In this document: one piece after another, positions 1 through 64,000 of the stretch | Position numbering within the stretch: position 1 is the first letter of the stretch | Layout: each line of letters opens with the position of its first letter | Assembly (NCBI RefSeq): GCF_900111255.1 | Contig: NZ_FOGP01000001.1 | Location: forward strand, 98,894 to 162,893 | From: Parafannyhessea umbonata | GTDB taxonomy: Bacteria > Actinomycetota > Coriobacteriia > Coriobacteriales > Atopobiaceae | DNA: 64,000 nt | Reading direction: 5' to 3' | Program-made: the position numbers and the translations under genes | The notes under the pieces: model-generated | Seen by the model: only the letters and a program-made list of their open reading frames with translations | Told to the model about the DNA's origin: nothing | Databases searched by the model: none

Positions 1-273
1 GTGCTCCCCGCACATGCGGGGATGATCCCACCGATGTGCGCAACCTTGCCGCTGCCTTTAAGTGCTCCCCGCACATGCGGGGATGATCCCGGCATTACCA
101 CGGCGCGCGGCCTTCCCGCCGAGTGCTCCCCGCACATGCGGGAATGATCCCAATCGGCGACGCTATCCGTTTTTCAAGGTCCAGTGCTCCCCGCACTTGC
201 GGGGATGATCCCGGCCGCGCCAAAGAGCATGCGCACAACAAGCGGTGCTCCCCGCACATGCGGGGATGAGTCA
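1..273 (+). CRISPR. CRISPR array, type I-E-like, trailer end
   Basis: Five 29-base repeats at 1-29, 62-90, 123-151, 184-212 and 245-273 are separated by four 32-base spacers (30-61, 91-122, 152-183, 213-244). Each repeat holds a CCCCGC/GCGGGG dyad and matches the style of type I-E repeats. The third repeat has one substitution in the GGGG run, the fourth has CTT instead of CAT in the loop, and the last loses its final four bases (GTCA in place of TCCC). This marks the degenerate, leader-distal end. The array continues to the left of the window. No cas gene is visible here, so the type assignment rests on repeat and spacer length and repeat sequence alone. Confidence 0.95.
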
Positions 274-376
274 CCACCCCGACCCGAACGACCCGGATAT
301 GGTCGACTCGCAGGGGGACGGGCAGTTCCCGGAGGGTATGTTCCGGTTCGAGAAGCAGATACGGTAGGGCGCGGGG

Positions 377-1230
377 CTAGAGCTCTTTCGCGGACTTGCC
401 GTTGTTGCAGTCGTGGCAGAGGGTCCAGAGGTTCTCGGGCACGGTGAGGCCGCCAGCTGCGACGGGCACCTTGTGGTCGACCTCGAGCCTGGCGCCCTCG
501 GCGGCGGTGCGCCCGCAGATCTGGCAGCGGTAGCCGTCGCGCTTGAGGATGTCGAAGCGCAGGCTCGGCGTCATGAGCGCGCGCTGGTGCTCGCGCGATG
601 CCTCGTGGCGGGCGCGCTCCTCGCTTTCGACGAGGGCCTCGTAGACGTCCTGCGCGCCGAAGACGCGGTTGGCGATGTAGCGGTTACGCCCCTTGGGGGA
701 GACGTAGGACCAGGCCCAGGTGATGTGCACGAGTTCGGCCTCGCGCAGTTGGCTGGTGGCCTGCTCATGCGGGGCATCGGCGTTCCAGAGGAGGTGCCAC
801 GGGACGGACGGGTGTGGCGTGCTGTCGATGATGGCGCGGGCCTCGGCTGCGTAGGCGCGCCAGGTCTCTGCTGGGACGGCGGCGAGCGAGGGCGCGCTGT
901 CGGTCAGGTAGGCGCTCAGGCTTGCCGTGGGGTCATAGCGGTCGAAGGCGTCCTTGCTGGGAAGCGCGACGTGCTGCCTGAGGTGCGCGAGGGCGTCGAC
1001 ATCGGGGCCGAGGGCCTGGCGGTAGCGCTCGTTGAGGCCGCGCATCTGCGCGAGGCGGGGTGCGGCAGGCGCTCGACGAGGCGCCTGCGGGCGAGGCGGT
1101 TGAGCAGGATGGCGACGGCAACGAGCGCGGCGACGGCGAGCGTGACGAGCGTGGCCGTGGCCAGGAGGTCGAGCAGGCCGCGGGCGACGTCGCCGGCCTG
1201 CGAGAGGGTTGCGTTGTCGATCTGGTCCAT
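377..1230 (-). pseudogene. Membrane-anchored HNH endonuclease, frameshifted
   Basis: Two reading frames make one plausible protein. The 5' part starts at the ATG ending at 1230, behind a GAGGAG ribosome binding site. It encodes a soluble start, one hydrophobic helix (LVTLAVAALVAVAILL) and a basic stretch. The 3' part lies in another frame. It contains a helical region and then a C-terminal HNH module with CQICG, LEVDHKVPVAAGG and LCHDCNNGKS, that is, two CxxC zinc knuckles around the His-Asn-His core. The frames join at a run of four G (1057-1060, C on the coding strand); one more base would restore the frame. HNH proteins cut DNA, but the target here is unknown. Alternatives are a sequencing error, or a separate HNH gene starting at the internal Met near 1041. 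Confidence 0.7.
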
Positions 1231-2014
1231 GGTGCTCCTCGTGGCTGCGGTCGCGACGGAGGTCGCGGTGCCGGTCGCGCTCGATGCTGGTCGGTTGGGC
1301 GTAGTCTTCTTGGCGTGGATCACCATCGTAGACCACGTGGAGGGCGCGGAGGTGGCTGCGTGAGCCTGGCGTTGCGGCGGAGGCGGACGTGCCTTGCCCG
1401 GTGAGGTGCGGGCGCGGGGCAGGCTCTTCTCGGCTGCGTGGTGGCGCGTTTGCAGAAACGTCGCAGGGCGCGGGGGCTGGGGTGGGGCGCCTGCCTGCTG
1501 CTGTATAATCGCCTGTCGCGCCGTCGGGCGCCTTTCTCGCCTATTTGCTCTTCTCTCACGGCTGATGCATTTTGTTGTCTGGATAAGGATGGACAATAGC
1601 AGACGTGGGGACCTAGGCCGTTTTGCCGTTTCCAGGGGGTGATTGGCACGAGCGCAGCCGACTCGTGGCCTCTCGTTCTGTTCACGCTCTTCGTGTTCGA
1701 GCCGATGGCGTGGGGTTTACTTCGTGCTCAGGCTAAGGAGGCGCGACGCGCGCAAGCCGACGCGAGACGAGGGAATTCGCCGCCTGGAGGACGAGTGCGA
1801 CTTCTGCGAGCCAACGGCCCCGTACAAAAACAGCCGCAGAATGGGACGATTGAATCGAAGCGGCAGGCACTGAGCCCACCGAGTGCATCCCATGACCCCA
1901 GCTATTTGCGGGTTCGTATGCCAATGGCAACGTTGCTGACATAAGCTGTATCGTGTCAAATGATGCTATGAGCACAATGACGGGGTGTACGGGACTACCT
2001 TACGGGGGCATGGA
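1231..2014. other. Stretch without a confident gene
   Basis: No convincing intact gene is seen in this stretch. A TATAAT hexamer lies near 1504 without a good -35. On the + strand, two overlapping frames from 1639 to 1873 could be the halves of one small protein. The first reads as a hydrophobic start followed by an alanine/arginine-rich helix. The second continues with RRLEDECDFCEPTAPYKN, which contains a CxxC pair. A single-base insertion near 1769 would explain the split. This is weak evidence, and the region is best read as decayed or regulatory DNA. Confidence 0.4.
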
Positions 2015-2779
2015 ATGGGTTTCGAGGAGCGAGAGTACTGGTGCAGGCGCGAGGATAAGAGCATCTACGGGAAGCTGTTCCTTCCCGAGGGGTGGGAGGG
2101 GGGTCGGCCGCGTCCTACGGCCATCTTCTCTCACGGTTTGAGCACGAACCACGGAGACATGGAAGCCTACGCGCGGACCGCGGCAGGGCGCGGCATGGTG
2201 ACCTATGTCTTCGACTTCTGCGGGGGCGGAAACTACAGCAGAAGCGACTGGCAGGACAACATGTCGCTTTTCACCGAGCAGCATGACCTCGAGTCTGTTG
2301 CCTGGGAGCTCTCACGCGAGCCGTTTGTGGACGCCAACAACGTGTTCCTCTGCGGATCGAGCCTCGGCGCAGCGGTGACGTTCATGGCCGCACGTGCGAA
2401 CGCGGACCTGATCCGAGGGTGCGTCCTTCTCTACCCGGCATTCAACCTCTACGATTCGGTGCACGCGGCCTGTCCCAGGCGCGAGCTCATTCCCGAATCC
2501 TATCGCGTCATGAAGATGAACGTGAGCGGTGACTTCCTCAGGTCCTGCTACGACTACGACTTCTTCGAGCACGCACCCGCCTTTCCTGGGGACGTGCTTA
2601 TATTCCACGGGGACTCCGACGAGGTGGTGCCTCTGTCCTATTCCGAGCGCGCGGCGTCGCTTCTGCCCCAGTGTGAGCTTCGCGTCATTCCTGGAGGAGG
2701 CCACGGCTTTACCGGCGATCGATACTGGCAGGTCGTGGACCAGGCTGCGGAGTGGCTGTGGTCGCGATTTGCACGTTAG
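2015..2779 (+). CDS. Alpha/beta hydrolase (esterase/peptidase-like)
   Basis: This is a serine hydrolase of the alpha/beta fold, likely a cytoplasmic carboxylesterase or acyl-peptidase-like enzyme of unknown substrate. The sequence shows the oxyanion-strand motif SHGLS, the nucleophile elbow GSSLG, an acid residue in HGDSDEVVP and the catalytic His in GGGHGF, in the correct order. There is no signal peptide. I start at ATG 2015 because a GGGGG stretch precedes it; a GTG at 1985 would add ten residues but has no ribosome binding site. The gene stands alone between the decayed region and metG. Confidence 0.85.
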   Translation: MGFEEREYWCRREDKSIYGKLFLPEGWEGGRPRPTAIFSHGLSTNHGDMEAYARTAAGRGMVTYVFDFCGGGNYSRSDWQDNMSLFTEQHDLESVAWELSREPFVDANNVFLCGSSLGAAVTFMAARANADLIRGCVLLYPAFNLYDSVHAACPRRELIPESYRVMKMNVSGDFLRSCYDYDFFEHAPAFPGDVLIFHGDSDEVVPLSYSERAASLLPQCELRVIPGGGHGFTGDRYWQVVDQAAEWLWSRFAR

Positions 2780-2821
2780 GCTTGTTGGGTGGTGCATCGA
2801 ACATCGGCCTGTTGTCCGCTG

Positions 2822-2827
2822 TATAAT
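2822..2827 (+). promoter_or_regulatory. Likely -10 element of metG
   Basis: A perfect TATAAT lies about 58 bases before the metG start, in the gap after the hydrolase gene. No good -35 hexamer is visible at 17 bases. Confidence 0.5.
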
Positions 2828-2884
2828 CTGCATTCGTGTGCGCTGCGCACCTTCCCAAAAATCCGTCATTAGGAGATACGCACC

Positions 2885-4495
2885 ATGGCCGACAAGCCCT
2901 CGTTCTACATCACCACGCCCATCTACTACGTCAACGCCGCGCCCCACCTGGGAACTGCGTACTGCACCATGCTGTGCGACGTGCAGGCGCGCTACCGTCG
3001 CGCCGCCGGCTATGACGTGAAGTTCCTCACGGGCATGGACGAGCATGGCCAGAAGGTCGAGGAGGCCGGCGCCTCCCACGGCATGAAGCCGCAGGAGTGG
3101 TGCGACAGTCAGGAGCCGCTCTTCAAGGACCTGTGGAAGCAGATCGAGATCTCGAACGACGACTTCATCCGCACCACGCAGCAGCGCCAGTACAAGGCTG
3201 TTCAGTACCTGTGGGAGCGCATGAAGGAGTCGGGCTACCTGTACAAGGGCAGCTACGATGGCTGGTACTGCGTGCCTGAGGAGACCTACTTCACCGAGAA
3301 CCAGGTCCGCAAGTCCGACGAGGCGAACGAGACCGTGGGGCAGCACCTCTGCCCCGACTGCGGCCGTCCCCTCGAGCGCGTCCAGGAGGAGTCCTACTTC
3401 TTCAAGCTCTCCGCGTTCCAGGACAAGCTGCTCAAGTTCTACGACGAGCACCCCGACTTCGTCCAGCCCGCCTTCCGCATGAACGAGGTTCGCAGCTTCG
3501 TCGAGGGTGGCCTGCAGGACCTTTCCGTCTCGCGCACCAGCTTCGACTGGGGCATCCCCGTTCCGTTTGACGGCAAGCACGTCACCTACGTCTGGTTCGA
3601 CGCACTGCTCAACTACATGACCGCCGTGGGCTACGGCGACGACAGCGACGAGGCCAAGGCCGAGCTCGCCCGTCGCTGGCCCGCGCAGTACCACGTGGTC
3701 GGCAAGGACATCATCCGCTTCCACTGCGTTATCTGGCCGGCAATGCTCATGGCCATTGGCGAGGCCCTTCCCTCCCACGTCTTTGCGCACGGCTTCCTGA
3801 CGGTCCGCAACAGCGAGACCGGCAAGGCCGAGAAGATGTCCAAGTCGCGCGGCAACGCCATCGCTCCCCAGGACGTCATCGACCTTCTGGGCGTCGAGGG
3901 CTACCGCTACTACTTCATGACCGACGTTACCCACGGCGAGGACTCGGCCATCAGCTTCGAGCGTATGGAGCAGGTCTACAACGCCGACCTGGCCAACAGC
4001 TGGGGCAACCTGGTCAGTCGCGCCCTCAACATGAGCGCCAAGTACTTCGACGGCAAGACCCCCGAGCTCGACGAGGGCTGGGAGCAGCGTGACAACCCGC
4101 TGCGCGCCATCGCCCTGGGCATCGAGGGCCGCTATGCCAAGTGCATGGACTCCCTCGACTACGTCGGCGCCAAGGACGTCGTCATGGAGCTCGTTCACGC
4201 GGCGAACCACTACATCGAGGATTCCGCGCCCTGGGCGGTCGCGAAGGATCCCGCCCGTGCCGGCGAGCTTCGGGACATCATCGTCAATCTGCTCGAGTCC
4301 ATTCGAATCTGCGCGCACCTGCTTGCCCCCATCATGCCCGAGACCTCGGTCGAGGTCCTGCGTCGCATGAGCCTCGAGGAAGAGGCCGCAACGGACGACC
4401 TTGCGGGCGTCTGCGAGTGGGGCCAGCTCAAGGGCGGTGTTGACGTAACCAAGGGCGAAGCGCTCTTCCCGCGGCTCGCTTCCCAGAAGAAATAG
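2885..4495 (+). CDS. metG: Methionine--tRNA ligase
   Basis: This class I synthetase charges tRNA-Met in the cytoplasm. The protein (536 residues) has the HIGH-type motif HLGT at residues 21-24 after IYYVNAAP, a zinc-knuckle region with CPDCGRPLE, and the KMSKS loop at 317-321 followed by RGN. An anticodon-binding helical domain follows. It ends without the C-terminal tRNA-binding (Trbp111-like) domain that longer MetG proteins carry. The start at 2885 follows AGGAGATACGCACC. A TATAAT at 2822-2827 is a likely -10. rsmA begins 24 bases downstream, so the two are probably co-transcribed, with the TatD-family gene next. Confidence 0.97.
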   Translation: MADKPSFYITTPIYYVNAAPHLGTAYCTMLCDVQARYRRAAGYDVKFLTGMDEHGQKVEEAGASHGMKPQEWCDSQEPLFKDLWKQIEISNDDFIRTTQQRQYKAVQYLWERMKESGYLYKGSYDGWYCVPEETYFTENQVRKSDEANETVGQHLCPDCGRPLERVQEESYFFKLSAFQDKLLKFYDEHPDFVQPAFRMNEVRSFVEGGLQDLSVSRTSFDWGIPVPFDGKHVTYVWFDALLNYMTAVGYGDDSDEAKAELARRWPAQYHVVGKDIIRFHCVIWPAMLMAIGEALPSHVFAHGFLTVRNSETGKAEKMSKSRGNAIAPQDVIDLLGVEGYRYYFMTDVTHGEDSAISFERMEQVYNADLANSWGNLVSRALNMSAKYFDGKTPELDEGWEQRDNPLRAIALGIEGRYAKCMDSLDYVGAKDVVMELVHAANHYIEDSAPWAVAKDPARAGELRDIIVNLLESIRICAHLLAPIMPETSVEVLRRMSLEEEAATDDLAGVCEWGQLKGGVDVTKGEALFPRLASQKK

Positions 4496-4519
4496 CGGCG
4501 ACGAAAGGCGGTAGGGCGC

Positions 4520-5431
4520 ATGGCACACTCCTGGCTCGCCAACGTTCGCGAGACCAAGGCGGTCTTGGAGGACTTCGGCCTGTACACCAAGCATCGCCTT
4601 GGACAGAACTTCCTGGTGAACGACGACGTCATCGGGAATATCCTCGACCTTGCCCAGTTGGGCGAGAAGGACGTGGTCTTCGAGGTCGGACCCGGCGTTG
4701 GGACCCTGACCGTCGCCATGCTCCCGCTCGCGGGGGCGGTCTGCTCCGTCGAGGCGGACCGAACCCTCGAGCCGGTGCTCGCCGAGACCTGCGCCAAGGA
4801 CTCCGAGCGCTTCGCCCTGATCATGGGCGACGCGCTCAAGGTCGATGGCCAGCGCCTGGCCGAGGCCGTCTTGGGTCTCGAGATAGAGGGCCTCGATCCG
4901 GCTCCAACCAAGCTCGTCTCGAACCTACCGTATCAGGTGGCGGCCACCATCATCCTGCGCAGCCTGCAGACCATTCCCTCGCTCAGTCGTGAGGTGGTCA
5001 TGGTCCAGGCCGAGGTCGCCAATCGCATTGCGGCGCGTCCCGGCACGCGTGCCTTTGGCGCGTACACCGCAAAGCTCGCTCTCTACGGCGAGGTGACCGG
5101 CCGCTTCGAGGTGGGGCCGGGCAATTTCATGCCGCCTCCCCACGTCGACTCCGCCGTGGTGCGCATTGACCGCAGGCCGGCCGTCGACCCACAGACCGGC
5201 GAGGTCCTCTCGCCCGAGCGCCTTGCGCACGCAGCTGCGGTGATCGATGCCGCGTTCGCCCAGAAGCGCAAGACCATCCGCAATTCCATGGCCTCGAGCG
5301 GCTTCGACAAGGCTGCGCTCGACGCGGCCTTCGAGAGGGCGGGCGTTTCTCCCACGGCTCGCGCGGAGGCGCTCGAGCTCTCCGACTTTATCACGCTTGC
5401 GGCCCGGCTCGAGCTTCCCGAGGGGCGCTAG
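4520..5431 (+). CDS. rsmA: 16S rRNA (adenine(1518)-N(6)/adenine(1519)-N(6))-dimethyltransferase
   Basis: KsgA/RsmA dimethylates two adjacent adenines in the 3' hairpin of 16S rRNA during late 30S maturation. The N terminus has the family signature HRLGQNFL (25-32), then the SAM-binding motif EVGPGVGTL (55-63) and the catalytic NLPYQ near residue 135. The C-terminal helical domain is complete, and the length of 303 residues is normal. It follows metG closely and its stop is two bases before the TatD-family start. metG, tatD and rsmA neighbouring one another is a common bacterial arrangement. Confidence 0.96.
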   Translation: MAHSWLANVRETKAVLEDFGLYTKHRLGQNFLVNDDVIGNILDLAQLGEKDVVFEVGPGVGTLTVAMLPLAGAVCSVEADRTLEPVLAETCAKDSERFALIMGDALKVDGQRLAEAVLGLEIEGLDPAPTKLVSNLPYQVAATIILRSLQTIPSLSREVVMVQAEVANRIAARPGTRAFGAYTAKLALYGEVTGRFEVGPGNFMPPPHVDSAVVRIDRRPAVDPQTGEVLSPERLAHAAAVIDAAFAQKRKTIRNSMASSGFDKAALDAAFERAGVSPTARAEALELSDFITLAARLELPEGR

Positions 5432-5432
5432 C

Positions 5433-6458
5433 ATGGCCCAGGAGTGCGTCAACCACGATGCCCTTACGCTCGATGACGGCGTGCTGTTCCACAACCGCAA
5501 GGGTCGCGCCATCGAGTTGCCCCAGCCCCTCGCGCCCCTTGCGGACACGCATGGCCACCTGACGAGCTTTCGCAAGCATGACGCGTCGATTGCCATCTGC
5601 CGCGCCGCCCTCGCGGGCGTTCGCATGCTGGTGGTGCCCATCGATCCCGTCGACGAGTTCCCGCGCAAGTTCGAGGACGCCCCGGCGTTTCTGGACTGGC
5701 TCGCACGCCAGGTTGACGAGGCGTCCCGTCGCATCGAGCGCTGCGCGGAGCGGGGCCTCGTGCCCCCCACGTTCGACGAGGGCGCGTTTGGCAAGGTCGC
5801 GCCCCTGGTCGAAAACGTCCGTCTCGTAGCGGGCGCCCATCCCTATGGGGCGGCCGAGCTCACGGACGAGGCCCTGTCCCGCATGGACGCCCTTCTTGCC
5901 AGCCCGCTCTGCGTGGGCGTGGGAGAGATTGGCGTCGACTTCGGTCCCTACAACGAGCTTCCCGCGGACGTTCAGGAGCGCGCGCTGCGCATCCAGCTGC
6001 GCCGCGCCCACGAGCTCGACCTGCCCGTCGAGCTGCACGTGCGCGACAACCCCGAGGACGAGTCCTGCCAGGCACATGTCCTGGTGGCCCGCGTGCTCGA
6101 GGAGGAGGGCGTTCCCCGACGGGGCTGCGACCTACACTGCTTCACGCAGGGGCCCGAGGTCATGAGGCCCTTCGTGGACCTAGGCTGCCACATCGCCTTT
6201 GGCGGCGCCATGACCTTCAATCGCTCCGAAGACATCCGTCTTGCCGCGGCGGAGTGTCCCTCCGAGCTCCTGTTCGTCGAGACCGACTCTCCTTATATGG
6301 CGCCCGTGCCGCTACGCGGCGAAGAGTGCGAGCCGGCCATGGTCGCATTCAGCGCGGGCCGTCTGGCCGATGTGAGGGCGGAGGCCGGCCACACGCGTCA
6401 GGCTACCTATGACGCGCTGTGGAGAAACGCCCGCGACTTCTTCGAGCCGCGCCGTTAG
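5433..6458 (+). CDS. TatD family metal-dependent hydrolase
   Basis: This is a TIM-barrel metal-dependent hydrolase of the TatD family, probably a deoxyribonuclease or related phosphodiesterase. Seen in the sequence are the first metal motif DTHGHL (38-43), GEIGVDF, VELHVRDN, DLHCFTQGP and the C-terminal ETDSPY. It has an N-terminal extension of about 35 residues before the first metal motif that typical TatD proteins (about 260 residues) lack, and a longer helical insert between the first strands. The start ATG 5433 lies immediately after the rsmA stop, which indicates translational coupling. A much longer upstream reading frame overlaps rsmA and is rejected. Confidence 0.9.
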   Translation: MAQECVNHDALTLDDGVLFHNRKGRAIELPQPLAPLADTHGHLTSFRKHDASIAICRAALAGVRMLVVPIDPVDEFPRKFEDAPAFLDWLARQVDEASRRIERCAERGLVPPTFDEGAFGKVAPLVENVRLVAGAHPYGAAELTDEALSRMDALLASPLCVGVGEIGVDFGPYNELPADVQERALRIQLRRAHELDLPVELHVRDNPEDESCQAHVLVARVLEEEGVPRRGCDLHCFTQGPEVMRPFVDLGCHIAFGGAMTFNRSEDIRLAAAECPSELLFVETDSPYMAPVPLRGEECEPAMVAFSAGRLADVRAEAGHTRQATYDALWRNARDFFEPRR

Positions 6459-6522
6459 CCGCTCCACGCGCTGGGTAGAACTCCACTAACCAGCGACCCC
6501 CATCGCAGGCTTGAGGGACATC

Positions 6523-7257
6523 ATGCGCAGCTTTGGCCAGATGGCCGGACGTCTTGGCAACGACATGCTCGAGCTGCTGTACCCGACGCGCTGCGTGGGC
6601 TGTGACCTTCCCGGCGAGCTCCTGTGCGCAGAATGCCGCGACTCCCTGGAATGGATCGACCAACGCTGGGCCTGCCCCGTATGCGGGGCACCCTTCGGCT
6701 GGCTCACCTGCACGGAGTGCGATGGCGCGTGGGAGACACGCGCCACCGTCTGCGCGCTTTCGTTTTGCGGGACGGCCGCGCGCATGGTCGCAATCTACAA
6801 GGACCATGGCGAGAAGCGCCTGGCCCCCATCATAGCGGCGGCTATGGCATGCGCGCTGGACGAGGCCTCCGCATGGGCCGCCCCAGACGGGGAGCCGCGC
6901 TTCTCGGCAGAGGGCGCCGATGCGCTCTGCTTCGTGCCGGCGACGAAGATCGCCTATGCCAGGAGGGGATTCGACCACATGGAGGGCGTCTCTCGTGTCC
7001 TCGCCCGCGAGCTCGGCCTGCCACTTGCCGATATCCTCGTGCGTGGTAAGGCACGCGACCAGCGCGAACTTGGGCGAGAGGAAAGGACGCGAAACCTTGC
7101 GGGCACCGTCGAGGTGATCGACGACGTGTGCGGTCTTGACCTGCTGTTGGTTGACGATGTCGTCACGACGGGCTCGAGCGTGCGCGAGTGCGCCCGAAGC
7201 CTTCTGGGACGCGGCGCGAGGTCGGTCACGGCCTGCGCCCTCGCTCGCGTATGGTGA
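6523..7257 (+). CDS. ComF family phosphoribosyltransferase-like protein
   Basis: ComFC-like proteins combine a Cys4 zinc ribbon with a type I phosphoribosyltransferase fold and are linked to DNA uptake or repair in other bacteria. Here the N terminus has CVGC, CAEC, CPVCG and CTEC pairs, and the C terminus has the PRPP loop LLLVDDVVTTGSSV. The start at ATG 6523 is preferred because GAGGGAC stands just upstream; an in-frame TTG at 6511 has no such site. The candidate raiA-motif RNA begins about 35 bases after the stop. A comF neighbour for raiA RNA/hpf also fits what I recall of that RNA's gene context. Confidence 0.9.
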   Translation: MRSFGQMAGRLGNDMLELLYPTRCVGCDLPGELLCAECRDSLEWIDQRWACPVCGAPFGWLTCTECDGAWETRATVCALSFCGTAARMVAIYKDHGEKRLAPIIAAAMACALDEASAWAAPDGEPRFSAEGADALCFVPATKIAYARRGFDHMEGVSRVLARELGLPLADILVRGKARDQRELGREERTRNLAGTVEVIDDVCGLDLLLVDDVVTTGSSVRECARSLLGRGARSVTACALARVW

Positions 7258-7277
7258 GAGCGCAGGTGCTTCCAACT

Positions 7278-7286
7278 TGGTATACT
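7278..7286 (+). promoter_or_regulatory. Extended -10 promoter of the candidate ncRNA
   Basis: TGG followed directly by TATACT gives a TGn-extended -10. The predicted start of transcription, near 7293, coincides with the 5' strand of the closing stem of the structured RNA. Confidence 0.6.
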
Positions 7287-7292
7287 TGCAGC

Positions 7293-7551
7293 AAGTCTTA
7301 TCCAGGTCTGTGGTTGCGGAGGTGATCTCCTCCTAGTTCATGGCAGACGAGGCCAAAAGGATCCACGTAAGTTCGGGCGTGCGCGCCCGAGCGAGCATGG
7401 CTCGTCCTAGAAGTAAGACGCACCGCCCGCAACTCTTGAGGCATACGGCCTCACGGGCGAGAGGGCCAGTAGTGGGGGGCCGTGTAGCCCCGAAGCGACC
7501 GTCCCAGTGTGCGAGTGTGGGGTCAAATACCAGGTCAGCTGGATAAGACGC
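7293..7551 (+). ncRNA. Candidate raiA-motif structured RNA
   Basis: This gap of over 320 bases has no credible protein but strong RNA structure. A perfect 11-bp closing stem joins GTCTTATCCAG (7295-7305) to CTGGATAAGAC (7539-7549). Inside are local hairpins: 7318-7322/7329-7333, 7373-7379/7384-7390 (7 bp, loop TGCG), 7392-7396/7400-7404, 7438-7442/7448-7452 and 7476-7480/7487-7491. An extended -10 places the 5' end at the stem. raiA-motif RNAs are known in Firmicutes and Actinobacteria, usually upstream of raiA/hpf. Here a comF-family gene precedes the RNA, and hpf lies one gene downstream. Class assignment therefore rests on architecture and context, not on a covariance search. It could also be a long regulatory leader of the next gene. 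Confidence 0.6.
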
Positions 7552-7581
7552 TCTATACGCATAAGAGTGAAGGTAGACAGC

Positions 7582-8541
7582 ATGAGAATAAACGGCGCCC
7601 GCGTCACCCTACTCGCAGCTTCAGCGGCAGCGCTCACGCTCGGTCTTTCGGCATGTGACGTTCCATTTGTCACACAGACCCCCTCGGTCGAGCAGGCAAA
7701 GGTCCAACAGACCGAATCCCTCTCTGCAAAGGTCGACTCGTCATCGCTGGTCGAGGATGGCTACCTCACGGTAGGTCTGCGCACGTCACGCACGACCGCG
7801 CCGTTCTGCATCACCGGCGACGACGATGCCGTCATGGGCATGGACGTCGACGTCGCTTCGGCCCTGGCCGACCAGCTTGGCCTCAAGGTCAAGTTCGTGC
7901 AGGTTACCAGTGCAAGCAAGTCGCTCGGGCAGACTTGCGACATCGTCATGGACATGAGCGACAGCAGTGACGGGGACGTGAAGGTGGTCGGCTCCTATGC
8001 GGAGTCGACCACCGCGTTCTTCCGCAAGGGGAATGACGGCGTCGTTAAGGTCGACGACCTGTCCTCCAAGGTCGTCGGCATCCAGGGCGGATCGGTCTCC
8101 CAGAAGGCGCTTCAGGACACTGGCCTGGTGGTTCAGGAGAAGACCTTCGACAACCTGAACAAGGCCTTCGACGCGCTCGCGGCCGGCAACGTCGACTACG
8201 TGCTGTGCGACGCCTACTCGGGTGCATATCTCTCGGCCCACTTCAACGGCATCAGTTTCTGCGGCACCCTCGACGAGCCCGTCGTGCAGGGCGTCGCCGT
8301 GTCGTCGAGCAACGAGTCGCTCCAGAGCGCGGTCTCCGAGGCGCTCTCTGCCATCCAGTCGAACGGCCAGGTCGACGTCATCCGCTGCAGGTGGGTTGGC
8401 GGAATGACCACCATCACCTCTGACCAGCAGATCAAGGACATTCCTGCCAAGCAGCAGGAGGAGGCGCAGCCCGCGGATGCGACTGACGCGGACAATCCCG
8501 GCGACGGCTCGACCGCTGGCTCGAACGCGGCCATCATCTAA
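7582..8541 (+). CDS. Amino acid ABC transporter substrate-binding lipoprotein (orphan)
   Basis: This is a family 3 extracellular solute-binding protein, expected to bind a polar amino acid at the outer face of the membrane. It has a lipoprotein signal peptide with lipobox LSAC (acceptor Cys25). The mature part begins GYLTVGLRTSRTTAPFC and includes MGMDVDVASALADQLGL and VVGIQGGSVSQKALQ, typical of the type II fold. The last 35 residues form an acidic Ala/Pro-rich tail. No permease or ATPase gene is adjacent, so it either borrows another transporter (such as the one at 20.5 kb) or acts as a sensor. I start at ATG 7582, directly before the signal peptide. An earlier GTG at 7507 lies inside the RNA and is rejected. 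Confidence 0.88.
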   Translation: MRINGARVTLLAASAAALTLGLSACDVPFVTQTPSVEQAKVQQTESLSAKVDSSSLVEDGYLTVGLRTSRTTAPFCITGDDDAVMGMDVDVASALADQLGLKVKFVQVTSASKSLGQTCDIVMDMSDSSDGDVKVVGSYAESTTAFFRKGNDGVVKVDDLSSKVVGIQGGSVSQKALQDTGLVVQEKTFDNLNKAFDALAAGNVDYVLCDAYSGAYLSAHFNGISFCGTLDEPVVQGVAVSSSNESLQSAVSEALSAIQSNGQVDVIRCRWVGGMTTITSDQQIKDIPAKQQEEAQPADATDADNPGDGSTAGSNAAII

Positions 8542-8672
8542 GTCGCTAGCACTTCTCTCCCATTAAAATGTTCGCCATTCGTCGAAAGGAAGAATGATTT
8601 AGTGGCAAGAGAATGGGTATGAGAAGAACGCGCAGCTCCTAACGGAGGAAAACGCGAGTTTAGGAGGAACCT

Positions 8673-9257
8673 ATGGTAGACATCAAGATCTCAGGGCGTA
8701 AGGTCTCGGTTACCGATTCCATGCGCGAGCATGTGAACGAGAAGATCGGCGAAGCCCTTAAGGTATTTGACATCAAGCCTATGTCCTGCGACGTGGTTCT
8801 GCGTGTTGACAGAAAGCGCACTGATCCCGACCGCAAGAAGTGCGAGGTCACCGTCTACGTTCGCGACAATGTCGTTCGCGTCGAGGCCTCCGACAACGAC
8901 ATGTACGGCGCAATCGACACCGCCGCCATCAAGGTCAGTCGCCAGCTCCGCAAGTACAAGACGCGCATCATCGACCACAAGCACCACTCCGCTCGCGAGG
9001 ACGTCAGAATCTCCCTTGAGCCCGTCGCGGACCTGGCCGAGCTGATTGACGACGAGGACGACGCCCTCGTCCGCGAGAAGTTCGTCGACCTCAGGCCCAT
9101 GAGCGAGGAGGAGGCCCTGGTCCAGACCGACCTGCTCGGTCACGATTTCTATGTTTTCGAAAATGCGGCCACTGGTCTCATCAACGTAATCTATCACCGT
9201 CATAATGGGGGTTACGGAATCATCAAGCCCAAGTTCGAGTTCGAGGACGAGGCTTAA
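8673..9257 (+). CDS. hpf: Ribosome hibernation promoting factor, long form
   Basis: This protein (also called RaiA) binds the 30S decoding region and, in the long form, dimerises 70S ribosomes into inactive 100S particles in stationary phase. Residues 1-105 form the S30AE domain (MVDIKISGRKVSVTDSMRE at the start, basic VSRQLRKYKTRIIDHKHH at its end). Residues 130-190 are the long-form C-terminal domain, with FVDLRPMSEEEALVQTDLL and the conserved FYVFENAATGLINVIYHR. The length of 194 is normal for the long type. A strong AGGAGG precedes the start. It lies one gene downstream of the candidate raiA RNA. Confidence 0.96.
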   Translation: MVDIKISGRKVSVTDSMREHVNEKIGEALKVFDIKPMSCDVVLRVDRKRTDPDRKKCEVTVYVRDNVVRVEASDNDMYGAIDTAAIKVSRQLRKYKTRIIDHKHHSAREDVRISLEPVADLAELIDDEDDALVREKFVDLRPMSEEEALVQTDLLGHDFYVFENAATGLINVIYHRHNGGYGIIKPKFEFEDEA

Positions 9258-9276
9258 AGCACATTAAGGACAGTTA

Positions 9277-10290
9277 ATGGGTCAAGGCAATCCCACAACT
9301 GATGAGTCTCAGGTTTCGGCCGGCGCCAGTGGCGCCGGCCGCGCCTATCATCAGAAGAGCAATGTAAAGATCATCGTCGACTCCACCGCTGACTACGCCC
9401 CCGAGGTCGTTCGTCAGCTCGGCGTCGAGGTCATCCCGTTCACCTACGTCACGCCCGAGGGCGAGAAGGTGGACGACATGTGGCAGACGTCCGATCCGCA
9501 TGAGTTCTACGAGCACATGCGCAAGAACCCGGACGAGCACTACACCACCTGCGCCGTCACTCCCGGTCGCTACTTCGACGTGTTCGAGCGTGCGGCCAAG
9601 GAGGGCGTCCCGACCATCTACATGGGCCTTACCGAGGGACTTTCCTCCTCCATCAACTCGGCGCGCCAGGCTGCGGAGATGATCCGCGAGAAGTACCCGG
9701 ACTTTGAGATCTACGTTCTGGACAACAAGGTTGACTCCGCCGCCGGCGAGCTTCTGGCGATTGAGGTCGTCCACCAGGCCGAGAGCGGCCTTTCCGCGCG
9801 GGAGCTGTTCGAGTGGGCGGAGGACGCCCGCAACTTCATCCACGGCTACTTCACCCTGGACAGCTTCGACGCGCTCGCGGCGGGCGGGCGCATTCCTCCC
9901 GCGGCGGCGACCGTGGGCGGCAAGCTCGACATCAAGCCCGAGCTCTCGTACGACCTCAACGGCGCGCTGACGCTGCGTGGCATGTGCCGCGGCCGCAAGA
10001 AGGCGCTCAAGGCCATCATGCAGGACTTCCGCGACAACTACGCTCATGACCCCTCGCTTCCCCTTGCCATCGTCTCGACGGATGCCGAGAAGGACGCGGA
10101 CTGGCTTGAGCGCGAGGTCCGCAAGGAGAAGGGCTGCGAGGACGTTGCAATCATCCGCAGCACCGTTTCGCCCATCCTGGGCTCCCACGTGGGCCCCGGC
10201 ATGGTCGCCCTCGTGTTCTGGGGCGTCGACCGTCGCGAGAAGATCTCTCTGACCGACCGCATCGCCCGCAAGGTCAAGCGCGGCGAGTAG
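9277..10290 (+). CDS. DegV family protein (fatty acid-binding)
   Basis: DegV/FakB-type proteins bind a single fatty acid and can present it to a fatty acid kinase. The sequence has the family start KIIVDSTADYAPE, the fatty-acid-binding region TCAVTPGRYFDVFERA and YMGLTEGLSSSINSARQAA, then LAAGGRIPPAAATVGGKLDIKP and the C-terminal SPILGSHVGPGMVALVFWG. A non-conserved leader of about 30 residues, rich in Gly/Ser, precedes the domain. It starts 19 bases after hpf, with AAGGA before the ATG, and is probably co-transcribed with it and with the dehydrogenase that follows. Confidence 0.92.
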   Translation: MGQGNPTTDESQVSAGASGAGRAYHQKSNVKIIVDSTADYAPEVVRQLGVEVIPFTYVTPEGEKVDDMWQTSDPHEFYEHMRKNPDEHYTTCAVTPGRYFDVFERAAKEGVPTIYMGLTEGLSSSINSARQAAEMIREKYPDFEIYVLDNKVDSAAGELLAIEVVHQAESGLSARELFEWAEDARNFIHGYFTLDSFDALAAGGRIPPAAATVGGKLDIKPELSYDLNGALTLRGMCRGRKKALKAIMQDFRDNYAHDPSLPLAIVSTDAEKDADWLEREVRKEKGCEDVAIIRSTVSPILGSHVGPGMVALVFWGVDRREKISLTDRIARKVKRGE

Positions 10291-10318
10291 CGCGACTAGC
10301 AGAAAAGGACTTGATCTT

Positions 10319-11302
10319 ATGGCAGTAGTGCGCGTGCATGACGTTGCGTTCATCGGCACCGGCATCATGGGTGCCCCCATCTGCGAGCACATCATGGAGG
10401 CCGGCTATTCGCTGACCGTCTACAACCGAAGCAAGGAGAGGGCCGAGCATCTCATCGAGAAGGGTGCCGCGTGGGCCGATTCTCCCGCGGCGGCTGCGGC
10501 CAAGGCCGACGTCGTCTTCACCATGCTAGGCTTTCCCGATGACGTCGAGGAGGTCTACTTCGGCAAGAACGGCCTGCTCGAGGGCAGCAAGAAGGGCGCG
10601 TGGCTCGTCGACCTGACCACCAGCGCGCCCGAGCTTGCACGTGAGCTCCATGACGCGGCCGAGGTCATGGACAAGCACTCGTTCGACTGCCCCGTCACCG
10701 GCGGCCAGTCGGGTGCACAGGACGGCACGCTGACCCTCATGGTCGGCGCCGACGAGCAGACGACGGCGATCCTCAGGCCTTTGCTCGAGTCCTTCTCGTC
10801 CAAGATCTACTACTTCGGCAAGGCTGGCGACGGCCAGGCGGCCAAGCTCTGCAACCAGGTCTCCCTGGCCTCCTGTATGGTCGGCTACGCCGACGCGCTT
10901 GCGCTGGCGAAGCAGTCCGGCCTTGACCTTGACCAGATCGTCGACGTGATGTGCGACGGCATGGGCGGCTCGGTGGCGATGGAGCGCCTGGCGCCCAAGT
11001 CCGTGGAGGGCGACTTCCGACCGGGCTTCCTGTCCGAGCACATGCGCAAGGACATCGCGCTCGCGCTGCGCCACGCCGAGGACCTCGACCTGAAGCTCCC
11101 CGGCGCAGAGACCGCGTTCAACCTGTATGACGTGCTGTGCCAGATCGGCGGAAAGCGTCTGGGCACCCAGGCCATCTCCGTCCTCTACGAGGACGAGGCC
11201 GAGGCGGCCGCGGCGGGGCTTGACTGGTCCCTTATCGAGCCTGCGGCCGATGACGCGCACGAGCACCACCACTGTCACCATCACCATCACGGGGAGGAGT
11301 AG
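10319..11302 (+). CDS. NAD(P)-dependent beta-hydroxyacid dehydrogenase with His-rich tail
   Basis: This is a member of the 3-hydroxyisobutyrate dehydrogenase/tartronate semialdehyde reductase family, a cytoplasmic oxidoreductase acting on a small beta-hydroxyacid. The N-terminal Rossmann motif is GTGIMGAP, followed by VTGGQSGAQDGTLTLMVGA (substrate-binding loop) and the catalytic Lys region GDGQAAKLCNQ. The C terminus is unusual: the last 17 residues read DDAHEHHHCHHHHHGEE, ten residues being His, plus a Cys. This could bind Ni, Zn or Cu. Exact substrate is unknown. The gene is followed after two bases by a small membrane protein gene. Confidence 0.88.
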   Translation: MAVVRVHDVAFIGTGIMGAPICEHIMEAGYSLTVYNRSKERAEHLIEKGAAWADSPAAAAAKADVVFTMLGFPDDVEEVYFGKNGLLEGSKKGAWLVDLTTSAPELARELHDAAEVMDKHSFDCPVTGGQSGAQDGTLTLMVGADEQTTAILRPLLESFSSKIYYFGKAGDGQAAKLCNQVSLASCMVGYADALALAKQSGLDLDQIVDVMCDGMGGSVAMERLAPKSVEGDFRPGFLSEHMRKDIALALRHAEDLDLKLPGAETAFNLYDVLCQIGGKRLGTQAISVLYEDEAEAAAAGLDWSLIEPAADDAHEHHHCHHHHHGEE

Positions 11303-11304
11303 AC

Positions 11305-11733
11305 TTGGTCGCTTTCTCGATGGCAATCGTCGCAATTCTCCTCTTGCTCTTTGGCATCATCCTTGGCGTGCGAATTGGTGGCGAGCTGGCTCGCTCGTGC
11401 GTGACCAAGAAGGAATATTGGACTGCCAACCTCAAGATCATTGGGGTTGGCGTCGTTGTATCTGCAATCGTCTCCGCAACGGGCTGGATCATGCTCGCGG
11501 GCATTCCCGTTGGTGGCATGGCTGGGGCCATCGCGGCGCTCAAGATGGACTTCGGCGAGAGCGTCGGTCCCTGGAAGTTCCACGACACCTTCTTCAGGGT
11601 CAACAAGGACCAGGTCAGGCGCGCGGGCAACGCCAACGCCGAAGCCGTTCGCCGCGCGCGTCGCGACGGCACTCCCGAGCCTGAGATCATCAGCGTCCAA
11701 GATGATGCGGATGACGCGAACAAAGGAGAATAG
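11305..11733 (+). CDS. Small membrane protein, two transmembrane helices
   Basis: I do not recognise this 142-residue protein. The N terminus is a hydrophobic helix (AIVAILLLLFGIILGV) ending in a Gly/Arg turn. A second helix at about residues 46-72 is rich in Gly and Val. The remaining 60 residues are soluble, basic then acidic (VRRARRDGTPEPEI, DDADDANKGE). It starts with TTG at 11305 behind GGAGGAG. It sits between the dehydrogenase and the NYN-domain gene with gaps of a few bases, so it is probably in one transcript with both. The topology suggests the tail is cytoplasmic, but this is an inference. Confidence 0.75.
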   Translation: MVAFSMAIVAILLLLFGIILGVRIGGELARSCVTKKEYWTANLKIIGVGVVVSAIVSATGWIMLAGIPVGGMAGAIAALKMDFGESVGPWKFHDTFFRVNKDQVRRAGNANAEAVRRARRDGTPEPEIISVQDDADDANKGE

Positions 11734-11742
11734 GAGGGGCGC

Positions 11743-12519
11743 ATGAGCGAGAACAGCCAAAGCTCCCTTGCGGTCCTAATTGACTATGAGAACCTTGCCC
11801 TGGGAACGGGCAAGAGGAAGAGGAACGGCCACCAGGAGCCTGGTCCCAGGCCGGACGTGAAGCGCATCCTCGAGCGTCTGGTTGACAAGGGGAGGATCGC
11901 CGCGAAGCGCGCGTATTGCGACTGGCAGCGCTTCGATGACGCCATCACGCCCCTGCACGAGCTCGGAATCGAGCTAATCGAGATCCCCGACAGGGCGTTT
12001 ACCGGCAAGAACTCGGCCGACATCCGCCTCTCGGTCGACGCGATGGAGATGGCGCTCACAAAGGAGCACATCGACACCTTCGCGATTCTCTCGGGGGACT
12101 CGGACTTCTCGCCGCTCGTTGCCAAGCTCAAGGAGTTTGGCAAGACGGTCATCGGCGTGGGCATGAAGCAGGCCACGAGCTCGCTTCTGACCGAGGTCTG
12201 CGACGAGTTCATCTTCTACGAGGACATCGTTTCCGCCGGCGGCGTGCCGGACTTCTCGCCCAAGGTGTCCAAGGACAAGCACCCTTGCTACAAGCTCCTG
12301 TTCGAGACTATTGACGCCCTCCAGGGCGAGAGCGACTCCGCGATCCTGGCATCGCGCCTGAAGGACACCATGAAGCGCAAGCGTCCGCAGTTCAGCGAGA
12401 GGAGCTATGGCTACCGCTCGTTCTCGATGCTCCTGCGCGAGGCATCCAAGCTTGGTTTTATCGACATCCACCAGGACCCCAAGAGCGGAACCGTCATGGT
12501 GGACGGTTTCTGCGAATAG
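11743..12519 (+). CDS. NYN domain protein with OST-HTH/LOTUS domain
   Basis: The N-terminal half is a NYN (LabA-like PIN-fold) domain: LAVLIDYENLAL holds the first Asp, AYCDWQRF follows, and ILSGDSDFSPLVAKLKEFGKTVIGVG contains the acidic pair of the presumed nuclease site. The C-terminal 90 residues look like an OST-HTH/LOTUS RNA-binding domain (RPQFSERSYGYRSFSMLLREA). Proteins with this pair of domains are thought to be RNases or RNA regulators. It begins nine bases after the small membrane protein and is followed by a HEAT-like protein gene, suggesting a three- or four-gene unit. Confidence 0.9.
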   Translation: MSENSQSSLAVLIDYENLALGTGKRKRNGHQEPGPRPDVKRILERLVDKGRIAAKRAYCDWQRFDDAITPLHELGIELIEIPDRAFTGKNSADIRLSVDAMEMALTKEHIDTFAILSGDSDFSPLVAKLKEFGKTVIGVGMKQATSSLLTEVCDEFIFYEDIVSAGGVPDFSPKVSKDKHPCYKLLFETIDALQGESDSAILASRLKDTMKRKRPQFSERSYGYRSFSMLLREASKLGFIDIHQDPKSGTVMVDGFCE

Positions 12520-12537
12520 CACTGAGAAAGGAACGAC

Positions 12538-13113
12538 ATGGCAGAAGACAGCAACAGGGAAGAGCAGGCGCTCTCCGCGCTTATGGACCAGCTTGCGGGC
12601 TCCAACCGCCGTCGTCGCCAGGAGGCGGCGCGACTTGTCGCGGCGATTGCCGCGGCCAGCCCCGACCAGCTTCTTGACTACACCGACGATCTGCTCGAGG
12701 CGCTCGAGCGTCCCGAGGCCCAGACCCGTTGGCAGGTGCTCGACACCCTCACTCTCATGGCTGCGGTAGACAGCGACAAGGTCGCGGAGGCCTTCGACGG
12801 TGCGGAGGCATCGCTGTTTGACGACAGCTCCGCCGCGGTGCGCCTGTCTGCCTTCAAGTTCCTCGCGCGCCTTGGTGCCTCCTCGCCCGAGAACGCGGAC
12901 AAGGTCTGGCCGCTGCTCGACGAGGCGATTCAGTGCTACCACGGCGACCCCGAGTACCACGACATGCTCGTGGCGCTCCTGGACTTCGCCAAGGGCTCCA
13001 TCTCGCCCGCCGTGGCCTCGGCGCTCCGCGACCGCGTCGCATTCGACGCGGAGAACGGACACGGATACGTCAAGGGCTTCTCCGCGGAGATTATCGCGGC
13101 CCTCGCGGAGTAG
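12538..13113 (+). CDS. HEAT-repeat-like helical protein
   Basis: This 191-residue protein is almost entirely alpha-helical, with repeated helix pairs such as RRRQEAARLVAAIAAASPDQL, TRWQVLDTLTLMAAVDSDKV and AAVRLSAFKFLARLGASSPENA. These resemble HEAT/ARM repeats, which make protein-protein interfaces. It is acidic overall and has no signal peptide or membrane helix. A GAAAGGAACGAC site precedes the ATG. Its position directly after the NYN/LOTUS gene suggests a partner or scaffold for that protein, which is an inference from context only. Confidence 0.75.
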   Translation: MAEDSNREEQALSALMDQLAGSNRRRRQEAARLVAAIAAASPDQLLDYTDDLLEALERPEAQTRWQVLDTLTLMAAVDSDKVAEAFDGAEASLFDDSSAAVRLSAFKFLARLGASSPENADKVWPLLDEAIQCYHGDPEYHDMLVALLDFAKGSISPAVASALRDRVAFDAENGHGYVKGFSAEIIAALAE

Positions 13114-13278
13114 CGTCTGGCCGTCGGGGTAGGTTCAGAACCTGTTAAGCGATGACCGTTCCTCGTGGCACTTACCGCCGCGCAGGTCGTGCCCGCATCG
13201 TTTGTAGTAGCATTTTTTCAGCATGTGTTAGTGAGTAAGCGTATGTCTTGCAGGGCAGGACATTTGGAGGTAGGTATC

Positions 13279-14364
13279 ATGGCGGAGCCCAACACTCCCG
13301 ATAACGACGAGCTCGAGACGAACGAGGTCGAGACCGTCGACCAGGACGCTTCTATCGATGAGAAGGACGAGCAGTCCTCCGTCGAGGCTGATTCGACCAA
13401 GGAGGAGTCGCCTTCCAAGAAGGATGATGACTCCAAGAAGGATCAGCCCAAGAAGAAGGAGAAGAGGAGCAAGAAGAACCGCGAGCGCAAGCAGGCCGAG
13501 GCCTCGAAGTCCAAGCCCAAGCCGGTCAAGATGCGCTCCGGCCTCTCCACGCCTATCTGGGTCGTCATCGCCCTGGTCTGCGCCATCGCGGGTGGGCTCA
13601 TCGGCCACTTTGCGTTTGGCGGCGGCTCGGGTTCCGCGCTGAGCGGCAGGACCTCCGTCTCCGAGGGTGAGCTCGACACCACCATCGCAACCTACACCTA
13701 CAACGGCCAGACCACCTCGGTCTCCATTCGCGACGTCATCAATGCCTCCTCCACGCTCGAGGCCTCCAAAAACGATGATGGAACGTACAAGATTCCCTCG
13801 GCCGACAACGCGCTCTCCTACGTCCGCAACGAGATCGTGATGAAGGAGGCCGAGAACCGCGGCATCAACGTTTCTGACGACGACGTCGCGGCCTACGCCG
13901 AGGAGACCCTTGGCTCCAGCGACTTCGACAGCATCGCGTCCAGCTACAACATGGACTCCGATACCGTCAAGAGCCTCATCAGGGACTCCGCCACGATGAA
14001 GGCCCTTCGCGACCAGGTGGTCACCACGCAGAGCGCCACTGCGCCTACCGCTCCCACGCAGCCCGCTGACGGCAACACCGAGGCCACGTCTGCCGATTAC
14101 GCCAAGTACATCATCGATCTCGCCGGCGACGAGTGGGATGCCCAGAACAACACCTGGAAGTCGACGGACGGCGTCTACGCCTCCGCGCTCTCGAGTTACA
14201 CGATCACCAACGACTCCGCGTCCTACGCTGCCGCACAGGCCGCCTACTATGTTGCCTACCAGCAGTACTCCACGACGCAGTCTGCCGTTTCCAGCGAGTG
14301 GACCGACTTCGTCAACGGCCTCCTCTGCAACGGCAACGTCACGCTCTCCTCGCTCGTTGCCTAG
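13279..14364 (+). CDS. Membrane-anchored SurA/PpiC-like chaperone domain protein
   Basis: Residues 1-85 are highly charged and Lys/Glu-rich (KKDDDSKKDQPKKKEKRSKKN), so they are likely cytoplasmic and disordered. A single membrane helix follows (PIWVVIALVCAIAGGLIGHFAF), then an extracytoplasmic domain. Its sequence (DNALSYVRNEIVMKEAENRGINVSDDDV) is typical of the SurA N-terminal chaperone domain of peptidyl-prolyl isomerases. No catalytic PpiC core is evident, so this may be a chaperone-only protein. I start at ATG 13279 behind GGAGGTAGG; the longer upstream frame lacks a site. A terminator follows at 14398. Confidence 0.75.
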   Translation: MAEPNTPDNDELETNEVETVDQDASIDEKDEQSSVEADSTKEESPSKKDDDSKKDQPKKKEKRSKKNRERKQAEASKSKPKPVKMRSGLSTPIWVVIALVCAIAGGLIGHFAFGGGSGSALSGRTSVSEGELDTTIATYTYNGQTTSVSIRDVINASSTLEASKNDDGTYKIPSADNALSYVRNEIVMKEAENRGINVSDDDVAAYAEETLGSSDFDSIASSYNMDSDTVKSLIRDSATMKALRDQVVTTQSATAPTAPTQPADGNTEATSADYAKYIIDLAGDEWDAQNNTWKSTDGVYASALSSYTITNDSASYAAAQAAYYVAYQQYSTTQSAVSSEWTDFVNGLLCNGNVTLSSLVA

Positions 14365-14397
14365 GCAATGGCCTGAGCGATAACCGGTGCCTATCAT

Positions 14398-14426
14398 GGG
14401 GCGGGACCACGTGTCCCGCCCCTTTT
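14398..14426 (+). terminator. Rho-independent terminator
   Basis: GGGGCGGGAC (14398-14407) pairs with GTCCCGCCCC (14413-14422), followed by TTTT. It ends the transcript of the SurA-like gene. Confidence 0.85.
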
Positions 14427-14446
14427 CTTACGTGTGGAGGTAGCCA

Positions 14447-15637
14447 ATGCGAGTGATTGTCAGCGAGTGCCTGCGAGGAACGGCGTGTCGCTACGATGGG
14501 GGAGCCAAGCCGGTCGATGCCGTGCAGGAGCTATGTCAGAAGGTGGACGTGGTCGGCGTCTGCCCCGAGCTTGCCAGCGGCCTTCCCGTGCCGCGACCGC
14601 CCGCGGAGCAGCGTGACGGGCGCGTGTGGCTCAAGGGTGGCACCGACGTCACACGGGAGTTCGAGGCTGGATCCCAGAGGTCGCTCCTCAAGGCTCGGGC
14701 CTCTGGCGCCCGACTTGCCGTCCTCAAGGCGAAAAGTCCCTCGTGCGGGGTACATGTCATCTACGATGGGACCTATACAGGACAGTTGACCAAGGGGGAG
14801 GGTGTCTTTGCCCGTCTCCTTGAGAATGAGGGGGTCTGCGTGGTAACCGAGGACATCGTTAAGAGCTGCAAGCCTTCCGTCGAGCATCCTATTGCCATCG
14901 TGCTGGGAACGGGATTGGGACAGCTGGCCTCTCTGGTCAAGCCCGTGCGCCGCATTGACTATCATGACATCAAGGGCTTCCCGCGGGATGCGCGACCGGT
15001 TCCCGGGCACAAGTTCGAGGCGACCATAGGCACCATCGACGACGTTCCCGTAGTGGTTTATCCTGGGCGCCCTCACCTTTACCAAGGCTACTCTGCTTCC
15101 GAGGTCACGTCCCTGGTGCGTCACGCGCATTCGCTCGGCTGCAGGGACATCATCTTCAGCTGCGCAACGGGCTACATCGCCGGGAACGCCAAGGCGGGCC
15201 TCGGAATCCTGGCCGACCAGATCAACCTCACGGGCGTCAATCCCCTTGCGGACTGGGACGAGGTCCGAGAGGTCGACAGCCCCTTCGTCGACATGACGGA
15301 TGCCTATGCGCCCTATCTGCGCGCTGTCGCGCGAGGCGTTGCGGACGATCTGGGGATAGAGATCGACGAGGGCGTCTATTGTGGCGTGCTTGGACCGACG
15401 TTCGAGACCAAGGCAGAGGCCAACATGATGCGCGTGATGGGTGTCTCGTACGTCGGCATGTCGACGGCGAACGAGGTCATCATGGCTCGCGCGTTGGGCA
15501 TGAACGTGCTTGGCCTGACCCTGGCCGCCAACGAGAGCGGTGCCGACACGGTCACTCACGAGGAGGTCCTTCAGAAGGCCGCCGCAAAGGCGGATGACTT
15601 CGAGCGGCTAGTCCGGGGTATCATCCACATGCTGTAG
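14447..15637 (+). CDS. DUF523 (TudS-like)/purine nucleoside phosphorylase fusion
   Basis: Two domains are fused in frame. Residues 1-140 are DUF523, the family that includes the [4Fe-4S] thiouracil desulfidase TudS. The Cys residues expected for the cluster are present: SEC8LRG (with C14), VC39PEL and SPSC100G. Residues 146-396 are a trimeric-type purine nucleoside phosphorylase: VLGTGLG (phosphate loop), PGHKFE, YPGRPHLYQGY, GVLGPTFETKAEANMM and VGMSTANEVIMARALGM. PNP splits purine nucleosides with phosphate to base and ribose 1-phosphate. The fusion suggests salvage of thiolated nucleosides: phosphorolysis plus removal of sulfur. GGAGGTAGCCA precedes the ATG, and there is no stop or new start between the domains. 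The joint function is an inference. Confidence 0.88.
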   Translation: MRVIVSECLRGTACRYDGGAKPVDAVQELCQKVDVVGVCPELASGLPVPRPPAEQRDGRVWLKGGTDVTREFEAGSQRSLLKARASGARLAVLKAKSPSCGVHVIYDGTYTGQLTKGEGVFARLLENEGVCVVTEDIVKSCKPSVEHPIAIVLGTGLGQLASLVKPVRRIDYHDIKGFPRDARPVPGHKFEATIGTIDDVPVVVYPGRPHLYQGYSASEVTSLVRHAHSLGCRDIIFSCATGYIAGNAKAGLGILADQINLTGVNPLADWDEVREVDSPFVDMTDAYAPYLRAVARGVADDLGIEIDEGVYCGVLGPTFETKAEANMMRVMGVSYVGMSTANEVIMARALGMNVLGLTLAANESGADTVTHEEVLQKAAAKADDFERLVRGIIHML

Positions 15638-15783
15638 GGAACGGCTGCGCCGTACTTGCGATCGAGCCAATCGCAGGAGTCCGAGCGGCGTATGTGGAAG
15701 ATATTAAAGAAGATGCCAACTTTTGCTTGAGTGAGGGAACGACTTCGATTAATATCTATTCCGCTGCGCAAGCAGTTGGAGTC

Positions 15784-15859
15784 GCCAGCATAGCTCAGTT
15801 GGTAGAGCACCGCTCTCGTAAAGCGGGGGTCATCAGTTCAAGTCTGATTGCTGGCTCCA
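15784..15859 (+). tRNA. tRNA-Thr (anticodon CGT)
   Basis: The acceptor stem is GCCAGCA/TGCTGGC, the D arm GCTCAGTTGGTAGAGC, the anticodon stem CCGCT/AGCGG with loop CTCGTAA (anticodon CGT), and the T arm ATCAG/CTGAT around TTCAAGT. The CCA end (15857-15859) is encoded. A strong terminator follows at once. Confidence 0.95.
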
Positions 15860-15870
15860 GTGTTGACCTC

Positions 15871-15902
15871 AGGCCGGGACACATCGTGTCCCGGCCTTTT
15901 TC
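15871..15902 (+). terminator. Rho-independent terminator after tRNA-Thr
   Basis: AGGCCGGGACAC (15871-15882) pairs with GTGTCCCGGCCT (15886-15897) around the loop ATC and runs into TTTTTC. Confidence 0.9.
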
Positions 15903-16158
15903 TTTGCGAGCGAGCACGATTCCTGTCGACCGTATCAGGCATGCGTCGTGCGGGCAATCGCTGCGCCCCTGGTCAGTTTGCGAGTCCGAGCGCATAACGA
16001 CTTGATATGGTGCTCCTCTATTAACGGCCCATGCGACATGAGGACATGAGGCCGAAACGCGCGCATCCCAACATAAAAAACAAGCATCACGACATGACGT
16101 ATGGCACCTGGTCGTGATGGAACAAATTGTCAGGATTTGCTTGCGAGGAGGTCGTCAT
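15903..16158. other. Intergenic leader with one long hairpin
   Basis: No gene is seen in this gap. CATCACGAC (16085-16093) and GTCGTGATG (16111-16119) form a perfect 9-bp stem with a 17-base loop, 40 bases before the transporter remnant. It could be part of a former riboswitch or an operator of the lost ECF transporter. I could not match it to a known class. Confidence 0.4.
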
Positions 16159-16598
16159 ATGGGCAGCGCAGCAGTTGGAATGGGCGGAACCATTCCCACG
16201 GAAGACAAGAAGAGCGTCTGGGTGATGGAGAAGGGCGAGGTTCGCAAGCCCGGGCTCGCACATTTCGTCATGATGGCCCTCTTCTCTGGCGTCGGCGTCG
16301 TGGTCGGTGCGTTTGGAAGCATGGCGGTGTCGCTTGGTCCCGTCTCGGCGTTCTGGCCCGGACAGGCGATCCAGAGCGTGGGAACCATTTTGCCCAGTAC
16401 GCGAGCAGGATTATCGTCATGAAGCGTGGGGCAATCTTGATGAGCGGAACGCCAGCCGAGGTGTTCTCGAGACCGGACCTGCTGATGGAGGGGTTCGTAA
16501 AGCCGCCTCTGGCCACCCGGGTCGCCCAGGCTCTTGATCCTTCGGGGGCGAAGGGCGCCGTTATCAACTACGAGGGCCTTCTTTCGGCATTCGCATGA
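16159..16598 (+). pseudogene. ECF transporter remnant: S-component start joined to EcfA end
   Basis: The 5' part starts at ATG 16159 behind GAGGAGGTCGTC. It encodes a short soluble leader and the first hydrophobic helices of what looks like an ECF substrate-binding membrane component (GLAHFVMMALFSGVGVVVGAF, then GPVSAFWPGQAIQSVGTI). Near 16385 the reading frame changes. The sequence becomes the C-terminal part of an ABC ATPase of the EcfA type (HFAQYASRIIVMKRGAIL, SGTPAEVFSRPDLL, KPPLATRVAQAL). The S-component middle, any T component and the ATPase core (Walker motifs) are missing. I infer one large internal deletion that fused the first and last genes of an ECF operon. The vitamin or metal it carried cannot be told. 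Confidence 0.7.
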
Positions 16599-16696
16599 CA
16601 CGGGGGTAGTCCTCTTGGCGCACCGGAGGTACTCTTCGTCGATTTGACGTGGACTTTTTTTGTTCTGCAGTAACCTAATCTTTTCGGAAATGAAAC

Positions 16697-16766
16697 GGTG
16701 CGATAGTTGTCCTTATTAACTAGTCGGCATGGCTGTATGTTTGATGCCCGATAGTTTTGACGCACC
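16697..16766 (+). promoter_or_regulatory. Structured leader upstream of xpt
   Basis: GGTGCG (16697-16702) pairs with CGCACC (16761-16766). Inside, TCGGCAT (16724-16730) pairs with ATGCC-C-GA (16744-16751) with one bulge. This closes 30 bases before the xpt start. It does not show the conserved core of the purine riboswitch that often precedes xpt. It may be another purine-sensing leader or a protein-binding site. Confidence 0.4.
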
Positions 16767-16795
16767 TGTAGGTCACCTCGGCGACGGAGTCCATT

Positions 16796-17368
16796 TTGAA
16801 GAAGCTAGAAGAGCGCATTCTGAGCGATGCACAGGTCCTCTCTGACGAAATTCTTAAGGTCGGCAGCTTTCTGAACCAGGAGATCGATACCGACCTCCTC
16901 CAAGAGATGGCTCAGGAGATCGCCGACATCTACAAGGACTGTGGCGTCAACAAGGTCATGACTATTGAGGCGAGCGGCATTGCCATCGCCGTTGCCGTCG
17001 GCATGGCTATGGGCGTGCCCGTAGTGTTTGCCAAGAAGCACAAGACGAGCAACCTGGACGGCGGCGTCTACTCGACCGTCGTCCATTCGTTTACCCACAA
17101 CACGGACTACTCCGTGATGATCAGCCGTGACTACCTTACGGCGGACGACCGCGTCCTTCTGGTCGACGACTTCCTCGCTAGGGGCAAGGCCATGCGCGGC
17201 CTTATGGACCTGTGCGACCAGGCGGGCGCCACCAAGGTCGGCGCTGCCATTCAGATTGAGAAGTGCTTTGGCGGCGCGGGTGACGAGCTGCGCTCCGAGG
17301 GCTTCCGCGTCGAGTCCCTGGCAATGATCGAGTCGATGGGGAAGGACAAGATCACCTTCCGCTCGTAG
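16796..17368 (+). CDS. xpt: Xanthine phosphoribosyltransferase
   Basis: Xpt joins xanthine to PRPP to make XMP in purine salvage. The 190-residue protein begins in the family style (KKLEERILSDAQVLSDEILKVGSFLNQEID). It has the PRPP-binding loop VLLVDDFLARGKAMRGL and the C-terminal FRVESLAMIESM. The start is TTG 16796, with GGAG eight bases before; no ATG fits the conserved N terminus. A structured leader precedes it and a terminator follows. It is near, but not in an operon with, the PNP fusion gene that works in the same pathway. Confidence 0.95.
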   Translation: MKKLEERILSDAQVLSDEILKVGSFLNQEIDTDLLQEMAQEIADIYKDCGVNKVMTIEASGIAIAVAVGMAMGVPVVFAKKHKTSNLDGGVYSTVVHSFTHNTDYSVMISRDYLTADDRVLLVDDFLARGKAMRGLMDLCDQAGATKVGAAIQIEKCFGGAGDELRSEGFRVESLAMIESMGKDKITFRS

Positions 17369-17427
17369 CCTGGCCACATCGAAGGGCGTCTGACCTATGG
17401 CGCTTCATTCCGAATGACTTACTGCAG

Positions 17428-17462
17428 AGACCCCGGAGCGCTTGCGCTCCGGGGTCTTTTTG
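17428..17462 (+). terminator. Rho-independent terminator after xpt
   Basis: AGACCCCGGAGCGC (17428-17441) pairs with GCGCTCCGGGGTCT (17444-17457) with a TT loop, followed by a T run. Confidence 0.92.
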
Positions 17463-17522
17463 TTTGGGCGCTTCTCGGCGTCTTGGCGTGTCGGGGGATT
17501 GGGCGCCTGTCCGAGTCGTCCG

Positions 17523-17843
17523 CTACCCCTGGTCAGAAAAGCGATCGGGACGGTTGTAGAAACGGGTCATCGAGGCGTTTGCATGTTCGCTGACCTGCTT
17601 CTGAACCCAAGCGTCGCGCACTTGCGTTATGGCGAGCATCTCGTCGGCTATGTCTGCCGGGTTCGTGGGGCGCGCCTGCCTGAGGTAGGCGCACATCTTG
17701 CGCATGGCTTCCTCGCTCCTGAGCTCGCCGGCCATCACCTGCGCGAGCTCTTCGGGAAATCCCAGCTCGACCGTGGCCGTCACCATTGCGGCGAACGCCG
17801 AGATCCTGCCTCGGTCGTATGAATCCGTCGGTCTCGTTGTCAT
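17523..17843 (-). CDS. Small helical protein of unknown function
   Basis: I do not recognise this 106-residue protein. It is mostly helical and soluble (FAAMVTATVELGFPEELAQVMAGEL, EEAMRKMCAYLRQA, PADIADEMLAITQVRDAWVQKQ) and ends in a basic/aromatic segment (SMTRFYNRPDRF). An AAAGGCGAG stretch lies before its ATG. It is divergent from the EAL-domain gene, with 160 bases between the two starts. Coding composition and the matching ribosome binding site support a real gene. Confidence 0.65.
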   Translation of the reverse strand: MTTRPTDSYDRGRISAFAAMVTATVELGFPEELAQVMAGELRSEEAMRKMCAYLRQARPTNPADIADEMLAITQVRDAWVQKQVSEHANASMTRFYNRPDRFSDQG

Positions 17844-17978
17844 CTTCGGCTCGCCTTTCGCCGTCTCTTCTTGGCTGCGACATACAGTGTAGGCAACCGG
17901 TTGCCGTCTGCCGAAAACGACTCGCAGAATAATGCGACCGCGTGGACAAATGTGGTAGCCAATGTGCCCTTTGGCTCA

Positions 17979-17984
17979 TATAAT
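17979..17984 (+). promoter_or_regulatory. -10 element of the EAL-domain gene
   Basis: TATAAT lies in an AT-rich patch 20 bases before the ATG at 18005. It predicts a very short leader, or a start at the in-frame ATG 18038, which has a better ribosome binding site. Confidence 0.5.
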
Positions 17985-18004
17985 TCAATTTACTGCACTA
18001 TCTG

Positions 18005-20395
18005 ATGCCCTCTCTTGCGTCGTTGGTGGGTGACGTCATGGGGATGCTGGTCAGGCACAAGTACCGCATTCTGTCTGTGGTGCTCATGCTCACCGCGGCC
18101 TTCCTCGCACTATGCTTCTGGTTCGAGAACTCCCACATGATGCAGATCTCGAACAATGCCGTCACCCTTCAGAAGAGCTTTCTGAAAGAGACGGTCAACA
18201 ACGTCATTCGCGACATCGATAACGAGCGAGAAACTCGCAATGCCTACTATTTGCAGATTCTCTCGGGCATGAGCCATGGGCTCGATGCCGCCATGGCCGA
18301 TTCGCCCGACCAGCAGACGTTCTGTGACACGGTGAACGGCTTCTTTGGACGCGACTCAGATGTGAACGTATCGCATGTCGTGGTCGACCTTAAGACGGGA
18401 CAGGTCCTCTGCGACGAGGACAAGGTTCTTTCGGACGGCTATTCGTCCGTTGACGGCCTGCATCGGGAGTTTGAGGTCTGCCTTGACTTCCGCCGCGGTG
18501 ACTACATGCTAGTCTTCGGCCTCTCACGCAAGACGGCCGAGCGCCTGCTGGCAGGCAGCCTCCACGATCGTCTGCATCGCTACGTGTTCGACGATCAGAG
18601 CTACATCTGGGTCAATGCGGTGGTCAACTTCGATGGGGGAGACGGCTACGCCATACGCCTCATCCACCCCTACCTTTCCGACACGGAGGGCATGCTCCTC
18701 TCGACAAACATGACCGACGCCGTGGGGGACACGCCCTACCTGACCGAGCTCGAGGGCATAAAGGAGCACGGGGAGCTGTTCAGCTCGTACTACTTCCAGC
18801 GTCCGCAGGACGGCCAGCCCGCGCGTAAGATCACCTACTCGAAGCTGTATCGCGACTACGGCTGGATCATCTCGATGGGCTCCTACTACGAGGACATCGA
18901 GGGGGAGGTGAACGAGGGCGCCGCCTATATGGGGCCGCTGCGGGTCGATGTTTTGATCGTTGTCCTTCTGGCCGTGTACTTCGTCGTCGTGGCAGCCCTT
19001 CTGGTGCTGTTCTACAACGACCGCGCGAAGTCTCGCTCGCTCATGCAGAACATGCAGCGCCTCTTGGCGATCGACGCGGCCACAGGCGCGAACTCGCGCC
19101 GCTACCTCGAGAGGGCGCTGGACCAGGACCTCGAGCGCTGCCGTAGGGGAGAGCGGCCCGCGCTTATCATGCTGATGGATATCGATGACTTCCACGGGCA
19201 CCTGCATCACGGGAGCAAGTCCCACGACATCATTCTCAACGAGGTCTCGACTGCCTGCTCGAAGCTCCTGCGCAACGACGACTGCTTTGCGCACTACGAT
19301 GCCGATCTGTTCTTCTTCGTTCTACATGAAGATGTGCCCGAGCAGGCACATGAGGTGTTCGCTCACATCCAGAAGGCAATCTCGGACATCCCCAGTGACG
19401 TCCTTGGGTTCGAGAACGACCTAACCGTCTCGGCGGGCGCCTCGTGCGTCACGTCTTCCGACACGTCCTTCAAAGAGGTTGTCGAGCGGTGCGAGCGAGC
19501 GGTCGAAGTCGCCAAGGACGAGGGTGAGAACAACCTGGCAATCTTCCTCAAGGGCTCGGCGGAACCCTCCCTGGTCCAGAGTGCCCGGTCGTTCCAGAAG
19601 GGCGTGTACCTGTGCGAACATCTTGCGGAGGCAATACGGGACGAGAGGATCAAGGTCTACTATCAGCCAATCATACGCGCGAAGACCGAGCGAGTCTGTT
19701 GCGAGGAGGCCCTCTCGCGTTGGGATGACGAGCGCTACGGCTTCATGTCTCCCGGCGTGTTCGTTCCGGTCCTCGAGCGGGCACGCCTTATCTATCGGCT
19801 TGACCTTTATGTCGTGGAGCGTGTGCTGAAGGACTTCGCCGTCTGCCGTGCCGCCGGCACGAGCCTGATCCCGGTGTCGATCAACCTCTCGCGCTACGAC
19901 TTTGAGGAATGCGACATGGTTGAGGCCGTGTCCGAGCTTTGCGATCGCTACGGTATCGATCGGCGCCTGCTGGTCATTGAGGTTACCGAGTCCGCGCTCG
20001 CCGCAGACGAAGAGGCTATGGGCGAGGCCATCAAGCGCTTCCACGACGCGGGCTTCAGCGTGTGGATGGATGACTTTGGCTCGGGCTTCTCCTCCCTCGA
20101 GATTCTGCGTAAGTTCGACTTTGACTTGATAAAGCTCGACATGAGCTTCGTCCTCGAGGACTTTTCGAGCGAGAAGAACCTGGCCATCCTTCAGAACTCT
20201 ATCAACATGGCCCACGACCTTGGAATTGAGGCCCTTTCCGAGGGGGTCGAGCAGCGGGAACAGGCCGACCGTCTGCGCGCCATGGGCATCGATCGCATGC
20301 AGGGATACCTGTACGACTCCCCGCGCGACCTTGGGTACATACTCACACGGGCAAGAACGCGGACGGGGCTCCCGTTCGAGGGAGAAAGCCGGTAG
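18005..20395 (+). CDS. Membrane Cache-GGDEF(degenerate)-EAL protein
   Basis: Residues 17-38 form a membrane helix, followed by an extracytoplasmic sensor of about 280 residues resembling a Cache domain. A second helix (about 316-338) leads to a GGDEF-like domain (355-510). Its active-site loop reads YDADLFFF instead of GGDEF, so it should not make cyclic di-GMP. The EAL domain (540-790) keeps its catalytic signature: CEEALSRW, SINLSRYDF, EVTES, DDFGSGFSSL, IKLDMSF and EGVEQ. It is therefore a likely cyclic di-GMP phosphodiesterase driven by an external signal. The start at 18005 has no ribosome binding site; ATG 18038 (after GGTGGGTGAC) is the main alternative. Confidence 0.9.
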   Translation: MPSLASLVGDVMGMLVRHKYRILSVVLMLTAAFLALCFWFENSHMMQISNNAVTLQKSFLKETVNNVIRDIDNERETRNAYYLQILSGMSHGLDAAMADSPDQQTFCDTVNGFFGRDSDVNVSHVVVDLKTGQVLCDEDKVLSDGYSSVDGLHREFEVCLDFRRGDYMLVFGLSRKTAERLLAGSLHDRLHRYVFDDQSYIWVNAVVNFDGGDGYAIRLIHPYLSDTEGMLLSTNMTDAVGDTPYLTELEGIKEHGELFSSYYFQRPQDGQPARKITYSKLYRDYGWIISMGSYYEDIEGEVNEGAAYMGPLRVDVLIVVLLAVYFVVVAALLVLFYNDRAKSRSLMQNMQRLLAIDAATGANSRRYLERALDQDLERCRRGERPALIMLMDIDDFHGHLHHGSKSHDIILNEVSTACSKLLRNDDCFAHYDADLFFFVLHEDVPEQAHEVFAHIQKAISDIPSDVLGFENDLTVSAGASCVTSSDTSFKEVVERCERAVEVAKDEGENNLAIFLKGSAEPSLVQSARSFQKGVYLCEHLAEAIRDERIKVYYQPIIRAKTERVCCEEALSRWDDERYGFMSPGVFVPVLERARLIYRLDLYVVERVLKDFAVCRAAGTSLIPVSINLSRYDFEECDMVEAVSELCDRYGIDRRLLVIEVTESALAADEEAMGEAIKRFHDAGFSVWMDDFGSGFSSLEILRKFDFDLIKLDMSFVLEDFSSEKNLAILQNSINMAHDLGIEALSEGVEQREQADRLRAMGIDRMQGYLYDSPRDLGYILTRARTRTGLPFEGESR

Positions 20396-20518
20396 GGGCC
20401 TGCGCATTATTTCGCTCGAGGAAAATAGTCGGGTTCTTCTGACTACGTATTGCGAGCAATTGGGTAGGATTCATCCAAACGAGCATACAGACCTATCGTT
20501 CCAGGGAAAGGGATAGCC

Positions 20519-21499
20519 ATGTCTTACAACCCGCTCGAGAAGATCGTCCTCAATAGGCGCCAGGCCATCACCCTGGGCCTCGGCAGCGTTGCTGCTTTGG
20601 GCCTCGCCGCCTGCGACACCAGCGCCCCCGCGCCCGATGACTCCGACGGCGCCAAGTCTGACGCCTCCTCCAGCGACATCGACGCCGCGGCATTTGACAA
20701 GCTGGTTGCGGAGGGCAAGGTCGCGGACGACGCGACGATCAACGCAAGCGAGTGGGCGGCCAAGGTCAAGGCTGCCGGCACCCTGCGCGTCGGTGGCGTC
20801 GAGACCTCTACGCTCTTCTCGCTTCGCAACGCCGACGACAACACGCTTCGTGGCTTCGACGCTGGCCTCTACCAGCTTCTGACCCGCTACATCCTGGGCG
20901 ACGAGAAGAAGTTCGAGCTGACCAAGGTCACCTCGGACACGCGCGAGTCCGTCCTCACCAACGACACCGTCGACGCTGTCTTCGCGACCTACTCCATCAA
21001 CGACAAGCGCAAGGAGGTCATCTCCTTCGCTGGTCCGTACTACAGCTCGCAGCAGGCGATTCTTGTCGCAGAGGGCAACGACGACATCAAGGGTCTCGAT
21101 GACCTCGCCGGCAAGAGCGTCGCCGTCCAGTCCGGCTCGACCGGACCCGAGATCGTGGCCGAGTACGCCCCTGAGGCTAAGACCCAGGAGTTCAGCACTG
21201 ACGAGGAGGCGCGCTCCGCACTCGAGCAGGGTCGCGTCGACGCCTACGTCATCGACCAGACGATGCAGATGGGTGCCATCGTCAAGAACCCGGGCAAGTA
21301 CAAGATCGTCGGTGACCCCTTTGGTCCCGAGGATCCCTATGGCGTCGGCCTGCCCAAGGACTCCGATGGCGTCGACTTCGTCAACGACTTCCTGAAGCAG
21401 GTCGAGGATGACGGCACCTGGGCCAAGCTCTGGAAGATTGCCATTGGCGACCGAACCAACCTCGAGTCGGCTCCCGAGCCTCCCGCGATTGGCGCATAA
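20519..21499 (+). CDS. Polar amino acid ABC transporter, substrate-binding protein
   Basis: This is a family 3 solute-binding lipoprotein that captures an amino acid, likely of the Glu/Gln/Asp group, for the permeases downstream. The N terminus has a twin-arginine-like start (NRRQAITLG), a hydrophobic core and the lipobox LAAC. The mature protein is acidic first, then AGTLRVGGVETSTLFSLRN, LRGFDAGLYQLLTRYILG and a typical hinge region GKSVAVQSGSTGPEIVAEY. It is the first gene of a four-gene operon. A strong hairpin in the gap before the permease genes probably lowers their expression relative to this protein. Confidence 0.92.
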   Translation: MSYNPLEKIVLNRRQAITLGLGSVAALGLAACDTSAPAPDDSDGAKSDASSSDIDAAAFDKLVAEGKVADDATINASEWAAKVKAAGTLRVGGVETSTLFSLRNADDNTLRGFDAGLYQLLTRYILGDEKKFELTKVTSDTRESVLTNDTVDAVFATYSINDKRKEVISFAGPYYSSQQAILVAEGNDDIKGLDDLAGKSVAVQSGSTGPEIVAEYAPEAKTQEFSTDEEARSALEQGRVDAYVIDQTMQMGAIVKNPGKYKIVGDPFGPEDPYGVGLPKDSDGVDFVNDFLKQVEDDGTWAKLWKIAIGDRTNLESAPEPPAIGA

Positions 21500-21610
21500 G
21501 GTCGACTTTTCGCGTGCAAGCCAGCCTCTTGGTTACGTTGTTGTTCCATTGAGACTTTCTTGCAGCATCGCATAAGCTTTTGAAGTTATCGTACATAGCG
21601 TGCAACCCTG

Positions 21611-21645
21611 GGGACCCCCGTACGTACGGCACGGGGGTCCCTCTT
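21611..21645 (+). terminator. Intercistronic hairpin/attenuator
   Basis: GGGACCCCCGT (21611-21621) pairs with ACGGGGGTCCC (21631-21641), followed by TCTTT. It lies between the binding-protein gene and the permease genes. It is likely a partial terminator or 3' end stabiliser that sets excess of the binding protein. Confidence 0.65.
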
Positions 21646-21661
21646 TCCCCGGGAGGTGAAA

Positions 21662-22321
21662 ATGGGGCTCCAGGAGCTTCTCTCCACATATGGCGACATG
21701 TACGTCCAGGCACTGCTTGTGACGTGGCGCATGACCGCCATCGCGTTCGCGGGCGCCATGCTGCTCGCCCTGCTGGTAACCGTCGCACGCGTCTCGCCAA
21801 TCAAGCCGCTGCGTAAGTTGGGCGACCTCTACGTCCAGATCTTCAGAAACATCCCCGGCGTCTCTCTTCTGATCATCTGCGTGTATGCGCTTCCGCACCT
21901 TAAGGTCGTTCTAGACTATGGCGTCTGCGTCATTCTCACCACGACACTCGTTGCGTCGGCCTTTGGCTCCGAGAACTTCATGTCGGGCATCAACACCATC
22001 GGCGTGGGACAGGTCGAGGCCGCTCGTTCGCTCGGCCTCTCGTTCGGGCAGATCCTCAGGCAGGTCGTCATCCCGCAGGCACTGCGCTCTGCGGTCCTTC
22101 CCATGACCAACCTTCTGATTGCCGTCATGCTCACCACGGCTTTGGGCTCGCAGGTTCCCCTTGATCCTCCCGAGCTCACCGGGTTGGTCTCGTACATCAA
22201 TACGCGCTCCGTCGGTGGCATCCTGGCGTTCTTCATTTCCGCCATCGGCTACGCGGGCACCGCGTTTGCCATCGGCATCGTCGGCAACCAGATTGACAAG
22301 AGAGTGAGGATTCTGCGATGA
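21662..22321 (+). CDS. Polar amino acid ABC transporter, permease 1
   Basis: This is an inner-membrane subunit of the His/Glu/Gln/Arg family. It has several membrane helices, a cytoplasmic coupling (EAA) loop (GQVEAARSLGLSFGQILRQVVIPQALRSAVLP) and the family N-terminal periplasmic-side segment. Start ATG 21662 follows GGGAGGTGAAA. It overlaps the second permease gene by four bases (ATGA), which couples their translation so that a heterodimeric channel is made. Confidence 0.92.
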   Translation: MGLQELLSTYGDMYVQALLVTWRMTAIAFAGAMLLALLVTVARVSPIKPLRKLGDLYVQIFRNIPGVSLLIICVYALPHLKVVLDYGVCVILTTTLVASAFGSENFMSGINTIGVGQVEAARSLGLSFGQILRQVVIPQALRSAVLPMTNLLIAVMLTTALGSQVPLDPPELTGLVSYINTRSVGGILAFFISAIGYAGTAFAIGIVGNQIDKRVRILR

Positions 22322-23163
22322 GCGCAAACGTCATCTCCATGCGCGACGCGCTCTACGAGGAGCCGGGTCCCAAGACCAGACGTCGCATCCTCGTGGGAAC
22401 CATCGTGGCATCCATCGCCGTCGCCGCGCTCTTCGTATTCATTGCGTGGCGCTTCTACGTCACGGGTCAGCTTTCGCCGAAGTACTGGTCGTTCTTCACC
22501 AAGGTATCGACCTGGCGCTACCTCGGACAGGGCCTTCTGGGCACGTTCCAGGTTGCGCTCACTGCGGGAGCCATCTCGCTGGTGCTGGGCGTGCTGTTCA
22601 TGCTGGGGCGCATCAGCAGGAACAAGGTCGGGTCGGCCATTTTCCGCGTGGTCGTCAACTTCTTCCGCGGCATCCCGAGCCTTCTTCTGATCTACTTCTT
22701 CTTCCTCGTCATCCCGAGCTACGGCATCAAGATGCCTGCGTTCTGGATGCTCGCGCTGCCCATCTCGCTGACGGCCTCCGGCGTCCTTGCCGAGGTCTTT
22801 CGCGCGGGCGTCAACGCGGTTCCCAAGGGCCAGCGCGAGGCGGCGCTCTCGCTGGGCATGAGCGAGGGCAAGGTCATGCGCAAGATCATCCTGCCGCAGG
22901 CCATCCGCTTCGTCATTCCCTCGCTCATCTCGCAGCTGGTGGTTGTCGTGAAGGACACCACGGTCGCCTACGTCGTGAGCTTCCCCGACATGCTGCAGAA
23001 CGCGCGCGTCCTCATCACCAACTACGATGCTTTGGTCTCCACCTACTTCGTGGTCGCCATCATCTACATCCTAATCAACTACGCGATCAACCAGGCTTCT
23101 GTTGCCGTCGCCCGTCGTTCGGGCGCCAAGGTTATCGCACGTACCGAGGAAGAGCCCATCTAG
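22318..23163 (+). CDS. Polar amino acid ABC transporter, permease 2
   Basis: This is the second membrane subunit, with an N-terminal cytoplasmic segment of about 25 residues, a first helix (ILVGTIVASIAVAALFVFIAW) and the EAA loop VPKGQREAALSLGMSEGKVMRKIILPQ. It is expected to form the translocation path with the preceding permease. It starts within the stop of that gene. Confidence 0.92.
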   Translation: MSANVISMRDALYEEPGPKTRRRILVGTIVASIAVAALFVFIAWRFYVTGQLSPKYWSFFTKVSTWRYLGQGLLGTFQVALTAGAISLVLGVLFMLGRISRNKVGSAIFRVVVNFFRGIPSLLLIYFFFLVIPSYGIKMPAFWMLALPISLTASGVLAEVFRAGVNAVPKGQREAALSLGMSEGKVMRKIILPQAIRFVIPSLISQLVVVVKDTTVAYVVSFPDMLQNARVLITNYDALVSTYFVVAIIYILINYAINQASVAVARRSGAKVIARTEEEPI

Positions 23164-23182
23164 GGCCCCAGAATGGAGAGAC

Positions 23183-23941
23183 ATGTCTAACGAGGCCCAG
23201 GGCATGCGCCCGATCATCGAGCTCTCTCACGTAGAGAAGCACTTTGGCAAGCTTCACGTCCTTAAGGACATCAACCTGTCCGTCCAGAAGGGCGAGGTCG
23301 TCGTCCTCATCGGCCCCTCGGGTTCGGGAAAGTCGACGCTCTGCCGCACCATCAACAGGCTCGAGACCATCGACTCGGGCTCCATCCGTATCGACGGCGA
23401 GCTCCTGCCCGAGGAGGGCAAGGAGCTTGCCAAGCTGCGCTCCGAGGTCGGCATGGTGTTCCAGTCGTTCAACCTCTTTGCGCACAAGACCATCCTGCAG
23501 AACGTGACCATGGGCCCCATCGAGGTCCTTCACACCCCTAAGGCCCAGGCCGAGGCGGAGGCCATGGAGCTCCTGCGTCGCGTGGGTGTCGCCGAGCAGG
23601 CCAACAAGGTCCCCGCCCAGCTCTCCGGTGGCCAGCAGCAGCGTGTGGCCATCGCCCGCTCGCTCGCCATGCACCCCAAGGCGATGCTCTTCGACGAGCC
23701 GACCTCGGCCCTCGATCCCGAGATGATCAACGAGGTCCTGGATGTCATGGTCGAGCTCGCGCAGGAGGGCATGACCATGGTCGTCGTCACGCATGAGATG
23801 AGGTTTGCCCGCAGCGTCGCCAACCGCGTGGTCTTCATGGCGGACGGCACCATCATCGAGCAGGGAGACCCAGACGAGTTCTTCGACAACCCCCAATCCA
23901 ATCGAGCCAAGGAGTTCCTCAACTCCATCAAGGGGCACTAG
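23183..23941 (+). CDS. Polar amino acid ABC transporter, ATP-binding protein
   Basis: This is the ATPase subunit powering the two permeases. It has Walker [10 protein letters not shown], the signature LSGGQQQRVAIA, Walker B AMLFDEPTSALD and the H-loop VVVTHEM. The length of 252 residues is typical for GlnQ/HisP-type subunits. GGAGAG precedes the ATG 23183; a longer frame starting inside permease 2 is rejected. A terminator follows at 24021. Confidence 0.94.
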   Translation: MSNEAQGMRPIIELSHVEKHFGKLHVLKDINLSVQKGEVVVLIGPSGSGKSTLCRTINRLETIDSGSIRIDGELLPEEGKELAKLRSEVGMVFQSFNLFAHKTILQNVTMGPIEVLHTPKAQAEAEAMELLRRVGVAEQANKVPAQLSGGQQQRVAIARSLAMHPKAMLFDEPTSALDPEMINEVLDVMVELAQEGMTMVVVTHEMRFARSVANRVVFMADGTIIEQGDPDEFFDNPQSNRAKEFLNSIKGH

Positions 23942-24020
23942 CACCTTCCGTCGGAGGTCCGCCATCTTTGGCGAATCGCGTTCGTCTGACTGACGCGGAC
24001 TCGTTGCACCGGCACAAGGT

Positions 24021-24055
24021 CGGGGAGAAGGACACAGGTCCTTCTCCCCGTTTCT
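24021..24055 (+). terminator. Rho-independent terminator of the ABC operon
   Basis: CGGGGAGAAGGAC (24021-24033) pairs with GTCCTTCTCCCCG (24038-24050), followed by TTTCTT. An open frame runs through it, so the reading upstream of 24214 is not coding. Confidence 0.9.
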
Positions 24056-24213
24056 TATCTACAGAGAGCGCCTCTTCGAGGGATGCGTCGCAAGGAGATG
24101 GCGTTTGTTTGTCCCTAGAGCCGAGCGCAGAGCGAAATAGTGCTTTTGTCTTGCCGCGCGACGGGTACAAGAGTGATGTGTACGTTTTCGCGCACATTCC
24201 GAAGGGGGGAGCC

Positions 24214-25263
24214 TTGATCACCCTTGCAGGATTTCTGCAGATGCTCTCAGTGAACCCGTTTCTGACGGTTGTCATCGTCCTCGTCCTGGGGACCATCTTC
24301 GTCAACGGAGCCACGGACGCCGCCAATGCCATTGCCGAGTCCGTGGGCACAAGGTCCATTAGTGTTAATGCTGCCATCGCCATGAGCGTTGCCATGAACT
24401 TCATCGGTCTCGTGGCCATGACCGCGATCTCGACCGCGGTGGCCGACACCATGAGCGGCATGGTCGACTTTGGAGGCGACTCGCATGCCGCGATGATCGC
24501 CCTCGCCGCTGCCACGGTAGGCATCGTCGTCTGGGGCCTGGGCGCCTGGGCCTTCGGCATTCCCACCAGTGAGAGCCACGCCCTGATTGCCGGCCTGACC
24601 GGCGCCGCGCTCGCCGTCCATGGTGGGCTTGAGGGCGTGAACATGGGCGAGTGGATGAAGGTCGTCTACGGTCTGGTGCTCTCGACCCTGATGGGCTTTG
24701 GCGCCGGCTGGCTTTTTGCCCGGATCATCCAGGTCGCATGCAAGAACGCGAACCGCCTCGCGGCGGACGAGGCGTTCGGCAAGCTCCAGGTGGTAGGCTC
24801 GGCCTTCGTCGCGCTCATGCACGGCGCCCAGGATGGCCAGAAGTTCATGTCGACGGCCATGCTTGCAATCGCCCTCTCCGCAGACATGAGCGTCGCCGAA
24901 ATGGGTGGCTTCCCCCTGTGGATCGAGATTCTGTGCGCGGCCACCATGGCCATCGGAACAGGCGTGGGCGGCAAGCGCATCATCAAGAAGGTCGGAACCG
25001 AGATGGTGCAGCTCGAGAAGTACCAGGGGTTCTCGGCCTCCGTCAGCGCGACGATATCGCTTCTTGTCGCGACGCTCACGGGCCTTCCCGTCTCGACGAC
25101 CCACGCCAAGACCGCAGCCATCATGGGTGCGGGTGCCGCGAAGAACGTGCGCTCGGTCAACTGGGGCGTTGCCAAGGAGATGGTCTATACCTGGCTGTTC
25201 ACGTTCCCCGGCTGTGGAGTCATCGGCTTCGCGCTGGCGAAGCTCTTCCTTCTCGTCTTCTAG
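24214..25263 (+). CDS. PiT family inorganic phosphate transporter
   Basis: This is a low-affinity, cation-coupled phosphate permease with two inverted PD001131-type halves. The signature GATDAANAIAESVGTRSISVNAAIAMSVAMNFIG is near the N terminus, and the second copy GLPVSTTHAKTAAIMGAGAAKNVRSVNWGVAKEMVYTW is near the C terminus. There are about ten membrane helices. I choose TTG 24214, after GAAGGGGGGA, because it gives the family N terminus (ITLAGFLQMLSVNPFLTVVIVLVLGTIFVNG). ATG 24241 is possible. It is followed by a DUF47 partner gene after 36 bases. Confidence 0.9.
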   Translation: MITLAGFLQMLSVNPFLTVVIVLVLGTIFVNGATDAANAIAESVGTRSISVNAAIAMSVAMNFIGLVAMTAISTAVADTMSGMVDFGGDSHAAMIALAAATVGIVVWGLGAWAFGIPTSESHALIAGLTGAALAVHGGLEGVNMGEWMKVVYGLVLSTLMGFGAGWLFARIIQVACKNANRLAADEAFGKLQVVGSAFVALMHGAQDGQKFMSTAMLAIALSADMSVAEMGGFPLWIEILCAATMAIGTGVGGKRIIKKVGTEMVQLEKYQGFSASVSATISLLVATLTGLPVSTTHAKTAAIMGAGAAKNVRSVNWGVAKEMVYTWLFTFPGCGVIGFALAKLFLLVF

Positions 25264-25299
25264 TTTCCCCGACGTCCCGTCTTCCATCGGAGGTCAAGT

Positions 25300-25920
25300 A
25301 TGGCACGAATCAAGAAAGAGGACATCTTCTATACCCTGCTCAAAGAGTTTGCCGACCACATCGTCGAGGCTTCGAACGAGTACGAGCGCATCATCCACGA
25401 CTATCCCGAGACGTTCGCGCGCATCCCCCAGATGAAGGTGTACGAGAGCGAGTGCGACCACAAGGTGAAGCGCATCATGAAGGAGCTCTACGCCTCGTTC
25501 ATCACGCCCATCGAGCGCGAGGACATATCGGAGCTCACCCTCAAGCTGGACGACATCGTGGACGACATGAACGGCGTCGTGCTGCGCTTAGACCTCTTCA
25601 ACATCCAGGACATGCGCGACGAGGCACTCCAGCTTGCGGGGCTCACCACGCGCTGCGTAGAGAAGGTGCATCAGATGGTATACGCGCTGCCCAACTACAA
25701 GAAGGACCTAACGGTGATGGAGCTGGCCCATGACATCTCGACAATCGAGGACGAGGGCGATGCCGTCTACGCGACCGCCGTGAGGCGCCTGTTCCGCGAC
25801 GAGGAGAACGGCCGCACTTCCGTCACCTGGCTGCGCGTGTTCGACCGCATGGAGGGCGTGCTTGACGCCTGCGACAGGGCTGCCGGTGTCGTGCGCTACG
25901 TCGTGATGAAGAGCGCTTAG
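25300..25920 (+). CDS. DUF47 (PhoU-like) phosphate transport accessory protein
   Basis: DUF47 proteins share the PhoU helical fold and are encoded next to PiT transporters, which they are thought to control. The 206 residues form long helices with acidic metal-binding stretches (YESECDHKVKRIMKEL, EREDISELTLKLDDIVDDMNGVVLRLDL, HDISTIEDEGDAVYATAVRRLF). It has a GGAGG site before the ATG and lies 36 bases after the transporter gene. Together they form a two-gene phosphate uptake unit. Confidence 0.93.
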   Translation: MARIKKEDIFYTLLKEFADHIVEASNEYERIIHDYPETFARIPQMKVYESECDHKVKRIMKELYASFITPIEREDISELTLKLDDIVDDMNGVVLRLDLFNIQDMRDEALQLAGLTTRCVEKVHQMVYALPNYKKDLTVMELAHDISTIEDEGDAVYATAVRRLFRDEENGRTSVTWLRVFDRMEGVLDACDRAAGVVRYVVMKSA

Positions 25921-25989
25921 GCGCCCTCGCGAACCGTTGGCCGTCCATCCCATACAATGGCCTTGGACGATTTCGCTTGGTGAGGGGGC

Positions 25990-26649
25990 GTGGTGGAGAA
26001 GGTCGTGGTCTACATGCTCGACGGCCGCCTTCTGGAGGGAAGGGCCGACGAGTGCCGTGACGTCATCCCCTCGCGCCACGCGACGCGCTCCCTTTTTGGC
26101 ACGCGTCACAGCAGGCTCGAGGCCCTCGCATCTGGCTTGTTGCTTCGCGCCCTTCTGGGCGTGCGTGACGAGGACCGGCTTCGCAGGGGCGCGCATGGCA
26201 AGCCCTATCTGGAGGGCGGCCCCGAGTTCAACCTGACCAATGACTGCGGGTGGGCGGCTATGGCTGTCTCGGACGAGCCCGTGGGCGTCGACCTGGAGGA
26301 GGTTCCCTCACGCTATCGCGACGGCATCGAGGGGCTGGTGGCTCGCAGGTACTTCGACGCCGAGGAGCTACGGCTGATCGGAGGCGCGTCGACGCGCGAG
26401 GGGCTGCGTGCGTGGGCGCGCGCCTGGACGCGGCGGGAGGCCATCCTCAAGGCGGCGGGCACGGGATTCGCGACCGACCCAAGCGCCTCTCCCGAGGTGC
26501 TTGAGGGGTGGCATCTGGAGCAGCGCGACTTGGGCGACCGCGTTCTTGCCGTGGCGGCGCCATCCCCGTTCGAGCTGGATGTGATGGAGCCCGACGCGTC
26601 GGCACTTCTTGACGGCGTGCTTGCGGGACGGGGCGAGCCTCGTCCCTAG
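25990..26649 (+). CDS. 4'-phosphopantetheinyl transferase superfamily protein
   Basis: Sfp-type enzymes move phosphopantetheine from CoA to a Ser of a carrier protein. Motifs present are LTNDCGWAAMAVSDEPVGVDLEEV (metal-binding Asp/Glu) and WTRREAILKAAGTGF. The length of 219 matches the family. No polyketide or peptide synthetase gene is near, so the carrier may be the fatty acid ACP or an unlinked one. It starts with GTG 25990 after GAGGGGGC (a second in-frame GTG follows immediately). Its stop overlaps the stop of the convergent threonine aldolase gene by four bases. Confidence 0.88.
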   Translation: MVEKVVVYMLDGRLLEGRADECRDVIPSRHATRSLFGTRHSRLEALASGLLLRALLGVRDEDRLRRGAHGKPYLEGGPEFNLTNDCGWAAMAVSDEPVGVDLEEVPSRYRDGIEGLVARRYFDAEELRLIGGASTREGLRAWARAWTRREAILKAAGTGFATDPSASPEVLEGWHLEQRDLGDRVLAVAAPSPFELDVMEPDASALLDGVLAGRGEPRP

Positions 26650-27698
26650 GAAAGTGTCTTCGCGAGTGCCAGCAGCTCGTCCACGTCGGCTCGTCCCGTC
26701 GCCCAGCTGCACACGAAGCGGATGACCTTGCGCCCGTCGTCGAGCGCGTAGAAGGTCTCGCAGCCGGACGCACTCTCGAACGCCTCCTGCTGCTCGGGTG
26801 TGACGGTGAAGAACTGCTGGTTGGAGTCGGAGCGCCCGTAGGGCTCGAACCCCAGGGCGACGAGTCCGTCTCGCAGTGCGAGGGCGCAGTCGTTGGCGCC
26901 TCTCGCCAGCGTCCAGTACGGCGCCTCGCCGGTCTGGGCATCGGGCGTGAAGGCCGCCTCGAACTGAACGCCCAGAAGGCGTCCCTTGGCCATCAGGCCG
27001 CCACGCTCCTTCTGGAGGAAGGGGAAGGACTCGCGCAGCTCGTCGTCCATGATCACCATGGCCTCGCCAAAGAGCATGCCGTTCTTGGTTCCCCCCAGGT
27101 AGAATGCCTCGACGCGCGAGGCGATGTAGGGAAGCGTGAGGTCGTTTGCGGGACTCGTGAGCGCGGACGCAAGGCGGGCGCCGTCCAGGAACACCTTGAG
27201 GCCGTGGCCGTGGGCCCAGTCGACGATGGCGTCGAACCTGTCACGCGTCCAGACGCCGCCGATTTCGGTCGTGTCGGTGATGTACACGACCTTGGGGAGC
27301 GTCATGTGGCGCCCGGTTGAAGTCTGGAACCGGAAGACCTTCTCGGCCTCCTCGGGAGAAAGGAAGCCGTCAGTGTCCTGGGTGGGGAGCACGGTGCGGC
27401 CCGTCGCCGCGATGGCACCGGTCTCGTGGACGTTGATGTGGCCGTCCTTGGTGCAGATGACGCCCTCCCAGTCGCGCAGCATGCCGGTCACCCCGATCAC
27501 GTTTGCGCTCGTGCCTCCCAGACAGAACTCGACCATCGCATCGGGCTGCTGGCAGGCCTCGCGAATGAGCTCGCGAGCGTGCTCGCAGTGGGGGTCGCCC
27601 TCGGTGTAGCCCACGCACTGCTCCTCGTTGGTGTCAATCAGGGCCTTGAGGATCTGTGGGGCGGCGCCCTCTGAGTAGTCGTTGCGGAACATGCGCAT
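26646..27698 (-). CDS. Low-specificity threonine aldolase family protein
   Basis: This PLP enzyme of the beta-eliminating lyase superfamily is expected to split L-threonine or allo-threonine to glycine and acetaldehyde. The N terminus FRNDYSEGAAPQILKAL is a family hallmark. HINVHETGAIAATG follows, and the PLP lysine lies in LGGTKNG. The length of 350 is normal. I take ATG 27698 (MRMFRND) behind GGAAGAG; TTG 27710 and ATG 27692 are alternatives. It is divergent from nadA, with the candidate NiaR operator between them nearer nadA. Confidence 0.9.
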   Translation of the reverse strand: MRMFRNDYSEGAAPQILKALIDTNEEQCVGYTEGDPHCEHARELIREACQQPDAMVEFCLGGTSANVIGVTGMLRDWEGVICTKDGHINVHETGAIAATGRTVLPTQDTDGFLSPEEAEKVFRFQTSTGRHMTLPKVVYITDTTEIGGVWTRDRFDAIVDWAHGHGLKVFLDGARLASALTSPANDLTLPYIASRVEAFYLGGTKNGMLFGEAMVIMDDELRESFPFLQKERGGLMAKGRLLGVQFEAAFTPDAQTGEAPYWTLARGANDCALALRDGLVALGFEPYGRSDSNQQFFTVTPEQQEAFESASGCETFYALDDGRKVIRFVCSWATGRADVDELLALAKTLS

Positions 27699-27798
27699 GG
27701 TCTCTTCCAATCTGTCGGGTCACACAAATGTACAGCGAAGCATGCGCATCCGGAGTCGGACAATGTAGTTTGAAACCCCAAGGAAGCCAAACGCAGAA

Positions 27799-27836
27799 CT
27801 GTCTTGTCAGATGTTAAGACAGAGCGCATACTGTCT
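27799..27836 (+). promoter_or_regulatory. nadA promoter with candidate NiaR operator
   Basis: TTGTCA (27804-27809) and CATACT (27827-27832) make a promoter with a 17-base spacer. An inverted repeat, CTGTCTT (27799-27805) and AAGACAG (27816-27822), covers the -35 and spacer, and a third CTGTCT half-site lies at 27831-27836 over the -10. The operon downstream ends with niaR, whose product is a nicotinate-responsive repressor of NAD genes, so autogenous control is likely. Confidence 0.6.
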
Positions 27837-27891
27837 CCCAGGAATCGTAGGCGCGGCGCCGTCGCGCCCGAGGAAGGGGAGAGACCCACCT

Positions 27892-28812
27892 ATGGAAATG
27901 GCCGAGATCGCCAGACGCATCGCCGAACTAAAGCGCGAAAAGGATGCCGTCGTGCTTGCCCACTACTACGTGCCCGCGGAGACCCAGGCACTTGCGGATT
28001 ACGTCGGCGACTCGTTCTATCTTGCGCGTCTTGCGAAGACGCTGGAGAGCCGCACCATCGTGCTCTGCGGCGTGTCGTTCATGGCGGAGAGCGTGAAGCT
28101 GCTCAACCCGGGTCGCACGGTCCTCATGCCCGAGCCTGCGGCGGACTGCCCTATGGCGCACATGGTGCAGAAGGCTGACGTTGACCGCGTAAGGGAGCGG
28201 TACGACGACCTCGCCGTGGTCGCCTACGTCAACACCACGGCCGAGATCAAGCGTTGGGCAGACGTCTGCGTGACTTCCTCCAACGCCATCAAGGTCGTGA
28301 GCGAGCTTCCGCAGCACAACATCCTGTTCATTCCCGACATGAACCTCGGTCGCTACGTGGCCGAGCAGGTGCCCCAGAAGAACGTCATCCTGAACCGCGG
28401 CTACTGCCCCACGCACAACCGCATCGCGCCGGCAGAGGTCGAGGCCCTCGAGGCCGAGCATCCCGAGGCCGAGGTCCTGGCGCATCCCGAATGCCCGCAG
28501 GACGTGCTGTGGGAGGCCGACTACATCGGCTCGACCAAGCAGATCATCGAGCACATCGCGGCGAGCGACAAGAAGGAGTTCATCGTTCTGACGGTCGTGG
28601 GGGTGGCGGCCGAGATCGAGCGCCTGACCCAGGGCCAGGGCAAGACCATCCACTTCCCCGCGACGAGGCCCGTTTGCCCCAACATGGCGATGGTCACGGC
28701 CCAAAAGCTGCTGGAATGTCTCGAGAGGGGCACGGGCCAGATGGAGCTGCCCGAGGATCCCGACCGCGCCAACGCGCCTCTTGAGCGCATGCTCGAATTG
28801 GCGGCGAGGTAG
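27892..28812 (+). CDS. nadA: Quinolinate synthase
   Basis: NadA condenses iminoaspartate with dihydroxyacetone phosphate to quinolinate, using a [4Fe-4S] cluster. The three expected cluster cysteines are in VLCGVSFMAESVK, LAHPECPQD and RPVCPNMAMVT. The substrate motifs AHYYVPAETQ, PDMNLGRYVA and GYCPTHNRI are also present. Start ATG 27892 follows AGGAAGGGGAGAG; a longer frame would cross the promoter and operator. nadB begins at the base after the stop codon. Confidence 0.96.
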   Translation: MEMAEIARRIAELKREKDAVVLAHYYVPAETQALADYVGDSFYLARLAKTLESRTIVLCGVSFMAESVKLLNPGRTVLMPEPAADCPMAHMVQKADVDRVRERYDDLAVVAYVNTTAEIKRWADVCVTSSNAIKVVSELPQHNILFIPDMNLGRYVAEQVPQKNVILNRGYCPTHNRIAPAEVEALEAEHPEAEVLAHPECPQDVLWEADYIGSTKQIIEHIAASDKKEFIVLTVVGVAAEIERLTQGQGKTIHFPATRPVCPNMAMVTAQKLLECLERGTGQMELPEDPDRANAPLERMLELAAR

Positions 28813-30030
28813 ATGGGGAAGCAAGAGGAGTGCCGCGAGGGGCAGCGCGAGCTATCCCAGCTGACCAGCGACGTCGTCATCGTCGGCTGCGGCGTGGCGG
28901 GGCTGTATGCGGCAATCAACCTGCCGCGTGCACTCAAGGTCACCCTGATCTGCAAGGAGGACGTCGAGAGCTGCGACTCGATGCTGGCCCAGGGCGGTAT
29001 CTGCGTCATGCGCGACCATGACGACTACGACTACTGGTTCGACGACACGATGCGTGCCGGTCATGACGAGTGCCGCGTCGAGAGCGTCGACAAGATGATC
29101 TGGGAGTCGCGCGGCATCATCAACGACCTCGTTCGTCTGGGCGTTCAGTTCGACTTGAATGCCTCCGGCGACGACTTTGACTACACGCGCGAGGGTGCGC
29201 ACAGCCGTCCGCGCATCCTGCACAACGCAGACATCACCGGCAAGGAGATCACCACGACCCTGCTCGAGCGTGTGCAGGAGCTCAGAAACGTTACCATCTG
29301 CGAGCACACGACCATGGTTGACCTCGTGGAGAAGGACGGGTCCTGCCAGGGCATAGAGGTTGAGCTGCCAGGGGGAGAGCACGAACTTCTCCTTTGCCAT
29401 GACACGATTCTGGCATGCGGAGGCGTGGGAGGCCTGTACGACCGCTCGACAAACTTCCCCTGCCTGACCGGTGACGGCTGCCGCATCGCCGAGGGGCACG
29501 GGGTCGAGCTCGAGCACATGGACTACGTGCAGATTCATCCCACGTCGCTCTACACCAAGAAGCCCGGTCGCGCGTTCCTGATCTCGGAGTCGTGTCGCGG
29601 GGAGGGCGCCATCCTGATCGACGCCCAGGGCAAGCGCTTCGTGGACGAGCTTCTGCCGCGTGACGTCGTCTCAAACGCCATCCACAAGAAGATGGCAGAG
29701 GAGGGCTCCGACTACGTGCGCCTCTCGTTCGAAAACGTCTCGCGCGGGGAGATCCTCACTCACTTCCACAACATCTGGCAGCATTGCCTGCAGGAGGGCT
29801 ACGACATCACCAGGGAGCCCATTCCCGTTGTGCCCGCCCAGCACTACCTTATGGGCGGCATCCACGTCGACCAGCACTCCAAGACCACCATGGACCACCT
29901 CTACGCCGCGGGCGAGACCAGCTGCAACGGCGTGCACGGCAAGAATCGACTGGCCAGCAACTCGCTGCTCGAGAGCCTTGTCTTCTCGCGCGAGGCGGCC
30001 CGCGACATCGTCAGGGGGAGACACGCATGA
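28813..30030 (+). CDS. nadB: L-aspartate oxidase
   Basis: NadB oxidises L-aspartate to iminoaspartate with FAD, feeding NadA. It shows the dinucleotide fold DVVIVGCGVAGLYAAINL, the FAD loop SMLAQGGICV, HPTSLYTKKPGRAFLISESCRGEGAILID and the C-terminal HYLMGGIHVDQHSKTTMDHLYAAGETSCNGVHGKNRLASNSLLE. At 405 residues it stops soon after the FAD-binding end and lacks the C-terminal helical domain of E. coli NadB (about 540). Short forms of this kind occur in other anaerobes. It overlaps nadC by the ATGA of its stop. Confidence 0.94.
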   Translation: MGKQEECREGQRELSQLTSDVVIVGCGVAGLYAAINLPRALKVTLICKEDVESCDSMLAQGGICVMRDHDDYDYWFDDTMRAGHDECRVESVDKMIWESRGIINDLVRLGVQFDLNASGDDFDYTREGAHSRPRILHNADITGKEITTTLLERVQELRNVTICEHTTMVDLVEKDGSCQGIEVELPGGEHELLLCHDTILACGGVGGLYDRSTNFPCLTGDGCRIAEGHGVELEHMDYVQIHPTSLYTKKPGRAFLISESCRGEGAILIDAQGKRFVDELLPRDVVSNAIHKKMAEEGSDYVRLSFENVSRGEILTHFHNIWQHCLQEGYDITREPIPVVPAQHYLMGGIHVDQHSKTTMDHLYAAGETSCNGVHGKNRLASNSLLESLVFSREAARDIVRGRHA

Positions 30031-30905
30031 ATTCGGTAACGCTCAAGCTTCAGGCCGAGCCGCTGATTCTTTCGGCGCTCCAGGAGGACATCACGAGTGA
30101 GGACGTCTCGACCGCCGCGGTCGTTGGCGAGGAGGCTCGCGGCCACGTTCACCTGATCGCCAAGCAGGACGGCGTCATCTGCGGCCTGGACGTGTTTGCC
30201 CGCACCTTCGAGCTGCTTGACTCCGAGGCGAGCTGCGAGTTCGCGGTGGCCGAGGGCGACGACGTCACCTCCGGCCAAGAGCTGGGGGTCGTTCGCGCCC
30301 GCGTGCGCGCGCTGCTTTCCGGCGAGCGTGTCGCACTAAACTACCTGCAGCGCATGAGTGGCATCGCGACGATGGCGCGTCGCGTGTCGCGCCTGTTCGA
30401 GGGCACCAAGACCCGCCTGGTTGACACGCGCAAGACCACGCCCAACATGCGCGTGTTCGAGAAGGAGGCCGTCCGCGTGGGCGGCGCGAGCAACCATCGC
30501 TACAACCTGTCCGACGGCGTGATGCTGAAGGACAACCACATCGACGCGGCCGGTGGCATCGCGCCTGCCATAGAGGCGGCTCGCTCCTACGCGTCCTTCG
30601 TGCGAAAAGTCGAGGTCGAGGTCGAGACCCTCGACCAGGTGCGCGAGGCCGTGTCCGCTGGCGCCGACATCATCATGCTCGACAACATGGACCTGCCTAC
30701 GATGCGCGAGGCGATGGGCGTCATCGACGGTGCGGCCGAGGTCGAGGTCTCGGGCAACGTCGACGAGGCCAAGGCGGCCACCCTGGTCGACCTTGGCGTG
30801 GACATCGTCTCGTCCGGCGCGCTCACGCACTCCGCCCCGATCCTGGATCTGTCTCTCAAGCACCTTACGGTCGACGAGCCCGGCGCCGCGGCGTGCGGAC
30901 GCTAG
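30027..30905 (+). CDS. nadC: Nicotinate-nucleotide diphosphorylase (carboxylating)
   Basis: NadC converts quinolinate and PRPP to nicotinate mononucleotide. Motifs are LQEDITSEDVST at the N terminus, the barrel residues RLVDTRKTTPNMRVFEKEAVRVGGASNHRYNLSDGVMLKDNHI, VEVEVETLDQVREAV and IIMLDNMDLP. ATG 30027 overlaps the nadB stop, showing translational coupling; an upstream in-frame extension inside nadB is rejected. It is the third step of the operon. Confidence 0.95.
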   Translation: MNSVTLKLQAEPLILSALQEDITSEDVSTAAVVGEEARGHVHLIAKQDGVICGLDVFARTFELLDSEASCEFAVAEGDDVTSGQELGVVRARVRALLSGERVALNYLQRMSGIATMARRVSRLFEGTKTRLVDTRKTTPNMRVFEKEAVRVGGASNHRYNLSDGVMLKDNHIDAAGGIAPAIEAARSYASFVRKVEVEVETLDQVREAVSAGADIIMLDNMDLPTMREAMGVIDGAAEVEVSGNVDEAKAATLVDLGVDIVSSGALTHSAPILDLSLKHLTVDEPGAAACGR

Positions 30906-30923
30906 CGAGGAGGGGAGGGCTGC

Positions 30924-31463
30924 ATGACGGGGGAAGAGCGTAGGGAGAAGATCGTGGCCCTTCTTGGCGCCGCGGACGGTGCCCTGTCTGGTGGCGACCT
31001 TGCCCAGGAGCTTGGCGTGAGCAGGCAGGTCATCGTTCAGGACATCGCCCTTATTCGTCGCGAGGGCGTCGAGATCGACTCGACGCATCGCGGCTACGTC
31101 CTGTCCAGGCGCGACGTGCCGCGCCGCGCGTTCAAGGTCCGCCATCGCGAGGACCAGGTGCAGGAGGAGCTCGACCTGATCGTCGACCTGGGCGGAACCG
31201 TCGAGGACGTCGTGGTCAACCATCGCACCTACGGTGTGATCAGCGTTCCGCTCAACGTTTCGAGCCGCCGCGACGTCGCCCGCTACCTGGCCGACATCGC
31301 GACGAGCAAGTCGACTCCGCTCTCGCGCATCACGTCGGGCTACCACTTCCACCATGTGACGGCCGCCTCGGAGGAGATTCTGGACGAGGTCGCGGCGGCC
31401 CTCAAGGAGCACGGCTTTTTGGTCGAGCGCCTTCCCTACGAGGTCAGCTCGGACCTCAACTAG
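30924..31463 (+). CDS. niaR: NAD biosynthesis transcription repressor NiaR
   Basis: NiaR represses NAD genes when nicotinate is plentiful. The protein has an N-terminal winged helix (RREKIVALLGAADGALSGGDLAQELGVSRQVIVQDIALIRREG) and the C-terminal 3H domain named for its three conserved histidines (VVVNHRTYG, GYHFHHVTA). The length of 179 is normal. It is the last gene of the nad operon, and its likely operator is the CTGTCTT/AAGACAG repeat before nadA. Confidence 0.93.
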   Translation: MTGEERREKIVALLGAADGALSGGDLAQELGVSRQVIVQDIALIRREGVEIDSTHRGYVLSRRDVPRRAFKVRHREDQVQEELDLIVDLGGTVEDVVVNHRTYGVISVPLNVSSRRDVARYLADIATSKSTPLSRITSGYHFHHVTAASEEILDEVAAALKEHGFLVERLPYEVSSDLN

Positions 31464-31657
31464 GGCCGGGGAGCTCGCTCGAGGCCTGATTCGCGCTCGT
31501 CGAGAGACGTGTGTGGCGTGCTTGGGTAGCTGATGTTTCGACCGTGTCTCGCGTGGTGGAGCTTTTTTCCGTGAGTAGTACACTCGCGTACAACGCAGTC
31601 AGTGCGCTGCGTCAGCGCTGTGCGTTTGTATTGGTTAGACCGTCTAAGGAGTAGTAA

Positions 31658-32689
31658 ATGGAGAAGAAGGATATCGACTGGGGTGCACTTTCCTTCGCCT
31701 ATCAGCCGACCGACTACAGCTACGTATCCAATTACAAGGATGGCGCCTGGGATGAGGGCACTCTAACCACCGACCACAGCATTAGGCTTTCCGAGTGCGC
31801 TGGCATTTTCCACTACTGCCAGGAGGTCTTCGAGGGCCTCAAGGCCTATACCACCGAGGACGGCGACATCGTCTGCTTCCGTCCCGACCAGAACGCCAAG
31901 CGCATGGCCGACTCCGCACGTCGCATCGTCATGCCCCCCTTCCCCGAGGAGCAGTTCGTCGAGGCCGTCGAGAAGGTCGTCAAGGCCAATGTCGCGTGGG
32001 TCCCGCCCTTCGGTAGCGGCGCCACGCTCTACATCCGCCCGCTCATGATCGCAACCGGCAACGTCATCGGCGTCAAGCCCGCTGACGAGTACCAGTTCCG
32101 CATCCTCGTCACGCCGGTCGGCGCGTACTACAAGGGCGGTGTCAAGCCCGTCAAGCTGCAGGTCTCCAAGTACGACCGCGCGGCTCCTCACGGTACTGGC
32201 AACATCAAGGCCGGCCTGAACTACGCCATGTCCCTGCTGCCTTCCGTCGAGGCGCACGCCCAGGGCTATGCCGACAACATGTTCCTCGACCCCGAGACCC
32301 GCACCTATGTCGAGGAGTCCGGCGGCGCCAACTTCCTGTTCGTCGACAAGGACGGCAACCTGGTCGTCCCGCAGTCTCACACCGACTCCATCCTGCCCTC
32401 CATCACGCGTCGCTCGCTCGTCGACGTCGCCGAGAAGTACCTCGGCCTCAAGGTCACGCAGCGTCCCGTCCGCTTCGACGAGATCGACCAGTTCACCGAG
32501 TGCGGCATGTGCGGCACCGCTGCCGTCATCAGCCCCGTCGGCGAGGTTGACTGCGACGGCAAGAAGATCGTCTACGGCATGGAGCACGTCGGCCCCGTCA
32601 TGAAGAAGCTTCGCGAGACCCTGACGGGCATCCAGTCCGGCAAGATCGAGGACAAGTTCGGCTGGGTCCACAAGATCGACGTCGAGTAA
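31658..32689 (+). CDS. ilvE: Branched-chain amino acid aminotransferase
   Basis: This fold-IV PLP transaminase makes valine, leucine and isoleucine from their 2-oxo acids and glutamate. It has the N-terminal FAYQPTDYSYVSNYKDG and GIFHYCQEVFEGLKAY. The PLP lysine lies in GTGNIKAGLNYA, and EESGGANFLFVDKDGNLVVP and ECGMCGTAAVISPVGEV follow, typical of the group with a CxxC in the C-terminal part. The length of 343 is normal. It has its own promoter region and a terminator at 32738. A leader of 194 bases lies before it. Confidence 0.94.
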   Translation: MEKKDIDWGALSFAYQPTDYSYVSNYKDGAWDEGTLTTDHSIRLSECAGIFHYCQEVFEGLKAYTTEDGDIVCFRPDQNAKRMADSARRIVMPPFPEEQFVEAVEKVVKANVAWVPPFGSGATLYIRPLMIATGNVIGVKPADEYQFRILVTPVGAYYKGGVKPVKLQVSKYDRAAPHGTGNIKAGLNYAMSLLPSVEAHAQGYADNMFLDPETRTYVEESGGANFLFVDKDGNLVVPQSHTDSILPSITRRSLVDVAEKYLGLKVTQRPVRFDEIDQFTECGMCGTAAVISPVGEVDCDGKKIVYGMEHVGPVMKKLRETLTGIQSGKIEDKFGWVHKIDVE

Positions 32690-32737
32690 GTCAGACGGAC
32701 AAGGCTGTTACGGGACAGCGTTTCACTTGCACGCTGG

Positions 32738-32779
32738 GGCGAGCGGTGCGCGGGGGCGCATCGCTCGCCTCTTGTTTTT
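32738..32779 (+). terminator. Rho-independent terminator after ilvE
   Basis: GGCGAGCG (32738-32745) pairs with CGCTCGCC (32762-32769), with a further TGCG/CGCA inside, followed by TCTTGTTTTT. Confidence 0.85.
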
Positions 32780-32821
32780 GAGAAGGGATTGCCAAAGGAG
32801 GCTGGTCCTCGCCACGGCTTC

Positions 32822-33688
32822 CTAGCTGCGCGCCGAGAGGAAGATGCCCGCGACGACGAGGGAGCCTCCCAGATGCTGCGGGACCGTGATGGCCTCGCCC
32901 AGGATCAGCGCGGATAGGATGAGTCCGAACACGGGGATGAGGTTCGCGAAGGACGCCGCGGTCGAGGCGGGGAGTCCCTTGAGGCTGTGGTTGTACAGGA
33001 TGAATCCCGCCACCGTGCAGCCAAGGACCAGGTAAGCAAGCGACAGCAGCGCCTCCGGTGCGGGTGTGGCCGTCGGCAGGCCCTCGGTGAGGAGCACGAG
33101 GGGCACGAAGCCCAGGGCGCCGAAGAGCGTCTGCCATGCCGTGATGGAGGTGGTCGAGTACTTGCCCAGAAGCGGTCTCATCATGAGGTTGTACACGGCC
33201 CAGCAGAGTCCGCCGCCCAGAAGCGCAAGGCCTCCCAGCACGACGTCGCTGCCGCCCGACGAGCTCTCGCCGTAGGCGAGCACGGCGACGCCCACGAAGG
33301 CCAGCGCGATGCCTGCGGCCTTGAGGCCGTCGGGACGCGTCCGGTCCCATGCGCTCTCGAGCGCGAGCGTAATGGCCGGGAAGGCTCCGATGATGAGCGA
33401 GCTGGTGGATGCCGGGAGCAGCAGCGCCCCGTAGTTCTCGCCCGCGAAGTAGAGCGTCGTGCCCACGATCCCAGTTGCGGCGCAGATGGCCATGTCGCGG
33501 CCGCGGGGCCGGTCATGGTCACGCGTGACGGCGAGCATGGCAAGCATGATGACTGCTGCGAGCGAGAAGCGCATGAGTCCCAGCGTGAACGGTCCTATGG
33601 ACCCGTAGCTGATCTTGCAGGCGATGATCGACCCGCTCCACAGTAGGCAGGCTACGCTTGTCTCTATGAGGTATCGGTTCGTCTTCAT
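32822..33688 (-). CDS. DMT superfamily (EamA) transporter
   Basis: This 288-residue membrane protein has ten predicted helices in two EamA repeats. The first has ETSVACLLWSGSIIACKISYGSIGPFTLGLMRFSLAAVIML, the second VLGGLALLGGGLCWAVYNLMMRPLLGKYSTTSITAWQTLFGALGF. DMT proteins export amino acids or other small metabolites, but the substrate cannot be read here. It faces the amidohydrolase gene divergently. Confidence 0.9.
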   Translation of the reverse strand: MKTNRYLIETSVACLLWSGSIIACKISYGSIGPFTLGLMRFSLAAVIMLAMLAVTRDHDRPRGRDMAICAATGIVGTTLYFAGENYGALLLPASTSSLIIGAFPAITLALESAWDRTRPDGLKAAGIALAFVGVAVLAYGESSSGGSDVVLGGLALLGGGLCWAVYNLMMRPLLGKYSTTSITAWQTLFGALGFVPLVLLTEGLPTATPAPEALLSLAYLVLGCTVAGFILYNHSLKGLPASTAASFANLIPVFGLILSALILGEAITVPQHLGGSLVVAGIFLSARS

Positions 33689-33862
33689 GTGCTTCCGTTC
33701 GTTTGCTCCTAGGGCATGGCTGTCAGTCGCAAGTATGAAGTATCACGCGTCCCGCCGCAGCATCGCGTTCGCGCCCAGAAGCCTTACGAGTGTGTGTCCA
33801 CCCTGTTCGAGTGAGGAAAAGCCGTCTACCATGTTTGGAGTTGCCCAGCGTAAGGAGCTTCC

Positions 33863-34663
33863 ATGCCCATAGTGGATGTCCACGTGCACGTCTATCCCGA
33901 TAAGATTGCCGAGCGAGCGGTCTCCAGCATCGGTCGATTCTATGGCCTTGAGATGGGGCTGCCGGATGGATCGGTCGCGCGCATGCTCGAGGAGGAGCGC
34001 GATGCGGGCGTTACCCACAGCGTCATCCACTCCGTCGCGACCAAGGCCTCGAACGTGGAGTCCATCAACGACTTCATTGCCGCGACCTGTCGCGAGAACG
34101 ACTCCCTCACGGGTTTCATGACGCTCCACCAGGACTATCCAGACCCGCTGGCCGAGGTCGAGCGCGCCTGTGCGATGGGACTCAAGGGCATCAAGCTCCA
34201 CCCGGACACGCAGTGCGTCAACATGGATGACCCGAGGCTCATGCACATCTACGAGATAGCGGAGCAGAAGGACCTTCCCGTCCTCATCCACTGCGGCGAC
34301 TACCGCTACGACTACTCGCACCCGCATCGCCTGGTAACGGTGCTCCATGCCTTCCCGAGGCTCAGGGTTGACGCGGCGCACTTCGGCGGTTGGTCGGTGT
34401 TCGACTACGCCCTCGAGTTCCTGGAGAACGAGAACTGCTTCCTGGACATGTCGAGCTCCCAGCATTGGCTGGGGCCGCGCCGCACCCGCGAGCTCTGCGA
34501 GGCGTACGGCCCTGACCGCATCCTGTTCGGGTCCGACTTCCCCATGTGGACTCCGGGCTCGGAGCTCTCGCGCTTCCGCTCGCTCGGCTTCTCCCGGGAA
34601 GACCTCGACAAGATGCTCTGGCACAACGCGGAGCGCTTCCTGGGGATGGAGATATCGAACTAA
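33863..34663 (+). CDS. Amidohydrolase family protein
   Basis: This is a TIM-barrel metal-dependent hydrolase or decarboxylase of the amidohydrolase_2 type. The first metal motif is VDVHVHVYPD. MGLKGIKLHPDTQ, LPVLIHCGDY, RVDAAHFGGW and the catalytic Asp in ILFGSDFPMW follow in the usual order. The length of 266 is on the short side but complete. Substrate is unknown. AAGGAGCTTCC precedes the ATG. It lies upstream of hisS with a gap of 147 bases. Confidence 0.88.
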   Translation: MPIVDVHVHVYPDKIAERAVSSIGRFYGLEMGLPDGSVARMLEEERDAGVTHSVIHSVATKASNVESINDFIAATCRENDSLTGFMTLHQDYPDPLAEVERACAMGLKGIKLHPDTQCVNMDDPRLMHIYEIAEQKDLPVLIHCGDYRYDYSHPHRLVTVLHAFPRLRVDAAHFGGWSVFDYALEFLENENCFLDMSSSQHWLGPRRTRELCEAYGPDRILFGSDFPMWTPGSELSRFRSLGFSREDLDKMLWHNAERFLGMEISN

Positions 34664-34810
34664 GCGCCAACGTCCTTCTCGCCCGGCACTTAGGGCGGGG
34701 AAGGTGGGCGTATACTTCTGCCCCGATGGACCGTGGAAGGCGGCGCGCGCCGTGCGTCGTTTGTGGCCGCGGTCGCGATGCGCGCTGAAGGCGCGAGAAG
34801 GAGGCCTCTG

Positions 34811-36124
34811 ATGGCACAGAAGATCCAGGGTACCGAGGACCTGTTCGGCGGCTACATGCGCGCCTGGCAGCATATGCAGGACATCGCGCGCGAGCTGTTC
34901 GGCGCGTACGGCTTCGACATGATCGAGACGCCGGCGATCGAGCAGGTGGACACCTTCGTCCACGGCATCGGCGAGTCGACCGACGTCGTCCGCAAGGAGA
35001 TGTTCCGCGTGTTCTCCGGTGCGCTGATGGATCGCCTCCTCGAGTCGGGCAGCGAAAGCGGCCTCAAGGCGAGGCAGCGCATGGCCATGCGTCCTGAGGG
35101 GACCGCGGGTGTCGTGCGCGCGGCCGTCGAGAACAACTTCGTCCCGCAGGGCGGCGCTCCCGTCAAGCTGTGGTACGGAGAGGCCATGTTCCGCGGCGAG
35201 CGTCCCCAGAAGGGTCGCCTGCGCCAGTTCCACCAGGTCGGCGTCGAGTGGCTGGGCGCACCCGACCCTGCGGCGGACGCCGAGTGCATCATCATGCTGA
35301 TGGAGTTCTACAAGCGTATGGGCTTCCCGGCCGACAAGCTGTCCCTCCGCATCAACTCGATGGGCGACGCCGCATGCCGCCCCGCGTATCGCGAGGCCGT
35401 CCGCAGCTTCATTCTGGACCACAAGGACCAGATGTGCGAGGACTGCCTGGAGCGCGCCGAGATCAACCCGCTGCGCAGCTTCGACTGCAAGAACGACCAC
35501 TGTCGCGAGGTCATGGCAGATGCGCCGCTTGCCAAGGACAACCTGTGCGAGGAGTGCGATGCTCACTACAAGAAGGTCAAGCAGTACCTGGACGAGGCTG
35601 GCGTGAGCTACATCGAGGATCCCACGCTCGTTCGCGGCCTTGACTACTACACCCGCACCGTCTTCGAGGTCGATTGCATCGGTGCCGGCGTCGGCGCCAT
35701 CGGTGGCGGCGGCCGCTACGACGGCCTGATGGAGCTCGAGGGCGGCAAGCCCACGCCGGGCATCGGATTCGCGGTGGGCTTCGAGCGCATGGCCCTCGCC
35801 CTGCAGTCGCTGGGCGTCGACATCGAGGGCTCCGAGCCCGACTGCGTCTATGTCGCCTGCACCTCTGCCAACGAGCGCGACGCGGCATTCACGGCGACGC
35901 TCGCGCTGCGCGGAGCTGGCATCCGAACCGAGGCCGACTACCAGGGACGCTCGCTCAAGAGCCAGTTCAAGCAGGCAGACAAGCACAACGCCCGCCTGTG
36001 CGTGGTGCTGGGCTCCGACGAGATCGCGGCCGGAACGGCGACCCTGCGCGACATGGAGTCGCACGAGCAGGTGAGCGTCCCGATGGCCGACCTTGTCTCT
36101 GAGGTCAGGGCGCGCCTGGCCTAG
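34811..36124 (+). CDS. hisS: Histidine--tRNA ligase
   Basis: This class II synthetase charges tRNA-His. It shows KIQGTEDLFGG at the N terminus, motif 2 (KLWYGEAMFRGERPQKGRLRQFHQVGVEWLG), the histidine A motif LVRGLDYYTRTVFE, motif 3 (PGIGFAVGFERM) and the C-terminal anticodon-binding domain (VYVACTSANERDAAFTATLALRGAGIRTE). Start ATG 34811 follows AAGGAGG. hisS and aspS are often adjacent; here about 6.5 kb of other genes separate them. Two Cys-rich loops (CEDCLE, CEECDAHY) form a zinc-finger-like insert of the kind seen in some HisRS proteins. Confidence 0.96.
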   Translation: MAQKIQGTEDLFGGYMRAWQHMQDIARELFGAYGFDMIETPAIEQVDTFVHGIGESTDVVRKEMFRVFSGALMDRLLESGSESGLKARQRMAMRPEGTAGVVRAAVENNFVPQGGAPVKLWYGEAMFRGERPQKGRLRQFHQVGVEWLGAPDPAADAECIIMLMEFYKRMGFPADKLSLRINSMGDAACRPAYREAVRSFILDHKDQMCEDCLERAEINPLRSFDCKNDHCREVMADAPLAKDNLCEECDAHYKKVKQYLDEAGVSYIEDPTLVRGLDYYTRTVFEVDCIGAGVGAIGGGGRYDGLMELEGGKPTPGIGFAVGFERMALALQSLGVDIEGSEPDCVYVACTSANERDAAFTATLALRGAGIRTEADYQGRSLKSQFKQADKHNARLCVVLGSDEIAAGTATLRDMESHEQVSVPMADLVSEVRARLA

Positions 36125-36292
36125 CGCTTTGCCCTAGCGCAAAAGAGAGGTACACGCACTTCTCGCTCGCCCCTCATTCTGCGACGCCTGGGTTCCGCGC
36201 TTCGGCGCGCCTGGTCGCGGGTGAGGGGCGAGCTCTCTTTGGAGGGGGCCTTCGCTGGGGCGCCTTCTTGGTCGCGTCGCGCCCGGAGCGTC

Positions 36293-36338
36293 TTTAAAAA
36301 GGGAGCGGCCCGAAGCGCAAGGGGGTGCTTCGGGCCGC
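36293..36338 (-). terminator. Terminator of the NhaC gene
   Basis: On the minus strand, GCGGCCCGAAGC (36338-36327) pairs with GCTTCGGGCCGC (36316-36305), then TCCC and TTTTT. It ends the antiporter transcript. Confidence 0.8.
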
Positions 36339-36370
36339 AGTCAGGGGTCTTGTCATGTGGCGCCCTGGCG

Positions 36371-37777
36371 CTATGCCACCAGTCGCTCGGGGGGCGTCTT
36401 GTCTGCCGGCGTGAAGCGGCGGGCGTCGTCTCGCTCGTCGAGTCCCAAGATCCTGGCGGACCGGCCGTCCGCAAAGCTGGGATGACGGTGCTGGTAGATG
36501 GAAATGACCAGCGTCCACAGGGGGATGAGCACGCTGAGGTAGGCAAACAGGACGCTCTCGATGGGCATGCCCACGAAGGCGATGATGCCGATGCACGACG
36601 TCGACCAGGGCACGACGGAGGGGATGATCGCGGCGCTGTTCTCGAGGTCGAGCGCAAGGGCGCTCCCACCGTGCTCGCACTCGTCGCAGAGCTGCGCGGT
36701 GAGCATGAGGGCGACCACCTGGTCGCAGGCGATGGTGCAGGTCGCAATGCTGGTAAGAAGAACGCTGATGAACGGCGTCGAGTGGCGTGCGATCTTGTTG
36801 ACGTAGTCGTGCAGGCCGAGCAGCAGGCCCGTTCCGGAGAACAGCCCCGAGTAGGTCGAGGCGACCCCGACGATGGCGATGATGTCGGCCATCGAGATGA
36901 TTCCTCCGCCGTTGACCATGCGAGCGATGGCGGCGTTGTCGGACGCGTAGCCCATCACGAGGTAGCCGGGAATGCGCTCCAGGGGAACATGCTGGACGAA
37001 GATGCAGATCAGGAGGGCAGAAGCCAGGCTGACCAGCATGGTCTTCTTGACGTCCACGCGAGCGATGGAGAGCACAAGAATCAGCACAATCGGAACGATG
37101 ACGATGGGTGAGAGGTCAAACGAGCTCGCGAAGCTCTCCTGGAACGAAGGGATCATCCCCGAGCCGGCCGCGACGGGGCCCAGCGCGATGTAGATGATGC
37201 ACGCGGTGACGAACGGTACGATGCCCGTGCGAACCATGCGCTTGACGTTGTCGAAGAGCTGCGTGCGCGTGAGCGTTGCGACGAGTGCGGCTGCCGACGA
37301 GAGCGGGGAGCAGCGGTCTCCCACGAAGGCCCCGGCGATGATGGCACCGCCCACCATGGCGGGGTTGGCCTTCATGGCCGTCGCGATGGTCATGCAGATG
37401 ACGCCGATGGTCGCGGACGAGGCATAGGAGCTTCCGGTGACCATGGACATGAACGAGCAGAGCAGGAACGAGATGATTACCAGCGTCTTGGGGCTGACGA
37501 GCTGCGCGGACCAGCAGGTGATGGCTGGAATCGTCCCCGCGACGCGCCACGATGCGGTGAGGGCACCGATGATGATGAAGAACACCAGCACACCGCCGAT
37601 GGTCTTGACGCCCGAAAGCGCGAGCTTGAGGAGCTTGGCCGGCTTGTGACCGCGGTAGAGGCCGTATCCGCTGAAGAGGAAGAATCCCACGATGAGCGTT
37701 GCGAGCAGCGGCGTGTTCAAAACTATGCCTGCTACGAGCAATGCCGCAAAGACTATGAGCACAAGGGACTCGAGCAT
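36371..37777 (-). CDS. NhaC family Na+/H+ antiporter
   Basis: This integral membrane protein of 468 residues has about 12 helices. It exchanges Na+ (or an organic anion such as malate with protons) across the membrane. Characteristic stretches are LALSGVKTIGGVLVFFIIIGALTASWRVAGTIP, GSSYASSATIGVICMTIATAM, GGAIIAGAFVGDRCSPLSSAAALVATLT and CDQVVALMLTAQLC. The last 40 residues are a charged cytoplasmic tail. It is divergent from a LysR regulator gene, which probably controls it through the shared 250-base intergenic region. Confidence 0.9.
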   Translation of the reverse strand: MLESLVLIVFAALLVAGIVLNTPLLATLIVGFFLFSGYGLYRGHKPAKLLKLALSGVKTIGGVLVFFIIIGALTASWRVAGTIPAITCWSAQLVSPKTLVIISFLLCSFMSMVTGSSYASSATIGVICMTIATAMKANPAMVGGAIIAGAFVGDRCSPLSSAAALVATLTRTQLFDNVKRMVRTGIVPFVTACIIYIALGPVAAGSGMIPSFQESFASSFDLSPIVIVPIVLILVLSIARVDVKKTMLVSLASALLICIFVQHVPLERIPGYLVMGYASDNAAIARMVNGGGIISMADIIAIVGVASTYSGLFSGTGLLLGLHDYVNKIARHSTPFISVLLTSIATCTIACDQVVALMLTAQLCDECEHGGSALALDLENSAAIIPSVVPWSTSCIGIIAFVGMPIESVLFAYLSVLIPLWTLVISIYQHRHPSFADGRSARILGLDERDDARRFTPADKTPPERLVA

Positions 37778-38028
37778 TTTTGATTTCCACCCCCGTCTTC
37801 CGGACTATGCCCCGCGCGTGCGCGAACTGGCAATCTGACGTCTGTCGCACAAGTAATCTACGGGTGTTGCTGTACTGCGTCCAACTGTTATATTTGATGC
37901 ATCCAACAAGATCCGTTTGTAATTAGTGGATATGCATAGTGGCGCTTCTCATATGGAATGAAATCGCATGAGGTGCTGGATGCATGCGTAAAATGCTCTG
38001 TGCATAAGACCGACCGTTAGGGGGAGCC
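37778..38028. promoter_or_regulatory. Divergent NhaC/LysR regulatory region
   Basis: This is a relatively AT-rich region with three ATGCAT palindromes (37897-37902, 37932-37937, 37980-37985), the first inside the longer dyad TTGATGCATCCAA. LysR regulators usually bind T-N11-A dyads between divergent genes, so these are candidate sites. Confidence 0.5.
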
Positions 38029-39012
38029 ATGAACTTCACCTCTATGGACTACTTTGTGGCGCTGGCAGAGGAGAAGAGCTTCACGCGCGCCGCCGCGAGA
38101 CTTGCCGTGACGCAGCAGACGCTTTCGGCTCACATCGCCGGCGTCGAGCGAGAGCTGGGCGTCCGCCTGGTCAACCGTCGCGTGCCTCTGACCTTGACGT
38201 ATGCAGGGCAGGTCTTTTTGGGCTACGCCCAGCGCTTTCGCTCCCAGGAGCGTGCCATGCGCCAGGAGTTCTTGGACATTGCGGGCGACCAGCGCGGCCT
38301 TCTGGGCGTGGGGGTTGCCAGCACGCGCGGCCACATGCTCATGCCCCAGGCCATCTCGAGCTTTGGGGCCTCGCATCCCGGGGTCAACGTCCTTCTCCAT
38401 GAGGATGAGAACGAGGCTCTGGTGTCGCTGCTGCGCGCGGAGAAGCTCGACATGGTCGTGGCCACCGTCCCCCACGACGCGCATGACCTCGAGGTGCACC
38501 GCCTCTATCGCGAGCAGGTGGTCCTGCTCGCCCACCAAGACCTGTTGGCTCGGGCTTTGGGGGAGGACGTCGAGGGCGTTCTCGGGCGCGTGGGGCGTAC
38601 GGGAGACATGAGGCTCCTCGCCAGGCTTCCCTTCATGATGCTGGGCGAGAACGACGAGCCCGGCGACCTTGCCCGGCGCATGTTTGCCAGCTCGGGCGTC
38701 GAGCCGACCGTCCGCGTGTACTCCAAGAACTCCGAGACCCTTGTCGACCTGGCGGCCGAGGGGGTTGGTGCGTGCTTCGTGCCGTTCGAGCTCGCGGTGG
38801 ATTCGATTAAAAAGCACGGCCGTGACCGGCTGAGGATGATCGGCCTGGGCAGGCGTGCCATGATTGACATCGACGTGGCCTGGCGCCGCTCGGACCACGT
38901 ATGGAGCGTCGTGAAGGATTTCAACGACGTGCTGGTCGAGCTGTTCTGTCCGCTCCCGCACACCATTCAGGAGGAGCGCGAGCGGCTGACAGCGCGGGGA
39001 GGCAAGAAGTGA
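38029..39012 (+). CDS. LysR family transcriptional regulator
   Basis: This is a DNA-binding regulator with an N-terminal winged helix (MDYFVALAEEKSFTRAAARLAVTQQTLSAHIAGVERELGVRLVNR) and a C-terminal two-lobed effector domain (LLGVGVASTRGHMLMPQAISSFGASHPGVNV). The length of 327 is slightly above average. It is probably autoregulated and controls the divergent NhaC gene. Its stop overlaps the start of the RluA gene (TGATG), so the two are translated together, an unusual partnership. Confidence 0.92.
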   Translation: MNFTSMDYFVALAEEKSFTRAAARLAVTQQTLSAHIAGVERELGVRLVNRRVPLTLTYAGQVFLGYAQRFRSQERAMRQEFLDIAGDQRGLLGVGVASTRGHMLMPQAISSFGASHPGVNVLLHEDENEALVSLLRAEKLDMVVATVPHDAHDLEVHRLYREQVVLLAHQDLLARALGEDVEGVLGRVGRTGDMRLLARLPFMMLGENDEPGDLARRMFASSGVEPTVRVYSKNSETLVDLAAEGVGACFVPFELAVDSIKKHGRDRLRMIGLGRRAMIDIDVAWRRSDHVWSVVKDFNDVLVELFCPLPHTIQEERERLTARGGKK

Positions 39013-39980
39013 TGGGGCATCTGCTCGAATACGTTGGCTCGAAGGGAGGCGTGGTCTTCTTCGACGTGGTCGCTTCGGGCCCGGCCGTGCGGGCGCTGCG
39101 CTCCGTGGGCCTTTCGAAGCCCGGCGCGGCGCGCGTCCTCGCGCAGGGGCGGCTGCGTCGCTCCGATGAGGTGCTTGCGCCGAATGCCTGCGCAGACGCT
39201 GGTGATCGGCTGGCCCTGACGCTTGCGACGGCGCCCGAGGCCTCGTCTGCCTCGCGAGTGGACGGCTTGGGAGGGGGTGGCGGGCGCATACCCCGCATCG
39301 TCTACCGCGACCGCTTCGTGTGCGCGGTGGACAAGCCCGCAGGCATCCTGGTGCACGGCGACGGCACGGGCGTGCCGACGCTGAGCGACCTGGTGGCCGC
39401 CTGGGCACGCTTCGAGGGAATCACGACCAGGGTGCAGGCATTGCAGAGGCTGGACGTCGAGACCACGGGCGTCACGCTCTTCTCGCTCACCGAGGAGTTC
39501 CAGCCAGCCTTCGACGAGCTCGTTGCCGGGCATGACATGGGCAAGCGCTATCTTGCCGTCGTGGCTGCCGGCTTCCCAAAGGGCGAGCGCGTGATTGACT
39601 CGCCCATTGGCAGGGACCGACACGATGCCCGCCGCATGCGCGTGAGCGAGGGCGGCAAGCGCGCCGTCACCCGCGTGCGAAAGCTGGGCGAGGAGAACGG
39701 ACGCTCCCTGGTGCTTGCGTGTCTCGAGACCGGGCGCCGCCATCAGATTCGCGTGCACCTGGCATCGATGGGCTTTCCGATTGCGGGCGACACGCTCTAT
39801 CGTGGGCCTCGCTCGCGCGATGGGCTCATGCTCCATGCGCTGGAGGAGAGCTTCGTGCATCCCGTGACCGGAGCAGAGGTGCTGGTTCGCAGCGAGTGGC
39901 CGCAGCGCTTCGAATCTCGGTTCTCGCGGGCGGAGTTCGGTGCAAAGGTTCATGATGGAGGGGTTCACATCGAACGTTAG
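39012..39980 (+). CDS. RluA family pseudouridine synthase
   Basis: This enzyme isomerises uridine to pseudouridine in rRNA or tRNA. An N-terminal S4-like segment (SVGLSKPGAARVLAQGRLRR) is followed by the catalytic domain: VYRDRFVCAVDKPAGILVHGDG, the catalytic Asp in ALQRLDVETTGVTLFS, and the C-terminal TGRRHQIRVHLASMGFPIAGDTLYRG. The start overlaps the LysR stop. The exact target base is unknown. Confidence 0.93.
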   Translation: MGHLLEYVGSKGGVVFFDVVASGPAVRALRSVGLSKPGAARVLAQGRLRRSDEVLAPNACADAGDRLALTLATAPEASSASRVDGLGGGGGRIPRIVYRDRFVCAVDKPAGILVHGDGTGVPTLSDLVAAWARFEGITTRVQALQRLDVETTGVTLFSLTEEFQPAFDELVAGHDMGKRYLAVVAAGFPKGERVIDSPIGRDRHDARRMRVSEGGKRAVTRVRKLGEENGRSLVLACLETGRRHQIRVHLASMGFPIAGDTLYRGPRSRDGLMLHALEESFVHPVTGAEVLVRSEWPQRFESRFSRAEFGAKVHDGGVHIER

Positions 39981-40064
39981 CGGGCCCGACCGTCTTGGCG
40001 TGGGGGCGCCTTCGTGTTGGGCCATTCGTGCGGCACCTTGCCGTGCCGCGGAGAGGGGTACCTC

Positions 40065-41729
40065 ATGCCCAACACAATGCGAGGCGTCTATACCAATCTC
40101 ACTGACATTCGGCGCAACGTCTTCAGTGAGGTCGCGAAGATCTGCTATTCGATGGGGCCGGGATCCGGCCGAGACGACTCGAGCTTCGACAAGGAGTTCG
40201 ACGAGCTCCCCTACAAGATCCTTCCCGGCGACGTGGCCACGTACCGCGAGAGCGTCTTCTTGGAGCGCGCCATCATTGCGGAGCGCATACGCCTGACGAT
40301 GGGCCTCCCTCTTTCCTCCAACGACCGACCCAGCCGCGTGAGCGAGGGCTTTGCCGAGGCAGAGGAGTCTGACCAGGTCTACTACCAGCCTCCGCTCATC
40401 AACGTGATCAAGTTCGCGTGCAACGCCTGTAAGGACAACGTCTACGAGGTGACCAATGCCTGCCAAGGCTGCCTTGCGCATCCGTGTCGCGAGATCTGTC
40501 CCAAGAAGGCGATCAGCTTCAAGGACAAGAAGGCCTTCATCGACCAGGATGTCTGCGTGAAGTGCGGGCTGTGCGCCAAGACCTGTCCCTATCACGCCAT
40601 CCATCACCATGAGCGCCCCTGTGCCGAGGCATGCGGAATGGGCGCCATCCACTCCGACGAGCACGGCCGCGCCGAAATCGACTACAGCAAGTGCGTCAGC
40701 TGCGGCCAGTGCCTCATCAACTGCCCGTTCGGCGCAATTGCCGACAAGAGCCAGATCGCACAGGTCATCTGGGCCATCGCGCGCGGCGAGGAGGTCATCG
40801 CGGAGGTCGCGCCCGCCTTCGTCGGACAGTTTGGCGCCAAGGTCGATGCGGCCAAGCTGCGCGAGGCCTTCAAGAGCATGGGCTTCAGCGGAGTCGAGGA
40901 GGTCGCCCTCGGGGCGGACCTCTGCACCGTCCAGGAGGCGGAGGACTTTCTGGAGGAGGTTCCCGACGAGCTGCCGTTCATGGGCACGTCCTGCTGCCCG
41001 GCCTGGTCGCTCATGGCGAAGCTCGAGTTCCCCGAGCATGCCAAGTGCATCAGCATGGCACTCACGCCCATGACGCTGACCGCGCGCCTGATTCGCTCCC
41101 AGCATCCCAACGCCAAGATCGTGTTTGTGGGGCCCTGCTCCGCAAAGAAGCTCGAGGCCATGCGCAAGACGGTCCGCTCCGAGGTCGACTTCGTCCTGAC
41201 GTTCGAGGAGCTTGCGGGCATGATGGCCGCCAAAGGCATCGACTGCGCGGCGCTCTCGGGAGACGACGAGGGCGACTTCGAGGTCGCCTCCGCCGACGCG
41301 CGAAACTTCGCCGTCTCGGGTGGCGTCGCCAATGCCGTGGTCAACGCCGTCCACCGCAAGTACCCTGACCGGGAGGTCAAAGTCACCAGCGCCGAGGGGC
41401 TCAGGGAGTGCCGCGCGATGATGAAGGATGCGGTCAAGGGCAAGTACCCGGGTTACCTGCTGGAGGGCATGGCCTGCCCGGGAGGCTGCGTCGCCGGTGC
41501 GGGCACGCTCGCGGCCATCAACAAGTCGGCCGCCGCGGTGCGGCGCTATGCGAAGGCCTCCCCGCGCGAGAATGCCACCGACAACTCGTACCGCATGCTC
41601 CTGCCGATGCTCACGGAGGGCTTCACGAGGCAAGACGAGGACCGCGAGGTCGCGGAGTCCCTGGCCGCGACCACCGGTGAGGATGCGGAGGCCAAGGGGG
41701 CCGCGGCAGAGGAGCCGAAGCGCCCGTAG
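40065..41729 (+). CDS. [FeFe]-hydrogenase-like iron-sulfur protein (group B-like)
   Basis: A ferredoxin region at residues 110-230 has several [4Fe-4S] motifs (CNACKDNVYEVTNACQGC, CVKCGLCAKTCPYHAI, CVSCGQCLINCPFGAI). It precedes an H-cluster domain with all three cysteine motifs: TSCCPAW, GPCSAKKLE and EGMACPGGCVAGAG. This points to a genuine cofactor-binding [FeFe] hydrogenase, of the poorly studied group B type judging by motif variants. The protein is predicted soluble and has an acidic Ala-rich tail. No partner subunits or HydEFG maturases are nearby. The likely role is H2 formation from ferredoxin in fermentation, or H2 sensing. The start ATG 40065 follows GGAGAGGGG. Confidence 0.88.
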   Translation: MPNTMRGVYTNLTDIRRNVFSEVAKICYSMGPGSGRDDSSFDKEFDELPYKILPGDVATYRESVFLERAIIAERIRLTMGLPLSSNDRPSRVSEGFAEAEESDQVYYQPPLINVIKFACNACKDNVYEVTNACQGCLAHPCREICPKKAISFKDKKAFIDQDVCVKCGLCAKTCPYHAIHHHERPCAEACGMGAIHSDEHGRAEIDYSKCVSCGQCLINCPFGAIADKSQIAQVIWAIARGEEVIAEVAPAFVGQFGAKVDAAKLREAFKSMGFSGVEEVALGADLCTVQEAEDFLEEVPDELPFMGTSCCPAWSLMAKLEFPEHAKCISMALTPMTLTARLIRSQHPNAKIVFVGPCSAKKLEAMRKTVRSEVDFVLTFEELAGMMAAKGIDCAALSGDDEGDFEVASADARNFAVSGGVANAVVNAVHRKYPDREVKVTSAEGLRECRAMMKDAVKGKYPGYLLEGMACPGGCVAGAGTLAAINKSAAAVRRYAKASPRENATDNSYRMLLPMLTEGFTRQDEDREVAESLAATTGEDAEAKGAAAEEPKRP

Positions 41730-41748
41730 GTCGGGCCATAGACGGGGG

Positions 41749-42402
41749 CTAGTAGAGGAGAAGGGCCTCGGCCAGATCGTTGATGTCGTCCACGATGGTG
41801 GTGGCACCGCTGGCGGTGAGCTCTCGCCTGCTGCGGAAGCCCCACGAGACGGAGAGGCAGTCGATGCCAGCGTTGCGTGCGGTGTCTATGTCGACCTCCG
41901 AGTCGCCGATGTAGACGACGTCCTTGGGCGCAAGCTCCAGCTCGCGCATGACCGCGTTGACGGTGTCGGGGGCGGGCTTGCGACGAACGTCCTGTCGCTC
42001 TCCCACGACGGCGTCGAAGATGCCGGGGAAGTACTTCTCCACGAGGGCCTGTACGGCGAAGTCTCCCTTGTTCGAGACGACGGCGCGGCGTATTCCCTCG
42101 CCGGAAAGCACGTCGAGCAGCTCGACGATGCCGTCATAGGGCGCGGTGTGGTCGGCGCCGTGAAGGGCATAGTAGTCCTTGAACTCGGCGAGGACGCGGT
42201 CTTCGAGCTCGGATGCCGTCCCTTCGGGGCACGAGAGGTGAATCAGCGCCTGCATGCCGTTTCCCAGGAAGGAGCGGATCTCGTCCCGGGAGCGGATGGG
42301 CATGCCGTGCAGGGCGAGGGTGTGGTTGACCGACGCGTGAAGGTCCTCAAGCGTGTTGAGGAGCGTCCCGTCCAAATCGAAGATTGCTGCCCTGTAAGCC
42401 AT
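41749..42402 (-). CDS. HAD family hydrolase (phosphoglycolate phosphatase-like)
   Basis: This is a haloacid dehalogenase-type phosphatase with motif I AIFDLDGTLLNT, motif II VVSNKGD, the motif III Lys in RRKPAPDTV and motif IV IGDSEVDIDTARNAG. The cap helices resemble Gph/PGP. It acts on a small phosphorylated metabolite, possibly 2-phosphoglycolate. I use ATG 42402 because GAGAGG lies at proper distance; ATG 42408 is too close to it. It is convergent with the hydrogenase gene. Confidence 0.9.
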   Translation of the reverse strand: MAYRAAIFDLDGTLLNTLEDLHASVNHTLALHGMPIRSRDEIRSFLGNGMQALIHLSCPEGTASELEDRVLAEFKDYYALHGADHTAPYDGIVELLDVLSGEGIRRAVVSNKGDFAVQALVEKYFPGIFDAVVGERQDVRRKPAPDTVNAVMRELELAPKDVVYIGDSEVDIDTARNAGIDCLSVSWGFRSRRELTASGATTIVDDINDLAEALLLY

Positions 42403-42560
42403 GCCCATGCCTCTCTCGTGTATGTGGAGAAAAGCCTAGCACGGGGCGGGTGGCCCGACGGGGAAGCCCACATACCCACCATCGCTTTCGCGCCGCGCAA
42501 ACGCCTTCTTGCGCCGCGGCGTGTGGATACCGCGCCGAGCCGTCCGCACGGGTCTCAGGC

Positions 42561-42594
42561 TGCTATTATGTGAGACCGCGCGACTCCGCGGTCT
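42561..42594 (+). promoter_or_regulatory. aspS promoter and leader hairpin
   Basis: TGC followed by TATTAT (42564-42569) forms an extended -10. Just downstream AGACCGCG and CGCGGTCT (about 42573-42594) form an 8-bp hairpin near the 5' end of the mRNA. No T-box core is seen. Confidence 0.5.
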
Positions 42595-42660
42595 ACGGCG
42601 GCGCGCAATCATCTGCTAGTCCGCCCGTCACGGCACGGGGCGGAAGACGAGAGGAAAGAA

Positions 42661-44430
42661 ATGCCTTTTAGCATGCACACGCACACCTGTGGCGAGCTCC
42701 GCCGCGGGGACATCGGCACCGAGGTCACCCTTACCGGCTGGGTCTGGCGCCGCCGCGACCACGGCAGCCTGATCTTCGTCGACCTCCGCGACCGTGCGGG
42801 CTTCACGCAGCTCCAGTTCGATCCCGACGTGTGCGAGGAGGAGGCATTCCGCGCGGCCGAGACCATGCGCACAGAGTGGCCGATCCTCGTAAGGGGCGTC
42901 GTGTGCCCGCGCCCTGACGACCAGATCAACGAGTCGATGGTGACCGGCGAGATTGAGGTCCACGTCAAGTCGATGGAGATCCTGAACACCTCCAAGACGC
43001 CTGCGTTCCAGATCGAGGACCACGTCGAGGTCTCCGAGGACATCCGTCTTCGCTATCGCTACCTCGACATCCGTCGCCCCAAGATGATGGACAACCTCAA
43101 GCTGCGCTCCGACTTCACCTTCGCGCTGCGCCAGGCCCTGCATGACCGCCTGTTCATGGAGGTCGAGACGCCGGCGCTGTTCAAGTCGACCCCCGAGGGC
43201 GCCCGCGACTTCATCGTCCCGTCCCGTCTGCAGCCAGGCCGCTTCTACGCGCTGCCCCAGTCGCCGCAGCTCCTCAAGCAGCTCCTGATGGTCGGCGGTG
43301 TCGAGCGCTACTACCAGGTCGCCAAGTGCTTCCGCGACGAGGACCTTCGCGCTGACCGCCAGCCCGAGTTCACCCAGGTCGACGTCGAGATGTCCTTTGT
43401 CGACCAGGACGACGTCATGGGTGCCCTCGAGGACGTCCTGCACGAGGCCCTGGGCAAGATGGGCGTCGACATGCCCACGCCCCTGCGCCGCATGCAGTAC
43501 TGGGACGCCATGGACACCTATGGCTCCGACAAGCCCGACACCCGCTACGGCATGGAGCTCCACGACGTGACCTCGATCTTCTCGAAGTCCCAGTTCAAGC
43601 TCTTCGCCGGCGCGGCGGCCGACCCCAACATGTACATCAAGGCCATCAACGCCAAGGGTGCCGGCACCTGGGCCCGCTCCAAGATCGACAAGCTCGGCGA
43701 CGTCGCCAAGACCTTCGGCGCCAAGGGCCTCGCCTACGTCGCGTTCCGCGAGGACGGCAGCGTCACCAGCCCGATCGTCAAGTTCTTCTCGGATGAGGAG
43801 ATGGAAGGCCTGCGCGCCGAGATGGGCGTGGAGCCTGGCGACCTCGTGCTGTTCGCGGTCGAGTCCCGCCTGAAGTGCGACGAGATCCTGGGCGGCATGC
43901 GCAGCCACATGGCAGACGTCCTGGACGTCAAGCGCGAGGGCCACGACTTCCTGTGGGTCGTCAACTTCCCGCTGCTCCACTGGGACGAGGAGACCCAGCG
44001 CTACGAGGCCGAGCACCAGCCCTTCACGCTTCCCACCGAGACCGATCCTAAGAAGATCATGGAGCATCCGCTCGAGGTCGGCTCCTACACCTACGACTTC
44101 GTCATGGACGGCTTCGAGGCCGGCGGTGGCGGAATGCGCATCCACAACGCCGAGATGCAGATGGCCATCCTCAAGATGCTGGGCTTCTCGGAGGAGAGCG
44201 CCAAGGAGCAGTTCGGCTTCGTCATGGAGGCGCTCGAGTTCGGTGCGCCTCCCATGGGCGGCTTCGCTCTGGGCCTCGACCGCGTCTGCATGCTGCTGGC
44301 CGGCGCGGACTCCATCCGCGAGGTCATGGCGTTCCCCAAGACCACGTCTGGCTCCGACCTCATGAGCGACGCGCCTTCCGTCGTGTCGCCCGCGCAGCTC
44401 AAGGAGGTTGCGCTGAGCACGCTCCAGTAG
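42661..44430 (+). CDS. aspS: Aspartate--tRNA ligase
   Basis: This class II bacterial-type AspRS has 589 residues. The N-terminal OB-fold anticodon domain (VTLTGWVWRRRDHGSLIFVDLRDRAGFTQ) is followed by motif 2 (YYQVAKCFRDEDLRADRQPEFTQ), the large bacterial insertion (GAD) domain and motif 3 (PPMGGFALGLDRVCML). QPEFTQVDVEMSF marks the active site. It could be discriminating, or also charge tRNA-Asn, depending on whether asnS is present elsewhere. AGAGGAAAGAA precedes the ATG, and a terminator follows. Confidence 0.96.
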   Translation: MPFSMHTHTCGELRRGDIGTEVTLTGWVWRRRDHGSLIFVDLRDRAGFTQLQFDPDVCEEEAFRAAETMRTEWPILVRGVVCPRPDDQINESMVTGEIEVHVKSMEILNTSKTPAFQIEDHVEVSEDIRLRYRYLDIRRPKMMDNLKLRSDFTFALRQALHDRLFMEVETPALFKSTPEGARDFIVPSRLQPGRFYALPQSPQLLKQLLMVGGVERYYQVAKCFRDEDLRADRQPEFTQVDVEMSFVDQDDVMGALEDVLHEALGKMGVDMPTPLRRMQYWDAMDTYGSDKPDTRYGMELHDVTSIFSKSQFKLFAGAAADPNMYIKAINAKGAGTWARSKIDKLGDVAKTFGAKGLAYVAFREDGSVTSPIVKFFSDEEMEGLRAEMGVEPGDLVLFAVESRLKCDEILGGMRSHMADVLDVKREGHDFLWVVNFPLLHWDEETQRYEAEHQPFTLPTETDPKKIMEHPLEVGSYTYDFVMDGFEAGGGGMRIHNAEMQMAILKMLGFSEESAKEQFGFVMEALEFGAPPMGGFALGLDRVCMLLAGADSIREVMAFPKTTSGSDLMSDAPSVVSPAQLKEVALSTLQ

Positions 44431-44482
44431 ACGGGCCCGCGCCGCCTGCATTTGAGTTGCGGCAATGGACGACGCCCAACCG

Positions 44483-44517
44483 AGCCCCTCGAGACGACGA
44501 GTCCCGAGGGGCTTTTT
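44483..44517 (+). terminator. Rho-independent terminator after aspS
   Basis: AGCCCCTCG (44483-44491) pairs with CGAGGGGCT (44505-44513), followed by TTTT. Confidence 0.88.
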
Positions 44518-44628
44518 CCTGCGCGCCCGCTCCTCCGCGATCGATGCCGCAGGGCGGACGGTCGATTGAGGTTCCGCCAGGTCGCGGATATCATGTGGGC
44601 AATGTGGCGACGGCGGGGGAGGAGCGCG

Positions 44629-45867
44629 ATGGGTTCCGACGGACTTGACGAGCAGAAGGGCGCCGGTCGAACGGTCCCGCGCGTTGTGCTGGTCCTGGGC
44701 ACCCTTGCCTGCCTTGCGGCTCTCGCTCTGGTCGCGTGGGGATTCGCGCTGGGCCTGCGGCCGAGCCGGGACGTGCAGGCGCCCTCTGGCGAGCAGGTCG
44801 CCACGGTCTGCGAGGCCTCGCTCGCTGACGAGCCCGGCGTCGACATCAGCCTGACCATGGTGGGGGACGTGCTGATGCATGAGGGCGTCTACACCACGGG
44901 CATCCAGAGCGACGGCAGCTACAACTACGATCATCTCTTCGCCAACGTCGCCCCTCAGCTGGTGGGGCAGGACATCAAGGTGCTCAACCAGGAGACCCCT
45001 CTGGGCGGAGACGTTGCTCCACTTTCTGGATACCCCTGCTTCAACGGTCCGCAGGAGGTGGGCGACGCCGAGGCGCGGGTGGGCTTCAACGTCATCCTCA
45101 AGGCGTCCAACCACGCCATGGACTCCGGCTATCCGGCCCTCTCTTCCGAGCTGCGCTTCTGGAGCCAGAGGCATCCCGACGTCGCGGTCATCGGGGCGGC
45201 TGACCCAGATTCGGGCCAGGCGCCAGATGGCGTGCGCATCTTTCGCAAGGACGGCTTCAGCGTGGCGCTGCTGAACTACACCTACTCGCTCAACGGCATT
45301 CCCGACCCAAAGGGATCGGTCTCGATGCTGGAGGAGGGGCACGTGCGCTCCACGATGGCCTACGCTCGCGAGCACGCCGACATGGTCGTCGTCTTTCCGC
45401 ACTGGGGCACCGAGTATCAGACGGAGCCCACCCAGGAGCAGCGCCGGTGGGAGAAGGTCTTTGCGGACTGCGGTGCGGACGTCATCATCGGCGCGCACCC
45501 TCACGTGCTTGAGCCCGTCGAGACGTTCCAGACCGCGCGCGGCATACGGGGGGTCTGCTTCTTCTCGCTCGGAAACTTCGTGAGCACGCAGGAGGACGGC
45601 AACCGCCAGGTGGGCGGACTTGCCAGGGTGGTGCTTCACAAGGACGCCGACGGGGCTTGCCGGGTTGCCTCCTATGAGCTTCGGCCACTGGTCACGCACC
45701 GGGGCCGTGGGACGAGCATGACGACGTACCTGCTGTCGGACTACACCGACGACCTTGCGGCGAGCGCGGGATCGATCTGCACGCCCGAATGGGTTCGGGA
45801 CTACGTAGCCTCCGTCTTAGGGAACGGTTACGACCGAGAGGCCTGCGCGCTTCGCGTCGAGCTGTAG
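44629..45867 (+). CDS. CapA family protein (poly-gamma-glutamate synthesis-like)
   Basis: CapA-like proteins have a calcineurin-type metallophosphatase fold and are linked to capsule or cell-surface polymer export, with function often unclear. The N terminus has a membrane anchor (VVLVLGTLACLAALALVAWGFALGL). The domain starts at DISLTMVGDVLMHEGVY. NQETPLGG, LKASNHAMDSG, VVFPHWGTEYQTEPT, IIGAHPHVLEPVE and FFSLGNFVSTQ supply the metal ligands. I start at ATG 44629 after GGGGAGGAGCGCG. It is the only gene here with a clear link to cell-surface polymers besides the flippase at 47.4 kb. Confidence 0.9.
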   Translation: MGSDGLDEQKGAGRTVPRVVLVLGTLACLAALALVAWGFALGLRPSRDVQAPSGEQVATVCEASLADEPGVDISLTMVGDVLMHEGVYTTGIQSDGSYNYDHLFANVAPQLVGQDIKVLNQETPLGGDVAPLSGYPCFNGPQEVGDAEARVGFNVILKASNHAMDSGYPALSSELRFWSQRHPDVAVIGAADPDSGQAPDGVRIFRKDGFSVALLNYTYSLNGIPDPKGSVSMLEEGHVRSTMAYAREHADMVVVFPHWGTEYQTEPTQEQRRWEKVFADCGADVIIGAHPHVLEPVETFQTARGIRGVCFFSLGNFVSTQEDGNRQVGGLARVVLHKDADGACRVASYELRPLVTHRGRGTSMTTYLLSDYTDDLAASAGSICTPEWVRDYVASVLGNGYDREACALRVEL

Positions 45868-45962
45868 GTGACATCGTCTTGCTCGGTCGCCTGAGCGTTC
45901 GAAAATGAGCTAGAAAACTGCAGTTCAGGGGTCCATGCTGGTTCAATTGGCGAAACTTGCTA

Positions 45963-46003
45963 ACAGATTGCACGTATCTGTCTAATAGATTGCACGTATC
46001 TGT
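45963..46003 (+). promoter_or_regulatory. Tandem dyad operators upstream of zinc-ribbon gene
   Basis: A 17-base sequence occurs twice (45965-45981 and 45987-46003), exactly 22 bases apart. Each copy is the inner part of a dyad: ACAGAT-7-ATCTGT and ATAGAT-7-ATCTGT. Two identical dyads about two helical turns apart are typical of a cooperative repressor or activator site. The regulator is unknown. Confidence 0.6.
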
Positions 46004-46108
46004 AACACTTCGCGATGTATCCTAAGAAAACCGGGACTTCGGTCCCACACCATCTTTCCTGTCGTTTTGCGGGGGAGATGCGACCGTAAAAAGACGATAG
46101 GAGGATGC

Positions 46109-47152
46109 ATGTATTGCAAGAAGTGCGGGGCGCAGATCGCGGACGATTCCCAGTTCTGCCCCAGCTGCGGCACCAAGGTTGACGCGGTTGCCGCCGCAGA
46201 CGCTCCCGCTGCACCCAGCCCCGTTACTGGTAGCGAGACTGCCCCGGAGACGTCGCAGGCGCCTGCCGACGAGGTGGCCCCCGTTGTGGTTCCCGCTCCC
46301 GTTTCGCCCGTAGAGTCCGACGCCGCCCAGCCTGCGACCGAGGTTGCGCAGCCCTTCTCGCCTGCGCCCGAGCAACCGACCGAGGTTCAGCCGACGACCG
46401 TCCAGCCGACGACCGTCCAGCCGACGACCGTCCAGCCGACGACCGTCCAGCCGACCCCGCAGCCCGCTCCCGGCGCGCCCGTCCCCCCTGTCCCCGGTGC
46501 TCCCGTGCCCCCGGCAGGTCAGGTGAACCCCGGCCAGGTGCCCGCTCCCGGCCAGATTCCCCTGAGCAGCGAGCCCAAGAAGGGCAACGGCAAGAAGATC
46601 GCCATCATCGTGGGAATCGTCGCCGTGCTGGCCATCCTGCTGTACATGGCGTTCGGCAGGCCCAAGGACACCTACTCGAGCAACGGCACGTCTGACCCCG
46701 GCCTCACCAAGATCGAGGACTCCATTGGCGACGACGACAGCAAGAGCGACTCGAAGTCGGACACCAAGACCGAGACCAAGACCGACACCAAGACCGACAC
46801 GAAGACGCCTGCGACCGCTGATCCCATCGTCTCCACCTGGAACATCACGGCCATCATGAACGACGGCGATGTCACCGAGACCCCCGATTCCATGATCGGC
46901 GACTCCTATCTGAAGTTCGACGCCGACAACACCGTTTACATGTACATCGGTGACGAGGGGCACCACGGCACCTGGTCCGTCGAGACCAACGACGAGAGTG
47001 GCACCACCTACACACTCGACTTCGGCGACGGCTACAAGAAGCTCTATGCCTTCTTCAACGAGGATGACACCACCGACGAGAACCTCTACGTCATGATCGA
47101 GGGCGACTCTGACTCTGGTCTGCGCTGCGTCAACGCAAACAGCGAGTCGTAA
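46109..47152 (+). CDS. Zinc-ribbon membrane protein with Pro-Thr-rich linker
   Basis: The N terminus is a zinc ribbon (YCKKCGAQIADDSQFCPSCG). A long Ala/Pro/Val linker follows, including PTTVQ repeated four times. Then come one membrane helix (KIAIIVGIVAVLAILLYMAF), an acidic Ser/Lys/Thr repeat segment (SKSDSKSDTKTETKTDTKT) and an extracytoplasmic domain of about 110 residues (ISTW-like start IVSTWNITAIMNDGDVTETP). The topology resembles other zinc-ribbon single-pass proteins with a lipocalin-like outer domain. Function is unknown. TAGGAGGATGC precedes the ATG. It is controlled by the tandem dyads upstream, judging from position. Confidence 0.8.
   Translation: MYCKKCGAQIADDSQFCPSCGTKVDAVAAADAPAAPSPVTGSETAPETSQAPADEVAPVVVPAPVSPVESDAAQPATEVAQPFSPAPEQPTEVQPTTVQPTTVQPTTVQPTTVQPTPQPAPGAPVPPVPGAPVPPAGQVNPGQVPAPGQIPLSSEPKKGNGKKIAIIVGIVAVLAILLYMAFGRPKDTYSSNGTSDPGLTKIEDSIGDDDSKSDSKSDTKTETKTDTKTDTKTPATADPIVSTWNITAIMNDGDVTETPDSMIGDSYLKFDADNTVYMYIGDEGHHGTWSVETNDESGTTYTLDFGDGYKKLYAFFNEDDTTDENLYVMIEGDSDSGLRCVNANSES
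46388..46455 (+). repeat. 15-base minisatellite in the coding sequence
   Basis: Four exact copies of CAGCCGACGACCGTC (46388-46447) plus a partial copy encode QPTTV repeats in the linker. Copy number may vary between strains without shifting the frame. Confidence 0.9.
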
Positions 47153-47188
47153 GCACGAGCTTACATAGCTCTCGCAAGGCAAGGCTGA

Positions 47189-47225
47189 GGCGGGGCGGGC
47201 CACATGGCTCGCCCCGCCTTCTTTT
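47189..47225 (+). terminator. Rho-independent terminator
   Basis: GGCGGGGCG (47189-47197) pairs with CGCCCCGCC (47210-47218), with further GCC/GGC pairing inside, followed by TTCTTTT. Confidence 0.85.
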
Positions 47226-47350
47226 GTGGCGGCCCGCCGTCCCCATGCTGTCCCCGGTGCTTTTCCCGAACTTGAGGAGCTAGGAGGACGACGCCTCCGT
47301 AGTCTTCCCAGACGCGCCTCAAGCGGTCGTGCACGTGTTTCTACCTGCGA

Positions 47351-48820
47351 TTAGAAGCTTGGTGGATTGAGGCGGATGCGCACGTACTGGACGATCAGCA
47401 GCGCCAGCAGGACGACCATGACCGTCACGTAGGCCCAGACGGCCCCATCGAATCCCATCGTGTTGATCAGCAGCAGCGAGGCGAGCGTCACGTAGCCAAA
47501 GCCGATGCCGTAGGCACCCGTGGCCTTCTGCTGCTGGCGCAGGACCGTGATGATCTGATAGAGGAAGTCGATGACCGCCGAGAGGCCTCCGGCGACGATC
47601 ATCAGGTATTGGGCGTTGCGATACGGCTCAAAGCTGGTGCCGTAGAGAAGACCCGTAAGCGGGATGCCGATGACAGCGGCCACGACGAGGGAGGCTGCCG
47701 TGTAGATTGCGGTGCCCAGCACCACGGCGATGACTATGAGGTCGAAGCGCTTGCGGTGGTTGGGGTCCGCCCAGATCTTCGCGAGGCGCACGAGCTGGGG
47801 CTTGTACGCGAGGCTCACGACGATCAGGATGCTCTGCGCGGGGAAGTAGATGGCGTTGAAGAAGAGCTGGCTGTCGTAGCCCAGGCTGCCCTCCATCACG
47901 AACTTGGGCATCGCCTCGATGAGCGCGAAGAGGAATTGGGCCAGAAACGCGGGGAAGCACTCCCTGAACACCTCGACGATCTCGGTGAGGTCCCAGCTGC
48001 GCGAACGGGGCGTCTCGAAAAGAGTAAGGGGAATGGTTACCAGCGCCAGCGAGGCCAGCGAGGCGACTGCCATCGCGACGCTTGCGGTGGGCACGCTGTG
48101 GGTGACCAGCAAGGCAAAGGAGAAGATCACGATGACCGCCGCCGAGCGGACGATCTGCGAGACGCCTGCGAGGTAGAGCTTGTCGAACTGCTGGAGCCTG
48201 CCCTCGTAGACGTCGGCGAGGGCGTCGACCATGCGGAATGCGAACGTGCCAGCGCAGATGACGAGCATTTCTCCGCCATAGCCGCGCAGCCTGCAGTACA
48301 GGTAGCCCACGCCGAGCATGAGCGCGCACGAGGCGAAGCGCTGGATGCAGTAGGACGAGAAGGAGTCCATCTCGTCGATGTCGGACACTTGGAACGTGCG
48401 GACGCCGTAGTTGCCGATGAACTGCAGGAGGTTCGCGATGACGAAGGCCATGGAGAACATGCCCGCGCGCTCGGCTCCGACAAGTTGGGTCGCGACGATC
48501 GTGAGGATGGGGAAGAGGGCGCCCCAGACGCCGGAGCCCAGCGAGTTGTACAGGTAGTCGCGCTTGGTGTTGTGGGCACTGTACTGCGCGGTCTGGTTTG
48601 CGAGTGACCCTGAGTAGACGGCGCCGATCAGTCGGTCCCACCAGTGGTTGACCAGGCGCGTAAGCGCTCCGGTCTGCCCGGGGGACTGCCGTCCTGCCTC
48701 CGTCTGCGCGCGCAGGCGAGCCTCGCGCAGGTTGTCGGCGGGACTCGGCGTGTGAAGGGGCGCGTGACGGCGCGCGTTGGCTCCGAGCGCGCCGTTCAGC
48801 TGGTCAAGAGGATTTCTCAT
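47351..48820 (-). CDS. Polysaccharide flippase-like membrane protein (MOP superfamily)
   Basis: This 489-residue protein has about 12 membrane helices after a soluble N-terminal region of about 70 residues. It resembles Wzx/PST flippases, which move lipid-linked sugars across the membrane for surface polysaccharide. Features are GSGVWGALFPILTIVATQLVGAERAGMFSMAFVIANLLQFIGNYGVRTFQVSDIDE and the C-terminal helix pair. I start at ATG 48820, behind GCAGGAGCAGT. No glycosyltransferase genes adjoin it, so it may be one of several dispersed surface-polymer genes (compare the CapA-like protein). Confidence 0.85.
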   Translation of the reverse strand: MRNPLDQLNGALGANARRHAPLHTPSPADNLREARLRAQTEAGRQSPGQTGALTRLVNHWWDRLIGAVYSGSLANQTAQYSAHNTKRDYLYNSLGSGVWGALFPILTIVATQLVGAERAGMFSMAFVIANLLQFIGNYGVRTFQVSDIDEMDSFSSYCIQRFASCALMLGVGYLYCRLRGYGGEMLVICAGTFAFRMVDALADVYEGRLQQFDKLYLAGVSQIVRSAAVIVIFSFALLVTHSVPTASVAMAVASLASLALVTIPLTLFETPRSRSWDLTEIVEVFRECFPAFLAQFLFALIEAMPKFVMEGSLGYDSQLFFNAIYFPAQSILIVVSLAYKPQLVRLAKIWADPNHRKRFDLIVIAVVLGTAIYTAASLVVAAVIGIPLTGLLYGTSFEPYRNAQYLMIVAGGLSAVIDFLYQIITVLRQQQKATGAYGIGFGYVTLASLLLINTMGFDGAVWAYVTVMVVLLALLIVQYVRIRLNPPSF

Positions 48821-48909
48821 ACTGCTCCTGCAGACTGTTTGACTGTGGTCGGGCTTCCGCCGAGCGGGATGCCGGCGGTCAGGCACTTCTCTGCATTTTA
48901 GTGTTCATG

Positions 48910-48940
48910 GCAGCGTCGCTCCGCGTGGTTGCGACGCTGC
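48910..48940. promoter_or_regulatory. Long perfect hairpin between flippase and ppc
   Basis: GCAGCGTCGC (48910-48919) and GCGACGCTGC (48931-48940) form a 10-bp perfect dyad with an 11-base spacer between two divergent genes. There is no T run, so an operator is more likely than a terminator. Confidence 0.45.
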
Positions 48941-49089
48941 GTAATAATGCCTTGCTTCTGTTTGCATCCGGTGAAATCTGGGTTTCATCCATGTGCCGAA
49001 GAGGTGGTGGCGTTTTTGCACAGGTATGGTAAAAGAGCTAATTCTCTGCGAAAACGATATGCCCTGGGGCATGGCGCGAAGGAGGCATT

Positions 49090-51870
49090 GTGTCTGAGGT
49101 CGAACGACTGACGGACGAGGTTAAGGGCAAGGCCGACGATAAGGCGGGGCTTGCGCGAGAAGAAATCGAGAACGCGATGAAGCGCTCCGCGGCGGAGACG
49201 ACACTCTCTGAGTTCGACATCCCCGACGGCCTGAAGGAGAACATGACGCTCTTCCTGCGTCTGACCCGCAAGGTCATCGGCGAATACGATGAGGAGCTCT
49301 GCGACACCTTCGATGCGCTCCTGGCTGATGCCATCATGGCCAACCTCGACGAGGATGACCAGACCGACGAGGAGGTCGCAGCCTTCTCGGAGGCCGTCAA
49401 GATCATTGACGACCTTCCCGTCGAGCGCGCAACACTGCTCATGAGGGGCTTTGCCACGTACTTCCACCTGGCCAACATCTGCGAGGAGAACTACCGCGTA
49501 ACCTCGCTGCGCCAGCGCGAGGAGGTCGTCCCCACCAATGCGGACTCCGACCCGATCAACGACATCACAGTCGCGTATCGCCAGCTCGTCGACGAGTGCG
49601 GCAGGGGCAAGGCGATCGCACTTCTCAACCGGCTCGAGTTCCACCCCGTCTTCACCGCGCACCCCACGGAGGCACGTCGCAAGGCCGTCGAGGGCAAGAT
49701 CCGCCGCATTTCGGCCCTGCTCGAGCAGCGACCGCTGCTGGCTGGCGTCTCTCTTGCCGAGAACGAGCGCCGCATGCTTCAGGAGATCGATGCGCTGTTC
49801 CGCACCTCGCCAATCGCCCATAAGAAGCCGACGCCCGTCGAGGAGGCCGACACCATCCTCGACATCTTCGACAACACCTTGTTCGAGATGGTTCCCGAGG
49901 TCTACCGTCGCTTTGACGACTGGGAGCTGGGCGAGAAGGCCGGCACCGTGCCGCCCGTCTGCCCCGCGTTCTTCCACCCCGGAAGCTGGATCGGCTCCGA
50001 CCGCGACGGCAACCCTAACGTAACCGCCAAGGTCTCGCGCAAGGTGGCTGAGAAGTTCCGCACGCACATGCTCGAGACCCTTGCCGAGGCCACGCACGCC
50101 GTCGGCCGCAACATCACGCTCGACACCGAGTCCACGCCTGCCTCTGACCAGCTCCTCAACCTCTGGAGCCACCAGGTCGAGATGAGCGAGGTTATCAGCG
50201 CTCACGCCATGGAGATCTCCGCGCAGGAGACCCACCGCGCCGTCATGCTCGTTATTTCCGAGCGTCTGAAGGCGACCGTCAACCGCACTGCGGACCTCAT
50301 GTACAACTCTGCCGAGGATTACATCGAGGACCTCAAGGTCGTCCAGCGTTCCCTTGCCGCCGCGGGCGCGGTTCGCACCGCCTACGGTCCGGTCCAACGC
50401 CTGATCTGGCAGGCCCAGACCTTCGGCTTCCACATGGTCGAGATGGAGTTCCGTCAGCACTCCGTCGTCCACTCCCGCGCACTCGCCGACATTCGCGAGC
50501 ACGGCCGCTGGGGCGAGAGGGGAGAGCTGCAGCCCATGACCCGCGAGGTGCTCGACACCTTCCGCGCCATCGGATCCATCCAGCGCAAGAACGGCGTAAA
50601 GGCCGCCCGTCGCTACATCATCTCGTTCACCAAGAGCGCCCAGAACGTCGCGGACGTCTACGAGCTCGCGCACCTAGCTTTCGCGCACGAGGCGGACGTC
50701 CCCGTACTCGACGTCATCCCCCTGTTCGAGCAGGTGGAGGACCTCGAGAACTCCGTGGACACGCTCAACGAGGTCATCAAGCTCCCCCAGGTCCAGCGTC
50801 GTCTTGCCGAGACCGGTCGTAGGCTCGAGGTCATGCTCGGCTACTCCGACTCCTCCAAGGACGCCGGCCCCACCTCGGCGACCCTCGTCCTGCACGCTGC
50901 CCAGGAGCGCATCGCAAAGTGGGCGGAGGAGAACAACATCGACCTCGTGCTGATGCATGGCCGCGGAGGCGCCGTCGGCCGTGGTGGCGGCCCCGCAAAC
51001 CGCGCCGTCCTCTCGCAGCCCAAGGGCTCCGTCAACTGCCGCTTCAAGCTGACCGAGCAGGGCGAGGTCATCTTCGCGCGTTACGGCGACCCCACGCTGG
51101 CGCGTCGTCACATCGAGTCCGTCGCCGGTGCGACCCTGCTGCAGTCCGCGCCGTCGATCGAGTACGTCAACACCGAGACCATCGACAAGTTCTCTGACAT
51201 CTCGACCGCGCTCGACAAGTACTCTCGCGAGCGTTACCTCGACCTGCTCAACACCGACGGCTTTGCAGAGTGGTTCAGCTTCGTCACGCCTCTGACCGAG
51301 ATCGGCCTCATGCCCATCGGCTCGCGTCCCGCCAAGCGTGGCCTGGGTGCCAAGTCGCTTGACGACCTGCGCACCATCCCCTGGATCTTCTCCTGGTCCC
51401 AGGCGCGCACCAACCTTGCCGCCTGGTACGGTCTGGGCACCGCCTGCGAGAAGTTCGGCGACCTCGATCGCCTCCAGGAGGCCTACAAGGAGTGGCCGCT
51501 CTTTACGACCTTCGTCGACAACATCGAGATGTCCATCTCCAAGACCGACGACCGCATCGCCGAGATGTTCCTCTCGCTGGGCGACCGCGAGGACCTCAAC
51601 AAGAAGGTTCTCGACGAGATGCGTCTGACGCGCAAGTGGGTGCTTGCCATCACGGGCAACAACTGGCCGCTCGAGCACCGTCGCGTGCTCGGTCCCGTCA
51701 TTCACATGCGTCTGCCGTTCGTGAACGTCCTGTCCATTGCACAGGCCCGTGCGCTGCAGGCCGTCCGCACTCGCGGTGACAAGCTCACTCCCGAGGAGCG
51801 CGAGCGCTTCATCTACCTCATCCTGTGCACCGTGTCCGGCGTTGCCGCCGGCCTCCAGAACACCGGGTGA
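49090..51870 (+). CDS. ppc: Phosphoenolpyruvate carboxylase
   Basis: Ppc carboxylates PEP to oxaloacetate, replenishing the C4 pool and feeding aspartate (used by nadB and aspS products). At 926 residues it is of bacterial type. The catalytic His motif VFTAHPTEARRK, the SDRDGNPNVT region, GYSDSSKDAGPTSA and the glycine loop MHGRGGAVGRGGGPANRA are all intact. It ends AAGLQNTG, the usual C terminus. The start is GTG 49090 after AAGGAGG. A terminator-like stem follows at 51910. Confidence 0.97.
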   Translation: MSEVERLTDEVKGKADDKAGLAREEIENAMKRSAAETTLSEFDIPDGLKENMTLFLRLTRKVIGEYDEELCDTFDALLADAIMANLDEDDQTDEEVAAFSEAVKIIDDLPVERATLLMRGFATYFHLANICEENYRVTSLRQREEVVPTNADSDPINDITVAYRQLVDECGRGKAIALLNRLEFHPVFTAHPTEARRKAVEGKIRRISALLEQRPLLAGVSLAENERRMLQEIDALFRTSPIAHKKPTPVEEADTILDIFDNTLFEMVPEVYRRFDDWELGEKAGTVPPVCPAFFHPGSWIGSDRDGNPNVTAKVSRKVAEKFRTHMLETLAEATHAVGRNITLDTESTPASDQLLNLWSHQVEMSEVISAHAMEISAQETHRAVMLVISERLKATVNRTADLMYNSAEDYIEDLKVVQRSLAAAGAVRTAYGPVQRLIWQAQTFGFHMVEMEFRQHSVVHSRALADIREHGRWGERGELQPMTREVLDTFRAIGSIQRKNGVKAARRYIISFTKSAQNVADVYELAHLAFAHEADVPVLDVIPLFEQVEDLENSVDTLNEVIKLPQVQRRLAETGRRLEVMLGYSDSSKDAGPTSATLVLHAAQERIAKWAEENNIDLVLMHGRGGAVGRGGGPANRAVLSQPKGSVNCRFKLTEQGEVIFARYGDPTLARRHIESVAGATLLQSAPSIEYVNTETIDKFSDISTALDKYSRERYLDLLNTDGFAEWFSFVTPLTEIGLMPIGSRPAKRGLGAKSLDDLRTIPWIFSWSQARTNLAAWYGLGTACEKFGDLDRLQEAYKEWPLFTTFVDNIEMSISKTDDRIAEMFLSLGDREDLNKKVLDEMRLTRKWVLAITGNNWPLEHRRVLGPVIHMRLPFVNVLSIAQARALQAVRTRGDKLTPEERERFIYLILCTVSGVAAGLQNTG

Positions 51871-51908
51871 TTTGCGCCCGGCGTCTTTCGGCTTCACGCA
51901 TTTGCTTA

Positions 51909-51945
51909 TGGCCCGCGTCGCCCTTTGGTGGCGCGGGCCGCTTTT
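51909..51945 (+). terminator. Terminator-like hairpin after ppc
   Basis: GGCCCGCG-T-CGCC pairs with GGCGCGGGCC around CTTTGGT, followed by GCTTTT. Confidence 0.7.
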
Positions 51946-52070
51946 GTGCCTGGGGCGCGAACGGCATCTCGCCTGCCTTTGGATCACTCGTTCGTGCGGA
52001 AAAATTAATTAGTGAAAAATGCAGCAATTGGCTTCATTAATAGTTAGCTTTGGTGTACAACTGTATCGAA

Positions 52071-52090
52071 GTTAGTTCACGTAAACTAAC
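52071..52090 (+). promoter_or_regulatory. Palindromic operator upstream of feo genes
   Basis: GTTAGTT-CACGTA-AACTAAC is a 20-base palindrome, perfect except for one base pair, in an AT-rich promoter region 44 bases before feoA. A half-site TAGTTAGC lies at 52041-52048. The TTAG...CTAA ends resemble metal-repressor boxes (DtxR/MntR type). Confidence 0.6.
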
Positions 52091-52133
52091 TTATGCTACT
52101 TTATCAGGCAAAAGCGTCGTTATCGGGAGGTTC

Positions 52134-52418
52134 ATGATGGAAAGCGTAATGGAGGGCAGCCGTGCTGCCGTCGCGGGTGCGCAGGCTCTCCGTTCCGGCG
52201 CGCAGCTTCCGCTCTCAATGGTGGGCGAGGGCGAAACCGTCCAGGTGGCCAAGGTGCGTGGGACGCAGGAGGTCCGCCAGCACATGGCAGAGCTTGGCTT
52301 CGTTCCCGGAGCCACGGTCAAGGTCATCTCGCGCGTCAGCGGAGACGTACTCGTCAGCGTCAAAGGTTCCACGCTAGGCCTCAACCGCTCCACGGCCATG
52401 AAGGTCGTTACCTGCTAG
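52134..52418 (+). CDS. feoA: FeoA family protein 1
   Basis: This is a small SH3-like cytoplasmic protein of the FeoA family that supports ferrous iron uptake by FeoB. After a variable N terminus of about 23 residues, the fold is clear: LPLSMVGEGETVQVAKVRGTQEVRQHMAELGFVPGATVKVISRVSGDVLVSVKGSTLGLNRSTAMKVVTC. The start ATG 52134 follows GGGAGGTTC; the frame extends upstream over the operator and is not coding there. It is the first gene of the feo operon. Confidence 0.92.
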   Translation: MMESVMEGSRAAVAGAQALRSGAQLPLSMVGEGETVQVAKVRGTQEVRQHMAELGFVPGATVKVISRVSGDVLVSVKGSTLGLNRSTAMKVVTC

Positions 52419-52483
52419 CTGCCTTGACGCAACACTTGGGTTTTGTAACTGCCGGACTTCGGCATGGTTTTGAAAGGGGATTT

Positions 52484-52720
52484 ATGTCAACGCTTAAGGA
52501 CGTCAAGGTGGGTGAGAAGTGCGTCGTGTCCAAGCTCACGGGGGAGGGTGCGATCAAGCGCCGCATCATGGACATGGGGCTCACCAAGAACACCGAGGTC
52601 CTGGTTCACAAGGTCGCGCCGCTGGGCGACCCCATCGAGGTCACGGTCCGCGGCTACGAGCTTTCGCTTCGCAAGGATGAGGCTCAGTGCATCGAGGTGA
52701 GGGACGTCGCCGTAGCCTAG
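52484..52720 (+). CDS. feoA: FeoA family protein 2
   Basis: This second FeoA-like protein (78 residues) begins TLKDVKVGEKCVVSKLTGEGAIKRRIMDMGLTKNTEVLVHKVAPLGDPIEV and ends RKDEAQCIEV. Compared with the first it is closer to the canonical FeoA length and keeps the loop GLTKNTEV that contacts FeoB in other systems. AAAGGGGA precedes the ATG. Two FeoA proteins before FeoB are frequent in anaerobes. Confidence 0.92.
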   Translation: MSTLKDVKVGEKCVVSKLTGEGAIKRRIMDMGLTKNTEVLVHKVAPLGDPIEVTVRGYELSLRKDEAQCIEVRDVAVA

Positions 52721-52751
52721 GCGACACGCCTCTCTTTTTTTGAAAAGAGAG
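52719..52751 (+). promoter_or_regulatory. Overlapping hairpins between feoA2 and feoB
   Basis: AGGCG/CGCCT (52719-52731) is followed by CTCT and a T run, like a weak terminator. TCTCTTTT (52731-52738) can also pair with AAAAGAGA (52743-52750). The pair looks like an attenuator setting FeoB level. Confidence 0.45.
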
Positions 52752-52823
52752 TTACCTATACCTAACAAATCGTGGTTTAGCTGCGATTCTGCAATGAAAC
52801 ACAACGTTTCAAGGAAGGTTTTG

Positions 52824-55472
52824 ATGGCAGACAAGACTTACATCGCCCTTGCCGGCAACCCCAACTGCGGCAAGACGACGCTGTTCAACGAGCTTACCGG
52901 CTCCAATGGTTACGTCGGCAACTGGCCTGGCGTTACCGTCGAGAAGAAGCAGGCTGACTGGAAGAAAGACAAGGGCATCGCCCTCGTCGATCTTCCCGGC
53001 ATCTATTCCCTCTCCCCGTATTCCCCCGAGGAGGTCGTCTCGCGTGACTTCCTCGTCGACGACCGTCCCGACGCCGTCGTCGACCTGATCGACGTCACGA
53101 ACCTCGAGCGCAACCTCTATCTCACCACTCAGGTTCTCGAGGCCGGCCGCCCCGTCGTCGTCGGTCTTAACATGTGCGACCTTCTCAAGGAGCGCGGCGA
53201 CACCATCGACAGCAAGAAGCTCTCGAAGATGCTCGGTGCACCCGTGGTCGAGGTCTCCGCGCTTCGAAACAGCAACCTCGACAAGCTCATGGACGAGGCT
53301 CTGAGCGCTGCCAGGAAGGGCGTCTCGACCAAGGGCGCCCCGTGCTTCTCCGCAGAGGTCGAGGATGCGCTCTCCCAGATCAAGGCGATCGTCGGTTCCG
53401 TCGCGTCCGCCGAGCTCTCCCGCTGGTATTCCATCAAGGTGTTCGAGCGCGACGCCGAGGCCATCAAGTCGCTTGGCCTCAGCAGCAAGCAACTTGCGGA
53501 GGCCGAGAAGGTAATCGCTAAGGTCGAGGTCGACCGAGACGACGACTCCGAGTCCATCATCACCTCCGACCGCTACGACTGGATCGCCACGGTCATGGAC
53601 GCCTGCGTCGTCAAGGCGCCCAAGAAGCTTACCGTGTCCCAGAAGATCGACCGTGTCGTTACCAACCGTTGGCTGGGCCTCCCCATCTTCGTTGCGGTCA
53701 TGATCCTCGTCTACTACATCGCCATCTCCACCGTCGGCACCGCAGGCACCGATTGGGTCAACGACAACCTCTTCTCGGACGGCTTCTTCATCAACGGCGC
53801 CTCCCAGCAGCAGTTTGATGCCGACACCGAGGCCTGGGGTGAGAACTACTACGGTGACCAGATCGATGCGTATCTTGAGGCCGCAGACGAGAAGGGCGTG
53901 GACACCGAGGGCGTCGCCGAGGCCATCGAGGCCGGCGAGACCGACTCTGACGTCGTCACTACCTTCGAAGACAACGCCAGGGCAGCTGGTGTCGTCGCGA
54001 CCGATGTCGCATGCCACGACGAGGACGGCAACTTCCTCGACGCGGACGGCGAGGCAATCACGGAGGAGGATGCCGACGGCAACCCCATCCTTGCTGACGG
54101 CCAGGAGCTCCAGACCATTGACTCCGTAGACGCAGACGCGTTTGCGACGGCTGTGGACAACCCTGCCCCCGACGGACACGACTACGACGGCTTCGTGGAC
54201 TCCATCCCCAATGCCGCGACGAATGCCCTGACCGCCGCGGGTGCTTCTCCCATGGTCATCTCGCTCGTCGTTGACGGCATCATCGGCGGCGTCGGTTCCG
54301 TCCTGGGCTTCATCCCCCAGATGTTCGTCCTGTTCGTGATGCTCTGCTTCCTCGAGGACTGCGGCTACATGAGCCGTGTCGCCTTCGTCATGGACCGCGT
54401 GTTCCGTCCCTTCGGACTCTCCGGCAAGTCCTTCATCCCGATGATCGTCTCCTCGGGCTGCGGCGTCCCGGGCGTCCTTGCGACCAAGACCATCGAGAAC
54501 GAGCGCGACCGTCGCATGACCGCCATGCTCACCACCATGATTCCCTGCGGCGCCAAGCTTCCCATCATCGCGCTTGTCATGGGCGTTCTCGCTGGTGGCT
54601 CTGACATGTGGTGGGTCGCCCCGATGTTCTACTTCATGGGCGTTGCCGCCATCATCGTCTCGGCCGTCATGCTCAAGAAGACCAAGCCCTTCCAGGGCGA
54701 GCCCGTTCCGTTCGTCATGGAGCTTCCTGACTACCACTTCCCGGCAATTCGCTCCTGGGCCCTGCACGTGTGGGAGCGCGTCTGGTCCTACATCAGGAAG
54801 GCCGGCACCATCATCTTCGCCGCTGCGGTCGGCATCTGGTTCCTCTCCAACTTCGGCGTATCCGGCTGGGAGGGCGGCTCCAACACCTTCGGCTACCTGC
54901 CCGCCATGGACGGTGCCCCCGACGCCGTGATGGACTTCTCGCTGCTCGCTGGCATTGGTGGCGTCCTGAGCTTCATCTTCGCGCCCCTCGGCTTTGGCAA
55001 CTGGCAGGCTGTTGCCTCCACCATCTCCGCCCTTATCGCCAAGGAGAACCTCGTCTCCACCTTCGGCGTTCTCTATGGCCTTGGCGATGCGACCGAGAAT
55101 TCGGTCAACATGTGGAACGGCTTTGCCGGCATGTTCACCGTCGGTGGCGTGGTCCACATCGGTTCCATGTGCGCGTTCGTTGCCTTCAACATGCTCTGCG
55201 CCCCCTGCTTCGCCGCAATGGGCACGATTCGCCGCCAGATGGACAGCGGCAAGTGGACTGCCTTCGCCATCGCCTTCGAGTGCGTGTTCGGCTGGGTCAT
55301 CGGCCTCATGATCAACCAGTTCTACGAGCTGATCGTCTTCGGCAACTTCGGCTTCTGGACCATCGTGGCATTCGTCATCCTGGCGGCCATGCTCTTCCAG
55401 GTGTTCCGTCCCATGCCCAAGTGGGAGAAGGCTGACAGCAAGATTCTGAGCTCGCTTGCCCATCAGGCCTAG
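52824..55472 (+). CDS. feoB: Ferrous iron transport protein B
   Basis: FeoB is the Fe(II) transporter: an N-terminal G-protein domain (G1 GNPNCGKTT at 11-19, VGNWPGVTVEKK switch, DLPGIYSL G3, NMCD G4) and a helical guanine-dissociation-inhibitor domain. The membrane part has two Gate motifs (PFGLSGKSFIPMIVSSGCGVPGVLATKTIE, FGNWQAVASTISALIAKENLVSTFGVLYG). An acidic segment of about 160 residues (311-472) is inserted between the first two membrane helices. It has DEDGN and DADGN motifs and few basic residues. Standard FeoB is near 770 residues, whereas this one is 882. AAGGAAGG precedes ATG 52824. It is followed by a 31-residue membrane peptide gene. Confidence 0.96.
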   Translation: MADKTYIALAGNPNCGKTTLFNELTGSNGYVGNWPGVTVEKKQADWKKDKGIALVDLPGIYSLSPYSPEEVVSRDFLVDDRPDAVVDLIDVTNLERNLYLTTQVLEAGRPVVVGLNMCDLLKERGDTIDSKKLSKMLGAPVVEVSALRNSNLDKLMDEALSAARKGVSTKGAPCFSAEVEDALSQIKAIVGSVASAELSRWYSIKVFERDAEAIKSLGLSSKQLAEAEKVIAKVEVDRDDDSESIITSDRYDWIATVMDACVVKAPKKLTVSQKIDRVVTNRWLGLPIFVAVMILVYYIAISTVGTAGTDWVNDNLFSDGFFINGASQQQFDADTEAWGENYYGDQIDAYLEAADEKGVDTEGVAEAIEAGETDSDVVTTFEDNARAAGVVATDVACHDEDGNFLDADGEAITEEDADGNPILADGQELQTIDSVDADAFATAVDNPAPDGHDYDGFVDSIPNAATNALTAAGASPMVISLVVDGIIGGVGSVLGFIPQMFVLFVMLCFLEDCGYMSRVAFVMDRVFRPFGLSGKSFIPMIVSSGCGVPGVLATKTIENERDRRMTAMLTTMIPCGAKLPIIALVMGVLAGGSDMWWVAPMFYFMGVAAIIVSAVMLKKTKPFQGEPVPFVMELPDYHFPAIRSWALHVWERVWSYIRKAGTIIFAAAVGIWFLSNFGVSGWEGGSNTFGYLPAMDGAPDAVMDFSLLAGIGGVLSFIFAPLGFGNWQAVASTISALIAKENLVSTFGVLYGLGDATENSVNMWNGFAGMFTVGGVVHIGSMCAFVAFNMLCAPCFAAMGTIRRQMDSGKWTAFAIAFECVFGWVIGLMINQFYELIVFGNFGFWTIVAFVILAAMLFQVFRPMPKWEKADSKILSSLAHQA

Positions 55473-55550
55473 CAATTCTGGGGGGTACCCGGTCTCTGCG
55501 GCCGGGCACCTTCCGCCTTGCCGTTCTATCGACTATCGAGAGGAGCGCTC

Positions 55551-55646
55551 ATGCCTGAGCTTGAGTCCATAGGCATCGCCGTGGCGGTTGCGAGCTCCTG
55601 CGTAGCCCTACGTGACATCCTGCGTCACGGGAAAGTGACGAGGTAG
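55551..55646 (+). CDS. 31-residue membrane peptide downstream of feoB
   Basis: ATG 55551 follows GAGAGGAGCGCTC and encodes 31 residues. It has a short acidic start (MPELESIGI), one hydrophobic stretch with a Cys (AVAVASSCVAL) and a basic end (RDILRHGKVTR). Placement directly after feoB matches small FeoB-associated membrane proteins known in other bacteria, although the Cys-rich tail of that family is absent. A strong hairpin follows at 55682, so it is the last gene of the feo operon. Confidence 0.65.
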   Translation: MPELESIGIAVAVASSCVALRDILRHGKVTR

Positions 55647-55681
55647 CTTCACCTGCCCAATCCGCGAACCATCCTCTCCGT

Positions 55682-55710
55682 GGGCCCCGCTTGCGCGGGG
55701 CCCCTTGTTT
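55682..55710 (+). terminator. Terminator of the feo operon
   Basis: GGGCCCCGC (55682-55690) pairs with GCGGGGCCC (55695-55703), followed by CTTGTTTT. Confidence 0.8.
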
Positions 55711-55742
55711 TGCGGAGAAGGCGCACTGTTCTCAAGATAAAG

Positions 55743-55762
55743 TAAGATACGGCTAACTAATG
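55743..55762 (+). promoter_or_regulatory. ZIP gene promoter with CTAACTAATG element
   Basis: TAAGAT (55743-55748) is a possible -10. CTAACTAATG (55753-55762) lies right after it and recurs exactly at 61555-61564 upstream of another metal-island unit. Confidence 0.5.
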
Positions 55763-55861
55763 GGTATTGATAGGGTGGAGGCACCTTTTCTGGGATCCTC
55801 CGCCTACCACTGCATCGACCCGTCGCGCTTGCGACGGCAGGGAAATACTGGGGGGGATGAC

Positions 55862-56659
55862 ATGGGAGACACCATCACAACGACGGCCGTGGGTCTGGCC
55901 ATTCCCTTTGCGGGGACGACGCTTGGCGCGGCCATGGTCTTCTTCATGAGAAGACAGCTGGGGAGGACGGTCAACAAGGCCCTGACGGGTTTTGCCGCTG
56001 GCGTGATGGTCGCGGCCTCGATCTGGAGTCTGATAGCGCCTGCGCTCGAGGAGTCCGTCGGCATGGGGCACATGGCATGGCTGCCCGCCTTTGCGGGCTT
56101 TTGGCTCGGCGTTCTCTTCCTGCTCCTACTCGATAGCCTCATGCCTCACCTGCACCTGGGGGAGACCGACACCGAGCCCGAGGGAATGCGATCCAGGCTC
56201 GAGAGGACGACCCTGATGGTTCTGGCCGTCACCATACACAACATTCCCGAGGGAATGGCCGTTGGGGTGGTGTATGCGGGCCTCATGTCCGGCAACACGA
56301 GCCTGACCGTTGCCGGTGCGATGGCTCTGTCCATCGGCATTGCCATCCAGAACTTTCCGGAGGGGGCTATCATCTCGATGCCGCTGAGGGCAGAGGGGGC
56401 GTCGAGGTCCAAGGCGTTTCTTGGCGGCTTTCTGTCGGGTGTCGTCGAGCCCGTCGGGGCCGTCGTCACTATCTCTGCGGCGAGCCAGCTCGTGCCGTTG
56501 ATGCCCTATCTCTTGAGCTTCGCCGCGGGCGCCATGATGTATGTGGTGGTCGAGGAGCTCATTCCCGAGATGAGCGAGGGACGCCACAGCAACGTGGGCG
56601 TCATCGCGTTCTCGCTCGGCTTCACCGTCATGATGGCGCTCGACGTCGGGCTGGGCTAG
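55862..56659 (+). CDS. ZIP family metal transporter
   Basis: ZIP proteins import Zn2+, Fe2+ or Mn2+. The 265 residues have eight predicted helices. The metal-binding motif HNIPEGMAVG in helix IV and NFPEGAIISMPL in helix V are intact, and a short His-containing loop (MPHLHLGETDTEPEG) precedes them. The start ATG 55862 follows GGGGGGGATGAC. It lies between the feo operon and the siderophore-type ABC genes. An operator-like element precedes it. Confidence 0.92.
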   Translation: MGDTITTTAVGLAIPFAGTTLGAAMVFFMRRQLGRTVNKALTGFAAGVMVAASIWSLIAPALEESVGMGHMAWLPAFAGFWLGVLFLLLLDSLMPHLHLGETDTEPEGMRSRLERTTLMVLAVTIHNIPEGMAVGVVYAGLMSGNTSLTVAGAMALSIGIAIQNFPEGAIISMPLRAEGASRSKAFLGGFLSGVVEPVGAVVTISAASQLVPLMPYLLSFAAGAMMYVVVEELIPEMSEGRHSNVGVIAFSLGFTVMMALDVGLG

Positions 56660-56702
56660 GGACTTGCCGCCTGGTCGATTGGCTGCTGGTCGGGAGATGG
56701 GC

Positions 56703-57713
56703 CTAGTGCTGTCCGTTTCGCCACTGGCGCGGGGAGACCCCGACCTTCTCCTTGAACATCTTTGTGAAGCTTGAGGTGTGCTGGTAGCCCACCATGCGGG
56801 CGATCTCCGCGACGGGCCTGTTCGATCGCTCGAGCATTGACTCCGCCTGCCTGAGCCTTTGAACGGCCAGGTATTCGTGGATGCCCAGTCCCGTTTCCCT
56901 CTTGAAGCGCGAGCAGAGCGCAGCGCGGCTCAGGTAGAGCCTCGAGGCGAGGTCGTCGATGCTGGGCGGGTCCGCAAGCGACTCCAGCAGGATAGTGCTC
57001 ACGCGGTCGGAGACCTTCTCGTCACTTTCCAGGTCGTTACGGTGCTTGTCTTCGAGGAAGGTCACGAGGTCGTAGATCATCTCGAGCGCCTTTGCGCGGT
57101 ACTGGAGCCTCCCGACGTCGCTCAAGGTGCCCGAGGGTGTGATGGACCTTATCGTAGAGCGCAGCTCGAGCGCCGCGTTGAGGTTTAGACCACTCGCGAA
57201 GGAGGAGTCGAGCAGCCTGACGCGCTCCTTGTCGAGACCTATCTTCTCGAAGGAGCCATCAAGGAGGTAGAGGCTGCAGCTGCAGTGGAGCGAACCCGCC
57301 TCAAGCTGGTACTCGTAAGTCGAGGGCTCGATGTGCAGCCCCATGATGTTCTCGTCCAACAGGTGTCGCATGGGGAAGATCGAGTTGGGCTGCGTCTTCG
57401 AGTAGCCCTTGCCTGCGAGCTCGGCATCTCCGCGTCCCATGCTCGCAAGAACCGAATAGGGCGTCCCCGGCGACTCGACGAGCTCCATGGGGCGATTGCA
57501 CTGTATACGAAGCTGGGAGAGCATTGCGGTCTCGCCCAGCTGGGTCGCCCAAAACCACCCGCGACCAAGCTCGTTGTCAATGTAGGCCGCAACGCCGGTC
57601 TTCGCCGAAAGGGGACGGGCGCCAAACTGCTCGAGCTGGGGGTAGACGAGACTGCTGAACTTTTCCGAAAGCCCCGAGAAGGCACCTGCTAACTCTGGGT
57701 CCACAAATACCAC
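56703..57713 (-). CDS. AraC family transcriptional regulator
   Basis: The C-terminal 100 residues form the two helix-turn-helix motifs of AraC proteins (PSIDDLASRLYLSRAALCSRFKRETGLGIHEYLAVQRLRQAESML, then PVAEIARMVGYQHTSSFTKMFKEKVGVSPRQWR). The N-terminal 230 residues are unlike the sugar-binding type. They may sense a metallophore, as in YbtA/PchR regulators, which are encoded beside their transporters. I take GTG 57713 after GAAAGGC, because the longer frame to 57812 runs through the operator region. It is divergent from the ABC pair. Confidence 0.85.
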   Translation of the reverse strand: MVFVDPELAGAFSGLSEKFSSLVYPQLEQFGARPLSAKTGVAAYIDNELGRGWFWATQLGETAMLSQLRIQCNRPMELVESPGTPYSVLASMGRGDAELAGKGYSKTQPNSIFPMRHLLDENIMGLHIEPSTYEYQLEAGSLHCSCSLYLLDGSFEKIGLDKERVRLLDSSFASGLNLNAALELRSTIRSITPSGTLSDVGRLQYRAKALEMIYDLVTFLEDKHRNDLESDEKVSDRVSTILLESLADPPSIDDLASRLYLSRAALCSRFKRETGLGIHEYLAVQRLRQAESMLERSNRPVAEIARMVGYQHTSSFTKMFKEKVGVSPRQWRNGQH

Positions 57714-57764
57714 TTTGCCTTTCGTATTGCCTTTTAGCCATTTGTTTGGATTGAGTTCGATTAA

Positions 57765-57800
57765 TCTAACTGTTCTACAAATAAAGTTAACCTTACCTAA
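57765..57800. promoter_or_regulatory. DtxR/IdeR-like box between araC-type gene and ABC genes
   Basis: On the minus strand, 57800-57782 reads TTAGGTAAGGTTAACTTTA. This matches 15 of 19 positions of the classical IdeR/DtxR box TTAGGTTAGGCTAACCTAA. Next to it is TCTAACTGTT (57765-57774), similar to an element at 61515. This supports iron-dependent control of both divergent units. Confidence 0.65.
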
Positions 57801-57832
57801 CAGTAATGGCAACTATGACTGGGAGTTGAGGT

Positions 57833-59635
57833 ATGACTGAAACAAAGAAAGAGAGAAATGCGTTTGCGCGCATTCTCGACTTCGCCGGCAAGAGGAGGGC
57901 GCTCACGTTCCTGGGCTGCTTTCTGACCGGTCTCGCCATGCTGCTGTCGATGGTGCCCTACGTCACCATCTGGCTCGTGGTTCGAGACCTTATTGCCGTC
58001 GCGCCGGAGTGGGAACGGGCAACCGGCGTCGTCACGTATGGCTGGCTGGCGTTCTGGTTCTCGGTGGCGGGGATCGTCGTCTACTTCGTCGGCCTGATGT
58101 GCACGCACCTCGCGGCGTTCCGCATTCAGACCAACGTGCGCAAGGAGTGCGTCAAGCGCCTGATGAATGCCCCGCTGGGCTTCTTCGACACGCACGCAAC
58201 GGGTCTGCTGCGTCGTCGCATCGACAAGACGAGCGGGGAGATCGAGCAGCTCTTTGCCCACAACATGGCAGACCTTTCGGGTAGCGTGGTGATGCTCGTC
58301 TCGACCGTCGTCCTGCTGTTCGTGTTTGACTGGCGCATGGGCGCCTCCTGCATCGTGGTCGTCTTCGCGTCGTTCGCCTGCCTGACGACCATGATGGGGC
58401 CCTCGAAGAAGAGTCTGCTCGAGAGCTACCAGAGCGCTCTGGACGACATCAGCAAGGCGACGACCGAGTACGTGCGTGGCATCCCCGTCGTGAAGGTGTT
58501 CCAGCAGACGGTCTACTCGATCGCGGCGCTCAAGAAGTCGATCGACAACTACAGCATGTATGCGAACCGCTACCAGTCTGACGCGTGCGAGGTGCCCCAA
58601 AGCATCAACCTGAGCTTCATCGAGGCGGCGTTCGTGTTCCTGCTGCCCGTCACCGCTCTTCTTGCCCCGTCCGCCCTTGCGTCGGGCAACTTCGCCCAGT
58701 TCGTGAGCGACTTTGCGTTCTACGCGATCTTCTCGGCCATCATCTCGACCGCGCTCTCTCGCGTCATGTTTGCCGCGGGTGGCATGATGCAGGCTGACGA
58801 CGCGCTGAGGCGCATCGAGGAGGTCGTGCAGGCCCCGCAGATCGTCAGGTCTGCCAACCCCAAGGTCCCCGAGGGCAACCGCGTCGAGTTCCGCGGCGTG
58901 AGCTTCACCTACGAGGGCGCAGCCAAGCCCGCCCTCGACGACGTCTCCTTCGTGGCCGAGGCCGGCTCCACCATCGCGCTGGTCGGTCCCTCCGGCGGCG
59001 GCAAGTCCACGGCGGCAAGCCTCATCCCGCGCTTCTGGGACGTCGACAAGGGCTCCGTCCTCGTCGGCGGCGTGGATGTGCGCGACGTCGACCCGCACGT
59101 GCTGATGGACAGGGTCGCCTTCGTCTTCCAGGACAACCGCCTGTTCAAGACCTCGATTCTGGAGAACGTGCGCGCCGCGCGCCCCAACGCCTCGTGCGAG
59201 GAGGTCCTCGCCGCGCTCTCTGCGGCGCAGTGCGACGACATCCTGGCGAAGCTTCCAAACGGCATGGACACCGTGATCGGCACTAAGGGAACGTATCTTT
59301 CGGGGGGAGAGCGTCAGCGCGTCTCCCTGGCCCGCGCGATCCTCAAGGACGCGCCCATTGTGGTCCTCGACGAGGCCACGGCCTTTGCCGACCCCGAGAA
59401 CGAGGCCCTCATCCAGGCGGCCCTCAAGCGCCTCACAAAGGGTCGCACGGTAATCATGATTGCCCATCGACTGACCACCGTTGTCAACGCCGACAAAATC
59501 GTGGTGCTCGACCACGGCAGGGTTGCCGAGTCGGGCACGCATGACGAGCTCGTGGCAGGCAATGGCCTCTACGCTCATATGTGGGCTGACTACCAGACGG
59601 CCGTTGCGTGGAAGATCACCAGGGAGGTGGCCTAG
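57833..59635 (+). CDS. ABC transporter half-protein 1 (YbtP/IrtA-like)
   Basis: This has a membrane domain of six helices fused to an ATPase (600 residues). The ATPase has Walker A GPSGGGKST, signature LSGGERQRVSLARAILKDAPIVVLDEATAFADPENEAL and the H-loop IAHRLTT. The sequence DEATAFADPENE is typical of the siderophore-family half transporters (YbtP, YbtQ, IrtA, IrtB). These have an exporter-type fold but import ferric siderophores or related metal chelates. It overlaps the next gene (TAGTG), so a heterodimer is expected. The operator region with an IdeR-like box is upstream. Confidence 0.9.
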   Translation: MTETKKERNAFARILDFAGKRRALTFLGCFLTGLAMLLSMVPYVTIWLVVRDLIAVAPEWERATGVVTYGWLAFWFSVAGIVVYFVGLMCTHLAAFRIQTNVRKECVKRLMNAPLGFFDTHATGLLRRRIDKTSGEIEQLFAHNMADLSGSVVMLVSTVVLLFVFDWRMGASCIVVVFASFACLTTMMGPSKKSLLESYQSALDDISKATTEYVRGIPVVKVFQQTVYSIAALKKSIDNYSMYANRYQSDACEVPQSINLSFIEAAFVFLLPVTALLAPSALASGNFAQFVSDFAFYAIFSAIISTALSRVMFAAGGMMQADDALRRIEEVVQAPQIVRSANPKVPEGNRVEFRGVSFTYEGAAKPALDDVSFVAEAGSTIALVGPSGGGKSTAASLIPRFWDVDKGSVLVGGVDVRDVDPHVLMDRVAFVFQDNRLFKTSILENVRAARPNASCEEVLAALSAAQCDDILAKLPNGMDTVIGTKGTYLSGGERQRVSLARAILKDAPIVVLDEATAFADPENEALIQAALKRLTKGRTVIMIAHRLTTVVNADKIVVLDHGRVAESGTHDELVAGNGLYAHMWADYQTAVAWKITREVA

Positions 59636-61377
59636 TGTTTGGCGAGAAGTTCAAGAGGAAGTTCGCCCTTACCGACCAGGGCGTGAGAAACGCAAGGCTC
59701 GGCGCGTACTGGACCGTCGCCGCCAACCTCACGTCCTTTGCTGGCATCGGCTTCCTGTTCCTGTTTGTGAAGCAGCTGACGGACGCCATGACGACCGGGG
59801 CGGAACTGCCCGGCGTGCTGCCGTACGTCCTGGGGCTGCTCGCTTACTTCGCCCTTTCGTTTCTGGTGCACCGCATGCAGTACCAGAATACGTACGGAAC
59901 GGTCTACGAGGAGGTGGGCACGCTCAGGAAGGGATTGGCCGAGCGCATGCGCAAGTTGCCGCTCTCGTTCTTTATGGGGCGTGACCTTGCGGACCTCTCC
60001 GAGACCATCATGAGCGACGTCAAGACGCTCGAGCACGTATGGTCCCACGTCTTGGGCTACCTGTACGGCTCGTACATCTTCACGGCCGTCGTCGCCGTGG
60101 TCCTGCTGACGTACGACTGGCGCCTGGCGATTGCGGCACTCTGGAGCGTGCCCGTCGCGTTCGCGCTGCTCTTTGGCTCGCGCAAGATGACGGTCAAGAG
60201 CCAGGCGGAGGCCAAGGCTGCAGCCCTTGGGGTCTCCGAAGACGTTCAGGAGACGCTCGACAACGTGAGGGAGATTCGCGCCATCAACCAGGAGGAGCGC
60301 TACCTTTCCGGTTTGTTTGCCGCCATGGACAAGGCGGAGGCTAGCCAGACGATGGTCGAGCTGGGCAACGGCATCGTCATCAACGCGGCGTCGGTCATCA
60401 TGCGTCTGGGCATCGCGACCACGATCATGGTTGGCGCGAACCTCATCGTCGCCGGACAGATCGACTTCATGGTCTTCTTCGCGTTCCTGCTCTGCGTCTC
60501 GCGCATCTACTCACCCTTCGACCAGTCCCTGGCGCTCATCGCCGAGGTGTTCTTCTCCGAGGTCTCGGCCAAGCGCCTCCAGGCGATCTACGACGAGCCC
60601 ACGGCCGGTGGGGCCGAGTCCTTCTCGCCCAAGGGCCACGACATCGTCTTCGACAACGTCGGGTTCTCGTACGATGGCGCCCCCGTCCTCAGGGGCGCGA
60701 GCTTCGTTGCGCGCGAGGGCGAGGTCACGGCCCTCGTGGGGCCGTCTGGCTCTGGCAAGACCACATGCTCCCGCCTGGCGGCTCGCCTGTGGGACGCCGA
60801 TTCGGGCAGCGTGCGCGTCGGAGGCGTTGACGTCTCGACCGTCGACCCCGAGGTGCTCCTGGGCGACTACGCAATGGTGTTCCAGGACGTCATCCTGTTC
60901 GACGACACGGTCATGGGCAACATCCGCCTGGGTCGCAGGGACGCCACGGACGAGGAGGTCCTCGCGGCGGCAAAGGCGGCCAACTGCGACGAGTTCGTGC
61001 GAGACCTGCCCCAGGGCTACGACACGATGATCGGCGAGAACGGCAGCAGACTCTCGGGCGGCGAGCGCCAGCGCATCTCCATCGCGCGCGCTCTGCTCAA
61101 GGACGCTCCGATCCTGCTTATGGACGAGGCCACGGCCTCGCTGGACGTCGAGAGCGAGACGCAGGTCCAGGAGGCCCTGTCTCGCCTGCTGGTAGGCAAG
61201 ACCGTGCTGGTCATCGCGCACCGCATGAGGACCATCGAAAACGCCGACAAGGTCGTCGTCCTCGAGGACGGCCGCGTCGCCGAGGAAGGCAGGCCGTCCG
61301 ACCTGCTGCAGCAAGGCAGCGGCTTCTTCCGTCACGTGACGGAGCTGCAGACGCTCTCTGCTGGGTGGAGCATCTAG
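59635..61377 (+). CDS. ABC transporter half-protein 2 (YbtQ/IrtB-like)
   Basis: This second half transporter (580 residues) has six helices and an ATPase with GPSGSGKTT, LSGGERQRISIARALLKDAPILLMDEATASLDVESET and IAHRMRT. The start is GTG 59635 within the stop of the previous gene, after AGGGAGGTGG. The differing linker and Walker B regions suggest the pair forms an asymmetric heterodimer. A terminator follows at 61425. Confidence 0.9.
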   Translation: MFGEKFKRKFALTDQGVRNARLGAYWTVAANLTSFAGIGFLFLFVKQLTDAMTTGAELPGVLPYVLGLLAYFALSFLVHRMQYQNTYGTVYEEVGTLRKGLAERMRKLPLSFFMGRDLADLSETIMSDVKTLEHVWSHVLGYLYGSYIFTAVVAVVLLTYDWRLAIAALWSVPVAFALLFGSRKMTVKSQAEAKAAALGVSEDVQETLDNVREIRAINQEERYLSGLFAAMDKAEASQTMVELGNGIVINAASVIMRLGIATTIMVGANLIVAGQIDFMVFFAFLLCVSRIYSPFDQSLALIAEVFFSEVSAKRLQAIYDEPTAGGAESFSPKGHDIVFDNVGFSYDGAPVLRGASFVAREGEVTALVGPSGSGKTTCSRLAARLWDADSGSVRVGGVDVSTVDPEVLLGDYAMVFQDVILFDDTVMGNIRLGRRDATDEEVLAAAKAANCDEFVRDLPQGYDTMIGENGSRLSGGERQRISIARALLKDAPILLMDEATASLDVESETQVQEALSRLLVGKTVLVIAHRMRTIENADKVVVLEDGRVAEEGRPSDLLQQGSGFFRHVTELQTLSAGWSI

Positions 61378-61424
61378 GCGGGAACGCGCCACGTGCTCGT
61401 TAGCCTCAAATCGGTTCTTCTTTC

Positions 61425-61457
61425 GGGCGGGCTGCCTGCGGGCGGCCCGCCCTTTCT
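61425..61457 (+). terminator. Terminator after the ABC pair
   Basis: GGGCGGGC (61425-61432) pairs with GCCCGCCC (61445-61452), followed by TTTCT. Confidence 0.8.
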
Positions 61458-61514
61458 GCCTTGAAACGGGCTGAGGAAAACGCTCGAGAAAACAATGGCA
61501 TCGTTTGGCGAAAA

Positions 61515-61564
61515 ACTGTTAGACAAGGTGTACTATCTCAACAGTTAACCCAATCTAACTAATG
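61515..61564 (+). promoter_or_regulatory. Operator region of the MacB-like operon
   Basis: ACTGTT (61515-61520) and AACAGT (61540-61545) form a dyad around a possible -10 TACTAT (61531-61536). CTAACTAATG (61555-61564) repeats the element upstream of the ZIP gene. It lies 20-70 bases before the ATP-binding protein gene. Confidence 0.5.
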
Positions 61565-61582
61565 TAGGAAAGTTGGTGGCGC

Positions 61583-62293
61583 ATGACCGCAAATCCTTAT
61601 CTTGAGATCTCGGGCTTGACCAAGAGCTACGGGAGCGGAGACATTCGGACTCAGGTCCTCAAGGGAATCGACGCGAGCATCTCGAAGGGGGAAGTCTGCG
61701 TGTTGTTTGGCCCCTCGGGTTCGGGAAAGTCGACCTTCCTCAACCTGGTGGGCGGCCTCGAGACCGTCGACGACGGCTCCATCGTCGTCAACGGCCAGGA
61801 CATAACCACGCTCTCGGGTCGTGATTTGGTCGAGTATCGCCGTCGCGAGCTCGGTTTCATCTTCCAGTTCTACAACCTCGTTCCCGACCTGACGATTCGC
61901 GAGAACATCGAGGTGTGCAGGCACTTGGCGAAGGACCCGCTGCCCGTTGACGACCTCCTCAACTCTCTGGGCCTCTGGGAGCAGCGAAAGAAGTTCCCCA
62001 ACCAGGTCTCCGGAGGCCAGCAGCAGCGTTGCTCCATCGGTCGTGCCCTGGTCAAGAACCCCGGCCTGCTCCTGTGCGACGAGCCTACGGGCGCGCTCGA
62101 CTACAAGACCTCCAAGGAGATCCTCGCCCTCATGGAGCGGGTCAACAAGTGCTACGGCTGCACCATGGTCATCGTCACCCACAATGACGCCATCAAGCAC
62201 ATGTCCAACCACATCCTGCGGCTCCGCGATGGCGTCCTGGTCGAGGACGAAATGAACGACAGCGTCATCCCCGCGTTCGAGATCGAATGGTAG
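61583..62293 (+). CDS. ABC transporter ATP-binding protein (MacB/LolD type)
   Basis: This ATPase of the type that works with FtsX-like permeases has Walker [10 protein letters not shown], signature [32 protein letters not shown] and the H-loop VIVTHND. The length of 236 residues is normal. It is coupled to the following large permease gene, eight bases downstream. MacB-type systems are mechanotransmission machines that export peptides or toxins rather than import. Its operator element is shared with the iron units, which suggests metal-responsive expression. Confidence 0.92.
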
Positions 62294-62301
62294 GTGCCGC
62301 C

Positions 62302-64000
62302 ATGTCACCACTCTACAAGCGCCTGCCTCGCGAACTGAGGCACAACATCGGCAAGTACCTCGGCCTGTTCGTTCTGCTGACCATGGCCATCTCCGTGGTC
62401 TCGGGCTCCCTGGCCGCGGCGCGGTCCATCCAGGCGAACGTCGCCGATGCCCGCTCGCATGCAAGCGTCGAGAACTTCTCGTTTACGACGCAGTTCGAGG
62501 CCTCGGACGACGCCCTTGACGCCGTCCGCGAGGTGGGGGACGGCTGCAGCGTCTACAAGGACTATTGGTCCGACGTGAGCATTGAGGGCTCGGGCGTCGA
62601 GGCGGACAGCTCCGCGCGACTGTTCGTCAACCGCGACGAGGTCAACAAGGCGATCTACTTCGAGGGCTCGGCACCCCAGAAGGACGACCAGATAGCGCTC
62701 GACAAGTGCTTCGCCAACTCGCACGGCATCTCGGTCGGAGACAAGATCACGGTTGCTGGTCAGGAGCTTAGCGTCACCGGAATCATGGTGCTCTCTGACT
62801 ACGAGGCCCTCATGGTCAAGAACAGCGACCTCGCCTACAATACGCACACGTTCACGGTCGCGCAGGTGACCCAGGGGGCGTTCGACCGGCTTGCGCCCAG
62901 TGTCAACTATCGCTACAGCGTCATCCTGAACGACCGGGACATGAGCCTGGTTGACAGGACCAGCTACGAGAAGGACGTGGCGAAGGCGCTCTCCGAGCAC
63001 GGTGCGACCGTCGAGGACCTTGTCGATTGGGATAGCAACAAGGCTGCCACCTACGCCGATGATGACATCCAGGGAGATCAGGGTGCCTATGTGACCATGT
63101 CCTTCCTTCTCGTCCTCATTTCCGCTTTCGTGTTCGTCGTCCTTACTGACGCTGCGATTGAGCAGGAGAGCACCGTGATAGGCACGCTCCTTGCTTCGGG
63201 TTACCGCAAGGGCGAGATCATGCGGCACTACCTTGCCGCCCCGCTGGTCGTCGGCATCCTCGGTGCCGTGGTGGGCAATGTTCTCGGTTACACCATCGTG
63301 ATGAGAAAGGTGGCGTTCCTGTACTGCCGCTCCTACAGCGTGCCGCCGTTTCAGGTGGTCTTCCAGCCGTGGGTCTTCGTTTGGACGACGGTGCTCCCCC
63401 TTGTCCTTCTGGTGCTCATCACCTTGTTGGGGGCGCTGCGCAAGCTGAATCACACGCCCCTGGCGTTCCTCCGTCAGGAGATTGCGTCCAAGTCGTTCAG
63501 GTCTTCGATCGTGCTTCCTGAGCGCTGGGGATTTACGACCCGTTTCCGCACACGCGTCATCTTGCGTAACGCCTCGCACTTTGCCATCTTGTTCGTCGGC
63601 ATAGCCCTCTCGAGCCTGCTGCTCATGTTCGGGCTGTGCTTCATGCCCATGATTGACCACTACGTCGACCAGATGCAGCAGATCTCTCCTGCAGAGCACA
63701 CGTACACGCTCAAGGCCCCGCTCGAGATAGACGTCACGGGCGAAGAGGCCGCATCGGCCGAGTCCGCTGACCGCCTGATGGACTGCAAGGACCCGCAGAG
63801 CGAGCTTGCGCCCCAGGAGCTGCGCGACCTTCTTGTCAGCGCGAGCGCCATCACAAACGACCCGCGCGTCGTGGCGGGGCATCCCCTTAACACCAAGGTC
63901 AACTCGCACGAGACCATAGACGACGCCGAAAAGTTCTGTGCGACGAGCCTCACGGTGCCGCGCCTTGAGTCGGACGAGAGCGAGGAGGTTACGGTCTACG
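62302..64000 (+). CDS. FtsX-like permease, partial (runs off window)
   Basis: The frame is open from ATG 62302 to the window end, giving at least 566 residues. It starts with a cytoplasmic basic segment and a membrane helix (MSPLYKRLPRELRHNIGKYLGLFVLLTMAISVVSGS). A large extracytoplasmic domain of roughly 200 residues follows. Then come helices in the FtsX pattern (YVTMSFLLVLISAFVFVVLTD, LAAPLVVGILGAVVGNVLGYTIVM, VWTTVLPLVLLVLITLLGALRKLN) and a second repeat beginning FRTRVILRNASHFAILFVGIALSS. This is the two-copy FtsX type of permease expected for the preceding ATPase. The substrate is unknown. Confidence 0.88.
   Translation, partial: MSPLYKRLPRELRHNIGKYLGLFVLLTMAISVVSGSLAAARSIQANVADARSHASVENFSFTTQFEASDDALDAVREVGDGCSVYKDYWSDVSIEGSGVEADSSARLFVNRDEVNKAIYFEGSAPQKDDQIALDKCFANSHGISVGDKITVAGQELSVTGIMVLSDYEALMVKNSDLAYNTHTFTVAQVTQGAFDRLAPSVNYRYSVILNDRDMSLVDRTSYEKDVAKALSEHGATVEDLVDWDSNKAATYADDDIQGDQGAYVTMSFLLVLISAFVFVVLTDAAIEQESTVIGTLLASGYRKGEIMRHYLAAPLVVGILGAVVGNVLGYTIVMRKVAFLYCRSYSVPPFQVVFQPWVFVWTTVLPLVLLVLITLLGALRKLNHTPLAFLRQEIASKSFRSSIVLPERWGFTTRFRTRVILRNASHFAILFVGIALSSLLLMFGLCFMPMIDHYVDQMQQISPAEHTYTLKAPLEIDVTGEEAASAESADRLMDCKDPQSELAPQELRDLLVSASAITNDPRVVAGHPLNTKVNSHETIDDAEKFCATSLTVPRLESDESEEVTVY

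Follow-up and report, generated by a model that had tools for sequence, protein, structure and literature searches.

A TudS desulfidase domain fused to a purine nucleoside phosphorylase domain in Coriobacteriales: a candidate two-activity nucleotide-salvage enzyme

The window, by which we mean the whole 64,000-nucleotide stretch of Parafannyhessea umbonata DNA that was analysed, carries on its + strand, where the gene parts, Shine-Dalgarno sequence and hairpin located below also lie, a single ORF of 396 aa (14447-15637) in which a TudS/DUF523 domain runs without any frame break into a PNP_UDP_1 domain. PF04463 matches residues 3-136 with 140.9 bits (Pfam cut-off 34.7) and PF01048 matches residues 148-393 with 126.2 bits (cut-off 25.1), confirming the in-frame joining of DUF523 and purine nucleoside phosphorylase (PNP) domains that had been proposed in the first-pass annotation. 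The gene starts with an ATG preceded by a Shine-Dalgarno sequence, GGAGG, at 14436-14440. Upstream lies a conserved block common to the order's genomes (8673-14364 in the window), with genes for HPF-like, DegV-like, NAD-binding dehydrogenase-like, NYN-OST-HTH, HEAT-like and SurA-like proteins, these names having been given by eye or from weak matches except for NYN/OST-HTH. In the order's genomes the fusion gene usually lies directly downstream of the conserved SurA-like gene, often overlapping it or nearly so, and in the window the two are separated by a terminator-like hairpin (14398-14422), a type of match found 4 times in the region against 2.8 expected by chance. Conservation of the neighbourhood is confined to this upstream block. 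A functional link with the downstream xanthine phosphoribosyltransferase gene was considered and dropped, since this neighbour is not conserved, and it is weakened further by the tRNA-Thr gene and the terminator-like site that intervene in the window. AlphaFold2 models the full-length protein with confidence (pLDDT 93, pTM 0.92).

The TudS domain (14453-14854) aligns with the TudS crystal enzyme 6Z92 (E 3.9e-27), and in this alignment Cys8 (codon 14468-14470), Cys39 (14561-14563) and Cys100 (14744-14746) correspond to the ligands Cys10, Cys43 and Cys104; these three predicted cluster ligands are kept in 44/44 fused homologues. Cys14, which had been listed with them in the first-pass annotation, does not hold up as a cluster residue: because it lies opposite Val16 of 6Z92 and is not conserved, being Val in 17 of the 44 homologues, it is predicted not to be a ligand. 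Ten TudS residues have been assigned to cluster binding, catalysis and contact with 4-thio-UMP (Cys10, Arg17, Tyr18, Cys43, Glu45, Ser101, Pro102, Ser103, Cys104 and Tyr110; PMC10611767). All ten are present in the window protein and occur in 41-44 of the 44 fused homologues, including the equivalents of the catalytic Glu45 (here Glu41, codon 14567-14569), of the catalytic Ser101 and Ser103 (here Ser97 and Ser99, before Cys100; 44/44 and 41/44, respectively) and of the contact residues Arg17, Tyr18, Pro102 and Tyr110. Judged by these residues, the site would be that of a 4-thio-UMP desulfidase, that is, a pyrimidine site; the known TudS favours nucleotides over nucleosides and bases (PMC10611767). 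The TudS half is under purifying selection, with dN/dS values of 0.10-0.42; these dN/dS figures come from a simple pairwise method, and dS is high for some of the pairs.

A short conserved linker (residues 137-147, ending in KSCKPSVEH; 14855-14887), with a helix at residues 135-140 in the model, joins the two domains; this C.PS.EHP-type motif occurs in the fused proteins, and most stand-alone relatives begin with it as well. The trimeric-type PNP domain that follows (14888-15625) scores above the cut-off of the NCBIfam PNP equivalog NF006054 (232 bits, cut-off 218) and of TIGR01697 (201, cut-off 197), and under that of TIGR01700; in a fold search, the PNP half of the model matched solved trimeric PNPs. 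In human PNP numbering, with 14 positions of sequence and numbering checked by script, at least 42 of the 43 fused proteins retain S33/T, H64, R84, H86, Y88, A116, F159, E201, M219, S220, N243 and H257, a set that covers catalytic, phosphate and 6-oxopurine-recognition positions; position 33 is Ser or Thr (Thr in the window protein) and position 200 mostly aromatic. The 6-oxopurine contacts Glu201 and Asn243 are each among these, kept in 42/43, and the contacts of the window PNP would match 6-oxopurine recognition. Three further positions are substituted: E89Q in 43/43 fused proteins, N115C in 42/43, and G119, which is mostly Ala and is Tyr in the window protein. Together they mark a PNP subfamily, possibly with shifted kinetics or base preference. 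Gln89 may be older than the fusion, since it is also present in a relative (L103) without a nearby TudS. Purifying selection on the PNP half (pairwise dN/dS 0.03-0.20) is usually stronger than on the TudS half. No trimeric-type PNP (PNP-I) besides the fused protein was found in this P. umbonata genome, the other two PF01048 proteins being MTA/SAH-nucleosidase-like.

The same domain order was sought in other genomes, and full-length fusions, counted by hand from the match list with query coverage of about 1-396 as the criterion, are present in 106 of 399 Coriobacteriales genomes: 94/140 in Atopobiaceae and 12/67 in Coriobacteriaceae (Collinsella and relatives). With so many genomes carrying it in the same order, single-contig ones included, the fusion is not an artefact. 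The named records belong to Olsenella, Parafannyhessea, Tractidigestivibacter, Atopobium, Olegusella, Kribbibacterium and Collinsella. No full-length fusion was found outside Coriobacteriales among 397 sampled genomes of the phylum, and the best 80 of the 588 confirmed loci contained none from beyond the order either; independent TudS-PNP fusions beyond the order are possible. A fold search against viral models gave weak PNP-fold matches only. One TudS per genome is the rule (260 of the 263 TudS-bearing genomes), and the other three cases look like contig duplicates or fragments. In Atopobium sp. oral taxon 199 (L075 and L270) TudS is intact and an apparent frameshift, which could be a sequencing error, interrupts the PNP half. 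An in-frame TGA flagged in the TudS genes of G486, G526 and G587, which are genomes from beyond the order, proved to be the ordinary stop codon, and a selenocysteine case was rejected there. According to published work, single-domain TudS and TudS-DUF1722 make up about 99% of TudS sequences, the latter being RudS, in which a fusion partner redirects TudS to tRNA (PMC11417400). Our literature searches found no study of the TudS-PNP arrangement, which is a real, conserved and apparently undescribed architecture in the TudS family.

The two halves have also had separate fates. (i) The PNP tree unites fused and stand-alone members in a clade separate from the canonical PNPs, and in that clade the stand-alone PNPs branch from among the fused ones at several points, the starred branches forcing at least 3-4 changes; tree roots and loss counts here are parsimony inferences. 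The Atopobiaceae genus g30 has stand-alone PNPs and no TudS anywhere in the genome. Several lineages thus appear to have lost TudS and retained the PNP. In four stand-alone PNPs from g30-type genomes (L084, L159, L160 and L162), which sit on a long branch, His64 is replaced by Arg or Lys and Glu89 by His or Lys, and their function may have changed or been lost. (ii) In Collinsella, a free TudS is found in 0/9 fused genomes versus 7/8 genomes whose PNP has lost TudS (Fisher p 4e-4, a value that ignores relatedness, the counts being non-independent and representing about three lineages). Because this free TudS belongs to a distant TudS clade (99/97 split in the TudS tree), it is a replacement and not a product of fission; since it replaces the fused domain, the latter probably does ordinary TudS work. 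(iii) The Atopobiaceae genus g31, whose TudS domain falls within the fused TudS clade, has in place of the PNP a tail that is at most about 110 residues long, and a search for another PNP-I there recognised none. The tail is read as a PNP remnant from its position, its colinear motifs and the TudS tree, with weak sequence scores (5.4 and 1.3 bits versus 2.7 for the best of 1000 shuffles); g31 has apparently lost the PNP and retained TudS. At four g31 loci (L228, 3089-4066; L266, 2871-3626; L236; L267), an intact TudS followed by an apparently degenerate PNP tail occupies the same syntenic site.

As to origin, two genera of family f7 encode TudS and PNP as neighbouring, separate genes with the same order and strand (L161, 1838-3283; L219, 4037-5590), and in the PNP tree their PNPs form the sister group of the fused clade (100/95). 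Gene adjacency therefore probably preceded the fusion; in the TudS tree the f7 TudS does not fall next to the fused one, so that the step from adjacent to fused is read from the PNP half. The simplest history would run from adjacency to fusion and then to repeated loss of either half. The adjacent-gene PNPs themselves are divergent and have no equivalents of Glu201 and Asn243, and one of these f7 genomes, G358, also has a separate canonical PNP.

From the architecture, the residue conservation, the phylogeny and the separate losses and replacement, we infer a two-activity nucleotide-salvage enzyme, desulfurating s4U nucleotides and phosphorolysing purine nucleosides without obligatory transfer between its sites, and we give this reading a probability of roughly 0.6. 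The N-terminal domain would bind a three-cysteine [4Fe-4S] cluster and desulfurate 4-thiouridine nucleotides, mainly 4-thio-UMP, from degraded s4U-containing tRNA, and the C-terminal domain would phosphorolyse 6-oxopurine nucleosides from the same RNA turnover; the genes would probably have been neighbours first, TudS before PNP, and fused later, and the hand-over of one substrate between both sites would not be required. Since the halves persist separately and an unrelated ordinary TudS can substitute, the most likely chemistry of the fused TudS is that of any other TudS, and that of the PNP is normal nucleoside phosphorolysis. Almost every genome of the family encodes ThiI and MnmA, so that sources of s4U and s2U exist; for the same reason, co-occurrence of the fusion with either of them was uninformative as a discriminator. 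The persistence of the association, adjacent in two f7 genera and then fused, could signal a tighter coupling, and the rigid predicted packing (pTM 0.92) would be compatible with communication between the sites.

Other readings were weighed against the two-activity enzyme. The PNP domain might have shifted, through Q89, C115 and A/Y119, to a different nucleoside while TudS remained a normal desulfidase. Such a shift would fit fixed replacements in the phosphate/ribose region, the f7 adjacent-gene PNPs that do without Glu201 and Asn243, and the canonical enzyme that G358 keeps besides; the near-universal retention of both contacts in the fused proteins and the position of the fused protein as the sole PNP-type enzyme of this genome make it unlikely. 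Doubtful to a greater degree is the coupled route of the first-pass annotation, in which the PNP domain frees a thio-base from a thio-nucleoside, or takes thiopurines (drugs included), and TudS then removes the sulfur. The fusion itself and the older gene adjacency speak for it, and natural 6-thioguanine is described in staphylococci (PMC7994395). However, the TudS contacts are those of a 4-thiouracil/4-thio-UMP site and the PNP contacts those of a 6-oxopurine site, TudS and PNP have each been lost on their own, the fused TudS of Collinsella has been replaced by an unrelated free one, and releasing the base first would yield a poorer substrate for an enzyme that prefers nucleotides (PMC10611767). 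A thiopurine or coupled-salvage role is thus possible and not favoured. A bolder version, in which the TudS-linked PNPs (with Q89/C115 and, in the f7 forms, even without Glu201/Asn243) would be a line adapted to sulfur-modified nucleosides and working in one complex with TudS as a dedicated thionucleoside salvage enzyme, is a longer shot still. PNP domains of this type are trimers, which together with E89Q and N115C could suggest a catalytically dead domain serving as a trimerising scaffold for TudS; this is very improbable, as the PNP outlives TudS in several lineages, is usually under the stronger purifying selection and keeps its catalytic His and phosphate-site residues. Least probable of all, in spite of the RudS precedent, is a RudS-like eraser of tRNA s4U with the PNP domain replacing DUF1722 as the tRNA-binding part: Pfam finds no DUF1722 in the window protein, the PNP site is conserved as that of an enzyme, and this PNP fold is not known to bind tRNA.

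PNP is not the only partner of TudS in the order. Eggerthellaceae-type genomes (f4) encode TudS fused N-terminally to DUF5662 (PF18907; L214, 1267-2529, and L216, 892-2007, with Pfam run on L214 only), and TudS-GNAT acetyltransferase (PF13302) proteins occur in families f4 and f8 (L220, 518-1609; L221, 3563-4582; L232, 3604-4746; L233, 2599-3828), Pfam having been run on L220 only and the other three assigned by sequence similarity. A Collinsella-family TudS ORF (L180, 1027-2166) has about 155 extra residues, VOC-type by eye; Pfam names only the TudS part of this ORF. Because GNAT and DUF5662 domains also occur as TudS partners within this order of bacteria, an argument for metabolic coupling or substrate transfer from the fusion alone is weakened, and a domain fusion by itself does not demonstrate a coupled pathway. 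The Coriobacteriales, with their fused, adjacent, TudS-lost, PNP-lost and TudS-replaced states, offer natural experiments on what the fusion means. If either activity acts on thiopurines, the enzyme would matter for the way in which Atopobiaceae and Collinsella of the mouth and gut metabolise drugs.

Compared with the known systems, the window protein shares with TudS, the thiouracil/4-thio-UMP desulfidase (DUF523/YbbK; PDB 6Z92-6Z96), the fold family and every residue reported for cluster binding, catalysis and substrate contact; that enzyme is a monomer by itself, whereas the domain here makes up the N-terminal half of a 396-aa protein. RudS (TudS-DUF1722), the tRNA s4U desulfidase, likewise has an N-terminal TudS fused to a second domain, but its partner is DUF1722 and it acts on tRNA, whereas the partner here is a PNP, PF04463 and PF01048 being the only domains found. 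With the trimeric PNP-I enzymes (PunA, human PNP, PDB 6TK9 and 8SWU), the C-terminal half has in common the fold (38% identity and a TM-score of 0.86 when normalised to 6TK9), the majority of the active-site residues and an NF006054 score above the cut-off; unlike them, it carries E89Q, N115C and G119A/Y, and the TudS domain takes the place of their N-terminal region.
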